DNA of 64,000 bases, from assembly GCA_022825945.1 (NCBI GenBank), contig JAJDVS010000103.1, positions 1 through 64,000 of the forward strand, given 5' to 3'. The stretch comes from Pseudomonadales bacterium (GTDB lineage Bacteria; Pseudomonadota; Gammaproteobacteria; Pseudomonadales; Pseudohongiellaceae). Both the position numbers and the translations under genes were made by a program. Shown here piece after piece: positions 1 through 64,000 of the stretch. A model generated the notes under the pieces. It did no database searches and had not been told where the DNA came from. It saw nothing but the letters and a program-made list of their open reading frames with translations. Each line of letters starts with the position of its first letter. Within the stretch, counting starts at the first letter, position 1.

Positions 1-102
1 CAGCGCCCGCTGGACACTGGCATCGCCCGCGGCTTCGGCCGCCAGCAGCGCCCCGGAAGCCGAGACGCCGATGCAGATTGCAAGCGGTTTGATCATGCTC
101 AT
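1..102 (-). CDS. Secreted protein, N-terminal fragment (possible ankyrin-repeat protein)
   Basis: Only the first 34 codons are inside the window; the gene runs off the left edge. The ATG at 102 opens a short basic, hydrophobic signal-peptide-like stretch (MSMIKPLAICIG, then a small-residue run ending LLAAEA), followed by AAGDASVQRAL. Small residues followed by a D-x-x-x-V-x-x-L pattern are common at the start of periplasmic ankyrin-repeat proteins, but with so little sequence this is a guess. A second in-frame ATG lies at 96. No promoter was assigned. The next 400 bases to the right hold no gene, only a MITE. Confidence 0.45.
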   Translation of the reverse strand, partial: MSMIKPLAICIGVSASGALLAAEAAGDASVQRAL

Positions 103-205
103 GCCCAAACGAACTTCCCCGTTTCAGCGGCACTACTCTTGTCATATCCGATCAAGAATAGCATTGCTCCAAAAGATGAGGAAGAAAGGGATGTCAGACA
201 CTATC

Positions 206-378
206 GATCTGCAACAGCAATTCTCATTATGGCAATGGGCGCGCTCACATCGGTCATCCCGCGCGCAGTCGCGGGATCTCATCGCGTGGCCACTGCAAGA
301 GATTTCGCGACTACGCTTCGCTTCGCGCGGAATGGCATGAAGGTTGGAGCGCCAAAATGAGAATTGCCGGATCTGCAA
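206..378. mobile_element. 155-bp MITE, copy 1, with 9-bp target duplication
   Basis: The element occupies 215-369 and is flanked on both sides by the same 9 bases, GATCTGCAA (206-214 and 370-378), the footprint of a transposition event. Its ends are 19-bp inverted repeats: left CAGCAATTCTCATTATGGC, right (reverse complement) CGGCAATTCTCATTTTGGC. The interior holds two REP-like hairpins. It has no coding capacity, so a transposase would have to act in trans; none is in the window. Copies of identical length lie at 14927-15081 and 37234-37388. The gene-free stretch 103-506 consists of this element plus about 100 unremarkable bases on each side. Confidence 0.85.
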
Positions 379-506
379 GCGGGGATTGATGCTCTTCAGA
401 TTTCAGTCAGGCGCATGTTCCTGGAATTGGATGACCTGGTTTATGCTTCCGGCTTGGTCCAACCATGCGGGGAAGACCGTATATCAACGAGCCTTGGGGA
501 TTATCG

Positions 507-1331
507 ATGGACTCATTTCAGGACAGGACCGCGCTGGTTACCGGCGCTTCTTCGGGCATCGGGCTTGCGCTTGTCCGGGAACTTGCCGGCCGCGGGGCCG
601 ATGTGATCTTGACCGCGAGATCGCGGGACAAGCTTGATGCGGCAGCCGAAGAAATCCGCGCCGGCGGCAGGCAGGCCCATGTTTTCGTATCCGATCTCGG
701 CTTGGCTGGCTCGGCGAAGCAATTGTATGGCGAAATCACCGGGGCCGGCCTTGTGATCGACCTGCTGATCAACAATGCGGGTTTTGGCAGATGGGGAGGC
801 TTTCTCGCATTCGACCGCGACGATTACGCGCGCATGATTCAGCTTAACATCACTTCACTTACCGAACTGTGCCATCTGGCGATTCCCGACATGACGGCCC
901 GTGGCGGGGGCGGGGTGATCAATGTGGGCTCCACGGCCTCTTTCGTGCCGGTGCCCTTTTCCGCCGTATATGGCGCCACCAAGGGCTACGTCATCATGCT
1001 CACCGAAGCCATCCGCTATGAACACGCCGGCCAGGGCATTCGGGTGATGACCCTGTGCCCCGGAGCCACGGCGTCGAACTTCGCCGAGGTCGCCTCGGAA
1101 AAGTCTTCCCAGGCGCTCAGGGACCTGAATGCGAAGATGGCGGCATCCAACAACATGGGCCAGACCTGCGAGGAAGTCGCCAGGGAAGGGCTGGACGCTT
1201 TTCTTGGCGACCAGGTTACCGTCGTGACCGGCAGCCGCAACCGGAGAATGATGTTCCTGCCGCGAGTCCTTTCGAGAAAACGGATGCTGAACATGGTGGG
1301 CAATATGTTTCGCCAGCGCACGGCGAACTGA
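507..1331 (+). CDS. Short-chain dehydrogenase/reductase (SDR)
   Basis: A classical-type SDR of 274 residues, cytoplasmic, using NAD(P)H to reduce or oxidise an unknown substrate. Visible motifs are the TGASSGIG nucleotide-binding glycine motif (residues 12-19), NNAG (89-92), the catalytic Ser in GSTAS (about 142) and YGATK with Tyr155 and Lys159. The ATG at 507 is preferred over an in-frame upstream start because GGGGA sits six bases before it and the extra residues do not fit an SDR. The C-terminus is rich in basic residues, as in SDRs annotated as DltE-like or short-chain acyl dehydrogenases. nhaA follows after about 70 bases and may be co-transcribed. The substrate cannot be read from the sequence. 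Confidence 0.85.
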   Translation: MDSFQDRTALVTGASSGIGLALVRELAGRGADVILTARSRDKLDAAAEEIRAGGRQAHVFVSDLGLAGSAKQLYGEITGAGLVIDLLINNAGFGRWGGFLAFDRDDYARMIQLNITSLTELCHLAIPDMTARGGGGVINVGSTASFVPVPFSAVYGATKGYVIMLTEAIRYEHAGQGIRVMTLCPGATASNFAEVASEKSSQALRDLNAKMAASNNMGQTCEEVAREGLDAFLGDQVTVVTGSRNRRMMFLPRVLSRKRMLNMVGNMFRQRTAN

Positions 1332-1404
1332 GCCGCCGGGGAACAGGCAGCCGCCACGGGCGAAGGCGTGAATTCCGATTTTTTTGGGGAGATGGGGGCA
1401 AGCG

Positions 1405-2610
1405 ATGGAACAGCGAATCGAGGCAAACGGGGTATTCGGCATGCTGAAGGAATTTCTGCGGCTTGAGATTGCCGCAGGCTTCCTGTTATTCGGCGCCGCC
1501 GTCCTGGGGCTGGTGTTGGCAAACAGTCCGCTGTCGAGTCATTACGAGGCCCTGCTCGATACCACGATGGTGGTCCAGGTCGGCGCCCTCGCCGTGAACA
1601 AGCCCTTCCTGCTCTGGATCAACGATGGGCTGATGGCGATTTTCTTCTTCCTCATCGGACTTGAGGTCAAGCGGGAAGTGCTGGAAGGGGAATTGTCCTC
1701 GCCGGAACAGATCGTCCTGCCCGCGCTCGGCGCTCTTGGCGGCATATCGGCGCCTGCGCTGATTTACAGTTGGCTGAACTGGGGCGACTCGGTGGCGATG
1801 AGCGGCTGGGCCGTGGCCAGCGCCACCGACATCGCCTTCGCCCTGGGAGTATTGAGCCTGTTCGGCAGCCGGGCGCCGGCTTCCCTGAAGGTGTTCCTGC
1901 TGACGCTGGCGATTTTCGACGATCTCGCCGCCATCCTGATCATCGCCATTTTCTATGTGGGAGACCTGTCCCTTGCGAACCTGGGAATTGCCGCGGCAAT
2001 CCTCGCCTGCGCCGTGCTGGCCAACCGGCTGGGGGTGATGCGGGTTTCGGCCTATGTGATCATCGGCGTGGCCCTTTGGGTCGCGGTGCTCAAATCCGGC
2101 GTCCACGCCACCCTGGCCGGGGTGCTCATCGCCTTCTGCATTCCCCTTGGCAAAGGGGGACGCTCGCCGCTGAAAGACGTGGAGAAAGACCTGCACATGC
2201 CAGTGGCGTACTTCATCCTGCCGCTGTTCGCCTTCGCCAATGCGGGCCTTTCGCTGGCGGGCCTGGGCCTTGATGATCTGTCGCACCCGGTTACCCTGGG
2301 GGTCATCGGCGGTCTGCTGCTTGGCAACCCCATCGGCATATTGCTTTTCACCGGCGCCGGCGTCGCGCTTGGTCTGACCAGGCTGCCGGCCGGGGTGAAC
2401 TGGCTGCAAATGGCGGGGGCGGCCTTCATCTGCGGCATCGGCTTCACCATGAGCCTGTTCATTGCCGGGCTTGCCTTTGAACATGCCGGGGGCGCTTATT
2501 ACGACCGGGTTCGGCTGGGTATTCTTGCCGGCTCCGCCCTGGCGGCGCTGGCGGGTTGTCTGGCCCTGGGTTTCAGTACGGGTCGGTCCGGCAAAGCGCC
2601 ACCGGCTTGA
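1405..2610 (+). CDS. nhaA: Na+/H+ antiporter NhaA
   Basis: An inner-membrane antiporter that exports Na+ in exchange for protons. The protein has 401 residues, close to the usual 390-400, and about a dozen hydrophobic helices. The paired aspartates of the transport site are in the IFDDLAAI motif (Asp172-Asp173), and the TDIAFALG helix carries Asp142, equivalent to E. coli Asp133. The FFFLIGLEVKRE segment near residue 80 is also diagnostic. The ATG at 1405 is chosen because a GGGG run lies six to seven bases upstream; an upstream TTG at 1384 is in frame but overlaps that ribosome-binding site. It follows the SDR gene on the same strand. Confidence 0.95.
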   Translation: MEQRIEANGVFGMLKEFLRLEIAAGFLLFGAAVLGLVLANSPLSSHYEALLDTTMVVQVGALAVNKPFLLWINDGLMAIFFFLIGLEVKREVLEGELSSPEQIVLPALGALGGISAPALIYSWLNWGDSVAMSGWAVASATDIAFALGVLSLFGSRAPASLKVFLLTLAIFDDLAAILIIAIFYVGDLSLANLGIAAAILACAVLANRLGVMRVSAYVIIGVALWVAVLKSGVHATLAGVLIAFCIPLGKGGRSPLKDVEKDLHMPVAYFILPLFAFANAGLSLAGLGLDDLSHPVTLGVIGGLLLGNPIGILLFTGAGVALGLTRLPAGVNWLQMAGAAFICGIGFTMSLFIAGLAFEHAGGAYYDRVRLGILAGSALAALAGCLALGFSTGRSGKAPPA

Positions 2611-2700
2611 GAGATTCTGCGACTACGCTTCGTTCCGCGCAGAATGACGGAAGGGGGGCTTCTTTTCGCGCAGGATGACGGAATAGGGTTTTGCCCCAAA
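2611..2700. repeat. REP-like hairpin repeats (half-MITE sequence)
   Basis: Directly after the nhaA stop are two imperfect units of a palindromic repeat that begins GAGATTCTGCGACTACG and ends CGCGCAGAATGAC; ATTCTGCG pairs with CGCAGAAT. The same unit forms the interior of the three MITE copies and recurs at 23059-23195, but the 19-bp MITE ends are missing here. It may act as a transcript-end stabiliser or terminator for nhaA. The remaining bases to 2841 show nothing recognisable. Confidence 0.7.
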
Positions 2701-2841
2701 TGGAGATTGCAGTGAGGATTCCGGAATACTTGCCGACATAAGTTGATGTGGGGCATTATCGGGTAGCCTCCGATCAAGTCGGAGCTTGCCTGCGGCACAT
2801 GGAAGCGCAAACCCATACAGTTTGTAACAAGGAACCGGATT

Positions 2842-3738
2842 TTGTTTGTTCAGCGACTTGCGATTCTGGCGCTGACTCTTGCCGCCACATTCCATGCCGC
2901 GCAGGCGCAAACCCTGCTCGGCTCAAGTGATTCAGTGGGGCGTCAGTACCGCATTGCCGTCCAGGATGGACACGAGTTCATCGAGACCGGCGGTCAGATT
3001 GCGGGTCTGGTCGACCGCGGCGCACTGCTGCGGGTGCGCGAAAACAGCAATATCGTCCTGCATCAGGTGTCCTATCCCTATGCACTGCCGGCGACAAAGC
3101 TTCTGCTGGAGAGGCTGAGCGGCCAGTACCGCCGGGCCTGCGGCGAAAAGCTCACGGTGACTTCGCTGTTGCGGCCCATCGACCAGCAGCCGGCGAACGC
3201 GGCCAGCCGCTCGGTTCATCCGGCGGGGATGGCCATCGATTTGCGGATTCCTTCCCGGGGCAGGTGCCGCGCCTGGCTGCAGCAGACCCTGCTGTCGCTG
3301 GAGGGCTCCGGTGTGCTCGACGTCACCCGGGAACGCTATCCGCCGCATTACCATGTGGCGGTCTTTTCCGACCCGTACATGGAATATGTGGCGCGGCTGA
3401 CCAATTCCACCTGGGAATACTTCGTGCGCAGGGGCGACACCCTCAGCGGCATCGCCACGGCCACCGGTGTCAGCGTGGCCGAGTTGCGCGAAGTGAATGG
3501 CATTGGCGGAGACTTCATCAACGTCGGCCAGCAATTGCTGATTCCCACCACCACCGCGGCAAACGCCACCGCGGCGATCGAAAAAGTATCCTACAAGGTC
3601 CGCCGGGGTGATACGCTCTGGCACATCGCCAGACGCTTCAATACCAGCGTGAACCGGATCAGAAGCCAGAACGGCCTCACCAGCGACTTGCTGACCATCA
3701 ATCAGGTGCTGCAGATCACTCCCGGCGGTTCCAGCTGA
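2842..3738 (+). CDS. Secreted peptidase-like protein with two LysM domains (DUF5715-like)
   Basis: A 298-residue envelope protein with a cleavable signal peptide (about residues 1-22, ending AAQA). The central domain carries SVHPAGMAIDLR (His127, Asp133) and PPHYHVAVF (His169, His171), the spacing of zinc ligands in LAS-type (M15/M74-like) peptidoglycan peptidases and in the DUF5715 family. Two LysM peptidoglycan-binding domains follow (about 192-236 and 251-294), both with the RRGDTL signature. Binding and possibly trimming of peptidoglycan in the periplasm is the likely role. The start is TTG at 2842, supported by AAGGAA eight bases upstream; no ATG fits the signal peptide. Confidence 0.8.
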   Translation: MFVQRLAILALTLAATFHAAQAQTLLGSSDSVGRQYRIAVQDGHEFIETGGQIAGLVDRGALLRVRENSNIVLHQVSYPYALPATKLLLERLSGQYRRACGEKLTVTSLLRPIDQQPANAASRSVHPAGMAIDLRIPSRGRCRAWLQQTLLSLEGSGVLDVTRERYPPHYHVAVFSDPYMEYVARLTNSTWEYFVRRGDTLSGIATATGVSVAELREVNGIGGDFINVGQQLLIPTTTAANATAAIEKVSYKVRRGDTLWHIARRFNTSVNRIRSQNGLTSDLLTINQVLQITPGGSS

Positions 3739-3783
3739 CGAGTCGTATTGCGGGGTTTCTGCAGATAATACCGGGGCGCAAAC

Positions 3784-4671
3784 ATGAATCTGAACGGAAA
3801 ATCCGCCGTCGTAACCGGCGGCGGCAATGGCATTGGCAGGGCGATTTGTCTGGCCCTCGCCGGTGAAGGCGTCAATGTCGCGGTTGCCGATATCGAGGCG
3901 GACGCGGCGCGCTGCGTGGCGGGCGAAGCCGCGGAGCTTGGCGTCCAGGCGATCGGCGTCGCGACGGATGTCACCGACGAGGCCAGCGTCGCCGCGCTGG
4001 CCGACGCGGCCTGGGAAGCTTTCGGCTCGGTGGAAATTCTGGTGAACAACGCCGGCGTCGCCCAGACTTCGATGCCGCTGGCGCAAACCAGCGCGCAAGA
4101 CCTGGACTGGATCTTCGCGGTCAATGTGGGCGGGGCAATGAATGGCGTCCGGGTGTTTGCGCCGCGCTTCCTCGCCTCCGGCGGCCCCTGCCATATCGTC
4201 AATACCGCATCGGAACATGCTCTCGGCGTGCCCCATCTCGGCGGCGGGTTGTATACCGCTTCCAAACACGCCCTGCTCGGGCTGTCAGATGTGCTGCGCC
4301 GGGAACTGCCGGACCCTGTCCAGGTGAGCGTACTTTGCCCCGGAATCGTGGAGTCCACGCTCTGGCGCGCCTCGGAACGGCGTCAGGAAACTTTCGGCGG
4401 CGCCAGCCCCGCCCCGGAAACGGCCGGCGCCTTCATGAGCCAGGTCGGCATGCCCGCGGAAGAAGTCGCCACCGCCGCCGTCGAAGGCATCCGCCAGGGC
4501 CGATTCTTCATCGTCACCCATCCCCACGCGGTGAAATTCGCCCAGGCGCGCTGGGAGGAAATCGACCGGGCCTTCGCCGAGCAGGCGCCGCGCCGGGAAG
4601 GCGACGAACGGTACGACCTCGAACCCATCATGCGGCGGCTCCTCGCCGGGAGGAATCCATCCGATGAGTAG
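3784..4671 (+). CDS. SDR family oxidoreductase
   Basis: A 295-residue short-chain dehydrogenase. TGGGNGIG near residue 11 is the Rossmann glycine motif; an Asp after the second strand (VADIEAD) favours NAD over NADP; NNAG and YTASK supply the structural and catalytic motifs (Ser-Tyr-Lys). The C-terminal extension past residue 220 is typical of SDRs acting on bulky hydrophobic substrates such as steroids or terpenoids. It converges on the P450 gene, whose stop lies two bases beyond its own, so the two may serve one catabolic route; that link is inference. Confidence 0.85.
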   Translation: MNLNGKSAVVTGGGNGIGRAICLALAGEGVNVAVADIEADAARCVAGEAAELGVQAIGVATDVTDEASVAALADAAWEAFGSVEILVNNAGVAQTSMPLAQTSAQDLDWIFAVNVGGAMNGVRVFAPRFLASGGPCHIVNTASEHALGVPHLGGGLYTASKHALLGLSDVLRRELPDPVQVSVLCPGIVESTLWRASERRQETFGGASPAPETAGAFMSQVGMPAEEVATAAVEGIRQGRFFIVTHPHAVKFAQARWEEIDRAFAEQAPRREGDERYDLEPIMRRLLAGRNPSDE

Positions 4672-4673
4672 AC

Positions 4674-5921
4674 TCAGACGGTCGCCTCCGGGGTGAACGC
4701 CACCGGCATGCGGATCACCGCGTTGAACCAGATGCTGCGAAGCATTTCCATCTCGCCGTCCGGGCGGATATCGGGAATGCGGGCGTATATCTCCGTCAGC
4801 AACGCCTGGAGCTGGTAGCGCGCGAGCCGGGCGCCGAGGCAGACATGGGGCCCGGTGCCGAACGCCAGGTGCTTGTTCGCATTCTTGCGGGTGATGTCGA
4901 AGCGGTGCGGGTCGTCGAATACCGCGGGGTCGCGGTTGGCGGCGGGGTAGGACAGATAGATCTTGTCGCCCTTTGCCACCGCCTGTCCGTTGATCTCGGT
5001 GTCTTCCGTCGCCGTGCGACGGAACTTGATCACCGGCGGCGAGAATCGCAACACTTCTTCGACGGCGTTGGGAAGATACCGGTCCAGGTCGGTCATGAGC
5101 AATTCGAACTGATCCGGATGCTCGCGCATGAGACGCAGGAAGTGGACCGTGGTGTTCCGCGTGGTTTCGTGCCCGGCGATGGACAGGGTCAGAAAGAACA
5201 TGCCCAGCGAATCTTCCGGCAGCTTCGCGCCGTCGACTTCGCCATGAGCCAGACGGCTCATCATGGAATTGTCGGGATTGGCGAGCTTCTCCTTCGCCAC
5301 CTCCTTGCCGATTTCGAGCAGCGCCAGCGGAGCGGAATTGTCGGCGTCGGCGCGGTCGGGATTTTCCGTGTCCGCCGCCTTGTTGCCCAGGGTGAACACG
5401 GTTTCGTACATGTCTTCAGGCACGCCGAGCAACTTGCAGAAGGTGTAAACCGGCAGTTTCGAGGCCACGTCGAACACGAATTCGCATTCTCCCCGACCGG
5501 CGACTGAATCGACGATGGATTTCGCCACTTCGTCGATTTCCGGCCGGAACGCCGCGAGCTCGGCGGCGGAAAAAGGCGGCAGCACGAGTTTCTTCACCGC
5601 CAGGTGGTCTTTCGGCTTCATGCCCATGATGTTCGCCCGCTGGTGGGCGAGCTGCTCGGGTTCGAGGTCCCAGATGGTCGGGCCGCCTTCCCAGGAAGAG
5701 AAAAGCTCCTGGTTGCGGGACACCTCGGTTACGTCCCGGTGCTTGGTCAGCACCCAGAATCCCTGGGTCAGCGATGCGCCGGGCTGGGGATTGCGGTAGC
5801 TGTCCACCGGCGGATTCCAGTGCACGGGATCGTTCTCGCGCCAGGCGTCGAACAGATGATGCGGCGGGCCGCCGCAAGAGGGAATCAGGTCGGGGTCGAT
5901 GAGGTTGTCTGGGACTGGCAT
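4674..5921 (-). CDS. Cytochrome P450
   Basis: A soluble bacterial class I P450 of 415 residues, a haem-thiolate monooxygenase needing ferredoxin partners not seen nearby. The I-helix oxygen-activation motif AGHETT is at 249-254, the K-helix ExxR at 289-292 and the haem loop [12 protein letters not shown] has the thiolate ligand Cys361. The start at 5921 is chosen because AAGGAG lies about ten bases upstream; the open frame extends 45 codons further without such a site. The overall pattern resembles bacterial P450 groups acting on terpenoid or steroid-like substrates (CYP142/CYP125/linalool type), but the substrate is unknown. Confidence 0.92.
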
Positions 5922-6063
5922 GGCGGGTCTCCTTGCGCCGTGTGATTCAAGCATCGAGAGTATACACGCGCAATCGCCATTCGGGAGAGTCCGGCAAATC
6001 TTCGCTTTCATCCCGGGCGAAAAATCCTTACTCTGGCGCCTTTGGTAACCGGACATGCCCTGA

Positions 6064-6540
6064 ATGCCTGGCTGGCTCGAAACTACCCCGGTGGCGAACT
6101 GGGTTGCGCTGTCGCTCTGGGCCTATCCGGCCTTGCTCAGCCTGCATATCCTGGGCCTTGCCATCGTGGTGGGCGTCTACCTGCTGCGGGATTTGCGCCT
6201 GCTTGGCCTGGCGACCGGCGTGAATCCGCGGATCTTTCTCAATCTGGCTCCCCTGGCCGGAATGGGCTTTGCCGTCAATCTCCTTTCCGGGCTGCTGCTG
6301 TTTTCTTCCCAGGCCACGACATTTGCCGCCAGCACGCCTTTTTTGATCAAGATCAGTTGCATCACTGTGGCCATGTTGCTCGCCAGATCCATCCATTCGC
6401 GCCTGCGGGGGCAGTCGGTTTCCACGGGGCAATATCTCACTGCCCTGTCCCGGGAAGACGGCCCGCGGCTGCTGGCGTTCCTGTCGTTGATGCTCTGGCT
6501 GGGCGCCATCAGCGCCGGTCGCCTGATGGCCTACTTCTGA
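6064..6540 (+). CDS. Small four-helix membrane protein, DUF6644-like
   Basis: A 158-residue integral membrane protein with about four hydrophobic helices and conserved-looking LHILGLAIVVG and DLRLLGL motifs. It is a paralogue of the next gene, which starts seven bases after its stop; both share an H-x(2)-G-L motif followed by D-L-R-L-L-G. The pattern resembles the DUF6644 family, whose function is unknown. The histidine in the first helix could bind haem or metal, but there is no direct evidence. The two probably form one membrane complex. Confidence 0.65.
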   Translation: MPGWLETTPVANWVALSLWAYPALLSLHILGLAIVVGVYLLRDLRLLGLATGVNPRIFLNLAPLAGMGFAVNLLSGLLLFSSQATTFAASTPFLIKISCITVAMLLARSIHSRLRGQSVSTGQYLTALSREDGPRLLAFLSLMLWLGAISAGRLMAYF

Positions 6541-6546
6541 TTCGCC

Positions 6547-7035
6547 ATGTTCCGCAACTTCGCCAGCGCACTCGCCGACAGCAGCCTGAACCAGTGGATT
6601 TCGGAGACCTACTGGCTGTGGCCGGTGCTGGAGATATTTCACTTCATCGGCTTGAGCCTGCTGTTCGGCGCCCTGCTGCTAGTCGACCTGCGCCTGCTGG
6701 GTTTCCTGCGAATGCTGGAGGCGGGAATGCTGCAGCGCCTCACGCCGCTGGTCTGGATCGGTTTCCTGATCAATCTGGTGACGGGTTCGCTGTTCTTCAT
6801 CGGCGACCCGCTGCGCTACGCGGTCAATATCGGCTTCCAGTTGAAGATGCTGCTGATCCTGGCGGCGGGCCTCAATGTGCTCGCCTACCAGTTGCAGGTG
6901 CGTCCGCTGCTGTCCGACTGGGGCGCCGGGCCCTCAACCACCCCCACGACCCGGACGGTAGCCTTCGCCTCCCTGCTGATCTGGACCGCCATACTCCTGC
7001 TTGGCAGGCTGATTCCCTATGTCGGTTCGGGTTGA
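6547..7035 (+). CDS. Small four-helix membrane protein, DUF6644-like paralogue
   Basis: A 162-residue membrane protein with the same layout as its upstream neighbour: FHFIGLSLLFGALLLVDLRLLGF in helix one, then a WIGFLINLVTGSLFF helix, two further helices and a short polar tail. The tandem arrangement with only six intervening bases suggests translational coupling and a heteromeric partner. No catalytic motif is visible. Transcription should stop at the strong hairpin immediately downstream. Confidence 0.65.
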   Translation: MFRNFASALADSSLNQWISETYWLWPVLEIFHFIGLSLLFGALLLVDLRLLGFLRMLEAGMLQRLTPLVWIGFLINLVTGSLFFIGDPLRYAVNIGFQLKMLLILAAGLNVLAYQLQVRPLLSDWGAGPSTTPTTRTVAFASLLIWTAILLLGRLIPYVGSG

Positions 7036-7041
7036 GTGCAA

Positions 7042-7067
7042 GGGCTCCCTCCCGAGGGAGCCCTTTT
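7042..7067. terminator. Bidirectional rho-independent terminator
   Basis: GGGCTCCCT pairs perfectly with AGGGAGCCC around a CCCG loop, followed by TTTT on the plus strand. It sits between the convergent DUF6644-like pair and the minus-strand TonB receptor. The same GGGCTCCC stem recurs after the second receptor gene (14290). Confidence 0.85.
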
Positions 7068-7087
7068 GGGTTGGCACGAATTCCGGG

Positions 7088-10000
7088 TTAGAAATCGTAA
7101 ACTATGCGCCCGTAGATCATGCGGCCCAATGGATCCTGCAACTGGCCGATGACGCCGGAGAACAGCGGGGAGCGCTGGGCTTCCCGGTCGAACACGTTGC
7201 GTGAGCCGATCGTGAACGCCATTTCACCGTCCCAGAACTCAAAGCCCCGGTAAGTGTACGCAATATCCATGTCGGTCCAGGCGAAAATACCGGCTTCGGT
7301 GATCCATGGTCCCACGTTGTGGGTGCTGTTGGCCACGGCGGGATTGCCGAAGGAGCTGCCGTAGACCGGCCCGCCCACATAAGTTCGATTGCCATTGCCA
7401 TCCTCGCTTTCGGTCTTGTACTCCACCGAATCGATGTAGTGGATGGTGGCGTTCACCGTGTGATTACCCATCGACCAGACTGCCCGCAGATTCGCCTTTA
7501 ACTCCGGCAGGGCCGGCGCGGCGTCCGTGGCCACATTGTACAGGCCTTCGGCATGCCGGACATTCTGGGTCGGGTTGTTCTGATAGGTGAACTCATCGAT
7601 GTAGGTGGCCAGCAGATTGAATCGCAAATCTCCCCAGTCATTAAGGGAGAAGTTGTAATTGCCCTGGATGTCATAGGCGGTAACTGCAACCTGGGATGCG
7701 TTCGAACTACCCGTTTGCACCAGCAGGATCTGGTGAATGTCTTCCGGGTCGCGCACGATACGCGGGTCCGACAAGCCGCTGGCCAGCCAGGAACGGAGCT
7801 GATCGAGGCTAGGCTGTTGGCCCGCGCCTTCGCCCGTGCCGCTGAATCCGAACCAGCTCTGGAAATTGAGGAAGTCAATATCCATGATCAACTGGCCGGG
7901 AGCGGAGACAATGCGGTTGACGAATTCGGTATTGTCCCAGGTGACGCTCAGGTCCCAGTCATCGAACACCAGGTCAACGCCGAATTGCTGCGATTCCGAA
8001 CTTTCGTTCTTCAGATTCGGATTGCCTCCGGCGCAGCGGCTGGTGAACGCGTCCCAGGGGCCGAATCGGTCGGTCACCGAACTCAGGCCGCAGACTTCCG
8101 GTGCGTACAGTTGTTGCAGCGTCGGCGCGATAAAGGCTTCGCTCTGGGTCGCCCGCAGGGTCAGCCATTCCAGCGGCGCATAGGTAATACCGTACTTCGG
8201 GTCGGTGGAAGTCTGGCCGGTGCTGAACTCTTCCCGGCGCACGGCAAGTTCCAGCACCAGTTCGTCCAGCACTGGAACCGACAATTCGCCGAAAAAGGAA
8301 TCCACTTCCCGATTCCCGTGATTAATGTTTTCGGGAGTCGAAGATCCGATGTAGGGGGCGCCCCTGATTTCCACGGCGGCGGGCGTATCCTTGAAGGAAT
8401 CGTCACGGTACTGATAGCCGACGGCGGCAGCTACCGGCCCACCCGGCAACTCAAAGCCGAACATGGGTACTTCGCCGGTGAATACGATATCGAGCAGGCC
8501 CAGGGTGTCTTCCTCCTGTTCGCGCTCCCGCGCCGCGATGGCGTCAAGCACGTGGGCGTAGGTGCCCTGGGACGGGTCAGTAATATAGAACGGTACATAG
8601 CAGTCGTCCCTGTCGTTCACCACATCGCAATTCAGGCCCTGAACGATCGCGTCGAAATCGTAGTTCTGGTTCGACATGAAATCGATTTCGCGGTAGTTGT
8701 ACGTATAGGCAGCCATACCGCGCCAGCCTTCAATGAAGGGGACGTTGAAATCACCCTGGAAGGTAATCCGGTGCAGGCGATCCATATTGTCCGACAGATT
8801 GTCCTTGTCGGGTGAATGGGCGGAGATCTGCGTCATGGATTTATTGAGAATCCGAATGCCGCGGATGCCGACGTCTTCATACAAGGGCAACCAGGGGTCG
8901 AGCCCGCCGTTGGCGGTAAGGATCGGGTCGGGCACGCCATCGCCATTCAGATCCATGTTTGGATCCCGATCCGGAATACCGTCTTCATTGTGGTCTACGG
9001 CATACAGGGGCTGCCCTGCGGCATTCATGGCCCGGAAAGGATTGTGCGGCATCTCGCCGCGCACTGTTGGCAGTTCCCGCACGCGCTGGTTGCCAGGGTT
9101 AGAGGTCGACCCATAGCTCACTTCGCCATAGCGTGTGGTGAAGGCCTGCAATGAGAGCGTCAGATCGTCGTTGACGTCCCATGTGGCATTGGCGAAGAAC
9201 TTGTTGGCGCCGATGGGATTGCGATAGCTGTGGTTATCGCCGTATTCGAACATGCAACTGACGCCGTCCGGGTGGGCAAAGCCGTAGCGGCTGGCTACCT
9301 GGTGTGGCGTGATGTAATCGCGTTCGGCGCCGCAATTCGGATCCTTGGCCCGGATCCTTTCGCCGGTGTATTGGCCATTTTCATCGCGCGTCGGCAGCCA
9401 GTAATTGCCGGGTGCGGTGGATGACCAGGTCAGGCCGGAATTGGCCAGCACCGGGCGCTCATCGTAACCGAGCCGGCCGGACTGGCGAAACTCGCCGGCA
9501 AGCACCAGGTCCAGGTCGCCGAACTGCTCGCCCCATAGCACCTGCACCGCATGCTCGTCGTAATCGCCGCGGGAATCCTGCTCGGCGAAGGTCTCCACGC
9601 GCAGGCCCTCATAGCTGCGATAGGGTACGAAATTGACCACCCCCGCCACCGCTTCGTTGCCATAGAGCGCCGCAGACCCGTCCGCCACGATATCCATGCG
9701 CTGGATGGCGATGGTCGGAATCAGCGAATTGACGTTCTGATTCACCAGACGTTTGCCGTCCAGCAGGGTGAGCGTGGCCCGTGCGCCCAGTCCGCGCAGA
9801 TCGATATAGGTGGCGCGGGAATCCGCCCCGGAGCGCTGGAAAGTATTGGTGATGGCGGATGAACCCCCGTTCACGAAGGAAAGGTTCTGCACGACCTCGC
9901 CGAGATTCATGGTGCCCTCGGCTTCCAGGTCCTCGGCCGTCAGTTGCGTCACCGACGATGCCTGGGTGAAACCCTCGGTTCGCCGGATGTAGGAGCCGGT

Positions 10001-10120
10001 TACGACAACTTCCTCTACCGTTGCTTCGTCCTGCGCCAGGCTCATGCCTGCGACGGGAAGCAGCGAAAGTGAGATGGCGGCGCAAAGCAGCCTGCGCCTG
10101 TGTGGATTCTTGAACTGCAT
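7088..10120 (-). CDS. TonB-dependent outer-membrane receptor 1
   Basis: A 1010-residue outer-membrane beta-barrel receptor. The order is a signal peptide (MQFKNPHRRRLLCAA, cleaved near LAQDEA), a TonB-box-like EEVVVTG, the plug domain (LTAEDLEAEG, DLRGLGARATLTLLDGKR, IPTIAIQRMDIVADGSA), then a long barrel ending in the terminal aromatic YDF. A predicted surface loop around residues 374-397 contains two D-x-N-x-D-G-x-x-D motifs typical of calcium-binding type 3 repeats. The start at 10120 has GAGGAG upstream, and its first residues match those of the second receptor at 11284. The ligand is unknown. Confidence 0.93.
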   Translation of the reverse strand: MQFKNPHRRRLLCAAISLSLLPVAGMSLAQDEATVEEVVVTGSYIRRTEGFTQASSVTQLTAEDLEAEGTMNLGEVVQNLSFVNGGSSAITNTFQRSGADSRATYIDLRGLGARATLTLLDGKRLVNQNVNSLIPTIAIQRMDIVADGSAALYGNEAVAGVVNFVPYRSYEGLRVETFAEQDSRGDYDEHAVQVLWGEQFGDLDLVLAGEFRQSGRLGYDERPVLANSGLTWSSTAPGNYWLPTRDENGQYTGERIRAKDPNCGAERDYITPHQVASRYGFAHPDGVSCMFEYGDNHSYRNPIGANKFFANATWDVNDDLTLSLQAFTTRYGEVSYGSTSNPGNQRVRELPTVRGEMPHNPFRAMNAAGQPLYAVDHNEDGIPDRDPNMDLNGDGVPDPILTANGGLDPWLPLYEDVGIRGIRILNKSMTQISAHSPDKDNLSDNMDRLHRITFQGDFNVPFIEGWRGMAAYTYNYREIDFMSNQNYDFDAIVQGLNCDVVNDRDDCYVPFYITDPSQGTYAHVLDAIAAREREQEEDTLGLLDIVFTGEVPMFGFELPGGPVAAAVGYQYRDDSFKDTPAAVEIRGAPYIGSSTPENINHGNREVDSFFGELSVPVLDELVLELAVRREEFSTGQTSTDPKYGITYAPLEWLTLRATQSEAFIAPTLQQLYAPEVCGLSSVTDRFGPWDAFTSRCAGGNPNLKNESSESQQFGVDLVFDDWDLSVTWDNTEFVNRIVSAPGQLIMDIDFLNFQSWFGFSGTGEGAGQQPSLDQLRSWLASGLSDPRIVRDPEDIHQILLVQTGSSNASQVAVTAYDIQGNYNFSLNDWGDLRFNLLATYIDEFTYQNNPTQNVRHAEGLYNVATDAAPALPELKANLRAVWSMGNHTVNATIHYIDSVEYKTESEDGNGNRTYVGGPVYGSSFGNPAVANSTHNVGPWITEAGIFAWTDMDIAYTYRGFEFWDGEMAFTIGSRNVFDREAQRSPLFSGVIGQLQDPLGRMIYGRIVYDF

Positions 10121-10285
10121 GACTACTCTCCTCTGAGTACTGAGTCTGATGCCATGACTCGCCTGAAGCCCCTTTGGATTGTTGTTGCGGCGTTCAATCG
10201 CCGGGGGACTGCCGCTTCCGCAAAGCCTGCCGGTCAACTTCCCCACAGCAATCGACCAGGTTAGTCAACAAATTTGTGCGAATCA

Positions 10286-10411
10286 CGGAACTTTTGGCGA
10301 GTATTCCCTCTGTGGATGCGGCCCTGAAACTATTTTCGCCAAAAACTTGCCATGGGCCGGGAAACCTGTCTAGGCTATGCCATGAAGTAAATGGGACAGG
10401 AGGATCCCGGC
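10286..10411 (+). promoter_or_regulatory. Conserved leader/promoter of the small coiled-coil gene, copy 1
   Basis: About 125 bases before the coiled-coil gene are strongly conserved with the inverted copy at 14792-14918. Shared stretches include CCAAAAACTTGCCA, GGGCCGGGAAACCTGTCTAGG and the GGGAC-GGAGG ribosome-binding region. TTGCCA (10347) with TAGGCT (10371) 18 bases downstream is a possible sigma-70 promoter, though the -10 is poor. Conservation of a whole non-coding leader, stronger than that of the proteins themselves, suggests shared regulation or a recent duplication. Confidence 0.55.
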
Positions 10412-10843
10412 ATGAACGCGATCATTATGGCATTGGCCGACCAGGGCCTCACTTTAGGAGCAATCTTGCTGCTGGCAATCTATCTGCAGGGAAGAATATA
10501 CGGACTCGGCACAAGCCTGCGCAGGGAAATGTCTGGCATGAAAGACGAATTGCACAAGGAAATGTCTGGCATGAAAGATGAGCTGCGCAGGGAAATGTCC
10601 GGCATGAAAGACGAGTTGCGCAAGGAAATGTCCGGCATGAAAGACGAGCTGCGCAAGGAAATGTCAGGTATGAAAGGCGAGTTGCACAAGGACCTTTCAG
10701 ACACGAAGGATGAATTGAGAAAGGAAATGGGGGCCCAGGGCGAACGGCTTGCGCGAATCGAGGGCTTGCTCACGCGCGGCGCCGGCGCAATCTACGATGC
10801 GGTAGCTGAGCCGCCGCCAAAGGGTGAATCCAATGCGGAATGA
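10412..10843 (+). CDS. Membrane-anchored coiled-coil protein with 11-residue repeats, copy 1
   Basis: A 143-residue protein with one N-terminal transmembrane helix (about residues 3-28) followed by a run of near-identical 11-residue units of the form (K/R)EMSGMKDEL(R/H), repeated about six times, then GERLARIEGLLTRG and a short acidic/proline tail. Eleven-residue periodicity makes a right-handed or straight coiled coil projecting from the membrane. The ATG at 10412 is chosen over 10391 because GGAGG lies eight bases before it, a layout conserved in copy 2. Related shorter proteins are at 14501-14791 and 52044-52220. Function unknown; a scaffold or spacer role is a guess. Confidence 0.75.
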   Translation: MNAIIMALADQGLTLGAILLLAIYLQGRIYGLGTSLRREMSGMKDELHKEMSGMKDELRREMSGMKDELRKEMSGMKDELRKEMSGMKGELHKDLSDTKDELRKEMGAQGERLARIEGLLTRGAGAIYDAVAEPPPKGESNAE

Positions 10844-11283
10844 ATAGGCGGGTTGCGAGCCAATCAGCGGTGGCGCGGCATTGTTACCAAGTGTAGCACT
10901 CGCGGTAATCTGGAGGTGAAATCGACTCGTCTCAACTCCGGAGGAACCATCCGGGCAAGCCAATTTCACCTGAATCGCCAAATCTGTTTGACACTTCCGA
11001 TTTACTGCTTTTAGTATCGGGCGACGCGGAAATCTCCAGCGTGGAGTTTCGTATGTCCGGAAGGTCTGGTCAGGCTCGGTCGGCTGTGGAACAAGTCCGG
11101 CCTGACAGGGAAGTCACTGAAAACAGAGCCCTGATCTTCGAGTACGTACTGGTTTTGTCATGCAGCCTGGCCCGGACGTCGGCGGAAAAATCGCCCTGCG
11201 GGGGATTGCCGCATAACTGATCGGAACGGCATTCCGTGCCGCTTTCGCTCATAAAACAGTCGAATTTTCGATGGAGAGATACT
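10844..11283 (+). other. Intergenic region upstream of TonB receptor 2
   Basis: 440 bases without a convincing gene. The one structure seen is a 9-base inverted repeat, AGGTGAAAT at 10914-10922 and ATTTCACCT at 10963-10971, separated by 40 bases. It could be a regulator site or an RNA stem; no regulator can be named. GGAGAG at 11271 is the ribosome-binding site of the next gene. Confidence 0.4.
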
Positions 11284-14265
11284 ATGCAGTTCAAGATTCC
11301 ACACAAGCGAAGCCTGCTTTGCGCGGCCGTCTGGCTGTCGCTCTTGCCGGTTGCGGGCACGAGCCTTGCGCAGGATGAAGCCACGGTAGAGGAGGTTATC
11401 GTAACGGGCTCCTATATCCGGCGCTCGGAAGGCTTCAATCAGGCGTCTTCGGTAGTTCAGCTTACCGCGGAGGATCTGGAAGCCGAAGGCACCCTGAACC
11501 TCGGTGAGGTGGTGTCGCAACTCACGTTCGTGAACGGCGACGCTTCCCAGATCACCAACACGATCCAGGGGCAGGATTCCAGATCCACCGCTGTCGACCT
11601 GCGCGGCCTCGGACAGAGATCTACCTTGACTTTGCTCGACGGCAAGCGCCTCGTGAACGAGAACATTCTCACCATGATTCCCACGATCGCCATTCAGCGA
11701 ATGGATATCGTGGCGGATGGAAACGCGGCCCTGTACGGTAACGAGGCGGTGTCGGGAGTTGTCAATTTCATCCCCTACACCTCTTATGACGGGTTCAGGG
11801 TCGAGACATTCGCCGAAGGCGATACCCGCGGCGACTATGACGAGCATTCGGTGCAATTCCTCTGGGGCGGCGACCTCGGCGGCGTTGACGTCGTGTTGGC
11901 CGGACAATTCCACCAGAACAGCCGGCTGGCCTGGAACGAGCGGAGCTTGCTGGCCAACTCGGGCCTGGTGATTTCGTCGAATGCGCCGGGCAACTGGTTT
12001 GTGCCGGCTCGCGACGAGGACGGCAACTATACGGGTAGTCGCGGGCGAGCGGCCGACCCCAGTTGTACTCCGGGCTCGCAACGAACCGACTATACCCCTG
12101 GCGTGGCCGCCAACGCCTACGGCATGAGACTGGGCACAAGCTGCTTCTTCGACTTCGGCGACCAGCGCAGCGCGCGCGAGCCGCTCGAGAAAACGCAGTT
12201 GTTCACCAACCTCTCCTACGACGTCAATGACGATCTGACGCTTTCCTTCCAGGGCTACCACACCCGCCTGGCCGAGCGGACTTACACTTCGACATCCAAT
12301 CCGGGCAACTCCCGCATCGGCGAATTGCCGGCGGTTCGCGGCGAAATGCCGGGCAACCCGTTCAGAGCTTGTGCTGGCGGCAGGTTTGATCGGTTCAATC
12401 CCTTCGTCTGCTCCGACCCGGCCGATAATCTGTTCGGCGTGGACTACAACGGCGACGGTCTCCCGGACCGCGGTTCCGCTGACGTGAACAATGACGGACT
12501 GATGGACGCAATCGTGCATCCGAACGGCTGGATTCCCCTGTATGAGGATGTGGTCGCGCGAACCTTGCGCCCCATCAACAAGACGCATACACGGTCCCAC
12601 GGCCACTCCGCGGACGCGGCCAACCTGTCCGACAATATCGACCATGTCAGTCGTTACTCGTTCGAAGCGGATTTCACGGTTCCCTTCCTGGAAGGCTGGC
12701 AAGGTTCCGCGGCTTATACCCACGGCTATCGCGAACTGCAGTTCATGTCGAATCAGAACTACGACATCACGGCGATGATCCAGGGTCTGAATTGCGATAT
12801 CGTGTATGAGCGCAGCGCCTGTTACAGTCCCTTCCTGATCGTGAACCCCGAGGACAACAACTCGGTTCACGTAATGAACGCGGTCGCGGGACGCAGCATT
12901 GAAGTCATCGAAGACAAGCTGACCACGGTGGACATCGTTCTCAACGGCGAGGTTCCCCTGGGAGACTTCGAGTTACCCGGTGGACCGATCGGCGCGGCCG
13001 TCGGCTACCAGTTCCGCGACGACAAGTACCTCAATATTCCTTCGGAAGAGGAACTTGCCGGTGTCACCTGGATCGGCAGTTCAAACAGGGAGAGGGCCAG
13101 CAGCGGATCGCGAAACATCGATGCGTATTTCGCCGAGTTCGCCCTGCCGGTGCTCGACAATCTGGAAATGGAACTGGCGGTGCGCCACGAGTCGTTCAGC
13201 ACCGGTCAGACCGCTACGACCCCCGAGTATGGCGTGACATTCGCACCGCTCGACTGGCTCACCTTGCGCGCCACCGCGGGCGAGGCCTTCATTGCGCCGA
13301 CGCTGGAGCAATTGCTGAATCCGGTCACTTGCGGACTGGGTACGGTGAGCGACCCGTTCAGCACTTTCGAAGCCTGGACCACGACCTGTGGCGGCGGTAA
13401 TCCGAATCTGGATAACGAGACTTCCGATTCCAAGCAGTTCGGTTTCGATATCGCGTTTGACGATTTCGATTTCAGCGCGACATGGGTGCAGATTGACTTC
13501 CAGAACCGGATCGTCGGCAAGAACGCCCAGGATATCCTCAACGAGGAGTTCGCGGTCTTCCAGGATGCGACCGGATTTTCCGGCGACGACAAGCCTTCGC
13601 TTGACCAGTTGCAGGCGTGGGTGAACGATCCCCGCTCCAACAAGCAAATCATCCGTTCCCGGGGCGATGTTGCCACGATTCTGGAGATTTGCTGCCGCGG
13701 ATCGATCAACGCGGAATTCGTGAAGGTGACCGCGATGGACTTCGATGCCAACTATACATTCGGCTTCGACAACATCGGTGACTTCCGCCTCGGACTGCAA
13801 GCCACTTACGTTCAGGAATTCCTGGTGCAAAGCGATCCGGAATCCGCCCCGCGCGACGTGGCCGGCGGTTACAACTGGGGTACCGCCGCGGCGCCTGAAT
13901 TGCCGCACTGGAAAGCGAATCTGCGCATGGGCTGGACCAATGGCAACCACTCCGTGGTTTCAACTGTCCACTACATCGACGACCTGCCTTACGACGGTCC
14001 GGCTTACTCGCACATGGACGGTTTCAGCGGGTTCTATCGACCTGGCGGAATCTTCGAGACCGGCATCTATGCCTGGACCGATATGGATCTGGCGTATACC
14101 TATCGCGGCCTTGCGTTGTTCGACGGCGAGATGGCCATGACCATCGGTTCGCGCAACGTCTTCGACCGCGAACCCCAGCGCTCTCCGGAGTTCATGGGTG
14201 TAGTCGGTGGCTTGCAGGATGTCATGGGCCGCATTCTCTATGCACGAGTAGTTTACGATTTCTGA
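11284..14265 (+). CDS. TonB-dependent outer-membrane receptor 2
   Basis: A 993-residue receptor closely related to the one at 7088-10120 along its whole length: the same MQFK-P-H-R signal peptide, EEVIVTGSYIRRSEGF region, plug motifs and terminal VVYDF. It also has a D-x-N-x-D-G calcium-type loop (about residues 385-410), here bounded by two cysteines (ACAGG and FVCSD) absent from receptor 1. GGAGAG precedes the ATG at 11284. The two receptors probably arose by duplication and diverged mainly in surface loops, so they may import related but distinct ligands. A strong terminator follows. Confidence 0.93.
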   Translation: MQFKIPHKRSLLCAAVWLSLLPVAGTSLAQDEATVEEVIVTGSYIRRSEGFNQASSVVQLTAEDLEAEGTLNLGEVVSQLTFVNGDASQITNTIQGQDSRSTAVDLRGLGQRSTLTLLDGKRLVNENILTMIPTIAIQRMDIVADGNAALYGNEAVSGVVNFIPYTSYDGFRVETFAEGDTRGDYDEHSVQFLWGGDLGGVDVVLAGQFHQNSRLAWNERSLLANSGLVISSNAPGNWFVPARDEDGNYTGSRGRAADPSCTPGSQRTDYTPGVAANAYGMRLGTSCFFDFGDQRSAREPLEKTQLFTNLSYDVNDDLTLSFQGYHTRLAERTYTSTSNPGNSRIGELPAVRGEMPGNPFRACAGGRFDRFNPFVCSDPADNLFGVDYNGDGLPDRGSADVNNDGLMDAIVHPNGWIPLYEDVVARTLRPINKTHTRSHGHSADAANLSDNIDHVSRYSFEADFTVPFLEGWQGSAAYTHGYRELQFMSNQNYDITAMIQGLNCDIVYERSACYSPFLIVNPEDNNSVHVMNAVAGRSIEVIEDKLTTVDIVLNGEVPLGDFELPGGPIGAAVGYQFRDDKYLNIPSEEELAGVTWIGSSNRERASSGSRNIDAYFAEFALPVLDNLEMELAVRHESFSTGQTATTPEYGVTFAPLDWLTLRATAGEAFIAPTLEQLLNPVTCGLGTVSDPFSTFEAWTTTCGGGNPNLDNETSDSKQFGFDIAFDDFDFSATWVQIDFQNRIVGKNAQDILNEEFAVFQDATGFSGDDKPSLDQLQAWVNDPRSNKQIIRSRGDVATILEICCRGSINAEFVKVTAMDFDANYTFGFDNIGDFRLGLQATYVQEFLVQSDPESAPRDVAGGYNWGTAAAPELPHWKANLRMGWTNGNHSVVSTVHYIDDLPYDGPAYSHMDGFSGFYRPGGIFETGIYAWTDMDLAYTYRGLALFDGEMAMTIGSRNVFDREPQRSPEFMGVVGGLQDVMGRILYARVVYDF

Positions 14266-14289
14266 CCCGGAAATCGCCCCAACCAAAAA

Positions 14290-14312
14290 GGGCTCCCTCG
14301 GGAGCCCTTTTT
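14290..14312 (+). terminator. Rho-independent terminator after TonB receptor 2
   Basis: An 8-bp perfect stem GGGCTCCC/GGGAGCCC with a two-base loop, followed by five T residues, 24 bases after the receptor stop. The stem is the same as that of the terminator next to receptor 1. Confidence 0.9.
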
Positions 14313-14500
14313 ATTGCGCGAATTTCGCCATAGCCCACAACAGCCTTGGCGTGACTTTTCAAAAGGCAGGCCGGATTGACGAGGCGGCGGCGAGTTACCG
14401 CCCCGGCAGGCATTTTCTGAAACTGCACTCGGAACGTACTGCCCTGGCAAGCTCGCACCGGGTACTGGCCTGGATGCACTTCCCGTTTCCACCCCCCTGA

Positions 14501-14791
14501 TTACCCAGGCCCGCTCCCGACCGGCGGCTCGGCAACCGCATCGTAGACTGCGCCACGTGTGAGCAGGCCCTCGATCCTCGCAAGCCGTTCGCCTTGGGTC
14601 CCCATGTCCTTGCGCAATTCGTTCTTCGTGTCGGAGATTTCCTTACGCAGGTCATCCTTCACATCGGAGATTTCCTTGCGCAGTGAAGTCATGTCCCTGT
14701 GCCAGCGGGTCTGGAACCAGGTAAACCACAACAACAACACTACCAGCACTGCCAGGTTCTCGGAAAACGACGTCAACAGTGTATTCAGCAT
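14501..14791 (-). CDS. Membrane-anchored coiled-coil protein, copy 2
   Basis: A 96-residue relative of the protein at 10412-10843: one transmembrane helix (about residues 8-26, LAVLVVLLLWFTWF), then fewer 11-residue units (RKEISDVKDDL, RKEISDTKNEL, RKDMGTQGERL), the same ARIEGLLTRG motif and a short AVYDAVAEPP tail. The transmembrane segments of the two copies differ strongly while the ARIEGLLTRG-AVAEPP end and the upstream leader are conserved. The ATG at 14791 has GGGAGGAG upstream. Function unknown. The 190 bases between its stop and the receptor terminator show nothing. Confidence 0.7.
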   Translation of the reverse strand: MLNTLLTSFSENLAVLVVLLLWFTWFQTRWHRDMTSLRKEISDVKDDLRKEISDTKNELRKDMGTQGERLARIEGLLTRGAVYDAVAEPPVGSGPG

Positions 14792-14918
14792 GCCGGGCTC
14801 CTCCCGTCCCATCTACTTCATAGCATAGCCTAGACAGGTTTCCCGGCCCTTGGCAAGTTTTTGGCAAAAATAGTTTCGGGGTCGGAATCCGCACGGAAAT
14901 TCTCGTCAAGAAGTTCCG
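14792..14918 (-). promoter_or_regulatory. Conserved leader/promoter of the small coiled-coil gene, copy 2
   Basis: The inverted counterpart of 10286-10411: reading the minus strand it keeps GCCAAAAACTTGCCA, GGGCCGGGAAACCTGTC, TAGGCTATG and GATGGGACGGGAGG in the same order and spacing. Its upstream border is eight bases from the edge of MITE copy 2. The gene-free stretch 14792-15210 consists of this leader, that MITE and the start region of the formate dehydrogenase operon. Confidence 0.55.
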
Positions 14919-14926
14919 TAAGACAC

Positions 14927-15081
14927 CAGCAATTCTCATTATGGAGTTGAACGCGCGCTCTTTGGTCATCCTGCGCGCAGTCGCAGGACCTTGTTGCGTG
15001 GCCACTGCAAGAGATTCTGCGATTACGCTTCGCTCCGCGCAGAATGACATGAGAAGTGAAACGCCAAAATGAGAATTGCTG
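14927..15081. mobile_element. 155-bp MITE, copy 2
   Basis: Same length and ends as copy 1: left CAGCAATTCTCATTATGG, right AAAATGAGAATTGCTG. The flanking 9-mers GTAAGACAC (14918-14926) and GCAAGGCAC (15082-15090) match at 7 of 9 bases, both differences being transitions, so this looks like an older, decayed target duplication. It lies between the coiled-coil leader and the formate dehydrogenase operon and may have altered either promoter. Confidence 0.8.
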
Positions 15082-15210
15082 GCAAGGCACAAATTCGTTT
15101 GTCATACCCTTGTCGGAAGTAATATCCTGACGGGAAGTACATTTGCCTGAGGTTGCCGGCAAGCTTCCGGAACGGGCAAGTGGCAATCCGGTTTCCAGCG
15201 GAGCGTGCCC

Positions 15211-15648
15211 ATGGGGAATGACAGCGCCATTCGTGAACTCGTCAGCGCCTGTGTCGGACAGACTGGCGCGCCGGTCACCGCATTGCGAAAAATCATGGCG
15301 GCCCATGGGCATATCGCGGACGGGCATGTCGGCATTGTTGCCGATGTCTTCAATCTGAGCCGGGCGGACGTTCGCGGGATCGTCTCCTTCTATTCCGATT
15401 TCAGCACCACGCCCCGGGGGCGCAGGCACATCCGCATCTGCCAGGCGGAAGCCTGCCAGGCGGTGGGCTGCCGCGGGCTCACCCGGGAAGTTTCCGCGGT
15501 GCTCGGCCTCGGGCTTGGCGAGACCAGCGAGGACCTTGCGGTAAGCCTCGAAGGCGTCTACTGCCTGGGGCTGTGCGCCTCGGGGCCGAGCGCCATGGTC
15601 AATGAACGCGTCATCGCCCACGCCACCTGCGAGGATTTGCTGCCATGA
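15211..15648 (+). CDS. fdsG: NAD-dependent formate dehydrogenase, gamma subunit (NuoE-like)
   Basis: A 145-residue thioredoxin-fold [2Fe-2S] protein of the NuoE/FdsG family, which passes electrons within the soluble formate dehydrogenase complex. The four cluster cysteines are Cys77 and Cys82 (ICQAEAC) and Cys118 and Cys122 (YCLGLC). The ATG at 15211 is preferred, with GGAG upstream; a GTG six bases earlier is in frame. Its stop overlaps the fdsB start as ATGA, so translation is coupled. It is the first gene of the fdsG-fdsB-fdsA-fdhD-mobA run. Confidence 0.92.
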   Translation: MGNDSAIRELVSACVGQTGAPVTALRKIMAAHGHIADGHVGIVADVFNLSRADVRGIVSFYSDFSTTPRGRRHIRICQAEACQAVGCRGLTREVSAVLGLGLGETSEDLAVSLEGVYCLGLCASGPSAMVNERVIAHATCEDLLP

Positions 15649-17048
15649 GCCGCGCACTGGTGCCCAACGAAACCCTTGCCAATGCCTTGGGCGCCAATGA
15701 GTTCGCCCGGGAGCTTGATGCGAGAGGCCACGAGGTCATTCGCAGCGGCGGCTTCGGGCTCGCCTGGCTGGAGCCCATGCTGGTGATCGACGGACAGGCC
15801 TATGGGCCGGTGCGGGACCTGGACGCGCTGGAAGAAGTCGCCCTTGGGCCGGTGGATGAAATTCCGGCTATCGCCCGCCAGCGGCGGATTGTTTTCGACC
15901 GCTGCGGCCGGGGCGATCCCATGGACTACGACCCGACCTGGCTGCTCGACCAACTGCGCCGCCCGCCCCGGGAGATCATTGCCGAAATCCGGGCCAGCGG
16001 CCTGCGCGGACGCGGCGGTGCGGGCTTTCCGGCGCATATCAAGTGGCAGACCGTTCACGATACCCCGGCGCCGCAGAAATACATCGTGGTCAATGCCGAT
16101 GAGGGTGATTCGGGCACCTTCGCCGACCGGCTCATCATGGAAGGCGATCCTTTCTGCCTGATCGAGGGCATGCTGCTTGCGGGCCATGCCACCGGGGCGG
16201 ACACGGGCATCGTCTACCTGCGTTCGGAATACCCGCTGGCGGCACGGATATTCGCCCAGGCCATCGCGAAGGCAGGGGAACTCGGGTTGCTGGAGAACTT
16301 TGTGATGGAACTCTTCATTGGCGCTGGAGCCTATATCTGCGGCGAGGAGACCTCGCTGCTGGAGAGTCTGGAAGGCAAGCGCGGCGAAGTCCGGACCAAG
16401 CCTCCGGTGCCGGCGGTTACCGGCCTGTTCGGGCAGCCGACCCTGGTGCACAATGTCATTTCGCTCTGTTCCGTGCCGGGAATACTCGGAATGGGCGGCG
16501 CCGCCTATGCTGAAATCGGCGTGGGCCCATCCACCGGCAGCATGACATTCCAGCTAGCGGGCAATATTCAACGCGGCGGGCTGTATGAACTGCCCTTCGG
16601 ACTCAGTATTCGCGAACTGGTGGAAGACTGGGGTGGAGGCACCCGCAGCGGACGGCCTTTCGGCGCGGTGCAGGTGGGCGGCCCACTCGGCGCCTATCTG
16701 TTCGAGGAAGACCTCGATACGCCGCTCACCTACGAGGCCACGGCGAAACTCGGCGCTGGCATCGGCCACGGCGGGCTGGTAGTGTTTGACGACACCATGG
16801 ACCGGCTGCAACAGGCCCATTTCGCATTCGCTTTTTGCGCCCATGAATCCTGCGGGAAATGCACGCCCTGCCGTATCGGCGCCGTGCGCGGCAAGGAAAC
16901 TGTGGAAGCACTGGCTGCGGGGGAGTACACTGAAGACAAGATTGCTGTCATTGCGGAACTTTGCGATGTGATGGAAGAGGCCAGTCTGTGCCAGATGGGA
17001 GGCATGACCCCCATTCCGGTGCGCAGCGCCCTGGGTATCGGCAAATGA
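15645..17048 (+). CDS. fdsB: NAD-dependent formate dehydrogenase, beta subunit (NuoF-like)
   Basis: A 467-residue flavoprotein that hands electrons from the iron-sulfur chain to NAD+ via FMN. An N-terminal thioredoxin-like extension (about 1-110) precedes the NuoF domain with the glycine-rich GLRGRGGAGFP NADH/FMN motif and GAGAYICGEETSLLESLEG. The [4Fe-4S] site is CGKCTPC (Cys403, Cys406, Cys409) plus the Cys in EASLCQMGG. It overlaps fdsG and fdsA by four bases each, a strict operon layout. Confidence 0.95.
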   Translation: MSRALVPNETLANALGANEFARELDARGHEVIRSGGFGLAWLEPMLVIDGQAYGPVRDLDALEEVALGPVDEIPAIARQRRIVFDRCGRGDPMDYDPTWLLDQLRRPPREIIAEIRASGLRGRGGAGFPAHIKWQTVHDTPAPQKYIVVNADEGDSGTFADRLIMEGDPFCLIEGMLLAGHATGADTGIVYLRSEYPLAARIFAQAIAKAGELGLLENFVMELFIGAGAYICGEETSLLESLEGKRGEVRTKPPVPAVTGLFGQPTLVHNVISLCSVPGILGMGGAAYAEIGVGPSTGSMTFQLAGNIQRGGLYELPFGLSIRELVEDWGGGTRSGRPFGAVQVGGPLGAYLFEEDLDTPLTYEATAKLGAGIGHGGLVVFDDTMDRLQQAHFAFAFCAHESCGKCTPCRIGAVRGKETVEALAAGEYTEDKIAVIAELCDVMEEASLCQMGGMTPIPVRSALGIGK

Positions 17049-19882
17049 GACTCGACGACCTTGATTACGGCACCCCGGCCTCGAACAGGGAGGAGCGGGT
17101 AAGCCTTGCCATCGACGGCGCCTCCATCGAAGTGCCGGCGGGCACGTCGATCATGCGCGCCGCCATCGAGGCTGGCATTCCCGTGCCGAAACTTTGCGCC
17201 TCGGACAATCTGGACGCCTTCGGCTCCTGCCGGCTTTGTCTCGTGGAAATCGAGGGCCGGCGCGGCGTCCACGCCTCCTGCACCGAACCCGTGCGCGATG
17301 GCATGCAGGTGCGGACCCAGAATGAGAAGATCGCCCGGCTGCGCCGCGGCGTCATGGAACTGTACATCTCCGACCATCCCCTGGACTGTCTCACCTGCAG
17401 CGCCAACGGCGACTGTGAACTGCAGGACATGGCGGGCGCCGTGGGCCTGCGGGAAGTCCGCTACGGGGAAGGCGAGAACCACCTCGGCGCCGCTATCGAC
17501 GACTCCAATCCCTATTTCAGTTTTGACCCGGGCAAGTGCATCGTCTGCTCGCGCTGCGTGCGCGCCTGCAGCGAGGTCCAGGGCACCCATGCCCTCACCA
17601 TTGACGGGCGCGGCTTCGATTCCAGCGTGAAGACCGGCGCGGTGGACTTCTTCGGCTCCGAGTGCGTGTCCTGCGGCGCCTGCGTGCAAGCCTGCCCCAC
17701 CGCCACGCTGATGGAGAAGTCGGTGATCGAAGAAGGCGTGCCAGACCGCAGCGTCCGCACAACCTGCGCCTATTGCGGCGTGGGCTGCTCCTTCCGCGCC
17801 GAACTCAAGGGCGACCAGGTGGTGCGCATGGTGCCTGACAAGCTGGGCAAGGCCAATCACGGTCATTCCTGCGTCAAGGGAAGATTTGCCTGGGGCTATG
17901 CCAATCACCCGGAGCGGGTGGCAAAACCCCTGCTGCGCGACCGGATCAGCGACCCCTGGCGCGAAGTTTCCTGGGAGGAAGTCATTGCCGAAGCCGCCGC
18001 GCGCCTCAAGTCGGTACAGGCGGAACACGGTCTGCACTCCATCGGCGCCGTGACCTCGGCGCGCTGCACCAATGAAGAGATCTTCACCGTGCAAAAGATG
18101 GTACGCACCGCCTTCGGCAGCAACAATGTGGACACCTGCGCCCGGGTCTGCCATTCACCCACCGGCTACGGTCTCAAGCAGACCTACGGCACCTCGGCTG
18201 GCACCCAGCATTTCGATTCGGTGATGCAGGCTGACGCCATCATGGTGATCGGCGCCAATCCCACCGACGGCCATCCGGTTTTCGCCTCCCAACTCAAGCG
18301 CAGGCTGCGCCAGGGCGCCCGGCTGATCGTAATGGACCCGCGGCGCATCGACCTGGTGCGCTCGCCCCATATCGAGGCTGAATTACACCTGCCGCTGCTG
18401 CCCGGCACCAATGTGCCCATGATGAACGCCTTTGCCCATGTGGTGGCCACCGAAGGATACATTGATGAGGCATTCGTGGCCGAACGCTGTGACGGGGAGT
18501 CTTTCGCGGCCTGGCGTGAATTCGCGGCGCAGCCGGAGAACTCGCCGGAAGCCGTGGCCAAGGTCACCGGCGTGCCTGCCGCCGACATCCGCAGCGCCGC
18601 CCGGCTCTACGCTTCCGTGAAAAACGCCGCCATTTATTATGGCCTTGGGGTTACCGAACACAGCCAGGGCTCCACCATGGTGATGGCCATGGCCAATCTC
18701 GCCATGGCCACGGGCAACATCGGTCGGGAAGGCGTTGGGGTCAGTCCCCTGCGCGGCCAGAACAACGTCCAGGGCTCCTGCGACATGGGCTCATTTCCGC
18801 ACGAGCTGTCGGGCTACCAGCAGATCGTCGAGGCCGGGGTGCGGGAAAAGTACGAACAGGCCTGGCAGGTGAAACTGCTGCCCGAACCCGGCATGCGCAT
18901 ACCCAACATGCTCGACGCCGCTCGGGGCGGCAGTTTCAAGGGCATCTTCATCCAGGGAGAAGACCTGGCCCAGTCCGACCCCAATACCCAGGGGGTTGAG
19001 GCTGCGCTCGGCAACATGGACTGCGTCATCGTCCAGGATCTGTTTCTCAATGAGACCGCCAAGTTCGCCCACATCTTCCTGCCCGGCACCTCCTTCCTGG
19101 AAAAAGACGGTACCTTCACCAATGCCGAGCGGCGCATCAACCGGGTGCGCCAGGTGATGCAGCCGAAAGCCGGCAAGTCCGAGTGGGAGGCGGTGCAGGA
19201 GCTTTCCGCGGCCCTGGGCTACCCCATGAACTACCAGTGCGCCGCCGACATCATGGCGGAAATCGCCACCCTGACGCCGGATTTCGCTGGCGTCAGCTTC
19301 GACAAGCTCGACCGGCTCGGCAGCGTGCAATGGCCATGCAATGATGGCGCCCCGGAAGGCACCCCCATCATGCATGAGGCGCAATTCGTGCGCGGCAAGG
19401 GCCGCTTCATGCTTACCGACTATCAGCCCACCGATGAGCGTACGAGCCGCAAATTCCCCCTGCTGCTGACCACCGGGCGCATTCTGCATCAATACAATGT
19501 GGGTACCCAGACCCGGCGCACCCGGAATCTCGAATGGCTGGCCGAAGACCAGCTTGAAATCCACCCCAGCGATGCCGAGTTGCGCGGGGTGCGCACCGGA
19601 GACCGGGTTTCCATCACCAGCCGCATGGGGGAAATTGTGCTCAAGGCCACGGTAACCACCCGGGTCGCCCCGGGAGTGGTCTACACCACCTTCCATCACC
19701 CGGCCACCGGCACCAATGTGGTCACCACCGAGCTGAGCGACTGGGCCACCAATTGCCCCGAGTACAAGGTGACCGCGGTGGAAATTCGCCCCGCCAACCA
19801 CCTGTCGGACTGGCAGCGGGAATTCCGGCAGCGGGACGCCCGCCAGCGCGAACTGCAACCGGTGGAACCCGCCGCCACATGA
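17045..19882 (+). CDS. fdsA: NAD-dependent formate dehydrogenase, catalytic alpha subunit
   Basis: A 945-residue molybdenum (bis-MGD) enzyme oxidising formate to CO2. In order: an N-terminal [2Fe-2S] ferredoxin domain (CASDNLDAFGSCRLC), a NuoG-type His/Cys cluster segment, two ferredoxin [4Fe-4S] motifs (CIVCSRCVRAC and CVSCGACVQACP), the CAYCGVGC cluster, then the molybdopterin domain. The catalytic ligand is Cys369 in CARVCHSPT, the cysteine version of the selenocysteine site, so no SECIS is needed. The ATG at 17045 overlaps the fdsB stop. A molybdopterin dinucleotide-binding domain closes the protein (FHHPATGTNVVT). Confidence 0.96.
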   Translation: MRLDDLDYGTPASNREERVSLAIDGASIEVPAGTSIMRAAIEAGIPVPKLCASDNLDAFGSCRLCLVEIEGRRGVHASCTEPVRDGMQVRTQNEKIARLRRGVMELYISDHPLDCLTCSANGDCELQDMAGAVGLREVRYGEGENHLGAAIDDSNPYFSFDPGKCIVCSRCVRACSEVQGTHALTIDGRGFDSSVKTGAVDFFGSECVSCGACVQACPTATLMEKSVIEEGVPDRSVRTTCAYCGVGCSFRAELKGDQVVRMVPDKLGKANHGHSCVKGRFAWGYANHPERVAKPLLRDRISDPWREVSWEEVIAEAAARLKSVQAEHGLHSIGAVTSARCTNEEIFTVQKMVRTAFGSNNVDTCARVCHSPTGYGLKQTYGTSAGTQHFDSVMQADAIMVIGANPTDGHPVFASQLKRRLRQGARLIVMDPRRIDLVRSPHIEAELHLPLLPGTNVPMMNAFAHVVATEGYIDEAFVAERCDGESFAAWREFAAQPENSPEAVAKVTGVPAADIRSAARLYASVKNAAIYYGLGVTEHSQGSTMVMAMANLAMATGNIGREGVGVSPLRGQNNVQGSCDMGSFPHELSGYQQIVEAGVREKYEQAWQVKLLPEPGMRIPNMLDAARGGSFKGIFIQGEDLAQSDPNTQGVEAALGNMDCVIVQDLFLNETAKFAHIFLPGTSFLEKDGTFTNAERRINRVRQVMQPKAGKSEWEAVQELSAALGYPMNYQCAADIMAEIATLTPDFAGVSFDKLDRLGSVQWPCNDGAPEGTPIMHEAQFVRGKGRFMLTDYQPTDERTSRKFPLLLTTGRILHQYNVGTQTRRTRNLEWLAEDQLEIHPSDAELRGVRTGDRVSITSRMGEIVLKATVTTRVAPGVVYTTFHHPATGTNVVTTELSDWATNCPEYKVTAVEIRPANHLSDWQREFRQRDARQRELQPVEPAAT

Positions 19883-20745
19883 GCGAAGCCATCGTCGTCC
19901 GGTCGCCGGCGGCGGGCAGTTTGCGGCGGCGGATCACGCGGGTCGCCACAGGCGGCGGGGAGCCGGTGGAGGACTCCCTCAGTATTGAAGAACCGCTGGA
20001 AATCCGCCTGTCGCACCGGGACGCGGAGGCGCGCAGGGAACAGGGCATAGCCATCACCATGCGCACCCCGGGGGATGACGCCGAACTGGCCGTGGGTTTT
20101 CTCGCCGGAGAGGGAATCATCCGGCGCCCGGAAGATATCCGGCGCATCAGTCACTGCGGGCCGCCAAGCCCGGACAAGGGCCTGCGGAATGTACTGCGGG
20201 TCGAACTGGCGGATTCGGTTCGGGTGGACCTGGAAGCGCTGAAACGGCACTTCTATACCAGTTCAAGCTGCGGCGTCTGTGGCAAGGCTTCGCTCCAGGC
20301 CATTGCGCTGGAAATGCCCGAGCGCGAGCGGGGCGAGTTTGCCATCCCGGCAAAAGCCTTGCGGCGATTGCCTGAAGCCTTGCGCGGGCGCCAGAACGAA
20401 TTCGCCCGCACCGGCGGCCTGCATGCCGCGGCGTGTTTTTCCGCCGACGGACAGATCCAGCGCAGCCGCGAAGACGTGGGGCGGCACAACGCCCTCGACA
20501 AGCTCATCGGCTCGTATTTTCGGGACGGCGGGCTGATCCATCCGGGCTTGCTGCTGAGCGGTCGCGCAAGCTTTGAACTCATCCAGAAAGCGGCCATGGC
20601 CGGGATGGGCCTGGTGGCCGCCATAGGCGCGCCTTCGAGTCTGGCGGTGGAACTGGCGGAGCAGGAAAACATCACCCTGATCGGCTTTCTCAAATCCAGC
20701 GGTTTCAACCTCTATTGCCGCGGGCAGGGCCTTGTTGCCCCCTGA
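19879..20745 (+). CDS. fdhD: Formate dehydrogenase accessory sulfurtransferase FdhD
   Basis: A 288-residue accessory protein that transfers sulfur from a cysteine desulfurase to the molybdenum cofactor of formate dehydrogenase. The essential Cys-x-x-Cys is SSCGVCGK (Cys131, Cys134). Other family motifs are GFLAGEG and DVGRHNALDKLIG. The start overlaps the fdsA stop (ATGA), placing it in the same operon (called fdsC in some genomes). Confidence 0.95.
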   Translation: MSEAIVVRSPAAGSLRRRITRVATGGGEPVEDSLSIEEPLEIRLSHRDAEARREQGIAITMRTPGDDAELAVGFLAGEGIIRRPEDIRRISHCGPPSPDKGLRNVLRVELADSVRVDLEALKRHFYTSSSCGVCGKASLQAIALEMPERERGEFAIPAKALRRLPEALRGRQNEFARTGGLHAAACFSADGQIQRSREDVGRHNALDKLIGSYFRDGGLIHPGLLLSGRASFELIQKAAMAGMGLVAAIGAPSSLAVELAEQENITLIGFLKSSGFNLYCRGQGLVAP

Positions 20746-21322
20746 AGATATCAGCGCCATCGTGCTTTGCGGCGGTGGCGGGCGGCGCCTCGGCGGAGTG
20801 GACAAGCCGCTGCTTCGCGTCGGCGGGAAGGCACTGGTGGAATTCGTGATCGCCAGACTGCGGCCCCAGGCTTCCCGCATCGTGCTCAGCATCGGGAGCG
20901 AGCCTGCGCCGTATCAAGGCTTCGGCTGCGAACTCGTTCGCGACCGGGAGCCGGACCAGGGGCCACTCGGCGGCCTGGTTTCCTGCTTTGCCGAACTTGC
21001 CGGCCCCTGGCTGCTGACCTGCCCCGGCGATGCGCCCTGGACCGCGCCGAATCTGGCGGCATCGCTGTCCACGGATGCCCGGGAACACGGCGTCGCAGTG
21101 GCCCATGACGGTAAAAGGCGACAGAATCTCACCATGCTGCTGCATCGCGAGAGAGCGGATTCACTGATGGGCTTCTATGCCGACGGCGGTCGCGCGGTGC
21201 ATCGCTGGCTGGACGCCGAGGCCATTCCTTCGACGATGCTTCCTGAGATGGCTGATAGTTTTGTTAATGTCAACACGCCGGCGGATCTGGAGAACTTCCG
21301 GCGAACACCAGGTATTCTCTGA
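20732..21322 (+). CDS. mobA: Molybdenum cofactor guanylyltransferase MobA
   Basis: A 196-residue nucleotidyltransferase that attaches GMP to molybdopterin to make the guanine dinucleotide form used by formate dehydrogenase. The LCGGGGRRLGGVDK motif near residue 12 is the GTP-binding signature, and TCPGDAPW carries the metal-binding Asp. It starts at TTG 20732 (or the adjacent TTG 20735) inside the end of fdhD, with a GGGCAGGG site upstream; no ATG is available. It is the last gene of the operon. Confidence 0.9.
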   Translation: MLPPEDISAIVLCGGGGRRLGGVDKPLLRVGGKALVEFVIARLRPQASRIVLSIGSEPAPYQGFGCELVRDREPDQGPLGGLVSCFAELAGPWLLTCPGDAPWTAPNLAASLSTDAREHGVAVAHDGKRRQNLTMLLHRERADSLMGFYADGGRAVHRWLDAEAIPSTMLPEMADSFVNVNTPADLENFRRTPGIL

Positions 21323-21373
21323 GAAATTCCATCCCTGGAATTTTTCGTCATCGCACTTCCATGTGCCAGATGG

Positions 21374-21748
21374 CTATTGATCTTCCCGGGCAAGCTCCAC
21401 CGAGAAATTCACCACGCCGGAGTACTCGCCGGGGTCGTCGGCAACCACCGTGGCCCAGTGGATCGCGTATTCGCCATTGGCGAGCGGTTCCATGATTTCA
21501 ATCATGAGATCGTCGGCGGCCATGGTGTGCAGGCCCCGCAGCGGAACATCGCCTTCCGGGCCAACGAGGCGCAGGCTGCTGCGTTCGATGTCGGGAAGGG
21601 CGCTGAAGTACAGCCGCAGGATGCGCGGCATGCGGGTTTGAACCGAATCGGCGGCGGGTTCGGAATCGAGGACGGGGCTGTATCCCCCTTCACGACCGCA
21701 GGCGACGAAAAGCAGGGAGAGCAGAGCGAGTAGCAACAGACGGCGCAT
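21374..21748 (-). CDS. CopC-domain lipoprotein
   Basis: A 124-residue predicted lipoprotein: the signal peptide ends in the lipobox LLFVAC with the lipidated Cys near residue 17. The remainder resembles a CopC/YobA-type beta sandwich (PRILRLYFSALPDIERSSLRL, then NGEYAIHWATVVADDPGEYSGVVNFSV). CopC proteins bind copper, but the N-terminal histidine normally used is absent, so metal binding is doubtful. The gene at 21755 lies just upstream and is probably co-transcribed. Confidence 0.75.
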   Translation of the reverse strand: MRRLLLLALLSLLFVACGREGGYSPVLDSEPAADSVQTRMPRILRLYFSALPDIERSSLRLVGPEGDVPLRGLHTMAADDLMIEIMEPLANGEYAIHWATVVADDPGEYSGVVNFSVELAREDQ

Positions 21749-21754
21749 GCCGAT

Positions 21755-21943
21755 TTACCGCGAGTTCCCGCGCCGCTGCCGGGCTTGCTCCATTTCCGCG
21801 GCGAAAGCCGCGAGCTGCTCGCGAATTTCCTCTTCGCGCCTGCGTTTTTCGAGCAACAGGCGAAGCTGGTCCCGGGCCTTCATTTTCGCCTTGGGAGGCT
21901 CTTCCTCCGCTGCCGCATCGCGCTGCTTTGCTGCTTCGGCCAT
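21755..21943 (-). CDS. Small charged coiled-coil protein
   Basis: A 62-residue, highly charged protein predicted to be a single alpha helix (KARDQLRLLLEKRRREEE), with no signal peptide. The ATG at 21943 has GAGG about nine bases upstream; a TTG three codons earlier is also in frame. It sits six bases from the CopC-domain gene and divergent from the ROK kinase. Function unknown; its small size and simple composition leave some doubt that it is a gene. Confidence 0.45.
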   Translation of the reverse strand: MAEAAKQRDAAAEEEPPKAKMKARDQLRLLLEKRRREEEIREQLAAFAAEMEQARQRRGNSR

Positions 21944-22104
21944 TCCTGCCAACCTCGCCGGCCATTCGGCACTGTTACAATGTGTTCCGGTGACATTCCG
22001 CTGGTCAACAAGGGGACGACCCCGGAGCCAATCGCATCAACATATAGTGTTGGAATTGCGAAGTCAAACAATATATTGAGTTTTTGCTGCATTTGGATGA
22101 ACCC

Positions 22105-23058
22105 ATGGGAAACGCTGTGAACGGGAATGCGGACGGGCCGCTGCGAATCGGCATCGATGTGGGCGGCAGCAAGATGGAAGGCATCGTTCTCACGCCGGCG
22201 GGCGATGTGGCCGAGGTGGTCCGGCGTCCCACGCCGCCGGATTCCTATGCGGAAGTGCTTGAGACGCTTGCCGGGCTGATAAAAGGCCTGCAACAGGGGC
22301 GCAGGCTCAAGGTCGGCATCGGTACGCCGGGGGCGCTGACGCCCGGACGGGAAACGATCAAGAACTCCAATTCCACCTGCTTCAATGACAAGCCCCTGAA
22401 GCGCGATATCGAGCGGGGGCTCGGCTATTCGGTAAAGCTGGAGAACGACGCCAACTGCTTTGCCCTTTCGGAAGCGCATTATGGTGCGGGCAAGGGCTGT
22501 CGTTCGGTATTCGGTGTCATTATCGGCACGGGAACCGGCGGCGGCATCGTCATCGACGGCAAGCTGCACACCGGTCCCAACCGCATCGCCGGGGAATGGG
22601 GCCACAATTGCATCCCGGCGAATGTGCGGAATTCGATCAGGGAAGACCGCATATGCTATTGCGGCCGCCGGAATTGCATTGAAACCGTGCTCTGCGGCGC
22701 CGGGCTCAAGCGCAGTTTTGTCGAGGCGGGTGGCGCGGCGGTGGAGGCCGCGGAAATCGCCCGGCTGGCGCGGGCAGGCGATAGGCAGGCGCTGGTCTGC
22801 ATTGACAACTATTGCCGGCAGATCGCCCAGTGCCTCGCCACCATCATCAATGTGCTCGACCCGGAAATCGTCGTGTTCGGCGGCGGGCTGTCGAATATCG
22901 AGCAGATTTACCAGCTCGTGCCCCGGATGCTCGGAGATCATGTATTCACCGACGAAGTGCAGACGAGGATTTCCCCGCCGCGCTTCGGCGACGCCAGCGG
23001 GGCGAGGGGAGCGGCCTGTTTGTGGAGTCTGACGGAAGCCGCGGAGGCTACTGCATGA
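22105..23058 (+). CDS. ROK-family sugar kinase (fructokinase/N-acetylglucosamine kinase type)
   Basis: A 317-residue cytoplasmic kinase of the ROK family, phosphorylating a hexose with ATP. The phosphate-binding loop is GIDVGGSKMEG near residue 15; GTGTGGGIVIDG and AGEWGHN form the sugar- and ATP-site motifs, with the catalytic Asp in ENDANCF. The structural zinc site is CYCGRRNC, following the GHN histidine. The ATG at 22105 is preferred (GGATGA upstream); an in-frame TTG lies 21 bases earlier. The exact sugar cannot be told; fructose (Mak) or GlcNAc (NagK) are likeliest. Confidence 0.9.
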   Translation: MGNAVNGNADGPLRIGIDVGGSKMEGIVLTPAGDVAEVVRRPTPPDSYAEVLETLAGLIKGLQQGRRLKVGIGTPGALTPGRETIKNSNSTCFNDKPLKRDIERGLGYSVKLENDANCFALSEAHYGAGKGCRSVFGVIIGTGTGGGIVIDGKLHTGPNRIAGEWGHNCIPANVRNSIREDRICYCGRRNCIETVLCGAGLKRSFVEAGGAAVEAAEIARLARAGDRQALVCIDNYCRQIAQCLATIINVLDPEIVVFGGGLSNIEQIYQLVPRMLGDHVFTDEVQTRISPPRFGDASGARGAACLWSLTEAAEATA

Positions 23059-23195
23059 GATTCTGCGACTTCGCTACGCTACGCGCAGAATGACATCAGA
23101 GTGGGCTTCGCTGCGCGCGGGATGACTTACTGTGGCTTCGCTGCGCGCTCCCCTTCCCGTCATCCTGCGCGTAGTCGCAGGATCTCATCGGGAAG
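23059..23195. repeat. Cluster of REP-like hairpin repeats between convergent genes
   Basis: Between the ROK kinase and the end of purA lie several REP-like units: one beginning GAGATTCTGCGACTTCG and ending CGCGCAGAATGAC, two short GGCTTCGCTGCGCGC units, and an inverted unit beginning GTCATCCTGCGCG and ending GCAGGATCTC. They are the same hairpins that fill the MITE interiors, but in inside-out order and without the 19-bp MITE ends. Position between convergent stops fits a role in 3'-end formation. The bases to 23270 show nothing more. Confidence 0.7.
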
Positions 23196-23270
23196 CCCCT
23201 GCTTGAGATACAGCGGTTTTGTGCAGTATGACGGTGGCTTGGTCGCCGCATTCGGCGCTTGCGTGAAGTG

Positions 23271-24572
<1,302 letters not shown>

Positions 24573-25757
24573 TCAGATTGCCTGTACGACCCAGGCGCCG
24601 GACCGCCGCAGCAGGCGCCGGTCGCAGTGGAGTTCCCCCGCCGCGGCTTCATCGCCGCCGCCGACATCGGCAATGACGATTTCGCCACTGGCCCGCAACT
24701 CCGCGACCTTGTCTCCCAGCGCTTCGCAATCGCTGTCCGGGGCGAGAATGCCGCCGGCACGGCGGAAATCCCGGGTGGTGAAGCGGGCCAGGGTTTTCAG
24801 GTCGCTGTCGAATCCTGTGGCGGGGCGCGCCCGGCCGAACACCGCGCCGATATTGTCATAACGTCCGCCCTTGGCCACGGCGCGTCCGTAGCCCGGGATA
24901 TAGGCGGCGAAGACAATGCCGGTGTGGTACTGGTAGCCCCGCAATTCGCACAGGTCAAAACTCAGTGACGCCTCGGGGATTCGTTGCCGGACACCGCTTT
25001 CAATCGCCGCGAGTTCATCGAGCGCCGCATGGACAGCGGGCGGCGCTTCGGCGAAGGCGTCCCGTGCCTGTCCGGGGACTTCCTCCCCACCGCTGAGCCG
25101 GACGAGCCGGGCAAGCATGGCGCGCAGACGGTCGTCGGCGACGCCGGCTGCAAGCAGTTGGTCCACCTCGCCGTAATCCTTGCGCTGAACTGCGTCAAAT
25201 AGGATTTCTTCGGCTTCGGAGTCCATTTCCGCCGCCGCCAAAAGTGCGCGGTAAATGCCCACATGGCCAAGCACCAGGTGGACATCGTCCACTACCGCCT
25301 GGCGCAGCATGGCCCACATCAGGCAGATCACTTCGATATCGCAGGCCGCGCCTGCATGGCCGTAGAACTCGGCGCCGACCCGGATGGGCGCTCGGGAAGT
25401 CTGCATGCCCCGGGGCAGGGTGTGCAGCACGCTGTCGGCATAGCACAGGCGCACGGGGCCGGTGCGGTTGAGCCGGTGTGCGTCGATGCGGGCGGCTTGG
25501 GGCGTCATGTCGGCGCGAACGCCCATAAGCTTTCCGCTCAACTGGTCGATCAGCTTGAAAGTATGCAGGTCCAGCTCGCGCGATGAACCCACGAGCAGAG
25601 AATCGAGGAATTCGATCAGCGGCGTAATTACCAGTTCATAACCCCAGCCGCGGTAGAGATCGAGGATCTCCCGGCGCAGGGTTTCCAGCTTGCGGGCTTC
25701 TTCCGGCAGTATCTCCTCGACACCGTCGGGTAACAACCATCGGTTGGCGGTACTCAT
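24573..25757 (-). CDS. hisZ: ATP phosphoribosyltransferase regulatory subunit HisZ
   Basis: A 394-residue class II aminoacyl-tRNA synthetase-like protein without charging function. It forms the histidine-biosynthesis ATP phosphoribosyltransferase with a short HisG encoded elsewhere. The start LPDGVEEILPEEARKLE and the motif GVRADMTPQAARIDAHRL are diagnostic and distinguish it from true histidyl-tRNA synthetase. It lies 30 bases upstream of purA. Confidence 0.93.
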   Translation of the reverse strand: MSTANRWLLPDGVEEILPEEARKLETLRREILDLYRGWGYELVITPLIEFLDSLLVGSSRELDLHTFKLIDQLSGKLMGVRADMTPQAARIDAHRLNRTGPVRLCYADSVLHTLPRGMQTSRAPIRVGAEFYGHAGAACDIEVICLMWAMLRQAVVDDVHLVLGHVGIYRALLAAAEMDSEAEEILFDAVQRKDYGEVDQLLAAGVADDRLRAMLARLVRLSGGEEVPGQARDAFAEAPPAVHAALDELAAIESGVRQRIPEASLSFDLCELRGYQYHTGIVFAAYIPGYGRAVAKGGRYDNIGAVFGRARPATGFDSDLKTLARFTTRDFRRAGGILAPDSDCEALGDKVAELRASGEIVIADVGGGDEAAAGELHCDRRLLRRSGAWVVQAI

Positions 25758-25788
25758 GCCAGTGTTCTCTATGGCCTGGATGTACTCT

Positions 25789-25974
25789 TCAATTGATCAG
25801 GAACAACAACAGGGCGCCGGCGCACATGAAGCCGAGGCCCGCCCGACGGATGTGGCGCTCCGGAACATCCCTGAGGCTTGCCAGCACACGCTTCCAGCCG
25901 CCCGGGCTGATCGCCGGCAGCAGGCCCTCGATCACGAGCAGCAGGCAAAACGCCACGGCGAGATCGTGCCACAT
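25789..25974 (-). CDS. DUF2065 small membrane protein
   Basis: A 61-residue protein with two hydrophobic helices (about 5-22 and 43-60) and the family-like LLVIEGLLPAISPGGWKR motif. DUF2065 genes are regularly found between hflC and hisZ/purA in gammaproteobacteria, as here. Its role is unknown; a link to the HflKC membrane complex is suggested only by position. Confidence 0.85.
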   Translation of the reverse strand: MWHDLAVAFCLLLVIEGLLPAISPGGWKRVLASLRDVPERHIRRAGLGFMCAGALLLFLIN

Positions 25975-26042
25975 GGAAATTCACCAGCCCCATGGAATCC
26001 GACCGCCATGAGAGCGACGGTCGGACGGACTGCGATTCGGAG

Positions 26043-26918
26043 TTACTCTGGTTCGCCGTTGTCCAGATCCTTGAGGTATCTGAAATATTCGCTCTCGGGA
26101 TCGAGCAGGAGCACGTCGCCCTTGTTGGCGAAGGTTTCCCGATAGGCGTTCAGGCTGCGGGTGAAGGCGTAGAACTCCGGATCCTTGTTGTAGGCGTCGG
26201 CGTAAACCGCAGTTGCCTGGGCGTCGCCTTCGCCGCGGATGCGCTCGGCGTCGCGATAGGCTTCGGCTTCGAAGATGATCGCCTGCCGGTCGGCGTCGGC
26301 GCGGATGCCGATGGCGAGTTCATCGCCCCGGGAGCGCAGTTCCTGGGCTTCCCGGTTGCGCTCGGTGACCATGCGATCATACACGGACCCGCGCACGTCT
26401 TCGGGCAGATCGATGCGCTTCACGCGCACGTCGATGACTTCAATGCCGACATCCTGCGCCGCGGACATGTTCAGATTCTCGGTCAGATCGAGCATGAGTT
26501 GATCGCGTTCGCCGGCAACGACTTCCTGCAAGGTTCGCGCGCCAATCTGGTCGCGCAGACCGTCGTTGATGCGTTGCGCAAGCAGTGAACCGGCCCTTGA
26601 TTCATCGCCCTGGGTGCTGACATAGAACTGGCCGACATCCAGGATGCGCCATTTGGTGTAGGAGTCGACTACCAGGGCTTTCTGCTCCAGCGTCAGAAAA
26701 CGCGCCGGCACAGAATCCTCGGACTGGATGCGGGCATCGAACTTGTGTACCTGATTCACCATGGGAATCTTCACATGAAGACCCGGTGGAATGTCGGCGT
26801 TCACCAATTCGCCGAAGCGCAGCATGACGGCGCGCTCGGTTTCGCGCACCACGAACAGACTGTTGGCGGCCAGCACCAGCAGCAACAATGCCAGCCCCAT
26901 ACCGTAATATTTTTTCAT
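26043..26918 (-). CDS. hflC: HflC, SPFH/band-7 subunit of the HflKC complex
   Basis: A 291-residue membrane-anchored SPFH protein (N-terminal helix about 5-23), exposed to the periplasm and forming with HflK a large cage that modulates the FtsH protease. Family motifs include RETERAVMLRFGEL, the VDSYTKWRI segment and the coiled coil around EAQELRSRGDELAIGIRADADRQA. It overlaps the hflK stop by four bases (ATGA), giving coupled, near-stoichiometric synthesis. Confidence 0.95.
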   Translation of the reverse strand: MKKYYGMGLALLLLVLAANSLFVVRETERAVMLRFGELVNADIPPGLHVKIPMVNQVHKFDARIQSEDSVPARFLTLEQKALVVDSYTKWRILDVGQFYVSTQGDESRAGSLLAQRINDGLRDQIGARTLQEVVAGERDQLMLDLTENLNMSAAQDVGIEVIDVRVKRIDLPEDVRGSVYDRMVTERNREAQELRSRGDELAIGIRADADRQAIIFEAEAYRDAERIRGEGDAQATAVYADAYNKDPEFYAFTRSLNAYRETFANKGDVLLLDPESEYFRYLKDLDNGEPE

Positions 26919-28141
26919 GGCCTTGTTACCCCGCTTCTGGCATCGGAAAGGCGCGACGCGTCAACCGCCCCGCTACTGGAAACGTTCGGCAGATATGGCG
27001 CCAGCTCGTCGGCGAAATCGCGCCATTCGGAAGCCGAACGCGGCCGGGCCGCGCCCGTGACGGACGTGTTCTGTTCGAGAATCTTGTCGAGCGGCACATA
27101 CAGCATGTTGTTGCCGCCTTCAACGTCGATCATGATCTTGCTGGACGCGGTCATCACGTCCTGGATCGAATCGATATACATGCGCTGGCGCGTCACCTCC
27201 GGCGCTTTCTGGTATTCGAGCAGCAACTGATCGAATCGCGACGCGTCGCCCTCCGCCCTGGCGATGACCTCCTGCTTGTAGGCATTGGCCTGTTCAATCT
27301 GCCGCTGGGCTTCGCCGCGGGCCTCGGGAATGACACGGTTGGCGTATTGCTGGGCCTGGTTCTGGGCCCTTTGTTCGTCTTCCCGCGCCCTAATCACGTC
27401 CTCGAAGGCATCCCGTACGGCTTCCGGCGGCTGGGCATCGGTGACATTCACCTGGCTGACCAGAATGCCGGTGTTGTACAGATCCATGTAATCCTGCAGT
27501 CGCTCTTGCACAGCGGCCGCGAGGATTTGGGGAGTGTTCAGAATCTGGTCCATGAAATTGCCGCCGACCACATGCCGGGTCGCCGACTCCGAGGCATTGT
27601 CGAGGCTGCGTTCGGGATCCTGCACGGCGATGACATACTTGACCGGATCGTCGATGCGGTACTGCACCGTGACGACGATATCGATGATGTTCTCATCGGT
27701 GGTCAGCATCGCCCGGTTCTGATACGTCTTGGCATTGAGTTCGGCAACATTGACCTTGTTGACCTCGTCGACAAGCGGCGGGTTCCAGTGCAACCCCGGA
27801 CCCACCGTATTGTCGAGAACCCGGCCAAAGCGCAGCACCACGGCGCGCTCGGCTTCGTCGACGATGTAGAAGCCCAGGAATCCCCACACCACCAGGGCGA
27901 CAACGAGCAAGCCCGCGAGCAGGCCGCCGGATATGCCCTTGCCGGGCGCCGATTTGCCGCCTCCGGAGCTTCCGCCGGAACTGCCCCGGGAACCGCCGCC
28001 GAGCACGCCGAAGCGCCCCAGCAGGTTGCGGATCACCTCATCGATATCGGGCGGGCCCTGATTGCCGCCGCCGCGGCGACCGCCTCCGCTTCCCCAGGGG
28101 TCGGGATCATTGCCATTTTTGCCGGGTTCGTTCCAGGCCAT
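26915..28141 (-). CDS. hflK: HflK, SPFH/band-7 subunit of the HflKC complex
   Basis: A 408-residue partner of HflC. It begins MAWNEPGKNGNDPDPW and has the glycine-rich leader usual for HflK, then one transmembrane helix (about residues 78-97), the SPFH domain (FYIVDEAERAVVLRFG) and a long coiled coil. The ATG at 28141 has GGAGA upstream; the frame extends 14 codons further without support. Confidence 0.95.
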   Translation of the reverse strand: MAWNEPGKNGNDPDPWGSGGGRRGGGNQGPPDIDEVIRNLLGRFGVLGGGSRGSSGGSSGGGKSAPGKGISGGLLAGLLVVALVVWGFLGFYIVDEAERAVVLRFGRVLDNTVGPGLHWNPPLVDEVNKVNVAELNAKTYQNRAMLTTDENIIDIVVTVQYRIDDPVKYVIAVQDPERSLDNASESATRHVVGGNFMDQILNTPQILAAAVQERLQDYMDLYNTGILVSQVNVTDAQPPEAVRDAFEDVIRAREDEQRAQNQAQQYANRVIPEARGEAQRQIEQANAYKQEVIARAEGDASRFDQLLLEYQKAPEVTRQRMYIDSIQDVMTASSKIMIDVEGGNNMLYVPLDKILEQNTSVTGAARPRSASEWRDFADELAPYLPNVSSSGAVDASRLSDARSGVTRP

Positions 28142-28179
28142 TGGAGTCTCCGTTGCAAGGCTTGCGTGCGCGCCAGTCC

Positions 28180-29520
28180 TCAAGATCGAAATTGTACCGA
28201 ATTTTGGCCCGCAGACACAGCAATATCCGCCGCCGTGGTTTTACGCGGCTCGACCCGGCAACCATCCAGCGAGGCGATGCGGCGGGTCTCCGCAGGGCCA
28301 AGACGAGCGGTGATGTGGAAATTGCCCCGCTCGTCCACGGCTTCGCTTTCGATGCAGCCCCTGGCGAGCAGGCGCGAGCGCAATCCCGCCTGCCGCGGCG
28401 GCAGCACGAACGACTCGCGCCGCAGATCGTAGCCAAGCCATTCGCCGAGCGCTGTGCGCAGTTCCTCCTCGCCGGCGCCGGTCAGAGCCGACATCCAGAC
28501 CCGCAGCGGGCGGCCGTGCGCGTCCCGGTCGATCCGCGGCCCAAGCTCCGGGCACAGGTCGATCTTGTTGCAGACCACAAGCTGGGGAATGTCCTCGGCG
28601 CCGATTTCGGCAAGCACTTCCCGCACTTGTTCCATATGTTCAACGCGTCTGGCGCCCGCCGCATCCACCACGTGAATCAGCAACTGCGCCGCCACGGTTT
28701 CCTCCAGCGTGGCCTTGAAGGCTTCCACCAACTGGTGTGGCAAATGGCTGATGAAGCCCACGGTATCCGCCAGGACCGCCGCGCCCACAGCCGGCAGGCT
28801 GATACGCCGCAGCCGCGGGTCCAGGGTGGCGAACAACTGGTCGGCGGCGTAGTCGCTGGCGCCGGTGAGGCGATTGAACAGCGAAGTCTTGCCGGCATTG
28901 GTGTAGCCCACCAGGGAAATCGTCGGCAACTCCGCCCGCTGGCGCGCGTTGCGGCCGAGTTCGCGGCGACCGTGGACCCGGTCCAGGCTTTTGCGAATCG
29001 ACTTGATGCGCTGTCCGATCATGCGCTGGTCGAGCTCAAGCTGCTTTTCTCCGGCGCCGCGCAGGCCGATACCGCCCTTCTGCCGGTCAAGATGCGACCA
29101 GCCCCGCTTCAGGCGGGAACTCAAATGGCGCAGTTGGGCAAGCTCAACCTGCAATTTGCCTTCGTGCGACCGCGCCCGCTGGGCGAAGATGTCGAGGATG
29201 AGCCCGGTGCGGTCAAGCACCCGGCAGCGCAATTCGTGTTCGAGATTGCGCTCCTGACCCGGCGTCAGGGCATGGTTGAACAACACCAGGCCGGCGCCGT
29301 GGCTTTCCCTCACCCGGGCGAGTTCCTCGAGTTTTCCCAAGCCGAGAAAGGTGGCTGACTCCGGCCTCTCCCGGGAACCGGACACGAGCGCCACCGGCTC
29401 CGCGCCTGCGGAGATAGCCAGTTCCTCGAATTCGGTCAGATCTTCCTGATTCTTCTCCGCAGTGATGTTGATATGCACGAGCACACAACTTTCGCCGGAG
29501 TCGGGCCGCTCAAAAAACAA
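28180..29520 (-). CDS. hflX: GTPase HflX
   Basis: A 446-residue GTPase that binds the 50S subunit and helps split stalled or heat-damaged ribosomes. The HflX-specific N-terminal domain has GLGKLEEL and GLILDIFAQRARSHEGKLQVELAQL; the G domain has G1 GYTNAGKTS, G3 DTVGF and G4 NKID. The start is TTG at 29520 with GAGG six bases before it; no ATG is suitably placed. It lies between hfq and hflK, the standard order. Confidence 0.95.
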   Translation of the reverse strand: MFFERPDSGESCVLVHINITAEKNQEDLTEFEELAISAGAEPVALVSGSRERPESATFLGLGKLEELARVRESHGAGLVLFNHALTPGQERNLEHELRCRVLDRTGLILDIFAQRARSHEGKLQVELAQLRHLSSRLKRGWSHLDRQKGGIGLRGAGEKQLELDQRMIGQRIKSIRKSLDRVHGRRELGRNARQRAELPTISLVGYTNAGKTSLFNRLTGASDYAADQLFATLDPRLRRISLPAVGAAVLADTVGFISHLPHQLVEAFKATLEETVAAQLLIHVVDAAGARRVEHMEQVREVLAEIGAEDIPQLVVCNKIDLCPELGPRIDRDAHGRPLRVWMSALTGAGEEELRTALGEWLGYDLRRESFVLPPRQAGLRSRLLARGCIESEAVDERGNFHITARLGPAETRRIASLDGCRVEPRKTTAADIAVSAGQNSVQFRS

Positions 29521-29574
29521 GCCAGACCTCAGACCCGAAGCTGCGGAGATTTGCCGGCGCCGGCCTGCGCCGAC

Positions 29575-29832
29575 CTAGAACTCGGCATCTTCTTCCTGGT
29601 CAGCAGCCGAATGGTTGACCTGAATCTTGACCATTCGCCCGGGCACCACGGTGGAAATCGCATGCTTGTACACCATCTGGCTCACGGCATTCTTCAGCAG
29701 GATCACGAACTGATCGAAGGACTCGATCTGCCCCTGCAGCTTGATACCGCTGACCAGATAGATTGAAACAGGCACGCGGTTTTTCCGCAATGCGTTCAGG
29801 AACGGATCCTGTAAGCTGTGTCCTTTGGACAT
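29575..29832 (-). CDS. hfq: RNA chaperone Hfq
   Basis: An 85-residue Sm-fold RNA chaperone that pairs small RNAs with mRNAs as a hexamer. It begins [17 protein letters not shown], and the Sm1/Sm2 motifs [18 protein letters not shown] and [10 protein letters not shown] are intact, including the YKHA residues of the uridine-binding site. A short acidic C-terminal tail (ADQEEDAEF) follows. The start at 29832 gives the family's usual N-terminus. Confidence 0.97.
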
Positions 29833-29901
29833 TTCTTGTTCTCCCAAAATTCTGCCGCGGTGCGCGGCTCGCCGGTTTTCAGGGAAGTCCTGTTCATCTG
29901 A

Positions 29902-30882
29902 TTACCAGATTGTGAATGAATCTACAAATTGCAATGCTTGATCCCGGTTCCTTCCAGGATCTCCGGTAAAGCGACGCAACCCGGGCCAGGAACGAAGCCA
30001 GGTCAACTGCCGTTTGGCGAGTTGCCGGGTTGCCGCGATGCTTTTTTCCACCATTTCCGGGTAGGCCAGTTTGCCGTCCAGGTACTGCCATACTTGTCGA
30101 TAGCCCACCGACTTCATCGACGGCAGCCTCGGATGAAGGTCTTCGCGCCGATGCAGGCGCTCCACTTCCGCCACGAGTCCGTTATCGAGCATTTGCCTGA
30201 AACGGGCATCGATGCGCTGATGCAGTTCCGCCCGCTCAGACGGGTGGATTGCGAAAAAATGCAGTCTGAAAGATATAGACCCGTCGGGGCGACTATTCCT
30301 TTCAGCGTGGATGCTGCTGATCGGTTTCCCTGTCACTTGCCAGACTTCCAGCGCTCGTTGCAGGCGTTGCGGATCATTGGGATGAATCCGCGCCGCGGCC
30401 TCCGGGTCCACTTCGGCAAGCCGGCGGTGCATCGCTTCCCAGCCTTCCCGCTCGGCCTGCTGTTCGATTTCCCTTCGTATGCCGGGATTGGCGGGGGGCA
30501 TGGATGCGATGCCGTCTCGCAGCACCTGGAAGTAAAGCATGGTGCCACCGACCAGCAACGGAATCTTGCCCGAGGCGAGAATACCGCCGATTTCATCCAG
30601 CGCGTCAGCGCGGAAATCCGCCGCCGAATAGGGCTCCGCCGGGTCGCGGATATCGATCAGCCGATGGGGCACCAAAGCGCGGGTGCGCGCATCCGGCTTT
30701 CCGGTGCCGATGTCCATGCCGCGATAAACCTGGGCTGAATCGACGCTGACGATTTCCAGCGGCCGATTCTGCGCCAGCTCAACCGCGAGTGCGGTTTTGC
30801 CTGCCGCCGTGGGACCAGCCAGACAGAATACGTCCGCCCCCCCCGGGCCTGAACTGCCGAACTGACACCTAGACCTGACCAA
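29902..30882 (-). CDS. miaA: tRNA dimethylallyltransferase MiaA
   Basis: A 326-residue enzyme that prenylates adenosine 37 in tRNAs reading UNN codons. The P-loop LAGPTAAGKT is near residue 20; SVDSAQVYRGMDIGTGKP, the DIRDPAEPYSAADF motif and GGTMLYFQVL follow. The start is uncertain: no ATG lies close, and the TTG at 30882, one base past the mutL stop codon, gives the normal length. The open frame continues another 28 codons into mutL. It lies between mutL and hfq as in other gammaproteobacteria. Confidence 0.93.
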   Translation of the reverse strand: MVRSRCQFGSSGPGGADVFCLAGPTAAGKTALAVELAQNRPLEIVSVDSAQVYRGMDIGTGKPDARTRALVPHRLIDIRDPAEPYSAADFRADALDEIGGILASGKIPLLVGGTMLYFQVLRDGIASMPPANPGIRREIEQQAEREGWEAMHRRLAEVDPEAAARIHPNDPQRLQRALEVWQVTGKPISSIHAERNSRPDGSISFRLHFFAIHPSERAELHQRIDARFRQMLDNGLVAEVERLHRREDLHPRLPSMKSVGYRQVWQYLDGKLAYPEMVEKSIAATRQLAKRQLTWLRSWPGLRRFTGDPGRNRDQALQFVDSFTIW

Positions 30883-30883
30883 G

Positions 30884-32680
30884 CTAGCGACCGCGCAGGA
30901 ATAGCTTATCCAAGTCCGCCATGGATTGCCATACCCAGGTTGGCCGGCCGTGATTGCATTGCCCACTGCGTTCAGTGGCCTCCATATCCCGCAGCAGGGC
31001 GTTCATTTCGTGGATGCTGAGCCGGTGGTTGGCGCGCACGGAGCCGTGGCAGGCCATGGTGGAAAGCAATTCGTTCTGGTGGCTCTGGAGCCGGTCGCTG
31101 GCGCCGAACTCAAGCAAGTCCGGCAGCAAGTCGCGCACGAGTTGCTCGATATTGGCATCTTTCAACAAGGCGGGAACCTGCCGCACCACGATGGCTTCGC
31201 CGGCGACCCGTTCGAGTTCAAGGCCCAGGGCAAGCAGGCTTTCGCGATGGGTTTCGGCGCAGTCCGCCTCGGCTGCGCTCACCGCCAGGGGCAGGGGCAC
31301 AAGCAGGGACTGCCGCCGCAGCCGCTCCTGTTCCAGCGCCTGTTTCATGCGCTCATAGGTAATGCGCTCATGGGCGGCGTGCATGTCGACGATGATCAGG
31401 CCCTCCTTGTTCTGGGCCAGGATATAGACGCCGTGCAACTGGGCAATGGCGTAACCCAGCGGGGGCGTTTCCTCGCCGCCGCCGAACAGCCTGGCGTACT
31501 GTTCCGCGAGCTGGTCCGGCGACTGGGGCGAGGCTGCCGGGGCGCCGCGGTACTCGCCGGGCGGCTCCCGCAGCTGCCAGGCGTCGCGCAGGGGTAGGGC
31601 GCGCTGCTCCGGGAAGCCTTCCGGCGGCGAGCTTGCCGGCGCCGCGGCAGGAGCCTTTTCCCGGCGGTCCCCGGGCTTGATGTCGCCGAGTTCCCGGTGC
31701 AGCGAGCGAAACAGGAAGTCATGCACCAGGCGGCTTTCGCGAAAGCGTACTTCGTGTTTGGTGGGGTGTACGTTGACGTCCACCGTCTTCGGATCCAGTT
31801 CCAGGAACAGCACATAGGCCGGATGGCGACCGTGGTAGAGTACATCGTGGTATGCCTGCCGAATGGCATGGCTGACGATCTTGTCGCGCACCACGCGACC
31901 GTTGACGTAAAAGTACTGCAAATCCGCCTGGCTGCGGGAGAATGCCGGCAGGCCGATCCATCCCCGCAGCAGCAGCCCCGCGGCGCGCTGCTCGATGGGT
32001 ACCGAGTTTTCCAGAAAGCCGGGTCCGCACACCAGGCCGATGCGGCGGCGCTGTTCGGCCTCGGTGGCGGCGGGTCGCAGGTCATGCACGCTGCGCTGAT
32101 TGTGGCGCAGGTTGAACTGCACGTCGAAGCGGCTCAAGGCCACCCGCTTGAAGACTTCGTCGAGACGGGTGAACTCGGTTCTTTCGGTCTTGAGGAACTT
32201 TCTGCGCGCTGGCGTGTTGAAAAACAGGTCGCGCACTTCCACCGTGGCGCCGACGCCATGCTGGCAGGGCTCAAGCGAAGCTTCCATCTGCTGGCCTTCG
32301 GCGCGCACGGTCCAGCCGGTCTCGCTGCCGTCGGCGGTGCGGGAAGATAATTCCAGCCGCGATACCGAGCCGATGCTGGCCAGGGCCTCGCCGCGAAAAC
32401 CGAGGCTGCCGATGGCTTCCAGGTCTTCCAGCGCGGCAATCTTGCTGGTGGCGTGGCGGCTAAGGGCTAGTGCGAGATCGTCCTTGTGGATGCCGCTGCC
32501 GTCATCGCGCACCCGCAGCAGCTTCTTGCCGCCCTGCTCCACCTCGATATCGATCCGCCGGGCGCCGGCGTCGAGGCTGTTTTCGAGCATTTCCTTTAGC
32601 ACCGAAGCCGGGCGCTCAACCACCTCACCGGCGGCAATCTGGTTGGCCAGGCGCGGGCTCAGTCGGTTGATGCGATTCAT
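30884..32680 (-). CDS. mutL: DNA mismatch repair protein MutL
   Basis: A 598-residue GHKL ATPase linking MutS recognition to strand removal. The N-terminal motifs are [32 protein letters not shown] and GFRGEAL. The C-terminal domain has [12 protein letters not shown], fitting the D-x-H-A-x2-E-x4-E metal-site pattern of nicking MutL proteins, and [13 protein letters not shown]. So this organism probably uses a MutH-independent, endonuclease-active MutL; that last point is inference from the motif. The start overlaps the amiC stop. Confidence 0.96.
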
Positions 32681-34185
32681 TGCCGGGAAATTTTCAGCTC
32701 CCTGCCCACTTCAATATGGTCGCCGACAAGCTGATTCAGTTCACGCAGCCGGGGCAGGCTCACCGAATAGCGCTCAGCGATGGCGGACAGTGTATCACCG
32801 CGCCTCACCGCATGGGTAATGAATCCCGACTCTTCGCCGCCCGGTTCAGTGCTTCCGCCCAGGGCATTGACCAGGGTGTCGGCCATGCGGCCCACTTCTC
32901 CCGGTATTGCGGTGGCGCTCAGGTCCGGATTGGCCTTGCGCCAGGCGACCAGGGTGCCTTCCGGGGCCCGTTCTTCAAAATAGCTCATCACGCCCCGGGC
33001 CATGGCGTCTGCCAGCCGCCGCTGGAATCCGGGCGATGTGAGGCGGGAAAGCTCGGCGGGATTGGTCATGTAGCCGGTTTCGATGAGGATCGACGGAATA
33101 TCGGGAGAGATCAGCACCGCCAGCGACGCCTGCTGGACCCGGTCCTTGCGCAGCCGCGTCACCCCTCCCGCGGCCCGCAGGATATGCTCGCCGGCCAGCA
33201 GGCTCTGCTCCATGCTCCAGCCCATATGCATGGATACCAGGGCCAGGGCCACGTCGTCCTCGAATTCTCCGAGACGCAGGTCGCTTTCCACCCCGGCAAT
33301 CAGGTCCGCGGCGTTTTCCTTGCGGGCCACCCGGGCTGCGTTTTCCCGGTCGGCCCGGTCGCCCGACAGGGCGTAGATGGTCATGCCGCTGACGCTGCTT
33401 GCGCGATAGGCATCGGCGTGGATTGCGAGCAGCAGGTCCGCCCGGTGCTCCCGGGCCAGATCGGCCCGGCGCCGCAGGGCAACGGCGTAGTCGCCTTCCC
33501 GGATCATGACCGGGCGGTATCCGCTGGCGGCTGCAAGGCGTTCGTACAGATAACGCGAGACCGCCAGATTGATGTCTTTCTCGTAGTCCTTCCCCACGAC
33601 CGCGCCGGGGTCTTCGCCGCCGTGTCCGGCGGCGATCGCCACCACGATGTCGCGCATCGGGCCAAGGTCAGGCAGGGAGGGAACAGCCGGTGGCGGGGAA
33701 ACCATCGGCGGAACGACCGATGCTGGCGCGGTTGGGCTTTCCAGCGGCGATTGGCTGTCGATATCGTAGAGATCAATGACCAGCCGGTCGCCATACTGGG
33801 CAATCGGCGGCAGCACGAATCCCCGTGGCGTCACGCTCGCCGCCAGTTCAACCACAAAGCGCAGACTGTCCCCGGGCGCCTCCTCAAGTCCCAGGCCGAT
33901 GACCGGCCCTTCCGTCGGCGCCAGCCCGGCCAGGCCGGCAAGGGATTGGGCCAGGCCGGAGTCTTCCAGATCGATGAGCAACTGGCCGACTTCATCGAGC
34001 CTGATGAGGTGGTATTCCACGGCGCTGTCGAGATCGAACACGATCCGGGTGCGCTCCGGGGCGCGCCAGACGCGAACGCCCCGCACCTCGGCGGCGGCCG
34101 CTTCACGGGCTGGATACAGCAACAGCCCCAACAGCCAGGCTGCGGCGGCAATGCCGGCAATCAGGCAATTTCGCTCGGGCCGCAT
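32677..34185 (-). CDS. amiC: N-acetylmuramoyl-L-alanine amidase (AmiC/AmiB type) with LysM
   Basis: A 502-residue periplasmic amidase that cleaves the peptide from MurNAc during cell separation. Order: signal peptide (cleaved near AAAAEV), AMIN domain ([17 protein letters not shown]), a proline-rich linker, the Amidase_3 catalytic domain ([17 protein letters not shown]-type zinc motif, HADAY, and [12 protein letters not shown] with the catalytic Glu) and a C-terminal LysM domain ([17 protein letters not shown]). The ATG at 34185 gives a good signal peptide and avoids overlap with tsaE. A regulatory loop inside the catalytic domain suggests EnvC/NlpD control, as in the family. Confidence 0.93.
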
Positions 34186-34201
34186 GGCAGGATTCCGCAA
34201 A

Positions 34202-34714
34202 TCATCTTCCCATGTCCTGAACATCGACGCCTTGCCGCATCTTCTTGACTATTGCGCGGCCTGCCGCCGTGCGCGCCAGGCACTCGAAATGCCGCCCGGC
34301 GCCGGCGCCGCGCAACTCGATGCTGAGGTCCGCCGCGGGAATCCGCCCGCCGCCACGCTCGGCCCATTCAAAAATACACAGGCTGCCACCGGCAAAATAG
34401 TCCTCCGCGCCCAGAAACTCCACCTCTCCCGGGTCCGCCAGCCGGTACAGGTCAAAATGACAGATCGACTGTTGCGCAAGTTCGTAGGGTTCCACCAGGG
34501 TGTAGGTGGGGCTTTTCACCGGACCTTCGAAGCCGTAACCCCGCAGCAGGCCCCGGGTCAGCGTGGTCTTGCCGGCGCCGAGTTCGCCGTGCAGATGAAT
34601 GACCGTGGCCTCTCCGCTGCCGGCGCTTGCGCCCGCGAGAGTGGCCGCCGCCAGCCGCCGGCCGAAGTTCAGCGTTGCGGATTCGTTTTCCAGCCTACCT
34701 TCGATCCGGTTCAT
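34202..34714 (-). CDS. tsaE: tRNA t6A biosynthesis ATPase TsaE
   Basis: A 170-residue ATPase that works with TsaB and TsaD to make threonylcarbamoyladenosine at position 37 of ANN-reading tRNAs. The Walker A motif is HGELGAGKTTLTRG; VKSPTYTLVEPYE and FDLYRLADPGEVEFLGAEDYF are family signatures. It overlaps the end of the NAD(P)HX repair gene by 20 bases, the usual neighbour. Confidence 0.95.
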   Translation of the reverse strand: MNRIEGRLENESATLNFGRRLAAATLAGASAGSGEATVIHLHGELGAGKTTLTRGLLRGYGFEGPVKSPTYTLVEPYELAQQSICHFDLYRLADPGEVEFLGAEDYFAGGSLCIFEWAERGGGRIPAADLSIELRGAGAGRHFECLARTAAGRAIVKKMRQGVDVQDMGR

Positions 34715-36302
34715 GATTGCCTTTTGCCTGCCCGCCCTGATCAGGATTGACGAGGCGGCGAATGAACGGCAGCAGATCGGTGGCGATCAGGCCCCGCTCG
34801 CCGTCTTCCGCCGCCAGGTCCGCCGCTTCACCATGCACACAAACCGCGCAGCGCAGGCTCTCCCCAAGGGGCAATCCCTGGGCGTGAAGGCCGGCAATGA
34901 TACCGCTGAGCACATCTCCCATGCCCGCGCTGCCCATGCCCGGGTTGCCTTCGGAACAAAGCTGGAAGCGCAGAGGCCGCTCGGGGCCGCAAATCAGGCT
35001 GCCGGCACCCTTGAGCAGGCAGTGCCCGCCGAAGCGGCGCTGCAACCCGGCCACCGCTTCGAAGCGGTCGCCCTGGACTTCCGCCACGCTGCTGCCGAGC
35101 AGGGCGGCGGCTTCGCCGGGATGCGGCGTCAATACCTGATCGTCCCGGGGTTCCCAGGCACCCTCGCCGGCTTCGCTGGCAAGCAGGCCGAGGGCGTCTG
35201 CGTCCAGCACCAGGGGAATGTCACGGCTCGACCGGGCCGTCAGCGCCGCCCGCAGCAGATTGCGCGACCAATCGCCGCGACCGAGGCCGGGGCCGATGAC
35301 GATATTACTGGCCCGGTCAAGCAGCGCGGGCAAATCCACCTGATCGTCCTCGGTGCCGGTAACCATGATTTCAGGCCGCCGGGCCAGCGCAGCGGGCCGA
35401 TGGCAGGACCGTGTCACCATGCTCACAAGGCCCGCGCCGCTGCGCAGGGCGGCCTCGGCGGCGAGCAGGATGGCACCGCCCATATCCCGGTCGCCGCCAA
35501 GCAGCAGCACATGGCCATTACTGCCCTTGTGGCTTGCGCGGTTGCGCCGGGGCAGGAATCCGGCTGTGGAATGAACATCGATGCGTTCGACTTCTGCCCG
35601 GGGCGAATCGCTGTGCCGGAAAATCTCCTTCGGCGCGTCGAGATCGGCGAATACGAGTTCGCCGGCGTACTCGGGACCCTGCTGCGTCAGCAGGCCGCGC
35701 TTCATGCCGATGAAGGTGATGGTCAGATCGGCCCGCACCACTGCGCCTAGAGGGGCGCCGGTGTCGGCCGCAAGTCCGCTTGGCAGGTCTATTGCGAATA
35801 CCGGCAGGCCGCTGGCATTGATCCACTCGATGGCAGCCCGCTGTTCGCCTTCGGCTGCGCGGTGCAGGCCAATGCCGAAAATGGCGTCCACAATGAGGTC
35901 GCAGTCCGGCTCGGGACCGTCCCTGAATTCGCGGAAGGATTCCATGGCAAGCTGCTGCTCGCCAGCCATCTCCCTGGCCCTGGCGGCCGCGCCGCTGAGT
36001 TTGTCGGGCGATGCCAGACCGACGATTCTTGTCTTGAGGCCGAGCTTTGCCGCCAGCGCGGCGATCACCAGACCATCGCCCCCGTTATTGCCCGATCCGG
36101 TGAGAATCAGTAATCGACGCGCCCGGGGCCAGCGCTCCCGCAAACAGGCAAATGCCGCCGCGCCGGCCCTTTGCATGAGCGCAAACTCGCTGACGCCAGG
36201 TTGCCGCTGCACTAGCCGGTCAAGTGCGCGTACCTGCTCCGCCCGATAGAGGGCGCGAGGAATATTCTTGTTCAACTGGGCTCCAGATGGTCCCGCTGTC
36301 AC
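34695..36302 (-). CDS. nnr: Bifunctional NAD(P)HX epimerase/dehydratase (YjeF/Nnr)
   Basis: A 535-residue repair enzyme that epimerises and dehydrates damaged NAD(P)H hydrates. The N-terminal YjeF_N epimerase domain (about 15-225) has GSGNNGGDGLVIA and VDAIFGIGLHR. The C-terminal ADP-dependent dehydratase domain (about 235-520) has GHVLLLGGDRDMGGA, TPHPGEAA and GNPGMGSAGMGDVLSG. The only plausible start is GTG at 36302, with a weak ribosome-binding site, so the first residues are uncertain. It is the first gene of the minus-strand cluster; its promoter should lie in the AT-rich 36303-36480 segment, which holds nothing else I can name. Confidence 0.92.
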   Translation of the reverse strand: MTAGPSGAQLNKNIPRALYRAEQVRALDRLVQRQPGVSEFALMQRAGAAAFACLRERWPRARRLLILTGSGNNGGDGLVIAALAAKLGLKTRIVGLASPDKLSGAAARAREMAGEQQLAMESFREFRDGPEPDCDLIVDAIFGIGLHRAAEGEQRAAIEWINASGLPVFAIDLPSGLAADTGAPLGAVVRADLTITFIGMKRGLLTQQGPEYAGELVFADLDAPKEIFRHSDSPRAEVERIDVHSTAGFLPRRNRASHKGSNGHVLLLGGDRDMGGAILLAAEAALRSGAGLVSMVTRSCHRPAALARRPEIMVTGTEDDQVDLPALLDRASNIVIGPGLGRGDWSRNLLRAALTARSSRDIPLVLDADALGLLASEAGEGAWEPRDDQVLTPHPGEAAALLGSSVAEVQGDRFEAVAGLQRRFGGHCLLKGAGSLICGPERPLRFQLCSEGNPGMGSAGMGDVLSGIIAGLHAQGLPLGESLRCAVCVHGEAADLAAEDGERGLIATDLLPFIRRLVNPDQGGQAKGNHEPDRR

Positions 36303-36526
36303 GGCAGCCGGTCGGGCCAGCGCCGTCAGGGGTTCGATTTTACTGTATACCGCAGCCTGCGGCGCAGTCTCCCGGGAGCCCGTGGCGGAAGCTCCTGAAA
36401 AGACGGTCTGCCCATATTGACCTTATGTTTACCGAATTTCAATTTTATTGAATATTTTTTCTTTTTGTCCCGTTTTTTGCGCAGAGCCTCCATTCATGAA
36501 ACTATGCAAATCCCAGACGCTGGGCC

Positions 36527-36532
36527 TATAAT
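36527..36532 (+). promoter_or_regulatory. -10 element of the tRNA-Pro promoter
   Basis: A perfect TATAAT 36 bases before the tRNA, followed by a GC-rich discriminator (TCCGGGGCGCGC), the arrangement typical of stringently controlled tRNA promoters. The -35 about 17 bases upstream (ATGCAA region) is weak. Confidence 0.6.
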
Positions 36533-36568
36533 TCCGGGGCGCGCAAGCTCGTTGCCCGACATTGAATG

Positions 36569-36645
36569 CGGAGTGTAGCTCAGCCTGGTAGAGCACTGCC
36601 TTCGGGAGGCAGGGGTCGCAGGTTCAAATCCTGCCATTCCGACCA
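36569..36645 (+). tRNA. tRNA-Pro (anticodon CGG)
   Basis: A full cloverleaf: acceptor CGGAGTG pairs with CATTCCG (one G-T wobble), D-arm AGCTCAGCCTGGTAGAGC, anticodon stem CTGCC/GGCAG with loop TTCGGGA placing CGG at 34-36, variable loop, T-arm with GGTTCAAATCC, and an encoded CCA end. It reads the CCG proline codon, common in this GC-rich genome. A short secreted-protein gene follows 42 bases downstream. Confidence 0.97.
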
Positions 36646-36687
36646 CTTGCAGACGGACTGGAGCCTGGAGCTCCCTGGAAACCCATC

Positions 36688-37221
36688 ATGCCGCGATTGT
36701 CCCGGGGTTCGGCGGTCTTGTCTCTCTGGGGCTTGCTGGCCTGGCTACCCGCCGATGCCGCCAATGAGAATTACGGGTCCATCGAGGAGGCGAGCCGCCT
36801 GCTGCGGGTGACGAGCACCGGCGCCATGTTCGAATCCGCCACCCGGGAACAGGCCCGGGAGATCATCCGCACCTATTCACTGATTGTTGCGAGTTCCGCG
36901 GACCGTTCCCTGCCCCGGGGCGTGCGGGATGCCATCGCCGAATGTTATCGTCGCAATTACGCTTGGGAGAATTTTGCCGAAGGCATCGCCCGCATTCTCA
37001 GCGAACACCTCAGCGACAGGGAAATCCGCCTGCTGATCGGCATCTACCAGAACGACGGGCTGCCGCCCATGGAAATCGACACCTTTCGCCAGACCGTGCG
37101 CAAGGGCGACGCCATCGCCGCCGCGAGCGCCGAGTACATCTACCACAACAGCACCGGCTGTGTGGACAGCGACGCCCGTCTGATCAAACGCTTCCTCAAC
37201 GGCGCATCCCGTGAATCCTGA
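36688..37221 (+). CDS. Secreted protein of unknown function
   Basis: A 177-residue protein with a signal peptide (hydrophobic stretch VLSLWGLLAWLPADAA, cleavage near residue 25) and a mostly helical mature part. The EHLSDREIRLLIGIYQNDG segment followed by a helix resembles the DUF2059-like periplasmic helical fold, but the match is loose and I do not name it firmly. Two cysteines (AECYRR, TGCVDS) could form a disulfide. It lies between the tRNA gene and a MITE and seems to be a single-gene unit. Confidence 0.6.
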   Translation: MPRLSRGSAVLSLWGLLAWLPADAANENYGSIEEASRLLRVTSTGAMFESATREQAREIIRTYSLIVASSADRSLPRGVRDAIAECYRRNYAWENFAEGIARILSEHLSDREIRLLIGIYQNDGLPPMEIDTFRQTVRKGDAIAAASAEYIYHNSTGCVDSDARLIKRFLNGASRES

Positions 37222-37233
37222 TTCGGGACGCAT

Positions 37234-37388
37234 CAGCTATTCTCATTTTGGCGCTCCAACCTTCATGTCATTCCGCGCGAAGCGAAGCGCAGTCGCGGAA
37301 TCTCTTGCAGCGGCCACGCAATGAGATTCTGCGACTGCGCGCAGAATGACTGATGTGAGCGCGGCCATTGCCATAATGAGAATTGCTG
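37234..37388. mobile_element. 155-bp MITE, copy 3, with perfect 9-bp target duplication
   Basis: Inserted in the opposite orientation to copies 1 and 2, flanked by an exact 9-bp duplication GGGACGCAT (37225-37233 and 37389-37397). Left end CAGCTATTCTCATTTTGGC, right end GCCATAATGAGAATTGCTG. The interior shows the two REP-like hairpins in inverted order around a TTGCAGCGGCCACGCAAT centre. The perfect duplication suggests a comparatively recent insertion. Confidence 0.88.
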
Positions 37389-37470
37389 GGGACGCATTGA
37401 GTTGGTCGCGGGATTACCGCACAATAGACTTCCATTCGATAAAGAAAATTATGAGCCGGAGGATTCCATC

Positions 37471-37995
37471 ATGAATGTTCGCACGCCGGTATTTGCTGTA
37501 CTGATTTCGGTTTTCGCGCTGGCGCTGGCCGCTTGCGGACCGCAGTACCAGGTGGACAGGGATGCGCTCGAAGCTGCGGGGCTCGCCAATTTCAATGCCC
37601 CGGAAGAAATGGTTTTCGCCTCGGGCCAACCCACCCCGGAGCAGATTGCAACCTTGTCCGAGGCGGGCATCCGTCATGTCATCAGCCTGCGCACCGACGG
37701 TGAAATCGACTGGGATGAATCAAGCCTCGTCAATTCCGCCGGCATGGAGTTTCACTCCATCCCAGTCGCCGTCGCCGGCGGGGTGACCAGCGAAAACGCC
37801 CGGAGTCTGGATCAACTGCTCGCCCAGCTCGACGGGCAGCCCGTGCTGTTGCATTGCGGCAGCAGCAACCGGGTCGGCGCCCTGCGCGCCTTCAGCGCCC
37901 GGGAAGACGGCGCCAGCCTTGAGGACGCGCTCGCCGAAGGTCGCCGCTGGGGCATGACGCGCATGGAAGAGGCCGTCCGGGAAATCCTGCAATAG
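37471..37995 (+). CDS. Lipoprotein with DUF442/tyrosine-phosphatase-like domain
   Basis: A 174-residue predicted lipoprotein (signal peptide ending LALAAC, lipidated Cys near residue 22) carrying a DUF442-type cysteine phosphatase fold. The P-loop is HCGSSNRVGAL, fitting H-C-x5-R. The ASGQPTPEQIATLSEAGIRHVISLR segment is the usual DUF442 start. DUF442 domains are linked to sulfide oxidation proteins, and the next gene is a sulfur-compound transporter, so a sulfur role is plausible. GGAGGA precedes the ATG at 37471. Confidence 0.8.
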   Translation: MNVRTPVFAVLISVFALALAACGPQYQVDRDALEAAGLANFNAPEEMVFASGQPTPEQIATLSEAGIRHVISLRTDGEIDWDESSLVNSAGMEFHSIPVAVAGGVTSENARSLDQLLAQLDGQPVLLHCGSSNRVGALRAFSAREDGASLEDALAEGRRWGMTRMEEAVREILQ

Positions 37996-38022
37996 GCGAT
38001 TTCCCGAACCGAGCCGCCTGTC

Positions 38023-39207
38023 ATGAGTCAGTCCGAAGTCGCCAGCGGTCGGCCGGGAGATTTCAACCGGCCCGCCCTGCTCGCCGCCGCAGCCGGCGCC
38101 GCGGGTATCTGTCTGTATCTGCTCGCCTTCCACGGCTGGCGCCAGACGGCCTTGTTCGGCGTTGGCGTCGTCGCCGGCGTCGCCCTGTATCACGCCGCCT
38201 TCGGCTTCACCGCGGCCTGGCGCGAAGTCGCCGGCAGCGGCCGCAGCGCCGGCCTGCGGGCGCAAATGATCATGCTGGCGCTGACGGTGCTGATTTTCAC
38301 GCCCTTGATCGCCCAGGGAGAGATCGGCGGCACGGCCCTGCGCGGCAATGTCTCGCCGCTTAATCTCGCAGTCGTCTGCGGTGCTTTCCTTTTCGGCCTC
38401 GGCATGCAACTTGGCGGCGGCTGCGCGTCGGGCACCCTGTTCACCGCTGGCGGCGGCAATGCGCGCATGCTGATAACCCTGGCGTTTTTCGTGGTGGGCT
38501 CGGTAATCGGCACCTGGCACTGGTCGGTCTGGCAGGATGCGCCAGGATTCGCCCCGGTGGCGCTGTCGGCGAATTTCGGCGTTGTTGGCGGCATTGTGCT
38601 CAGCCTGCTGCTGTTTGGCGCGGTTTGGCTGCTGGCGGCGCGCCATGAAAAGGCTCGTCACGGTTCCATCGAGCGCGAGTGGGGTCCGCTTTCTTCCCGC
38701 GCCTGGCTTACCGGACCCTGGCCGCTGCTGGCGGGCGCCCTGGCTCTGGCCCTGGTCAATATCGCCACCCTGCTGCTGGCGGGCCGCCCTTGGGGCGTTA
38801 CTTCCGCCTTCGCCCTGTGGGGAGCGAAGCTGGCGGCGCCATTGGGCATCGATGTCAGCCAGTGGGCCTATTGGCAGCGGCCCAATCTGCAAGCGGCTTT
38901 GGAGGCCAATGTATTCAACGACATTACCTCGGTGATGAATTTCGGCATCATGCTCGGAGCGCTGGCGGCGGCGGGCATGGCCCGCAAGTTCGCCCCGAAC
39001 TTCCGCATTCCCGCCCGCTCGGTGCTTGCCGCGGTCATTGGCGGATTGCTGCTCGGCTATGGCGCCCGGGTCGCTTTCGGCTGCAATATCGGCGCCTACT
39101 TCAGCGGCATCAGCTCCACCAGTCTCCATGGCTGGCTCTGGTTCGCCGCGGCCTTTGCCGGCAGCATCCTCGGCACCCGGCTACGGCCGGTTTTCGCACT
39201 GCGATAG
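38023..39207 (+). CDS. YeeE/YedE (TsuA-type) sulfur-compound transporter
   Basis: A 394-residue inner-membrane protein with about ten hydrophobic helices in two repeats. The diagnostic conserved cysteines are in GMQLGGGCASGTLFTAGGG and GARVAFGCNIGAYFSGI, which in TsuA pass thiosulfate by hydrogen bonding to cysteine. The ion here (thiosulfate or a related species) is inferred from the family. It follows the DUF442 lipoprotein by 27 bases and probably shares its transcript. Confidence 0.88.
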   Translation: MSQSEVASGRPGDFNRPALLAAAAGAAGICLYLLAFHGWRQTALFGVGVVAGVALYHAAFGFTAAWREVAGSGRSAGLRAQMIMLALTVLIFTPLIAQGEIGGTALRGNVSPLNLAVVCGAFLFGLGMQLGGGCASGTLFTAGGGNARMLITLAFFVVGSVIGTWHWSVWQDAPGFAPVALSANFGVVGGIVLSLLLFGAVWLLAARHEKARHGSIEREWGPLSSRAWLTGPWPLLAGALALALVNIATLLLAGRPWGVTSAFALWGAKLAAPLGIDVSQWAYWQRPNLQAALEANVFNDITSVMNFGIMLGALAAAGMARKFAPNFRIPARSVLAAVIGGLLLGYGARVAFGCNIGAYFSGISSTSLHGWLWFAAAFAGSILGTRLRPVFALR

Positions 39208-39228
39208 GAAACGCCATCCGGAAGTGAA

Positions 39229-41901
39229 ATGAGCGCCAGGACACCCGCCGACCCAGCCATCGAACAGGACCGAAAGGAATGGTTGGAGGCGATCGAGAAC
39301 ATCCGCGAACAATTCGGCCCGGAAGGCGTTGCCAGCATTCTGGACAGCCTGCGGGACTGGCGCGCCCGGGAGATGCCGGCCGCTGCGAACCCGCCGGCAT
39401 TCAATACGCCCTATCTGAACACCATCCCGCTGCAGCAACAGCCAGCCTACCCCGGCGACCAGGAAATCGAAAAGCGACTGGAAAACATCCTGCGCTGGAA
39501 CGCCATGGCCATGGTGCTCCAGGGCGGCGACGCCGGGCTTGGACTCGGCGGCCATATCGCCACCTATGCCTCGGCCGCCACCCAGATGGAAGTGGGCTTC
39601 AACCATTTCTTCCGCCAGCGCGGCGAGGACTACGGCGGCGACCTGGTGATCCTGCAACCACACGCCGCCACCGGCGTATACGTCCGCTCCTGGCTCGAAG
39701 GCGTGCTCAGCGATGAACAGATGCGCGGCTATCGCCGGGAACTGCATCCCGGCGGCGGGCTCAGCTCCTACCCGCATCCGCGCTCCATGCCGGATTACTG
39801 GCAAGTGGCCAACGCCTCCATGGGGCTGTCGACTCCCATGGCGATCTACCAGGCGCGCTTTGCGAGGTATCTGGAGAACCGCGGACTCAAGCCGCGCCAG
39901 GGCGGCAAGGTCTGGTGTTTTATCGGCGACGGTGAAACCGATGAACCGGAAGTGCTGGGCACAATCAATATCGCCGCCCGGGAAGGTCTCGACAATCTGA
40001 TCCTGGTGGTCAACTGCAATCTGCAAAGGCTCGACGGCCCGGTTCGCGGCAATGGCAAGATCATCCAGGAGTTGGAGGCCTCCTTTCTCGGTTCGGGCTG
40101 GGAAGTGATCAAGGTCATCTGGGGCGGAGGCTGGGACCAGTTGCTGGCCCGGGACGTCAACGGCGCCCTGCGGCGGCGCATGGAGGAATGTCTCGACGGC
40201 GATTACCAGCGCTATTCGGTATTGTCCGGCGATCGCCAGCGCGAACACTGGGTCGCCGGTAATCCTGAACTCGAGGCGATGATGGACTCCCTGAGCGACG
40301 AGCAGGTGCGCGAAATCAAGCGCGGCGGCCAGGACGTGGTCAAACTGTATGCCGCCTACCGCCGGGCGGTTGGCGCGGGCAAACCCGTTGTGGTGCTCGT
40401 CAAGACCGTCAAGGGCGAAGGCGTCGCCGGGGCCGCGGGCAGCAATGCCGCCCACCAGAAAAAGAACATCAGCGCGGAGCAGCGGGTGGAGGTCGCCCGC
40501 TCGCTGGGCATTCCACTCAGCGAAGAAGATGCGCGGCGGGCGGCTTACTACAAACCGCCCGAGGCATGCCCGGAGCTGCGCTATCTCAAGTCCCGGCGGC
40601 AGGCTCTCGGCGGCGTGCTGCCGACGCGCAACAGCACTTGCCCGCCTCTTCCCGCGCCTGACCTGGAAATTTTCAAGGCCCTGCTGGAAAAGCACGACCG
40701 ACCGCAATCCACCACCATGTGCCTGGTGCGGATTCTGTCGATCCTGCTGCGGGAGCCCGCCCTCAAGCAGTACATCGTTCCCATTATTCCCGACGAGGCG
40801 CGCACTTTCGGCCTTGAGGGGCTGTTCCGCATCGCTGGCATTTTCTCCTTGCAGGGGCAGCGCTACACGCCGGTGGACGCCGGCAGCGCCATTGCCTACC
40901 GCGAGGCCGAGGACGGCCAGATCCTGCAGGAAGGCATCTGTGAAACCGGCGCCATGGCTTCTTTTCTCGCCGCGGGAACCGCCTGGTCAATCCATGGCCT
41001 GCCGATGATTCCATTCTATTTTTTCTATTCGATCTTCGGCTTCCAGCGTGTGGGCGACATGATCTGGGCCTGTGGCGACATGCTCTGCCGGGGCTTTCTC
41101 ATCGGCGGAACCGCCGGACGCACCACCCTCAACGGTGAGGGTCTGCAACACCAGGACGGCCACTCCCATATCCTCGCCAGCACTTTCCCCAACCTGAAGA
41201 GCTATGACCCGGCCTTCGCCTTCGAAATGGCGGTCATCGTGCGGGAAGGCATTCGCCGCATGTATGAAGAGCAGGAGAATATCTTCTACTACCTCACCGC
41301 CTACAATGAAAACTATTCCATGCCGGCCCCGCCCGAGGACGATGCCCTGCAGCAGTCGATCCTGGCCGGCGCCTATCTGTTCCAGAGCGATGCCGACACC
41401 GCCCGCTGCGACATCCACCTGCTTGGTTCAGGCGCAATCATGCAGCAGGTGCTTGCGGCCAGGGAACGGCTGCGGGAATGGGGCCATGCCTGCGCGGTAT
41501 GGAGCGTGACCAGCTATAACGAGCTCTATCGCGAGGCGGAATCCTGCGAGCGCTTCAATCGCCTGCACCCCACCGCCGAATGGCGAATGCCTTACCTGCG
41601 GCGGCTGTTCGCCGATTGCGAAGACGGTGTGGTCGTCGCCGCCAGTGATTACATGAAATCACTACCGAACTCCATCGCCCGCTGGATGCCGAAAAACTAT
41701 CTCGTACTGGGCACCGACGGCTATGGCCTGTGCGAAACCCGGGCGGACCTGCGCGACTGGTTCGAGGTCAGCGCCAAACACATCTGCCACACCGCCCTCG
41801 TCGGACTGTTCCGGGCCGGCAAAATCGACGCCGCCGAACTTGCCGAAAAATCCGCCGCCCTGGACATAGACCCGGAGAAAACCGACCCGGCTTCTCGCTG
41901 A
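39229..41901 (+). CDS. aceE: Pyruvate dehydrogenase E1 component (homodimeric)
   Basis: An 890-residue thiamine-diphosphate enzyme that decarboxylates pyruvate for the pyruvate dehydrogenase complex. The TPP-binding motif runs from GDGETDEPEVLG to NCNLQRLDGPVRG; GHIATYASAATQMEVGFNHFFR and GRTTLNGEGLQHQDGHS are further AceE signatures. Length matches E. coli AceE. No aceF or lpd follows on this strand, which is unusual; they must be encoded elsewhere. It starts 21 bases after the transporter stop. Confidence 0.96.
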   Translation: MSARTPADPAIEQDRKEWLEAIENIREQFGPEGVASILDSLRDWRAREMPAAANPPAFNTPYLNTIPLQQQPAYPGDQEIEKRLENILRWNAMAMVLQGGDAGLGLGGHIATYASAATQMEVGFNHFFRQRGEDYGGDLVILQPHAATGVYVRSWLEGVLSDEQMRGYRRELHPGGGLSSYPHPRSMPDYWQVANASMGLSTPMAIYQARFARYLENRGLKPRQGGKVWCFIGDGETDEPEVLGTINIAAREGLDNLILVVNCNLQRLDGPVRGNGKIIQELEASFLGSGWEVIKVIWGGGWDQLLARDVNGALRRRMEECLDGDYQRYSVLSGDRQREHWVAGNPELEAMMDSLSDEQVREIKRGGQDVVKLYAAYRRAVGAGKPVVVLVKTVKGEGVAGAAGSNAAHQKKNISAEQRVEVARSLGIPLSEEDARRAAYYKPPEACPELRYLKSRRQALGGVLPTRNSTCPPLPAPDLEIFKALLEKHDRPQSTTMCLVRILSILLREPALKQYIVPIIPDEARTFGLEGLFRIAGIFSLQGQRYTPVDAGSAIAYREAEDGQILQEGICETGAMASFLAAGTAWSIHGLPMIPFYFFYSIFGFQRVGDMIWACGDMLCRGFLIGGTAGRTTLNGEGLQHQDGHSHILASTFPNLKSYDPAFAFEMAVIVREGIRRMYEEQENIFYYLTAYNENYSMPAPPEDDALQQSILAGAYLFQSDADTARCDIHLLGSGAIMQQVLAARERLREWGHACAVWSVTSYNELYREAESCERFNRLHPTAEWRMPYLRRLFADCEDGVVVAASDYMKSLPNSIARWMPKNYLVLGTDGYGLCETRADLRDWFEVSAKHICHTALVGLFRAGKIDAAELAEKSAALDIDPEKTDPASR

Positions 41902-42005
41902 ACACGTGCTTTACGGGAGCCTGGTTCGTCTAGCACCGCGCTGAAGATGAGCGGCGACAGCGCTGCGGCACATGGGAGTGCCGCCGAATTCGATGGCGCA
42001 AGCTC

Positions 42006-43256
42006 CTAGTGCGGCGCCTTGCTGGCGAGGAGTTGCACGGCGCTGATGCGGCGCTCGCGGAAGCCGCCCTCGCAGAAGGCGAAGTAATAGTCCCACAGCC
42101 GCAGGAATTCCGCCGGGTGGCCGCCTTGGCGCAGGTCTTCGAGATTGGCGAGGAAGGCCTCGCGCCAGCAGGCCAGGGTTTCCGCGTAGTCAAGGCCGAT
42201 GTCGAACAGGTCGCGCATGACCAGGTCGGTCTTGCGCGCCATCAGGTTGGAAATCACCCCCAGGGAAGGCAGGAATCCACCCGGAAAGACATGCTTGCGG
42301 ATAAAGTCCTCGCTGCGGCGGTACTCGCCATAGCGCTGGTCGGCAATGGTGATCGCCTGCAGTAGCAGACGCCCGCCGGGCCGTAGCAACTGATTGAGCC
42401 TGGCGAAGTAAGCGCTCAGATAATGCCGCCCCACGGCCTCGATCATCTCCACGGAAACCAGCTTGTCGTAGCTGCCGTCGAGCTGCCGATAATCGCAATG
42501 GACGAGTTCGATACGTTCGGCAAGGCCTTCCCGGGCGATGCGCTCCCGGGCGAATTCGTACTGGCCCCGGGAGTTGGTCACCGCAGTGACCCGGCAGCCG
42601 CTTTGCTGCGCAGCGTGGATGGCGAGCCCGCCCCAGCCGCAGCCGACTTCGAGCAGATGGTCCTCGGGGCCGAGTTCGAGCAATTCGCAGATGCGGTTCA
42701 TCTTGTGCAACTGCGCCTCCGTCAGGCTGCCGCCGGGGCGGGGGAAAATCGCGCTGGAGTATTGCAGCCGCCGGTCGAGGAAGCTGCCGTAGAAGTCCGG
42801 GTTCAAGTCGTAATGACGGCTGATATTGCGTCGGGCCTGTCTGCGGCTGTTGCGGCGGGCTTGCAGCCGCAGCAGTCGCGCCGGCAGGAACAACCAGCCG
42901 AAGTAGCGCCCGAGCCCGTCGGTCATGTCCAGATTGCGGGCGAAGAAGCGAGTTACCGCGGTCAGTTCGGGGCTCCTCCACCAGCCATCCATATAGGCTT
43001 CCGCCGCCGCCACATCGCCCCCGAGCAGCACCCTGGCGTAGAGCCTGGCGTCCAGCACATCCACTTCCGCCGCCGGTTCTTCGTCTGGTTCTCCGATGCG
43101 GGCAACGACCAGGCCATGCTCACGCAGGATCAATTGGCCTTCTTTCGCCCGGCCCAGCATGCGCAGCAGCAAACGCAAGGGCCAGCGCTGGCGGCGGGTT
43201 TCTCCCGAAACCGCCGCGCCGCCCCCGATAATGGGCATACCCGGTTCCCGGCTCAT
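42006..43256 (-). CDS. cfa: Cyclopropane-fatty-acyl-phospholipid synthase
   Basis: A 416-residue SAM-dependent enzyme that adds a methylene bridge to unsaturated membrane acyl chains. The SAM-binding motif is EVGCGWGGLAIHAA; ISRHYDLNPDFYGSFLDRRLQYSSAIF and SVEMIEAVG are family signatures. The ATG at 43256 overlaps the stop of the DUF1365 gene (ATGA). It is the third gene of an operon apparently controlled by the divergent sigma/ChrR pair, consistent with singlet-oxygen regulons in other proteobacteria. Confidence 0.93.
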   Translation of the reverse strand: MSREPGMPIIGGGAAVSGETRRQRWPLRLLLRMLGRAKEGQLILREHGLVVARIGEPDEEPAAEVDVLDARLYARVLLGGDVAAAEAYMDGWWRSPELTAVTRFFARNLDMTDGLGRYFGWLFLPARLLRLQARRNSRRQARRNISRHYDLNPDFYGSFLDRRLQYSSAIFPRPGGSLTEAQLHKMNRICELLELGPEDHLLEVGCGWGGLAIHAAQQSGCRVTAVTNSRGQYEFARERIAREGLAERIELVHCDYRQLDGSYDKLVSVEMIEAVGRHYLSAYFARLNQLLRPGGRLLLQAITIADQRYGEYRRSEDFIRKHVFPGGFLPSLGVISNLMARKTDLVMRDLFDIGLDYAETLACWREAFLANLEDLRQGGHPAEFLRLWDYYFAFCEGGFRERRISAVQLLASKAPH

Positions 43257-44050
43257 GATTTGCGACCCCCATGGCTTCCAGCGGCTGCGGGCCCTCCGGG
43301 ATGGGGATGAAAGGGATTGCCCTTGAGATACAGCCGCAGCGCCTGCCAATAGATGCCCGCAAGCAAGGCCGCCGTTTGCGAAGGATTGCGCAGCAGCACG
43401 CGGTTGAGGCTGCTTTGGCCAAGCTCCATGCGGCGCAGGTTCAGGCTGGCGTCCATGCCTGTTTGCCCGCTGGATCGATCCCGCACCTGCAGGTGGACAA
43501 AGAGCTTGTCGGCGACCGGTGGGCGAATGCGCCAGAGGTACTCCTGCCCCATGGGGTTGAAGGGCGATACGTGAAACTCCTTCTGGTTGGGGCCGGGCTT
43601 GCGGAGATCAATGGCATAGCAATGGTTCTGGTTCCAGGGCGTATTGCTGACCTCGGCCAGGGCGTGGCGAAACTCCCCGTCGCGCTTGATGAAGTACAGA
43701 TTGAGCGGGCTGAAGTAACAGCCGAGATAGCGCAACTGTCCAAGCAGCCAGACTTCTCCTTCCACTTGTTCCCGCTCAAGGCCAAGATCTTCCGCCACCC
43801 GCTCAATGGCCACATCGGACAGGGGCCGTCCGGACGGTTCCAGATAATCCCTTCGCCGGAATCGCGCCCAGTGCCAGGGCTTGTCCCCAAACTGCCAGTA
43901 CTTGTGGAAAAGGGATGAAAGCTCGTCAAGCCTGAGCAGCCACATGAACAGGGGGAAGCGGAACTCATGCGCCGCGGGCTGGAAGCGGCGATGGCGCACA
44001 CTGCCGTGAAACAGCGCTGATTCATGGTTTGGCGACAGCCTCCGGTTCAT
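43253..44050 (-). CDS. DUF1365 family protein
   Basis: A 265-residue protein starting MNRRLSPNHESALFHGSVRHRR. Typical DUF1365 stretches are FRFPLFMWLLRLDEL, RYLGCYFSPLNLYF, EVSNTPWNQNHCY and HVSPFNPMGQEY. The biochemical role is unresolved; it is consistently found with the FAD oxidoreductase and cfa in ChrR-sigma regulons and has been tied to furan fatty acid or modified lipid synthesis. Four-base overlaps at both ends place it in a translationally coupled operon. Confidence 0.92.
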   Translation of the reverse strand: MNRRLSPNHESALFHGSVRHRRFQPAAHEFRFPLFMWLLRLDELSSLFHKYWQFGDKPWHWARFRRRDYLEPSGRPLSDVAIERVAEDLGLEREQVEGEVWLLGQLRYLGCYFSPLNLYFIKRDGEFRHALAEVSNTPWNQNHCYAIDLRKPGPNQKEFHVSPFNPMGQEYLWRIRPPVADKLFVHLQVRDRSSGQTGMDASLNLRRMELGQSSLNRVLLRNPSQTAALLAGIYWQALRLYLKGNPFHPHPGGPAAAGSHGGRKS

Positions 44051-45321
44051 GGCGCAACTCCAAGCCGCCGGCAGACATCCACCGCGCTGCGCACGGCGTC
44101 TTCGTGGAAGCCGTGATAACACCAGGCGCCGCAGTAGTGAATCCGTTCGGCGCCGCTGATTTCCCCGCGCCTGGCCTGGGCGGCAAGCGCCCGCTCGGAA
44201 AACTGCGGATGGCTGTAGCGGTATTCGCCAAGTACCGTCCCAGTGGCGATGCGGCCAGCGGCATTCAGTGACACGAGCAGAGGCTGCGGCGCCCTGAGCC
44301 GTTGCAGAATGTTCATGCAATACGTTACTACCGGCCCCTGATTTCTGGATTCATCGCCGGCGCGGAAGTTCCAGCTTGCCCAGGCCCGGCGCTGGTCTGG
44401 CATCAGGCTGGCGTCCTGGTGCAGGGTCACTGTGTTGGTCCGGTAGGGAATTGCACCGAGGATTTCGGTTTCCGCCGGGTCGGGGGATTCAAGCAGCGCC
44501 AGAGCCTCATCGCTATGACAGGCAAGCACCGCCTGGTCGAAATCGGCGCTGCCCTGATCAAACCGCAGCCGCACCCCGGAAGCAAGCCGGCTGACGCCGC
44601 GCACTGGCCTGCCCAACTCGATCCGGTCGCCAAGGCCCCTGCATAGCGCCGCAACATAGCTGTGTGAGCCACCGGCAACCGAATACCACCGGGGTCGATT
44701 GAACAGGTCAAGCAAGCCGTGATTGGCAAAAAAGCCGGCGAGCAGCCCCATGGGGAATTCACTGGCCTGACGCGGCTCGCAGGACCAGATGGCGGCGGTC
44801 ATGGGCAGCAGGTAGTTTTCGGCGAACCAATCGCCGAAGCCGTGGCGCGCAATGAATTCGCCCACGGTGCCGCCTCCGTTGTAGCGGCGGGCAATGCGGT
44901 TGAAGCGCAGAATATCGTAGAGCATCATGCCGAAGGCGCCGCGCCAGAGATTGCGGCGCTGGGCGAACAGCGTATTGAGATTGTGGCCGTTGTATTCCAG
45001 CCCAAGGACGGGATTCGAGACGCTGAAGCTCATTTCGGCGGGAACCAGGCTCACTTTGAGTTCTTCCAGCAGATTCAGGAAAAGCGGGTAGTTACGGTTG
45101 TTGCAGACGATGAATCCGGTATCGACCCGGTATTCGCCGCCTGCCACATTCACTGTTACGGTATGGGAATGTCCGCCAGCGCGAGCATTGGCTTCAAACA
45201 GGCGAACATCGTACTTGCGACCCAGCAGGCGTGCCGCGACCAGCCCGGCAACACCGGCGCCGACAATGGCGATTCGGCCGCGGTGGGCGGCGCCCGTCGC
45301 TGGTTTGCCTGTGGCAGTCAT
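44047..45321 (-). CDS. FAD-dependent oxidoreductase (amine-oxidase-like)
   Basis: A 424-residue flavoprotein. The dinucleotide-binding motif AIVGAGVAGLVAARLLG is near residue 15, followed by EANARAGGHSHTV and the DTGFIVCN motif. A C-terminal FAD motif lies around YCGAWCYHGFHEDAVRSA. Homologues sit upstream of DUF1365 and cfa in singlet-oxygen regulons and probably act on unsaturated acyl chains, though the reaction is not certain. The ATG at 45321 follows a 92-base leader from the predicted ECF promoter. Confidence 0.9.
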   Translation of the reverse strand: MTATGKPATGAAHRGRIAIVGAGVAGLVAARLLGRKYDVRLFEANARAGGHSHTVTVNVAGGEYRVDTGFIVCNNRNYPLFLNLLEELKVSLVPAEMSFSVSNPVLGLEYNGHNLNTLFAQRRNLWRGAFGMMLYDILRFNRIARRYNGGGTVGEFIARHGFGDWFAENYLLPMTAAIWSCEPRQASEFPMGLLAGFFANHGLLDLFNRPRWYSVAGGSHSYVAALCRGLGDRIELGRPVRGVSRLASGVRLRFDQGSADFDQAVLACHSDEALALLESPDPAETEILGAIPYRTNTVTLHQDASLMPDQRRAWASWNFRAGDESRNQGPVVTYCMNILQRLRAPQPLLVSLNAAGRIATGTVLGEYRYSHPQFSERALAAQARRGEISGAERIHYCGAWCYHGFHEDAVRSAVDVCRRLGVAP

Positions 45322-45412
45322 GCAATCCGACCCTGTTATATTGGCGCTTCCAGCCCGCATTGATTGTGCGCCATGCCCACAGGCAAATCCCGGGCCTGCG
45401 CGTTTCGTCAAA

Positions 45413-45439
45413 TACGTCTCAAGCCGCTCCGGTGGATCA
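45413..45439 (-). promoter_or_regulatory. Predicted ECF11-type (singlet-oxygen sigma) promoter for the cfa operon
   Basis: On the minus strand TGATCC (45439-45434) is followed 17 bases later by CGTA (45416-45413). ECF11/RpoE-ChrR promoters are known for a TGATCC -35 and a CGTA -10. The element lies about 75-90 bases upstream of the FAD oxidoreductase start and faces that operon, just across from the sigma factor gene itself. Confidence 0.65.
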
Positions 45440-45490
45440 TTGGGCGCAGCATTTGAACCACCTGCCCGGCCCCGGCGTAATTCCGTTATC

Positions 45491-46183
45491 ATGGAACTGT
45501 TGTTGCCATTGCGGGGATTTTCGCCAGGCGCCGCGCCGCTGTTGCGGCAGGTTCTGTTGCGAAGCCGGAACAAGGCCAAGGCGCCAGTGATCCATGAGGA
45601 GGCCGTCAGCGGGGAAATGGGCGAGGATTCGCTCAGCAATGAGGATTTGCTCGGGGCGATCAGCCATTCGGATGACGCCCCGGCCTTTACCCTGTTGTTT
45701 GACCGTTACGCCAGCCGGATCTATCAGGCCGGAATGCAACTGACCCGCAACAACGAGCAGTTGTCCCGGGACCTGGTGCAGGAAACCATGCTCACGGTCT
45801 GGCGCAAGGCGGGGCAGTTCGACCTTGACCGGGGCAGCGCCGACAATTGGATCTTCACCATCACCCGTAACCGCTGCTTTGATCTGCTACGGAAAGTGAA
45901 GCGGGAACCCATCTCCATCGGCGCCGACGATATTTGGCCCATGGGAGAGGATGTGCTGGCCCAACCGCAGAATCCTGTGGAACAGGGGGCTTTGCTGTCC
46001 CGCATCGGCAGTTTGCTGGCTCATCTGCCCGAGCAGCAACAGGCGGTGATCCGGCAGGTCTATGTGCTGGACTGCACCCACCAGGAGGCGGCCCGGGAGT
46101 TGGGCATTCCCCTCGGTACGCTCAAGTCGCGGCTGCGGCTGGGCCTGGATAAACTGAAACACCTGGCGGGAGTTCGCGAATGA
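45491..46183 (+). CDS. ECF RNA polymerase sigma factor (ECF11, RpoE/SigK-like)
   Basis: A sigma-70 family factor with region 2 (FTLLFDRYASRIYQAGMQL, then LVQETMLTVWRKAGQFD and the -10-reading NWIFTITRNRCFDLLR) and region 4 (LPEQQQAVIRQVYVLDCTHQEAARELGIPLGTLKSRLR). The ATG at 45491 gives 230 residues; an internal ATG at 45617 gives 188 and a more typical N-terminus, so the start is undecided. Its stop overlaps the ChrR gene (ATGA). It should control the divergent FAD oxidoreductase-DUF1365-cfa operon in response to singlet oxygen. Confidence 0.9.
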   Translation: MELLLPLRGFSPGAAPLLRQVLLRSRNKAKAPVIHEEAVSGEMGEDSLSNEDLLGAISHSDDAPAFTLLFDRYASRIYQAGMQLTRNNEQLSRDLVQETMLTVWRKAGQFDLDRGSADNWIFTITRNRCFDLLRKVKREPISIGADDIWPMGEDVLAQPQNPVEQGALLSRIGSLLAHLPEQQQAVIRQVYVLDCTHQEAARELGIPLGTLKSRLRLGLDKLKHLAGVRE

Positions 46184-46917
46184 AGCCCGGCGCTGACCAT
46201 CACCCCGAAACTGAACTGCTGGAGTCATTCGTCCGGCGCGAGTTGCCGCCTGGCGTCAGCGTCATTGCTTCGGCGCATCTGGAAGTCTGCGACCTGTGCC
46301 GGCAAAAAGCGGCGGAAATCGAAGCCCGGGAACTTGACCGATGGCTGACCGGGAAACCAGCGCCGCAGCAGCTTCCGAATCTGAAAGAAATCGCGGCCGG
46401 CATTGTCAACGAGCCCCGTGCTGAAATGGATCGCAATCCGGATTCCGCTACGGCTCTGGATTCGGAAGCCGGGCGACAATCCAATTTTCTGGGATTGCCG
46501 AAAGACACTTTCCCCGGACTGCGCCTGCCCCGGGCCCTTCGCCGGGCGGGGGACGGTTTGCAATGGCGAAAGCTCACCGAAACCATCCGTCAGGCCAGCT
46601 TCGCCATCGATCAACAGACCCGTTGCGAATTCATCTATCTGGCTCCGGGCGCCATTTCACCGGCGCATTCCCACTATGGCCGGGAATACACCCTGGTGCT
46701 GCAGGGAGAATTTCACGATGGGCTTGGCGCCTATCGGGATGGCGATTTCCTGCTCAGGGACGCCAGCCACGAGCACCAGCCAAGAAGCGAAAAAGGCTGT
46801 CTGGTATTCGCCGTGCTCGACCAGCCCCTGCGCTTCACCGAGGGCCTGCCCCGCCTGCTCAACCCCGTAAATCGCCTGCGGTTCCGGTCGGAACTGTGGC
46901 GAGGCGGCAGAGTCTGA
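46180..46917 (+). CDS. chrR: ChrR-type zinc-binding cupin anti-sigma factor
   Basis: A 245-residue two-domain anti-sigma factor. The N-terminal ASD/ZAS domain has the zinc set His near residue 7, His33, Cys37 and Cys40 (AHLEVCDLC), the same spacing as Rhodobacter ChrR. After a linker comes a C-terminal cupin domain with HSHYGREYTLVLQGEFHDG, the metal ligands of the singlet-oxygen-sensing half, and the motif DASHEHQP. It overlaps the sigma gene by four bases. Singlet oxygen is expected to trigger release of the sigma factor. Confidence 0.93.
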   Translation: MKPGADHHPETELLESFVRRELPPGVSVIASAHLEVCDLCRQKAAEIEARELDRWLTGKPAPQQLPNLKEIAAGIVNEPRAEMDRNPDSATALDSEAGRQSNFLGLPKDTFPGLRLPRALRRAGDGLQWRKLTETIRQASFAIDQQTRCEFIYLAPGAISPAHSHYGREYTLVLQGEFHDGLGAYRDGDFLLRDASHEHQPRSEKGCLVFAVLDQPLRFTEGLPRLLNPVNRLRFRSELWRGGRV

Positions 46918-46944
46918 GCTTTTTTGCCGCGAAATCATCGTAAA

Positions 46945-47607
46945 TCAGCAAATGTTGCGTGCATCGATATTCATGGCGATGGAAATTCGCTCGCGTTTGC
47001 CCGTGTAGGGCCGCACGCCGTGGCGCAGCCAGGCGGGGAAGACGATCAGGTCGCCGCGCTTGAGCTTGAATTCGATTTCGTACTGCTGCGCCTCGCCGTC
47101 GGCGCCGCGCATGCGCACCGCGGTGTTGTGCATGGCAATCATGGGAAAACGGGGGTCTTCCATATAGAAGGCGCCGCCGGAGTCCCCCTGCTCGTTTTCC
47201 TCGCCCATGTCGAGATAGAGCACCGCGGCCCAGAGGTTGCCGGGATGCGAATGGAGGTGGTTCAGGCCGCCCCGGGGGGTGACATTGGCCCACATCCGCA
47301 CGATCCAGTGAAAACTCTCGGCTTTGGCTTCCTGAAACACCGTCAGCCGCTTGCAGACCTTGATGGCGGTATCCGCGAGCTCGCCGGCAGCGGCCCCGCC
47401 CCATTGCAGCATATGGGTGTCGGAATGCCAGGAGCCGATATTCGAGCGGTTCAGGCCCGCCTGCTGCGCCTTGTTGCGGCGAATCGCCTGTTCCAGGTCC
47501 CGGAGCAAGCCGTCGCCATTCTTCAACCGGCTCACCACCACCGGCGTCTCAAAAAACCCCACATGCTGGGCTTCAAGCTTGAGGTTGTAGCGAGAAGCGG
47601 TATTCAT
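46945..47607 (-). CDS. Putative 2OG-Fe(II) oxygenase (TIGR02466-like)
   Basis: A 220-residue protein of the double-stranded beta-helix oxygenase class. Visible features are WANVTPRGGLNHLHSHPGNLWAAVLYLD, a metal-binding His/acid region, and FPAWLRHGVRPYTGKRERISIAMN with the distal His and the Arg that binds 2-oxoglutarate. The fold and spacing match the TIGR02466 family of putative 2-oxoglutarate oxygenases. The ATG at 47607 removes a poorly conserved extension. It is convergent with chrR and divergent from the primase-helicase gene; the substrate is unknown. Confidence 0.75.
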   Translation of the reverse strand: MNTASRYNLKLEAQHVGFFETPVVVSRLKNGDGLLRDLEQAIRRNKAQQAGLNRSNIGSWHSDTHMLQWGGAAAGELADTAIKVCKRLTVFQEAKAESFHWIVRMWANVTPRGGLNHLHSHPGNLWAAVLYLDMGEENEQGDSGGAFYMEDPRFPMIAMHNTAVRMRGADGEAQQYEIEFKLKRGDLIVFPAWLRHGVRPYTGKRERISIAMNIDARNIC

Positions 47608-47692
47608 CGTGTTGGAACTCCGCGAAAGCGGCGGCAATAATAGCAGTTCGACGATGACACAACCTGAAATCAGTCGATCCAGGACAAAAATC

Positions 47693-50146
47693 ATGGTGCC
47701 ACAAAAATCCAACTCCGATGAAGTGCGCCGCATAAGGGCGCGTCTCGCGAGTCTGGAAAACGAGAGACTGGCACTGATAGCGCGCCTTGCAGTTTTTGAG
47801 AAGCAGGATCAAACCGAATCCAGTGGTGCTCCACTCCCGGTGAAGGTGACTGGCAAGTCGTCCGCAAACGAGAAGATAGCGCTGTTTCGGTCACTGTTTC
47901 GTGGACGGGACGATGTCTATCCGAGGCGCTGGGAAAATGCGCGAACCGAGAAGGCGGGATATGCGCCGGTCTGCGCCAATGAATGGAAACCGAAACTCTG
48001 TGGCAAGCCCGCGCTGAAATGTGGCGCCTGCCCAAATCAATCCTTTGTTCCTGTTTCCGATGAGGCGGTCGAGTCACACTTGCGCGGTCGGGAGACGCTG
48101 GGCGTTTATCCCATGCTGCCTGATGGCGATTGCCGGTTTCTTGTTGCGGATTTCGACAAGGAGACCTGGCAGACTGATGCTGGAGCATTTCTTGCCGCGA
48201 GCCAATCAAGGCAGGTGCCTGCGGCACTCGAACGCTCGCGTTCAGGCAACGGCGGGCATGTTTGGATCTTCTTTTCTGAGCCGGTATCCTCAGCGCTGGC
48301 GCGGCAGCTTGGATCGCACCTTCTCACGGTAGCACTGGAAACCAATCCCGACATCGGATTCGAATCCTACGACCGGTTCTTTCCCAGCCAGGACACCTTG
48401 CCCGAGGGTGGATTTGGCAACCTTATCGCGCTGCCGTTGCAAGCCGGCCCGCGCGAAAACGGCAACAGCGTGTTTCTGAACGAAAATTTTGAGCCGTACG
48501 CAGATCAATGGGCTTTCCTCTCTTCGCTTCACCGGATGACGCTGGCGGAAGTGTCGGAAATCGTGGATACGGCCAGTCGGCAAGGTCGGGTCATGGGCCT
48601 TCGAATGCCATTGGAACAGGAAGACCGGGAGCCCTGGACCGCCCCGCCTTCCGGGCGAAAGTATGAGCCCACAATCACGGGTGAGCTTCCGGACCAGATT
48701 GCAGTTGTCCTGGCGGACCAACTCTATATTCCAAGAACCGGATTGCCATGCGGATTGGTAAACCGGATCGTTCGGCTTGCGGCCTTCCAGAACCCGGAGT
48801 TCTATCGGGCGCAAGCGATGAGGCGTTCCACTTTCGGGATTCCCCGCGTGATTGCCTGCGCCGAGTTGCAATCCCATCACATCGTCTTGCCTCGCGGGTG
48901 CAGAGAGCCCTTGCGTCAATTGTTCGAAGAACTCGGCATTAACTTCCAATTGACGGACAAGCGGAATTCCGGCCAGCAAATTTCTATCGACTTCCTCGGT
49001 AAACTGGCTACGGAACAGCAATCCGCCGCTGATGCTCTTTCCGCGCATGAGACTGGCGTTCTCGCCGCGGCAACAGGATTCGGCAAAACTGTTGTCGCGG
49101 CGGCGATGATTGCGGAAAGAGGCGTAAACACGCTGGTGCTCGTGCATCGGCGACAACTCATGGACCAATGGGTCATGCAACTCGGAGCTTTTCTCGATCT
49201 TCAGCACGCCACAGTCGGAAGGATTGGAGGCGGTAAACGCAATCCCGGGGGTGTGATTGACGTGGCCATGCTGCAAAGTCTGGTGCGCGGCAATGTCGTG
49301 GCTGACCTGGTGGCGGACTACGGACATTTGATTGTCGACGAGTGCCATCACTTGTCTGCGGTGAGTTTTGAGGCGGTGTCTCGCAAGGCAAAAGCGAAGT
49401 TTGTGCTTGGACTTTCCGCCACTGTTACTCGCAGGGACGGACACCATCCGATAGTTTTCATGCAGTGCGGCACAGTCCGTTACAAGACCAGCGCAAAGTC
49501 GGAGGCGCTCCGGCGCCCATTCCAGCATACGGTACTGGTGCGCCCAACTTCGTTTCGGTTGCCGGCAGGCATGGAGGAGAACCTTCCTTCAATTCAGCAG
49601 ATTTACGCCGCCCTGATTGAAGACGAAGATCGCAACACGCTGATATTCAATGATGTACTGGCTGTGCTAAAGGAAGGGCGATCACCCATTATTCTCACCG
49701 AAAGAAGGGACCACGCCCGCCAGCTTGCCGGGAAACTGGAGGGCGTTGTGGACAATGTACTCCTGTTCCACGGAGGCATGGGAGTAAAGCGGCGCAACGA
49801 ATTCATGAAGCGACTCGAAGAAGTTCCCGACGAAGAGGAGAGGGTGTTGATCGCAACCGGGCGCTATGTCGGAGAAGGTTTTGACGACGCTCGACTTGAC
49901 ACGCTGTTCCTGGCGATGCCGGTGTCATGGAAGGGGACATTGACACAGTACGTCGGCCGGCTGCACCGGCTTCACCCGGGGAAATCAGAAGTCAGGGTCC
50001 ATGACTATCTTGATGAGACCGTGCCTATGCTCAACCGTATGGGCGCCAGGCGAATCAAGGCCTACCAGAGCCTCGGCTACACGGTCAGGCAAGGGGAGGG
50101 GCAGCGCCAACATGGCCAGCATGACGATCGAGTCCTATCGGCTTGA
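47693..50146 (+). CDS. Primase-helicase of AEP-TOTE type (conflict-system protein)
   Basis: An 817-residue fusion. The N-terminal half (about 30-420) has an archaeo-eukaryotic-primase-like layout found in AEP-TOTE proteins: RSLFRGRDDVYPRRW, cysteine motif KLCGKPALKCGAC, the catalytic VADFDKE, SGNGGHVWIFF and FPSQD. The C-terminal half is an SF2 helicase: Walker A ATGFGKT (about 460-466), DECHH (about 549), SAT motif GLSATVTRRDG and Q-x-x-G-R-x-x-R-like QYVGRLHRLH. The ATG at 47693 has AGGA upstream; longer starts lack a site. Such proteins belong to mobile or anti-phage conflict systems. Here it stands alone. Confidence 0.85.
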   Translation: MVPQKSNSDEVRRIRARLASLENERLALIARLAVFEKQDQTESSGAPLPVKVTGKSSANEKIALFRSLFRGRDDVYPRRWENARTEKAGYAPVCANEWKPKLCGKPALKCGACPNQSFVPVSDEAVESHLRGRETLGVYPMLPDGDCRFLVADFDKETWQTDAGAFLAASQSRQVPAALERSRSGNGGHVWIFFSEPVSSALARQLGSHLLTVALETNPDIGFESYDRFFPSQDTLPEGGFGNLIALPLQAGPRENGNSVFLNENFEPYADQWAFLSSLHRMTLAEVSEIVDTASRQGRVMGLRMPLEQEDREPWTAPPSGRKYEPTITGELPDQIAVVLADQLYIPRTGLPCGLVNRIVRLAAFQNPEFYRAQAMRRSTFGIPRVIACAELQSHHIVLPRGCREPLRQLFEELGINFQLTDKRNSGQQISIDFLGKLATEQQSAADALSAHETGVLAAATGFGKTVVAAAMIAERGVNTLVLVHRRQLMDQWVMQLGAFLDLQHATVGRIGGGKRNPGGVIDVAMLQSLVRGNVVADLVADYGHLIVDECHHLSAVSFEAVSRKAKAKFVLGLSATVTRRDGHHPIVFMQCGTVRYKTSAKSEALRRPFQHTVLVRPTSFRLPAGMEENLPSIQQIYAALIEDEDRNTLIFNDVLAVLKEGRSPIILTERRDHARQLAGKLEGVVDNVLLFHGGMGVKRRNEFMKRLEEVPDEEERVLIATGRYVGEGFDDARLDTLFLAMPVSWKGTLTQYVGRLHRLHPGKSEVRVHDYLDETVPMLNRMGARRIKAYQSLGYTVRQGEGQRQHGQHDDRVLSA

Positions 50147-50314
50147 GGGGCCTGACGAACCTTGCATTTCCTGGCCATCTGAAATTCCTGTACATTCATC
50201 TGGCGTTATAGACCTGCTCGTGGCTGCAGCCCGCAATGGCGAAGGGCAGGGCAAGTAGAATGGCGCGGTTCATGCTGGCATGATAACGGGAGAGAGCAGC
50301 GGACGGAGCGGACC

Positions 50315-50926
50315 ATGTCCCGGGACCACGGCCATTTGCCATCAGAAACCGAATTGCGCGCCAGGGCGCTGGAAAGTCTGCTGGTGGAGAAGGGGCTGGT
50401 CGAACCGGCGACGCTTGATGCGATTATCGAGACCTACCAGAACCAGGTGGGCCCCCGCAATGGCGCGCATCTGGTTGCGCTCGCCTGGGACGATGCGGAC
50501 TTTCGCCGGCGATTGCTCGCTGATGCTTCCGCCGCCGCCGCCGAAATGGGCTATTTCGGACGCCAGGGCGAACATTTGCAGGCCGTGGAGAACACGCCGC
50601 AAGTGCATAATCTGGTGGTCTGTACGCTTTGTTCCTGCTATCCTTGGACCGTGCTCGGCCTGCCGCCGGTGTGGTACAAGTCCGCCCCCTATCGCTCCCG
50701 CGCCGTCAGCGAACCCCGTGCCGTACTGGCGGAATTCGGCACCAGGTTATCCGAAGAAACGCAGGTCCGCGTGTGGGATTCGACCTCTGAAATGCGCTAC
50801 CTCGTAATGCCCATGCGTCCGCCGGGAACCGATGGCTGGAGCGTGGAACAATTGTCCCGGCTGGTGACCCGCAATGCCATGATCGGCGTGGAACAGGCCC
50901 TGTTGCCGGAGCAGTTGACGTCATGA
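50315..50926 (+). CDS. nthA: Nitrile hydratase alpha subunit (cobalt type)
   Basis: A 203-residue metalloprotein subunit hydrating nitriles to amides. The metal claw VCTLCSC (Cys103, Cys106, Ser107, Cys108) has Thr in the position that marks the low-spin cobalt enzymes; iron enzymes have Ser. Cys106 and Cys108 would be oxidised to sulfinate/sulfenate as in the family. [24 protein letters not shown] is a strong signature. The gene starts about 170 bases after the helicase, and its stop overlaps the beta subunit. Confidence 0.95.
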
Positions 50927-51648
50927 GGGGAGGCCACGACCTCGGCGGACGGCAGGGCTTCGGCCCGATTCGCCCCGAGCCGGAATCCGCTGAGCCGGTT
51001 TTCCACAGCGAGTGGGAGCAGCGGGTTTTCGCCATGACCCTGGCCACCGGCATGCTGGGCCAATGGAACATCGACCAGTCGCGCCATGCCCGGGAGCGGC
51101 AGCATCCGGTGGACTATCTGGCCCAGAGCTACTACCAGAACTGGCTGGCGGGAACCGAAAAGCTGCTGCTCGAAGCGGGCCTGCTGAGCGTGGAAGAACT
51201 CGAACAGGCCATGGCGCAGACCGGGGAACATCAGGCAAGCCGGGATGCACCGGGAGCCAGGGCAGCATCGAAGAAGGAGTTGCGCATACCCGGCCCGGAC
51301 GACGCACGCAAGATTCTCCACAGTGGCGGCCCCGCATCACGAAAGATCGACCGCCCACCGCGCTTCGCTCCCGGAGAGCAAGTGCTGCTGCGCCGCAAGC
51401 TGACTTCCGGCCATACCCGGGCGCCGGCCTACGCCCAGGGCTGCCCTGGCCGGATTCGCGCCTGCCTCGGCGGCCATGTCTTCCCCGATGCCAACAGCGC
51501 GGGCGAGGCAATCGCCCATCATCTGTACAGCGTGTGCTTTGATTCTCTTGCGCTGTGGGGAGCCGATGCCGAACCCTTCACGGTGCTGATCGATCTGTGG
51601 GAGCCATATCTGGAGGCTGTCGATGCGGAATCTGACCGGGCCGGGTAA
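50923..51648 (+). CDS. nthB: Nitrile hydratase beta subunit
   Basis: A 241-residue partner of the alpha subunit. It begins [16 protein letters not shown] (the family's M-x-G-x-H-D-x-G-G start). The C-terminal half has [26 protein letters not shown] and a beta-barrel ending [22 protein letters not shown]. It overlaps both neighbours, nthA by four bases and the accessory gene by 26. Confidence 0.95.
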
Positions 51649-51955
51649 GGGAGAAGAGCCGCCTTTCCGGATGCCCTGGGAGGCCCAGGTGTTCGCGCTG
51701 GTCTGCGCCTTGCAGGATTCCGGCGAACTGCGGCCCGGGGAATGGTCCGCCAGGCTCGGAGAGGAGATTCGGCTTGCCGGATTGCGGGGCGACCCGGACC
51801 TTGGCGATACCTACTACGCCCACTGCCTTGCCGCGCTGGAAAAGTGGTTGATTGAGTCGAACCGGGCCAATCACGGAGAAGTCAGCGAATACCTTGCCGG
51901 TTGGCGCGATGCCTATCGGAATACGCCACACGGCCAGCCAGTGGAGCTTGCCTAA
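51623..51955 (+). CDS. Nitrile hydratase accessory (activator) protein
   Basis: A 110-residue relative of the beta-subunit N-terminal domain (P14K/NhlE type), which in cobalt nitrile hydratases exchanges with beta to deliver metal-loaded, oxidised alpha subunit. Motifs: PPFRMPWEAQVFALVCALQDSG and DTYYAHCLAALEKWLIE. It starts inside the end of nthB, so the three genes are translationally coupled. No amidase gene follows, so the amide product must be handled elsewhere. Confidence 0.88.
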   Translation: MRNLTGPGKGEEPPFRMPWEAQVFALVCALQDSGELRPGEWSARLGEEIRLAGLRGDPDLGDTYYAHCLAALEKWLIESNRANHGEVSEYLAGWRDAYRNTPHGQPVELA

Positions 51956-52043
51956 AATTTTCCCGAAAAATTGGCAATCCTGAAGAACGTATCCCATAAT
52001 TTCCCTTCAATACTTTGTATACCCCCCGAAAAGGAGGACTCAG

Positions 52044-52220
52044 ATGGACGGGCAAATCATCGCGACTGTGGCTGTCGCCATACCCGTGCTGGGATTCCTG
52101 TGGACGATCCATCGGGATGTGTCCGGGCTGCGCGAACGCATGGCGCGAGTGGAAGGGCTGATCGAGGGCTTTACCGCCCAGGCCAACTCGGGCAAACGCC
52201 AGTCCACGGAACCGTCCTGA
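52044..52220 (+). CDS. Tiny membrane-anchored protein related to the coiled-coil pair
   Basis: A 58-residue protein: one N-terminal transmembrane helix (IIATVAVAIPVLGFLW), then HRDVSGLRERMARVEGLIEGF and a short polar tail. The GLRERMARVEGLI segment resembles GERLARIEGLL in the proteins at 10412-10843 and 14501-14791, suggesting a third, minimal family member without the 11-residue repeats. AAGGAGG lies eight bases before the ATG, a strong ribosome-binding site. Function unknown. It is shorter than 60 residues and easily missed. Confidence 0.65.
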   Translation: MDGQIIATVAVAIPVLGFLWTIHRDVSGLRERMARVEGLIEGFTAQANSGKRQSTEPS

Positions 52221-52252
52221 ATGGGAGCCTCGCCGCAGAACCTTGACAGCCC

Positions 52253-53041
52253 TCAAGGCAGCGGTGGATAAAACTCGCCCCGGCGCACTTCAATCCCGCT
52301 GCCCGCAAGCTCCTCTTCGAAAGCATCCAGGGTTTCCGCTATCGTCATGCCATTGACCAGGCCGCTATCCTCAAATTCGGGATTGGCCGCCCGCCGGGCG
52401 TAACCCTGATTGTAGTGATACGGATAGACCACGTCCGGGTCGAGCAGGCGGGTACATTCCGCCGCGGCGGATGGAGTCATCCGCCCCACGGGGATATTCA
52501 TGGGCATGAAGGCCACATCGATGTCGTCCAGCGCCCTGACCTCATCCACGCACTCGGTGACGCCGGCAAAGAAAAAGCGCAGGCCGCCCAGGGACACCAC
52601 ATAACCATTGGCGTCCCCCCTGGGATGCTCCGGGGCGCCGGGGATGATGTCGTAGGCGGGGATGGCTTCGATTTTGACGCCTGCCAGCGTGGTCTCCTCG
52701 CCATTGTTCAGCACCATGCCTTGGGGCAGGCGTTGCCGGCTGTTGGCGGGCATGATGATTTGGGTCCCGGCATCGCTGAGGGAAGCGATTGCCCCCGGGT
52801 CCAGATGGTGGCCCGGATTGTCGGTAACCAGAATCAGATCGGCTGTGCGCAGCCCGGCGAGTCCCGCGACTCCCCATGGGTCCACGGTAATGACCATATC
52901 GCCATGGACAAGCTGGGCGCCGTTGTGGGTGATTGCCGTGATCTCGATTTCGCCTTCCGGCCCCGTCACACTGTCAGCCAGCGCGGGCGCCTGCCAGAGG
53001 GCGAGGCATAGCGCCAGGGCGGGCGGGAGACGCCTGTTCAT
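52253..53041 (-). CDS. Secreted MBL-fold protein with degenerate metal motif
   Basis: A 262-residue periplasmic protein (signal peptide ending APALA) of the UlaG-like metallo-beta-lactamase fold: THNGAQLVHGDMVITVDPWG, then ADLILVTDNPGHHLDP where the canonical T-x-H-x-H-x-D-H should be, FAGVTECVDEV in place of the usual G-D-T, and YPYHYNQ near the end. The first two histidines of the zinc motif are absent (replaced by Asp/Asn-Pro), so metal binding or activity may differ. It overlaps the NHL-repeat gene upstream by four bases. Confidence 0.7.
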   Translation of the reverse strand: MNRRLPPALALCLALWQAPALADSVTGPEGEIEITAITHNGAQLVHGDMVITVDPWGVAGLAGLRTADLILVTDNPGHHLDPGAIASLSDAGTQIIMPANSRQRLPQGMVLNNGEETTLAGVKIEAIPAYDIIPGAPEHPRGDANGYVVSLGGLRFFFAGVTECVDEVRALDDIDVAFMPMNIPVGRMTPSAAAECTRLLDPDVVYPYHYNQGYARRAANPEFEDSGLVNGMTIAETLDAFEEELAGSGIEVRRGEFYPPLP

Positions 53042-54087
53042 GGCCGCACCCGCACATATTTCTCGAAGCGCTGTCGACCGACCTGGCCAGCATAGATATT
53101 GCCCTCGGCGTCGCTGGCGAGGAACTCGATGCCGCTACCGTTGGGAATCTCGTAGTCGGGAATGAATTCGGTCACATAGCCGGTTCTCGCATCGCCGATG
53201 CGGATGCCGCGCTCCCAGCCACGGTTCCACTGCTCGCCGGACATGCCGTCGGCAACAAGAATCCTGTCGTTTTCATCAATCCAGATGCCGCTGGGGCGAC
53301 CGAACTGGGTCCAGATGTCGAGCACTTCGCCTTCCTGGGACAGAATCTGGATGCGGTTATTGCCCCGGTCGGCGACGAAGATCCTGCCCCGGGAGTCCAT
53401 TTTGATGTCGTGCGGGTCGTTGAATCGGCCGGTTTCGCGGCTGGTGTCCTCGACGCCGCCGCCGAGTTGCAACAGCAGTTCTCCCTCGGCGGAGAATTTT
53501 ATCACGCGATTATTGCCGCCACGATGGCCATCGGCGACCCAAAGGTCGCCATTGGGCGCCGCCAGTACCGCCGCCGGTCCGTTGAAATGCGTCGCGTCTT
53601 CCCCCGGCGTTCCCGCTTCGCCCAGCCGCATAAGCACTTCGCCGTCCTGATTGAGCTTGATGACCTGGTGCCCCATGCCGCGCTCCATGCCCGCCTCGCC
53701 CCGGGCGTCGCCGTCCGGCGCGCCTTCGGTAATCCAGAAATTGCCGTCGGCGTCCATATCGAAGCCGTGGGGCCAGGCGAAAAGTCCCGCGCCGATGCTT
53801 TTGACGGTATTGCCTTCCCTGTCGAGCTTGTGCAGGGGATGCAGATCGGACCCGGCGCACTGGTTGGCGCCGCAGCGCTCGAGAATCCACAAGTGTTCGC
53901 CGTCCGGGTCGGGGTGAACTCCAGTCACCACGCCCATGGTGCGGCCACCGGGCAACTCGCCCCAGTGGTAGACGACCTGATAGGGGTTGTCGGCCGCTTC
54001 GGTGGAACCAACCAGGGAAAGCGCCGGCGGCAAGGCGAGGATTGCGGCGAGGAGAAAACGAATCGGGCCTGAACCGGAATTTGACAT
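53038..54087 (-). CDS. Secreted NHL-repeat beta-propeller protein
   Basis: A 349-residue exported protein (signal peptide ending near STEAA) with about six NHL/SMP-30-like blades: HKLDREGNTVKSIG, HGFDMDADGNFWITEG, VIKLNQDGEVLMRLG, GDLWVADGHRGGNNRVIKFSAEGELLLQLG, GRIFVADRGNNRIQILSQEGEV and DRILVADG. The layout resembles the peptidyl-alpha-hydroxyglycine amidating lyase-like group in bacteria, often secreted; activity cannot be told. The ATG at 54087 gives the best signal peptide. It is translationally coupled to the MBL-fold gene. Confidence 0.78.
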   Translation of the reverse strand: MSNSGSGPIRFLLAAILALPPALSLVGSTEAADNPYQVVYHWGELPGGRTMGVVTGVHPDPDGEHLWILERCGANQCAGSDLHPLHKLDREGNTVKSIGAGLFAWPHGFDMDADGNFWITEGAPDGDARGEAGMERGMGHQVIKLNQDGEVLMRLGEAGTPGEDATHFNGPAAVLAAPNGDLWVADGHRGGNNRVIKFSAEGELLLQLGGGVEDTSRETGRFNDPHDIKMDSRGRIFVADRGNNRIQILSQEGEVLDIWTQFGRPSGIWIDENDRILVADGMSGEQWNRGWERGIRIGDARTGYVTEFIPDYEIPNGSGIEFLASDAEGNIYAGQVGRQRFEKYVRVRP

Positions 54088-54180
54088 GGCTGCCCTCGGC
54101 ACGGATATGGTTCGAAAACATCGAGAATACAACGAAGTCCCGCCCAAGTGGAATCCCGCGGAAATTCCGGCGGAGCGACG

Positions 54181-54678
54181 CTACTGGTACTGAATCGGAT
54201 GCGTGCTGACGCGGACCCGGCTTTCCATGTAGGTTATGCCTTCCGCGCCGACTTCGCTGAACCAGTGTGGCGTGCCGGGCTGCAGCACGAGCACATCGCC
54301 CGCGCTGACCTGCCTCGACAGGCCGCCGGAGATGCCATGGGCGGTGCGGATCAGGTCGTCGTTCGTCCGCGGCTCCAGCGGCTCGTTCAGAATGCCGCCG
54401 GTGACAAGAGTGCCGCCGCCTTCAAGAATCCGGTAAATTTCCATGCTGTGGGGATGAATGATGGCGTAATTGCCCACGGCATTGCTGCGCTTGCGAATGG
54501 TGATTCCCGGCGAAAGCGTGATCGACCAGCCAGCCGCCGAAGCCGCGCCAGCCACGGCCCGCGCAAGTTCCGCTTCAATCTCCGCGGCAGGCACATACAG
54601 CGCTGGCGGCGCCCCGGAATCCTGGGCCAATGCCGCGGAACAGAACAATCCGGCAATCAACAGGGCGGGCTTTTTCAT
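54181..54678 (-). CDS. Secreted cupin-domain protein
   Basis: A 165-residue exported single cupin: signal peptide cleaved near AALA; cupin motif 1 around HPHSMEIYRILEGGGTLVTGG (His-x-His with a following Glu) and motif 2 around GDVLVLQPGTPHWFSEV. The histidines and glutamate would bind a metal. GAGG lies eight bases before the ATG at 54678. Its neighbours are also exported proteins of the same strand, perhaps one periplasmic module. The enzyme activity, if any, is unknown. Confidence 0.75.
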   Translation of the reverse strand: MKKPALLIAGLFCSAALAQDSGAPPALYVPAAEIEAELARAVAGAASAAGWSITLSPGITIRKRSNAVGNYAIIHPHSMEIYRILEGGGTLVTGGILNEPLEPRTNDDLIRTAHGISGGLSRQVSAGDVLVLQPGTPHWFSEVGAEGITYMESRVRVSTHPIQYQ

Positions 54679-54786
54679 GTCTTTACCTCGTGGTAGCAAC
54701 CAAAACACCGCCCAAGCATACTTCAATCATTGGATAGCGGGACAGTTCTCCTCATCCCCGCCATGTTCGGCATGCCCATGAGATAC

Positions 54787-57009
54787 GCTTCAATGAGGCC
54801 GCCGCCCGAGGGCGGCGGATATGCGACTGGGTTGCACAAATACCAACAGATTCAAGCGACGCTTCAATGAGGCCGCCGCCCGAGGGCGGCGGATATCGGT
54901 CATCAGCGGATTTGGCGAGACTCAACAACGCGCCGCTTCAATGAGGCCGCCGCCCGAGGGCGGCGGATATCTCCCTGTGCGCGTGAAACTCGACGGACGC
55001 GCCGGAGCTTCAATGAGGCCGCCGCCCGAGGGCGGCGGATATGCCTCGTGGCACGGCGTACGGCATCAAATTCCCCCTGCTTCAATGAGGCCGCCGCCCG
55101 AGGGCGGCGGATATGTGCGCTGTTTCGGGCGAATGATTGGGAAATTGTCGCTTCAATGAGGCCGCCGCCCGAGGGCGGCGGATATCTTGGAGCGCGAGTA
55201 CGGCATGCCTTTGCTTAGTGAGCTTCAATGAGGCCGCCGCCCGAGGGCGGCGGATATGGTTCAACTCGCCGAACACTACCGATTCCATTCCGAAGCTTCA
55301 ATGAGGCCGCCGCCCGAGGGCGGCGGATATAAAAAAGGAATACCTAGTAGTAAAAGACTACGGACGGCTTCAATGAGGCCGCCGCCCGAGGGCGGCGGAT
55401 ATCAGACAGGAATAATACTAAATTACCACGAATGCGTTGCTTCAATGAGGCCGCCGCCCGAGGGCGGCGGATATGCCCGTGATCGTTGACGCGTCATCGT
55501 CCTGAGTATGCTTCAATGAGGCCGCCGCCCGAGGGCGGCGGATATACCCAGCCGTCGCGAACAGATATGGGCGCACGTGGGGCTTCAATGAGGCCGCCGC
55601 CCGAGGGCGGCGGATATAAGCTGGTTGCTCGCGTTGCCGCGGTCCACCAGCGAGCTTCAATGAGGCCGCCGCCCGAGGGCGGCGGATATCATCCTCCATT
55701 TCATTGATCGCGTCCTCGATTGAGTCGTCCACCAGCGAGCTTCAATGAGGCCGCCGCCCGAGGGCGGCGGATATGCGCGACTGGCGGGCCAGAATCACCA
55801 CCTACGGGCCGGCTTCAATGAGGCCGCCGCCCGAGGGCGGCGGATATCCACGGGAACAGCGACCTACGAGATTCCGTGGACGGTGCTTCAATGAGGCCGC
55901 CGCCCGAGGGCGGCGGATATCCAGGTCAACGGACCTTTCGCGCCCTTGCTCCTGTTGCTTCAATGAGGCCGCCGCCCGAGGGCGGCGGATATTCGCGAGA
56001 ACCGTGCCCACCCCTTGCAATATGAGCTGCTTCAATGAGGCCGCCGCCCGAGGGCGGCGGATATATCCCACGGATTTGGCAACAGAATCCACGGAAGGCC
56101 AGGCTTCAATGAGGCCGCCGCCCGAGGGCGGCGGATATCGGTTGAATTTATTCCGCTTCATTGTCGGTCTCTTCGCTTCAATGAGGCCGCCGCCCGAGGG
56201 CGGCGGATATGGCGTCGTCGAAAATGGAGAGCCTGTGGCACGAACTGCTTCAATGAGGCCGCCGCCCGAGGGCGGCGGATATCAGGTCTTGGCCAACGAG
56301 GAGGGCGAGGCCGCGATCGCGCTTCAATGAGGCCGCCGCCCGAGGGCGGCGGATATCTCATAGGTCATGGGCACCCCGGCATCCAGCGCGGTGCTTCAAT
56401 GAGGCCGCCGCCCGAGGGCGGCGGATATGTGCGGATTCCGGGTCTTTCCAACGATGAGCTTCTGGCTTCAATGAGGCCGCCGCCCGAGGGCGGCGGATAT
56501 CGTGGCATCGGATGGCACCAGCACCGTGGTCCTGACGCTTCAATGAGGCCGCCGCCCGAGGGCGGCGGATATACCGTCGTGATTCCCGCGAATCTCTACA
56601 CATCGTACGTGCTTCAATGAGGCCGCCGCCCGAGGGCGGCGGATATGTGTCAACCATTTTTCTGCGTTGTTGCACTTTGCTAGCTTCAATGAGGCCGCCG
56701 CCCGAGGGCGGCGGATATTCCAACAATGGAGGATTGGATCAATGACGAATAAATGCTTCAATGAGGCCGCCGCCCGAGGGCGGCGGATATTCATGGTTTT
56801 GGCTATGGACGCATCACACGCGTATGTGCTTCAATGAGGCCGCCGCCCGAGGGCGGCGGATATATGAAATCGCCCGCGCAACGCTCGAAAGCGCGAATCT
56901 CGCTTCAATGAGGCCGCCGCCCGAGGGCGGCGGATATCGTCGTGCTGGTGGACGGCACGACATCCAAATACCTGCTTCAATGAGGCCGCCGCCCGAGGGC
57001 GGCGGATAT
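54787..57009 (-). CRISPR. CRISPR array, 31 repeats and 30 spacers, type I-G
   Basis: Thirty-one 36-bp repeats, identical as far as I can read, beginning GCTTCAATGAGG and ending GGCGGCGGATAT on the plus strand, with an 8-bp perfect palindromic stem (CCGCCGCC/GGCGGCGG) around CGAG. Spacers are 35-38 bp except one of 49 bp (55690-55738). Read on the minus strand the repeat ends ATTGAAGC, the usual crRNA 5' handle, so crRNAs are made right to left from a leader at 57010-57210 beside cas2, and the newest spacers are on the right. The leftmost (oldest) repeat at 54787 shows no decay. The trailer to the cupin start (54679-54786) holds nothing recognisable. Confidence 0.98.
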
Positions 57010-57210
57010 GGCGCTCGCGCAAGGCGAACTGTGCCAACGGCTCCCAAGCGCGTTTGCGAGAGCCGCGAGCAATAATAGCCTGTTGACTGGTAGTGGCGCC
57101 AATCCGCCGCCGGCCAAGCGTACAACTTCATGTTTTTACGGAACATTGTGGACCACGAGCAGTTCCCGGGGTTTTCGCCGCCACTCGGCCTCTCGTCTCC
57201 GAGCGGCAGT
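57010..57210 (-). promoter_or_regulatory. CRISPR leader
   Basis: The 201 bases between the newest repeat and the cas2 stop, in leader position for a minus-strand array. It contains an imperfect inverted repeat (GCCACTCGG at 57179-57187, then CCGAGCGGC at 57198-57206), possibly the cas2 transcript end. No clear -10/-35 could be fixed. There is no open frame of note. Confidence 0.6.
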
Positions 57211-57510
57211 TCAAACGATGACCACTTCCCGCTTGACCGGAGAAACGCTTTTCTTCCCCAGTGACACGATTCGCGGCTCAAGCCATTCCGCGGTTCCCAC
57301 ATCGATGATCACTATATGGTCAGCGGTATGGTGGATCAATTCATCGCAATCCGCCAGCAGTTGCGCGTAGCGCGTACTTGTCAACTGGCACTGGAACACG
57401 GAGAGTTGGACCCATTCCCCGTATCCCTGCATCATCCTGTAGATCTTGCGCCAGCGCTTGTTGTCCGCGATGTCGTAGACCACAAAATAGATTTTTTCCT
57501 GGTCTCGCAA
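57211..57510 (-). CDS. cas2: CRISPR adaptation protein Cas2
   Basis: A 99-residue Cas2, which dimerises between two Cas1 dimers to measure and integrate spacers. [14 protein letters not shown] near the N-terminus has the conserved Asp13, and [15 protein letters not shown] is the usual strand-helix motif. The start is taken as TTG at 57510, with GGAG eight bases before it; a longer TTG start at 57549 is possible. It lies 42 bases after the Cas4-Cas1 stop on the same strand and directly before the leader. Confidence 0.93.
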
Positions 57511-57552
57511 TTTCCGGTCTCCTCGTTCGATCAAGTCCCGCCCGCGCAAACG

Positions 57553-59334
57553 TCATCGTGTCAGAAAGTTGGGGTATTCCGGAATTTCGCCGAGCAGGTA
57601 GCGCGCCAGCAACCTGGCCTGCATTTCGAACAGACGGCGATACTCGACCGCATAGCCAAATAGCGGGTGAGTCACTTCCTGGTCCAGGCGGCGTTCGAAT
57701 ATGGCGATGAATCGCTTGCGGCCCTTGTCCGTCAGGTTCACTCCGACCGGAGTTTCGATGAAATCCGATCTGTCGATTTCTCCGTTATTGATCGCGGTGA
57801 TGACGGACGAATCCACTATCAGCGAGCGGAAAGGCTCCATCATGTCCAGCGCCAGCGCGGGACGGCCATAGCGCGGCTGGTGGAAGAATCCGCGAAACGG
57901 GTCGAAGCCGACCGCGGAAAGAGCGACCACGAACGAGCGGGTCAGCATGGAGTAGCCGAAGGAAAGCATGGCATTGACCGGGTCGGTCGGCGGCCGCCGG
58001 TTGCGGCCGTCCATGTTGAATTGCAATTCCGAATCGCCCGTTTGCTTGAGCATTTTGGGGAAAGCCTGGAAGTAATGCGCAGCCGCGGCGCCTTCGAGGC
58101 CGAGCAAGGATTCGATGCTCGCGGCTGTGCCGACTTCGTTCGACAATAACTTCATACTTCGCAGCGCCGGCGCCGCTCCCTCCTTGTCCGTCCAGTTTCT
58201 GCGCAGCAGCACCCGGCCGTTTCTGATCTTCGCCCGCACCCAGCCTTTCGCCAGCCGCAGGCAGGCGGCATCGTCGAAGGAGCTTCGATATTGCGCCGTT
58301 CTCAGTTCCACGTTCGAGTGTCCCGCGCCCATGGAGTGGCCGAGGAACCAGCCTCCGTAAGACTGCCAGGTTATGGGAATCTCGCGCCGCATCAACTCGT
58401 GCAAGGTCGGCGTGGTGACGTAGACATTGCCCATGAGAACCAGTTGCGACACTTCCGCGAGCCGCGCATATACCGGCTCCTCTTCATCCAGCGTGATGGC
58501 CAGCCGGTTGCCCTGCTTGGCCACTTTCGCCCGATTCGCCTGCACGTAGACCGGCAAGGCGTGCGCGCGGCGCACTGCGATGGGACGCACCTCGGCGCCG
58601 CCGGCCCGCAGCAGGTTCACCTCGTCCGGCAGGCAAATGCCTACCAGGGAGCACCGATTGCACTTGGGGCTGTTTTGCAGCGGCGGGGGAATCTGTCCGC
58701 CTTCGACCACCGAGCGCAATGCGCCTATGGATTGTTTCGTCAGCAGCCGCAGGGATTCGTCGAACGGCACCTTCACTCGCTCCCTGGAACCGGCGAAGTA
58801 CAAAATGCCCTCCGGGCAGCGATAGCCGTGTTCCTCCAGCAAGAGACCCTGGGCACAAAGCTGCACGCGCTCCGGGTCGTAGACTTTTTGCTTGATATGC
58901 GGGCGTTTGCCGCGTTTGTATTCCACCGGAACGACTTCGCCGCCGGGAGTCGGCTCGACCAGATCGATCTTCGCGACCAGGTCCAGTTTCGCGGAGGAGA
59001 GTTCGACGGAACGGGCGGGCTTGAGATCTTCCGGTTCCGTGTCCGAGTCAGGTTCAGGCAAAGGCTCGGACTTCTTGTCCACCCGCCGGTGAACGTGACG
59101 GCCTTCCACCGTGTCTTGAGAGTCGGCCCATTCCTTCTGCACCCATTCCAGATACGCCAGCCGCGGGCAGTAGACGAACTCATTGAGTATGCGCGCCGGG
59201 ATAAGCGGGCTTTCAGGGTGCTTGCCGACATCGAGCGGGAGAGAGAGTTGCAGCGGTGGGCTGTCGGACTCTTCGGTTTCACCGAGCAGGTGGTCCGGAA
59301 TGGGGCGGATCATTTCGGTGGGCATCGGCGGCAT
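57553..59334 (-). CDS. cas4-cas1: Cas4-Cas1 fusion protein
   Basis: A 593-residue fusion. The N-terminal Cas4 nuclease (about 45-240) has the iron-sulfur cysteines Cys56 (FVYCPRLA) and Cys225, Cys228, Cys234 (CNRCSLVGIC), and nuclease residues Asp124 and Glu138-Lys140 (VEYK). The C-terminal Cas1 integrase (about 245-593) has Glu414 (GLEGAAAAHYF), His485 (FFHQPRYGRPALALD) and Asp497/Glu500. The fusion is characteristic of type I-G (former I-U) systems, where the Cas4 part selects PAM-adjacent prespacers (TTN in the Geobacter system). The acidic linker at 90-110 is unusually charged. The catalytic residues look intact. Confidence 0.96.
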   Translation of the reverse strand: MPPMPTEMIRPIPDHLLGETEESDSPPLQLSLPLDVGKHPESPLIPARILNEFVYCPRLAYLEWVQKEWADSQDTVEGRHVHRRVDKKSEPLPEPDSDTEPEDLKPARSVELSSAKLDLVAKIDLVEPTPGGEVVPVEYKRGKRPHIKQKVYDPERVQLCAQGLLLEEHGYRCPEGILYFAGSRERVKVPFDESLRLLTKQSIGALRSVVEGGQIPPPLQNSPKCNRCSLVGICLPDEVNLLRAGGAEVRPIAVRRAHALPVYVQANRAKVAKQGNRLAITLDEEEPVYARLAEVSQLVLMGNVYVTTPTLHELMRREIPITWQSYGGWFLGHSMGAGHSNVELRTAQYRSSFDDAACLRLAKGWVRAKIRNGRVLLRRNWTDKEGAAPALRSMKLLSNEVGTAASIESLLGLEGAAAAHYFQAFPKMLKQTGDSELQFNMDGRNRRPPTDPVNAMLSFGYSMLTRSFVVALSAVGFDPFRGFFHQPRYGRPALALDMMEPFRSLIVDSSVITAINNGEIDRSDFIETPVGVNLTDKGRKRFIAIFERRLDQEVTHPLFGYAVEYRRLFEMQARLLARYLLGEIPEYPNFLTR

Positions 59335-59458
59335 GATCCCATTGTTTCAGGCCACACAGCATTCTATCGGCAGCTTCAGGCTTGGGCGCAGTGGGCCGGG
59401 CGACGAACAATGGGTATTCCCAAAAGCCAATGGCAAAGCGGACGTTCCATTTCGGGAT

Positions 59459-60388
59459 TCATGCGGTGTGGCGCCGTTTTCCCAGAATCTGACGAGCGCT
59501 CTCACATAGTGAGTTGATGGAAGATACGAGATGCGCCCTGAATCCGGCGTCTTCCACGGTCTTGCCCGCCATTGGCCGGGGAATAAACCGCTGGAGCGTT
59601 TCGAGGAAACTCCGGGAGCCGATGATTTCCTCGCATCCTTCGATAGTCTTGTCCAAAGCCGCAACGTACCGATCGGCGATTTTCCGTTCGACAGCCTTGC
59701 GGGCCGACCGGGCCGCCACGTCTTCGGGAGCGACGTTCCGCCCGAGAATCCACTCGATATCCCAGGCGTCCCGATATCGGGGGTACTCGCGAGTCGCCAC
59801 CGACAAGGGGAACGCGATCAATTTGTCGCTGCAAATATCTCCGACTGACGCGGCGCGGATGGGGAATGGCGCGAATCGGTCCTGAAGCATCGCGTGGCGA
59901 TGCCGGATCGCCGGATACACGATGTCCTCCGGCGCATGTACCCGCTTGTCGATCTCGATTTTGATACGTTGCGTGCCAAGGCCCCGTGTTTTCCCGGCAG
60001 GTCGCGTAACCACTCGCGCGACCCAGCGATCCACCTCTCGCTCGCGGCGACGATCGTTCGGTTGAAATTGTCCGCGCGGTTTGACTTGAACCTCCAGTCC
60101 ATAGCCTCGTCCCAACCTTTCCCGCAGCACCGCTTCGATGTGAACGAGAAACTCGGGGCTGAAAGCCGAGCCTCCTGAAAAATGCAGGTCTTCGCTGAAC
60201 CTCGCGCCGCCGTAGCAAAGCCTGAGGCAGGTGCCGCCCTTGAAAGTCAAATGGCGCAAGATTCCCGCATCGTTCATCGCACCCAGAATTTCGAAGTGCA
60301 GAAGTTCCTTTTCGATGGCTGGGCGGCATCCCGCCAATCCCGGGTCGTCGCGGACAATATACGAAGCGACCGCCAGGAAATCAAGCAT
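59459..60388 (-). CDS. abiEii: AbiEii/AbiGii-family nucleotidyltransferase toxin
   Basis: A 309-residue nucleotidyltransferase of the type IV toxin family, which blocks growth on phage infection. The N-terminal motif is FKGGTCLRLCYGG (50-61) followed by RFSEDLHF (63-70); in most members this reads S-E-D-L-D-F, so the second metal-binding Asp is His here. A downstream KIEIDKR-like strand and the SVGDICSDKLIAF motif agree with the family. The start at 60388 lies within the last bases of the AbiEi gene, giving coupled translation. Activity is uncertain because of the substitution. Confidence 0.85.
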   Translation of the reverse strand: MLDFLAVASYIVRDDPGLAGCRPAIEKELLHFEILGAMNDAGILRHLTFKGGTCLRLCYGGARFSEDLHFSGGSAFSPEFLVHIEAVLRERLGRGYGLEVQVKPRGQFQPNDRRREREVDRWVARVVTRPAGKTRGLGTQRIKIEIDKRVHAPEDIVYPAIRHRHAMLQDRFAPFPIRAASVGDICSDKLIAFPLSVATREYPRYRDAWDIEWILGRNVAPEDVAARSARKAVERKIADRYVAALDKTIEGCEEIIGSRSFLETLQRFIPRPMAGKTVEDAGFRAHLVSSINSLCESARQILGKRRHTA

Positions 60389-60962
60389 TGGCCCGTTCCT
60401 GGATTCCCGCATGCCATTCCGCTACGACTTCCGCGTGAATTTCTTCGTCGACAAGATGCAAATTGCCGGGACGCACCCTGCGCAAGTCATCCAGGGCAAG
60501 TTTCGGGGAAGCGACCCGCAGGCCCAGCCTTTCGTCGAAAACCGTATCGCGCAGGATTTCCAGGTCGCCTCTTCTGGTGTGCGAAAATTCAATGTCGCCG
60601 TAACGAGTCGAATATTTTCCCGCGTTGCCCGTCGTCGCAATGAGATAAACCATGGGGACCTGGCTGATCGAGCCGAATTCCGCAAGAGCCGACTCGTAAC
60701 TCAAATAGCAGAACCGGCGGGGGCGGAGGTTCCGCACGATGTCGCCAATCACCGCGAGCCCCGGGTCCGGCAGCGCCCGGTTCACGAATACGCCTCGGGC
60801 GATTCTCTCAAGCAGCCCGGCCGAGACGATTCGCCGAATGCCCGCATTGAAGGTATTGGCATCGTCGGCCTCAAACAGAAGCCGCAGGCTCTGCGTGCCA
60901 ATGACCGGGAACTGACGGCCCGGCCCCAGCACGAGCACCCGGATTGCGTCCTTCAAAGTCAT
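60381..60962 (-). CDS. abiEi: AbiEi-type antitoxin/transcriptional regulator
   Basis: A 193-residue AbiEi-like protein: an N-terminal winged-helix part (FNAGIRRIVSAGLLERIARGVFVNRAL) for DNA binding and a C-terminal antitoxin domain (RRFCYLSYESALAEFGSISQVPMVYLIATTG). It probably autorepresses the pair and counteracts AbiEii. The ATG at 60962 is chosen over the longer frame because upstream bases are AT-rich non-coding sequence with a TAAAAT -10-like element on the minus strand near 61015. It overlaps abiEii by eight bases. Confidence 0.85.
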   Translation of the reverse strand: MTLKDAIRVLVLGPGRQFPVIGTQSLRLLFEADDANTFNAGIRRIVSAGLLERIARGVFVNRALPDPGLAVIGDIVRNLRPRRFCYLSYESALAEFGSISQVPMVYLIATTGNAGKYSTRYGDIEFSHTRRGDLEILRDTVFDERLGLRVASPKLALDDLRRVRPGNLHLVDEEIHAEVVAEWHAGIQERANA

Positions 60963-61062
60963 CGTCTGCCGCCGCCGGAAAGCTGTTCCAGAAATATTAT
61001 TAAAAATTACTATTTTATTCCATGTGCCGCGAACACCTCCGGGAACGAAACTTGCGACACCG

Positions 61063-61509
61063 TTAAGTCGGGTTGGTTTTGGCCTCGCGGGCAATTTCGC
61101 CGAAGTCTTCACAGGCGGCCTGAAAGACATTGCCCACTGCCCCGCCGCTATTGTCGCAACGCCCGTAAACGGAGTCGGCAAGCTCCATGAAATTCCACAT
61201 CAGACCGAGCGCCTCCCTGGCATCCGACTTTGCGACATACTCGGCGATGGCTTTGCGCAGGGAATCCAAATCGTCCGCAAAAGCTGGACTTTCGTCCCAC
61301 TCGACAATCCAGCCTGACCGGCACATGTCCGCCATTTGTTTCTGGACCTCCCGGGCCGCCTTAGCCGGACCCTTTGCGCCGGCAAGCTCAAGCCGGAGCA
61401 GGTTCTCGACCGCAGTGTCGTCGGCGGTGATCTCGATCAGCAATTGCGCCAACCGCCATGCGCCGAGAGTCTCCACATCTTCTGTCTTGAATGTCCTTTC
61501 CGTTGCCAC
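61063..61509 (-). CDS. DUF6880-like protein, apparently truncated
   Basis: A 148-residue protein resembling the N-terminal part of DUF6880 proteins (LGAWRLAQLLIEITADDTAVENLLRLELAGAKGP and DSVYGRCDNSGGAVGNVFQAACED). Family members I know are several hundred residues long, so the stop after AREAKTNPT suggests a truncated or minimal version. The start is uncertain: GTG at 61509 is plausible, with no ATG in frame nearby; the frame is open to 61566. It lies upstream of abiEi on the same strand. Function unknown. Confidence 0.55.
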   Translation of the reverse strand: MATERTFKTEDVETLGAWRLAQLLIEITADDTAVENLLRLELAGAKGPAKAAREVQKQMADMCRSGWIVEWDESPAFADDLDSLRKAIAEYVAKSDAREALGLMWNFMELADSVYGRCDNSGGAVGNVFQAACEDFGEIAREAKTNPT

Positions 61510-61683
61510 GTCACATTTTGCCCTAGGGGATTGTCCCAAATGGGTTGGGTCATTACAGTAGCCCAATTAATTGTTAAGCTGAGGCTTCGTCCATCGAATT
61601 GCCATATTTTGATTTGAGATCAGGCCGGGGCGTGACGAAACAGAAGATTACCGATAAGCTGGCTGCTGAAACCGAGAACGATC

Positions 61684-61893
61684 ATGTCGGACAACGAGCT
61701 AACGAAGGCCATCGAACAATGGCGCAGCCTGCCGATGGAGGAACGCCGGCGCCGGCATCTGGAGGCGATTCCGCGTCATGTAGCCAACTCCATGGCGATG
61801 GAGGGCGAGCCGGTGGACGAGGAATGGCTGCGGGAACGACTCGCCCGCCGCATTCGGCAACTCGGTATATTGAAACCTCCGTCGGCATCCTGA
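61684..61893 (+). CDS. Fic antitoxin (class I, VbhA-like inhibitory helix)
   Basis: A 69-residue charged helical protein. It carries SMAMEG at residues 36-41, exactly the (S/T)-x-x-x-E-(G/N) inhibitory motif by which class I Fic antitoxins push a glutamate into the Fic ATP site. The following gene is a Fic protein lacking such a motif of its own, which supports the pairing. Its 3' end overlaps fic by 70 bases in another frame. Confidence 0.7.
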   Translation: MSDNELTKAIEQWRSLPMEERRRRHLEAIPRHVANSMAMEGEPVDEEWLRERLARRIRQLGILKPPSAS

Positions 61894-62435
61894 GCTATCA
61901 GGAACTCGCCCCTTTGTTGGCTGAGCGAGTAGAAGATGCCGAGATCGAAATTCTGGAGAGAAAATTCACGGACGTTCCTATCTGGGAACTGCTACTGCGA
62001 CTTCATAAGCGGATTTGCGCTGATCTTATCCCGGAGATAGCCGGACGCTGGCGTCTTCGGAATGTTCAAGTGGGTTCGCATGAAGCGCCGCCGTACGAGC
62101 AGGTTCCTGTTCTGATGCACAACTACGTTGCAGACCTTGATGCGAGATTGGCAAGTCTCGCGGACGCCCGCGGCGACGAGGTTATCAACGTCCTTACATT
62201 CGCCGAAGGACAGTTGCTGCACATCCATCCGTTCGACGATTTCAACGGTCGTGTCTCGCGCCTGTTCCTCATCGAACTGCTGTACCGATTGGAACTGCCG
62301 GTGATCGACCCTGCTGCCGCTTCGAAGGAGGAAATTAGGAGCTACTTCGAAGCCTTGCAGGCATACGACCAGCGCGACCCGCGTCCGTTGGTCGAGATAT
62401 GGCGGTACCGCATAGAGCAGAGCGGTTCTCGGTGA
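61824..62435 (+). CDS. fic: Fic-domain protein (AMPylation toxin)
   Basis: A 203-residue Fic enzyme predicted to transfer AMP, or another nucleotide moiety, to a target protein. The catalytic loop is HPFDDFNGR (135-143): catalytic His, metal-binding Asp and anion-binding N-G-R are present; Phe replaces the usual Gly before Asn, a variation seen in other Fic proteins. The ATG at 61824 lies inside the antitoxin gene; a later non-ATG start near 61880 cannot be excluded. Together with the antitoxin this is a toxin-antitoxin cassette placed between the two halves of the CRISPR locus. Confidence 0.82.
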   Translation: MAAGTTRPPHSATRYIETSVGILSYQELAPLLAERVEDAEIEILERKFTDVPIWELLLRLHKRICADLIPEIAGRWRLRNVQVGSHEAPPYEQVPVLMHNYVADLDARLASLADARGDEVINVLTFAEGQLLHIHPFDDFNGRVSRLFLIELLYRLELPVIDPAAASKEEIRSYFEALQAYDQRDPRPLVEIWRYRIEQSGSR

Positions 62436-62471
62436 CATACGTCCTTCTGATTCGAGTCACAACCAACCCTT

Positions 62472-62559
62472 TGCAATGAGGCCGAGGCCGGCGGCCTCGG
62501 AGCGGGCTGTAGTTGGAGCGAAAGCACTTGCCTAACCGCGTCTATTCTTCAATGAGGCC
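62472..62559 (-). ncRNA. Putative crRNA-like regulatory RNA (CreR/CreA type) with two pseudo-repeats
   Basis: Read on the minus strand: a partial repeat GGCCTCATTGAAG (62559-62547, identical to the last part of the array repeat up to its final base), a 41-nt pseudo-spacer (62545-62505), then a second pseudo-repeat with an 8-bp stem CCGAGGCC/GGCCTCGG (62500-62493 with 62489-62482), loop GCC, followed by CCTCATTG. The array repeat has stem CCGCCGCC/GGCGGCGG: sequence changed on both arms, pairing kept. The pseudo-spacer 5' end matches the cas3-side promoter start (62664-62682). The leading pseudo-repeat lacks its stem, and no promoter was confidently identified, so transcription and processing are inferred. 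Confidence 0.6.
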
Positions 62560-62628
62560 AATTCGTGATCGTGGACTACTACATGCATTGGGCAATTCCG
62601 AATGTTCGTAAGTCGCGACTTTTTCTGC

Positions 62629-62656
62629 TTGACTTCCTGAATCCAGCATCCATAAT
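62629..62656 (+). promoter_or_regulatory. Predicted sigma-70 promoter for the cas3-side operon
   Basis: TTGACT (62629-62634), a 16-base spacer and CATAAT (62651-62656), each one base from consensus. The start of transcription should be near 62663. It faces the small gene at 62707 and cas3 at 62887. The region is AT-richer than its surroundings. Confidence 0.7.
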
Positions 62657-62660
62657 GCAC

Positions 62661-62682
62661 TTTATAGAAGTGGTGATGCAAG
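62661..62682 (+). promoter_or_regulatory. Predicted Cascade target: TTT PAM plus 19-nt match to the pseudo-spacer
   Basis: TTT (62661-62663) is followed by ATAGAAGTGGTGATGCAAG, compared with the pseudo-spacer start ATAGACGCGGTTAGGCAAG: 15 of 19 identical, mismatches at 6, 8, 12 and 14. Positions 6 and 12 are flipped out in type I crRNA-DNA duplexes and do not count. Matching stops after position 19, as expected for a repressing rather than cleaving guide. TTN is the PAM reported for a type I-U/I-G system with a Cas4-Cas1 fusion. Confidence 0.6.
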
Positions 62683-62706
62683 AAATTTTTGAGAGGCGTA
62701 CGCAAA

Positions 62707-62880
62707 ATGAAGAAGCTATGCGAGTCAACCAAGATCAGTGTAACCAAAATTGAATCAGTGGTTGTCGAAATTGTGCGCACGGTATCTGCATATCGACCTC
62801 CATCGGCGGATGCACAGACCAAGGAGAAGGATGTGCTCTTGATTGACCGCTTTGATCGAGAAGGTAGTAAGCGAGGATAG
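62707..62880 (+). CDS. Small protein gene directly upstream of cas3 (possible CreT-like or operon leader)
   Basis: A 57-residue frame starting MKKLCESTKISVTKIESVV and ending DRFDREGSKRG, with GAGAGG ten bases upstream. It is the first frame after the predicted promoter, and its stop lies six bases before the cas3 ATG, fitting an operon. I recognise no family. It could be a small component of the cas3 operon, a leader peptide, or a toxin held off by the neighbouring crRNA-like RNA. Codon use is less GC-rich than in neighbouring genes, so it may also be non-coding. Confidence 0.4.
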   Translation: MKKLCESTKISVTKIESVVVEIVRTVSAYRPPSADAQTKEKDVLLIDRFDREGSKRG

Positions 62881-62886
62881 CAGCGA

Positions 62887-64000
62887 ATGACCGCGAACTT
62901 CGACTTCGACCAGGCTTTCGTAGCGCTTACCGGGTTTCCTCCATTTCCTTGGCAGCGCCGGTTGTTCGACCACTATCTGTCCAAGGGTGCTTTGCCATCG
63001 GGGGTTGATATACCAACCGGGTTGGGCAAGACAGCGGTCATGGCGATATGGCTGTTGGCGCGTGCGAAACAAGGATTGTTGGAGCAGGCACGAAACGATT
63101 CTGTGGAGCAGGTCGGACATCAATCGCTACCACGTCGTCTGGTTTATGTGGTGGACCGACGCGCAGTTGTGGACCAGGCCACGAATTTCGCCGAAAAAAT
63201 CCGTAATCGACTTCATTCAAGCCAGCTACTCGAACCGGTGCGTCATGGACTGGGTCTAGACGATGATGGAAAGCTGCCCATCTCAACCTTGCGTGGCCGG
63301 TACATCGACAATCGGGAGTGGATGGAAGATCCAAGTGCGGCGGCAATCATAGTCGGCACCGTGGATATGATCGGTTCCCGCCTGTTGTTCGAGGGTTATG
63401 GCGTATCGAGGAAAATGAGACCGTTCGCCGCTGGGCTATTGGGGTGCGACACGTTGATGATGCTGGATGAGGCACATCTCGTGCCGCCCTTCAGGAATCT
63501 GCTCAAGGACATTGAGAGAGGCTCGAACAGTGATATTTTCGGGCCGCAAACCAAAACAGACCGAAAGGTGGTCCCGCCATTCAGGATGCTGCCACTTTCA
63601 GCGACCGGACGGGAAGATCGTGCGTCCAGTAACAGCAGCGTTTTCCAGCTTCAGCCCGAAGACTACGACAATGAAATAGTCAGTCAGCGGCTACGGGCTC
63701 CCAAGCGACTGACTATTATCGAATCGACGGAACTCGTTTCTGAGTTGGCTGAGCGGGCATGGAGTCTGGGGTCGGGCTCAAGTCCAAGGAGAGTGCTTGT
63801 TTATTGCAACAGCCGTGAGGATGCCGTCAAGGTAAAGGCCAATATCGATAAGCGATTGAATAAGCATGGCGATCATTCTGAGTTACTGGTAGGCGCGCGC
63901 CGGGTGTACGAGCGCGAAGACTTGGCCAGATGGCTTCGCGATACAGGTTTTCTCGGCGATACGGATGGGCCTCCCGAACACCCGCTATTTCTGATTGCCA
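62887..64000 (+). CDS. cas3: Type I-G CRISPR helicase-nuclease Cas3, N-terminal part
   Basis: The first 371 codons of a helicase that runs off the right edge. Motifs: WQRRLFDHYLSKG (Q-motif-like), Walker A PTGLGKTA (43-50), DEAH box LDEAHLVPPF (Asp194-His197), motif III LPLSATGRE, and the start of the second RecA domain with VLVYCNSREDAV. The early Walker A (residue 44) leaves no room for an N-terminal HD nuclease, so HD is expected at the C-terminus, as in type I-G Cas3. GAGG lies ten bases before the ATG. Csb1, Csb2 and Cas8/Csx17-type genes should follow outside the window. Confidence 0.9.
   Translation, partial: MTANFDFDQAFVALTGFPPFPWQRRLFDHYLSKGALPSGVDIPTGLGKTAVMAIWLLARAKQGLLEQARNDSVEQVGHQSLPRRLVYVVDRRAVVDQATNFAEKIRNRLHSSQLLEPVRHGLGLDDDGKLPISTLRGRYIDNREWMEDPSAAAIIVGTVDMIGSRLLFEGYGVSRKMRPFAAGLLGCDTLMMLDEAHLVPPFRNLLKDIERGSNSDIFGPQTKTDRKVVPPFRMLPLSATGREDRASSNSSVFQLQPEDYDNEIVSQRLRAPKRLTIIESTELVSELAERAWSLGSGSSPRRVLVYCNSREDAVKVKANIDKRLNKHGDHSELLVGARRVYEREDLARWLRDTGFLGDTDGPPEHPLFLIA

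Follow-up and report, generated by a model that had tools for sequence, protein, structure and literature searches.

A type I-G CRISPR complex very probably dampens its own production through a crRNA-like unit beside the effector operon

In Streptococcus pyogenes, the cas genes are reportedly subject to autorepression by a guide RNA, tracr-L, a natural single guide of Cas9 said to have been described by Workman et al. in 2021. The RNA proposed below would likewise be a guide that represses its own cas genes, whereas tracr-L belongs to a type II system and is derived from the tracrRNA, not from CRISPR repeats. The Racr solitary repeat units (PMC10651486) also give ectopic repeat-like RNA, but these are virus-encoded inhibitors and not promoter guides. 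According to the reviews PMC13131331 and PMC12737573, CreR (Liu et al. 2023) is a solitary mini-CRISPR of two degenerate repeats, located beside cas genes, whose guide is complementary to a limited extent, next to a PAM, to the promoter of the operon it accompanies, with no obvious toxin; all of these traits recur in the unit analysed here. Limited promoter complementarity of CreR is documented for types I-B, I-E and V-A (PMC13131331), and CreR is elsewhere named for type I and V-A in general. The CreA RNA of CreTA, found in haloarchaeal I-B and Acinetobacter I-F systems (PMC9458426, PMC10097628), shares with our unit the psiR1-psiS-psiR2 anatomy and a partial match beside the PAM of the subtype in which the sixth position is unpaired. 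Unlike CreA, which represses a toxic RNA (PMC9458426, PMC10097628), our unit matches a promoter that belongs to the effector operon, and no toxin could be assigned to it.

Within the DNA analysed (the window; 64,000 nucleotides of a Pseudomonadales contig, JAJDVS010000103.1), the minus strand carries the adaptation half of a type I-G system, whose effector operon begins on the plus strand (Table 1). The array repeat, ATATCCGCCGCCCTCGGGCGGCGGCCTCATTGAAGC, whose 3' end is CCTCATTGAAGC, is unchanged in all 31 copies, and the crRNA strand is the minus strand. Type I-G Csb2 cleaves 4 nt past the hairpin and leaves an 8-nt handle (PMC9638904), which by the same rule is ATTGAAGC for the crRNAs of the array. 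On the same contig, cas3g is followed by cas8g/csb3, cas7g/csb1 and cas5-6g/csb2; the I-G gene set, consisting of Cas3g, Csb1/Cas7g, Csb2/Cas5-6g, a csb3-type Cas8g and the Cas4-Cas1 fusion, is present, and the CRISPR system of the window is of type I-G. The 57-aa ORF preceding cas3g gave no family match and has no homologue in other I-G loci. The Fic gene and its small partner also occur as a pair in the I-G loci L121, L089, L259, L120, L078, L072, L067 and L091 (Fic 43-58% and partner 39-72% identical by tblastn), and this pair, which adjoins the crRNA-like unit, therefore looks like an I-G accessory module. The same genome carries a second, different Cas3-like gene (G000:C88:14798-15421), and may therefore hold a second CRISPR system.

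Table 1. Features of the type I-G locus, numbered from the first nucleotide of the window
Feature	Position	Strand	Remarks
CRISPR array	54787..57009	-	31 identical 36-nt repeats
cas4-cas1 fusion, I-G type	57553..59334	-	
AbiEii, toxin-antitoxin-like	59459-60412		between adaptation half and effector operon
Fic and small partner, toxin-antitoxin-like	61684-62435		between adaptation half and effector operon
psiR2, degenerate repeat	62470..62504	-	8-bp hairpin at 62482-62500; CCTCATTG at 62474-62481
Predicted mature crRNA-like RNA, 76 nt	62478..62553	-	handle, guide and 3' hairpin, on the assumption that Csb2 cleaves like that of Thioalkalivibrio I-G
Pseudo-spacer (guide), about 41 nt	62505..62545	-	geometry as in the array
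psiR1, degenerate 5' half-repeat GGCCTCATTGAAGA	62546..62559	-	compared with the end of the array repeat
Predicted 8-nt crRNA handle ATTGAAGA	62546-62553	-	by the I-G Csb2 cut rule (PMC9638904); identical handle in G456 and G749
Sigma-70-like promoter of the effector operon, TTGACT-16-CATAAT	62629..62656	+	predicted +1 near 62663
PAM and protospacer	62661..62699	+	TTT at 62661-62663, protospacer from 62664; pairing mainly at positions 1-19
Small ORF, 57 aa	62707..62880	+	first frame 3' of the cas3g promoter
cas3g, 938 aa	62887..64000	+	extends past the end of the window

Outside the array and adjoining the type I-G effector genes, a solitary mini-CRISPR occupies positions 62470-62559 of the minus strand and consists, in that orientation, of GGCCTCATTGAAGA (psiR1), ATAGACGCGGTTAGGCAAGTGCTTTCGCTCCAACTACAGCC (the pseudo-spacer) and CGCTCCGAGGCCGCCGGCCTCGGCCTCATTGCAAA (psiR2). 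The cleavage context and the hairpin are retained in psiR2. Its stem (CCGAGGCC/GGCCTCGG versus CCGCCGCC/GGCGGCGG in the array) is altered on both arms, yet completely paired, and is followed by CCTCATTGCAAA; after CCTCATTG comes CAAA where the array has AAGC. The distance from the handle to the next CCTCATTG is 64 nt, as in the repeat-spacer-repeat of the array, and 57-64 nt in the homologous units. An earlier note on this DNA had described two repeat-derived halves around a 41-nt pseudo-spacer on the minus strand, one of them with an 8-bp stem changed on both arms but still fully paired, and comparison with the array repeat bore out both statements. No convincing hairpin was seen in psiR1 of the window, and 5' processing must therefore differ. 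A promoter scan of the window recognised no minus-strand promoter for the crRNA-like RNA, and the folding energy of the whole RNA was uninformative, being no better than that of shuffled sequences.

The pseudo-spacer finds its match at the head of the effector operon. The target at 62664, ATAGAAGTGGTGATGCAAG, directly preceded by TTT (the I-G PAM is TTN; PMC9638904), is identical to the guide at 15/19 positions, with mismatches at 6, 8, 12 and 14; when the first 20 nt of the guide are set against 62664-62683, position 20 joins these. Restricted to the positions at which a type I guide can pair, the score is 14/17 (paired-position mismatches 8, 14 and 20). None of 2000 dinucleotide shuffles of the region, and none of 2000 spacer shuffles, attained this value, so that the match exceeds chance. 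Apart from the guide itself, this is the only site in the 2.64-Mb genome where guide and PAM are matched within 3 mismatches. The target start coincides with the predicted +1 of the promoter leading into the 57-aa ORF and then cas3g-cas8g-cas7g-cas5/6, and no second sigma-70-like promoter was found in 62300-62900. Our alignment thus agrees with the earlier note, which had reported a 15/19 match after TTT, with mismatches at the unpaired type I positions 6 and 12, beginning at the predicted start of a near-consensus promoter; its estimate that such a match would arise by chance about once per million positions is arithmetically correct. The Fic gene was discarded as the guide's target, since the sole genomic target is the cas promoter. 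Just 5' of the -35 box of this promoter, positions 62610-62621 form a perfect palindrome, AAGTCGCGACTT, a possible protein operator.

We then considered other genomes. A scan with Cas3g as the single protein gave one locus, ending just upstream of cas3; whole genomes were searched with Cas3g or Cas7g and the unit pattern, and six further units were found adjoining type I-G cas operons in six other species. In five of these six loci, a TTN-flanked match particular to the unit lies at a distance of 70-130 nt, ahead of the cas genes of that locus: G026 and G247 (each 15/17, PAM TTT), G749 (14/17, PAM TTC, paired-position mismatches 8 and 9), G174 (13/17, PAM TTT) and G456 (12/17, PAM TTC). G456 alone is modest, as 9 to 19 of 2000 shuffles reach its score. 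In all six pairs, dropping the PAM requirement still leaves the TTN-flanked site as the best match in the vicinity of the unit. The cleanest test among the units is G174, which was retrieved with a pattern blind to targets and whose target was sought only afterwards; within the first 15 nt, the mismatches of this target fall at exactly 6 and 12. For the sixth unit, G209, no recognisable cas target was found in the locus or the whole genome, and a match inside an ABC-transporter gene was rejected as chance. This unit (L067:6494-6550) has good repeats, and a promoter-like sequence, TTGAAG-16-TATAAA, extends across its handle and pseudo-spacer. The AAGC that follows CCTCATTG or CCTCATTA is lost from psiR2 in 7/7 units, which are therefore apparently built to yield one guide, and the psiR2 stem is kept with both arms altered in the window, G026 and G247. 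No such unit was seen in most I-G loci sampled, nor in those on plasmids of Cereibacter, Thermus, Azotobacter and Rhodothermus. Seven units among about forty genomes with I-G hits are a minimum and not a rate, because several upstream regions end at contig ends and the motif requires CCTCATTG-like repeats. Viral contigs, scanned with a pattern for regulatory units, yielded chiefly matches due to chance, and these were set aside.

Guides and targets differ between lineages, yet they change together. Five pairs were aligned together and G174 was added as the sixth: positions 1-5, 7, 10, 11, 13 and 15 match in 6/6 pairs (5/5 before the addition), position 6 in 0/6 (0/5) and position 12 in 1/6 (1/5), while matching fades past about position 20-25 in all six. 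The I-G Cascade structure presents five of every six bases (PMC9638904), and the per-position pattern, as read from these alignments, equals the footprint that would be expected of such a Cas7 backbone. As a control, ordinary array spacers (168 spacers x five regions) gave 0/840 scores of at least 14/17 and 11 of 12-13, and the guides scored at most 10 against the promoters of other lineages, with the exception of the same-genus pair G456/G749, whose regions and guides are homologous. The earlier note had proposed a CreR/CreA-type circuit in type I-G and had named covariation of pseudo-spacer and promoter in homologous loci as one of its tests; that comparison spoke in its favour, with six units matching their own cas-side promoter region beside a TTN PAM, and these covarying units, together with the I-G gene set, support the proposal.

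The same data bear on two other origins of the unit. It could be a decayed remnant, next to cas3g, of the end of a former array, with a match due to chance; degenerate repeats are normal at such ends, and psiR1 of the window has no hairpin. This origin is nevertheless very unlikely: the array lies 5.5 kb off, beyond other genes, the stems have been kept by compensatory change, the match statistics, the PAM and the 6-nt periodicity hold in six loci, and the covariation contradicts it. Less probable still is a self-targeting spacer that was taken up from this very locus of the host and then decayed so as to avoid autoimmunity. The guide does match the host genome beside a PAM, but acquired self-spacers begin as full 36-nt matches, while in the six pairs the pairing fades past about 20-25 with positions 1-5, 7, 10, 11, 13 and 15 kept. 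As the proximal positions are kept while distal pairing fades, the proximal match is being maintained rather than eroded.

The units fall into two layouts. In the divergent one (window, G456 and G749), the handle is ATTGAAGA and the target lies 72-120 nt from the unit; putative promoters 5' of the unit, TTGACA-17-TATCTG in G456 and TTGTCA-17-TAAACA in G749, were identified by eye and were not listed by the consensus scans. In the sense-leader layout (G026, G247, G174 and G209), the handle is ATTGAAGC and the unit is located in the leader of the cas mRNA, so that one transcript would yield both the guide and the cas message. The first cas frame after the unit is cas3g in G026, cas7g in G247 and a truncated cas7-like ORF in G174. 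Directly downstream of the G174 unit there is also a Cas3-Fic-Cas8 fusion, an 1866-aa frame (L259:251-5851) comprising Cas3g (1-850), Fic (918-1103) and Csx17/Cas8g (1115-1847), whose Fic domain is of the same family as that of the window. A strong hairpin stands right after the predicted cas promoter in G456 (L068:2678-2707) and in G749 (L069:5285-5318), of unrelated sequence in these two members of one genus.

In the window, both cas3g and the 57-aa ORF lie downstream of the same promoter, and the promoter reads first this ORF, which lacks a family match. The unit might accordingly be read as a CreTA/CrePA-like addiction module, in which the guide keeps in check a small protein or RNA that is toxic (the 57-aa ORF or the leader) and loss of Cascade poisons the cell; CreA units share the anatomy (PMC10097628), and in G456 and G749, too, the predicted promoter is followed by small ORFs and the strong hairpin. 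Against this, the 57-aa ORF has no counterpart in the other loci, the cas operon is driven by the same promoter, and in G026 and G247 no more than about 20 nt separate the unit from the first cas gene, which leaves no room for a toxin and therefore favours cas autorepression. We regard addiction as improbable, and equally so a combined role, in which the promoter under guide control would also drive a small toxic product and the unit would serve as thermostat and as addiction module or anti-CRISPR alarm.

We thus favour, with a probability of roughly 0.87 on the sequence comparisons above, a CreR-type crRNA-like RNA by which the type I-G system represses its own cas genes. That the CRISPR complex restrains its own production by means of the unit is very probable because the guide partly matches its own promoter, and because six other species have the unit, five of them with a matching promoter. 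In the proposed mechanism, (i) the mini-CRISPR would be transcribed from the minus strand, (ii) Csb2 (Cas5-6) would cut psiR2 after its hairpin, giving an RNA with an 8-nt handle, the guide and a 3' hairpin, as in a normal crRNA, (iii) the loaded I-G Cascade, pairing only in part (about 15 of the first 19 nt, each sixth base being left out), would bind the site that follows TTT at the start of the promoter of the cas3g operon, and (iv) RNA polymerase would be blocked, the pairing being insufficient to trigger Cas3 cutting. The sequences themselves show the anatomy, the PAM, the uniqueness of the match and the covariation; we infer transcription, processing, binding and repression from the biochemistry of I-G (PMC9638904) and from CreR in I-B, I-E and V-A (PMC13131331). 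By a titration logic, plentiful free Cascade would hold the effector genes down, and their repression would ease once Cascade is consumed by array crRNAs or anti-CRISPR proteins.

The locus shows the marks of CreR, namely a mini-CRISPR of degenerate repeats, a PAM-flanked match to the cas promoter and co-evolution of guide and target. Compared with CreR as presented in the reviews, the effector differs, being of type I-G (a Cas5-Cas6 fusion, no Cas11 and a 5' handle that no Cas5 subunit holds), and so do the two layouts, divergent with ATTGAAGA and sense leader with ATTGAAGC. A full-text literature search, whose scope did not extend to the primary CreR paper (Liu 2023) and the Shmakov 2023 survey, returned no I-G example; as far as could be checked, this would be the first CreR in type I-G, of a kind already known by design. 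Its presence, with clear coevolution of guide and target, in a minimal and structurally odd effector supports the view of cas autorepression as a general design, and the six natural guide-target pairs offer a gauge of the minimal pairing for I-G Cascade to bind without cutting. Under the model, I-G cas expression is predicted to rise in response to anti-CRISPRs and to crRNA load.

Two further loci deserve mention. On a Cereibacter plasmid (CP031754.1; L102:1650-3063), an I-G operon has a divergent WYL-domain regulator and an XRE regulator at the position held by the unit in other loci, possibly protein control in place of RNA control. In a phage-like contig (L203:915-1045, and L216; IMG/VR), a solitary mini-array of I-G type lies just 5' of a gene; its spacer would translate as VDGRGYAG and the neighbouring gene reads FIDGRGYAGK after TTC, as if, judging from these sequences, the mini-array were directed against this gene in a competing phage.
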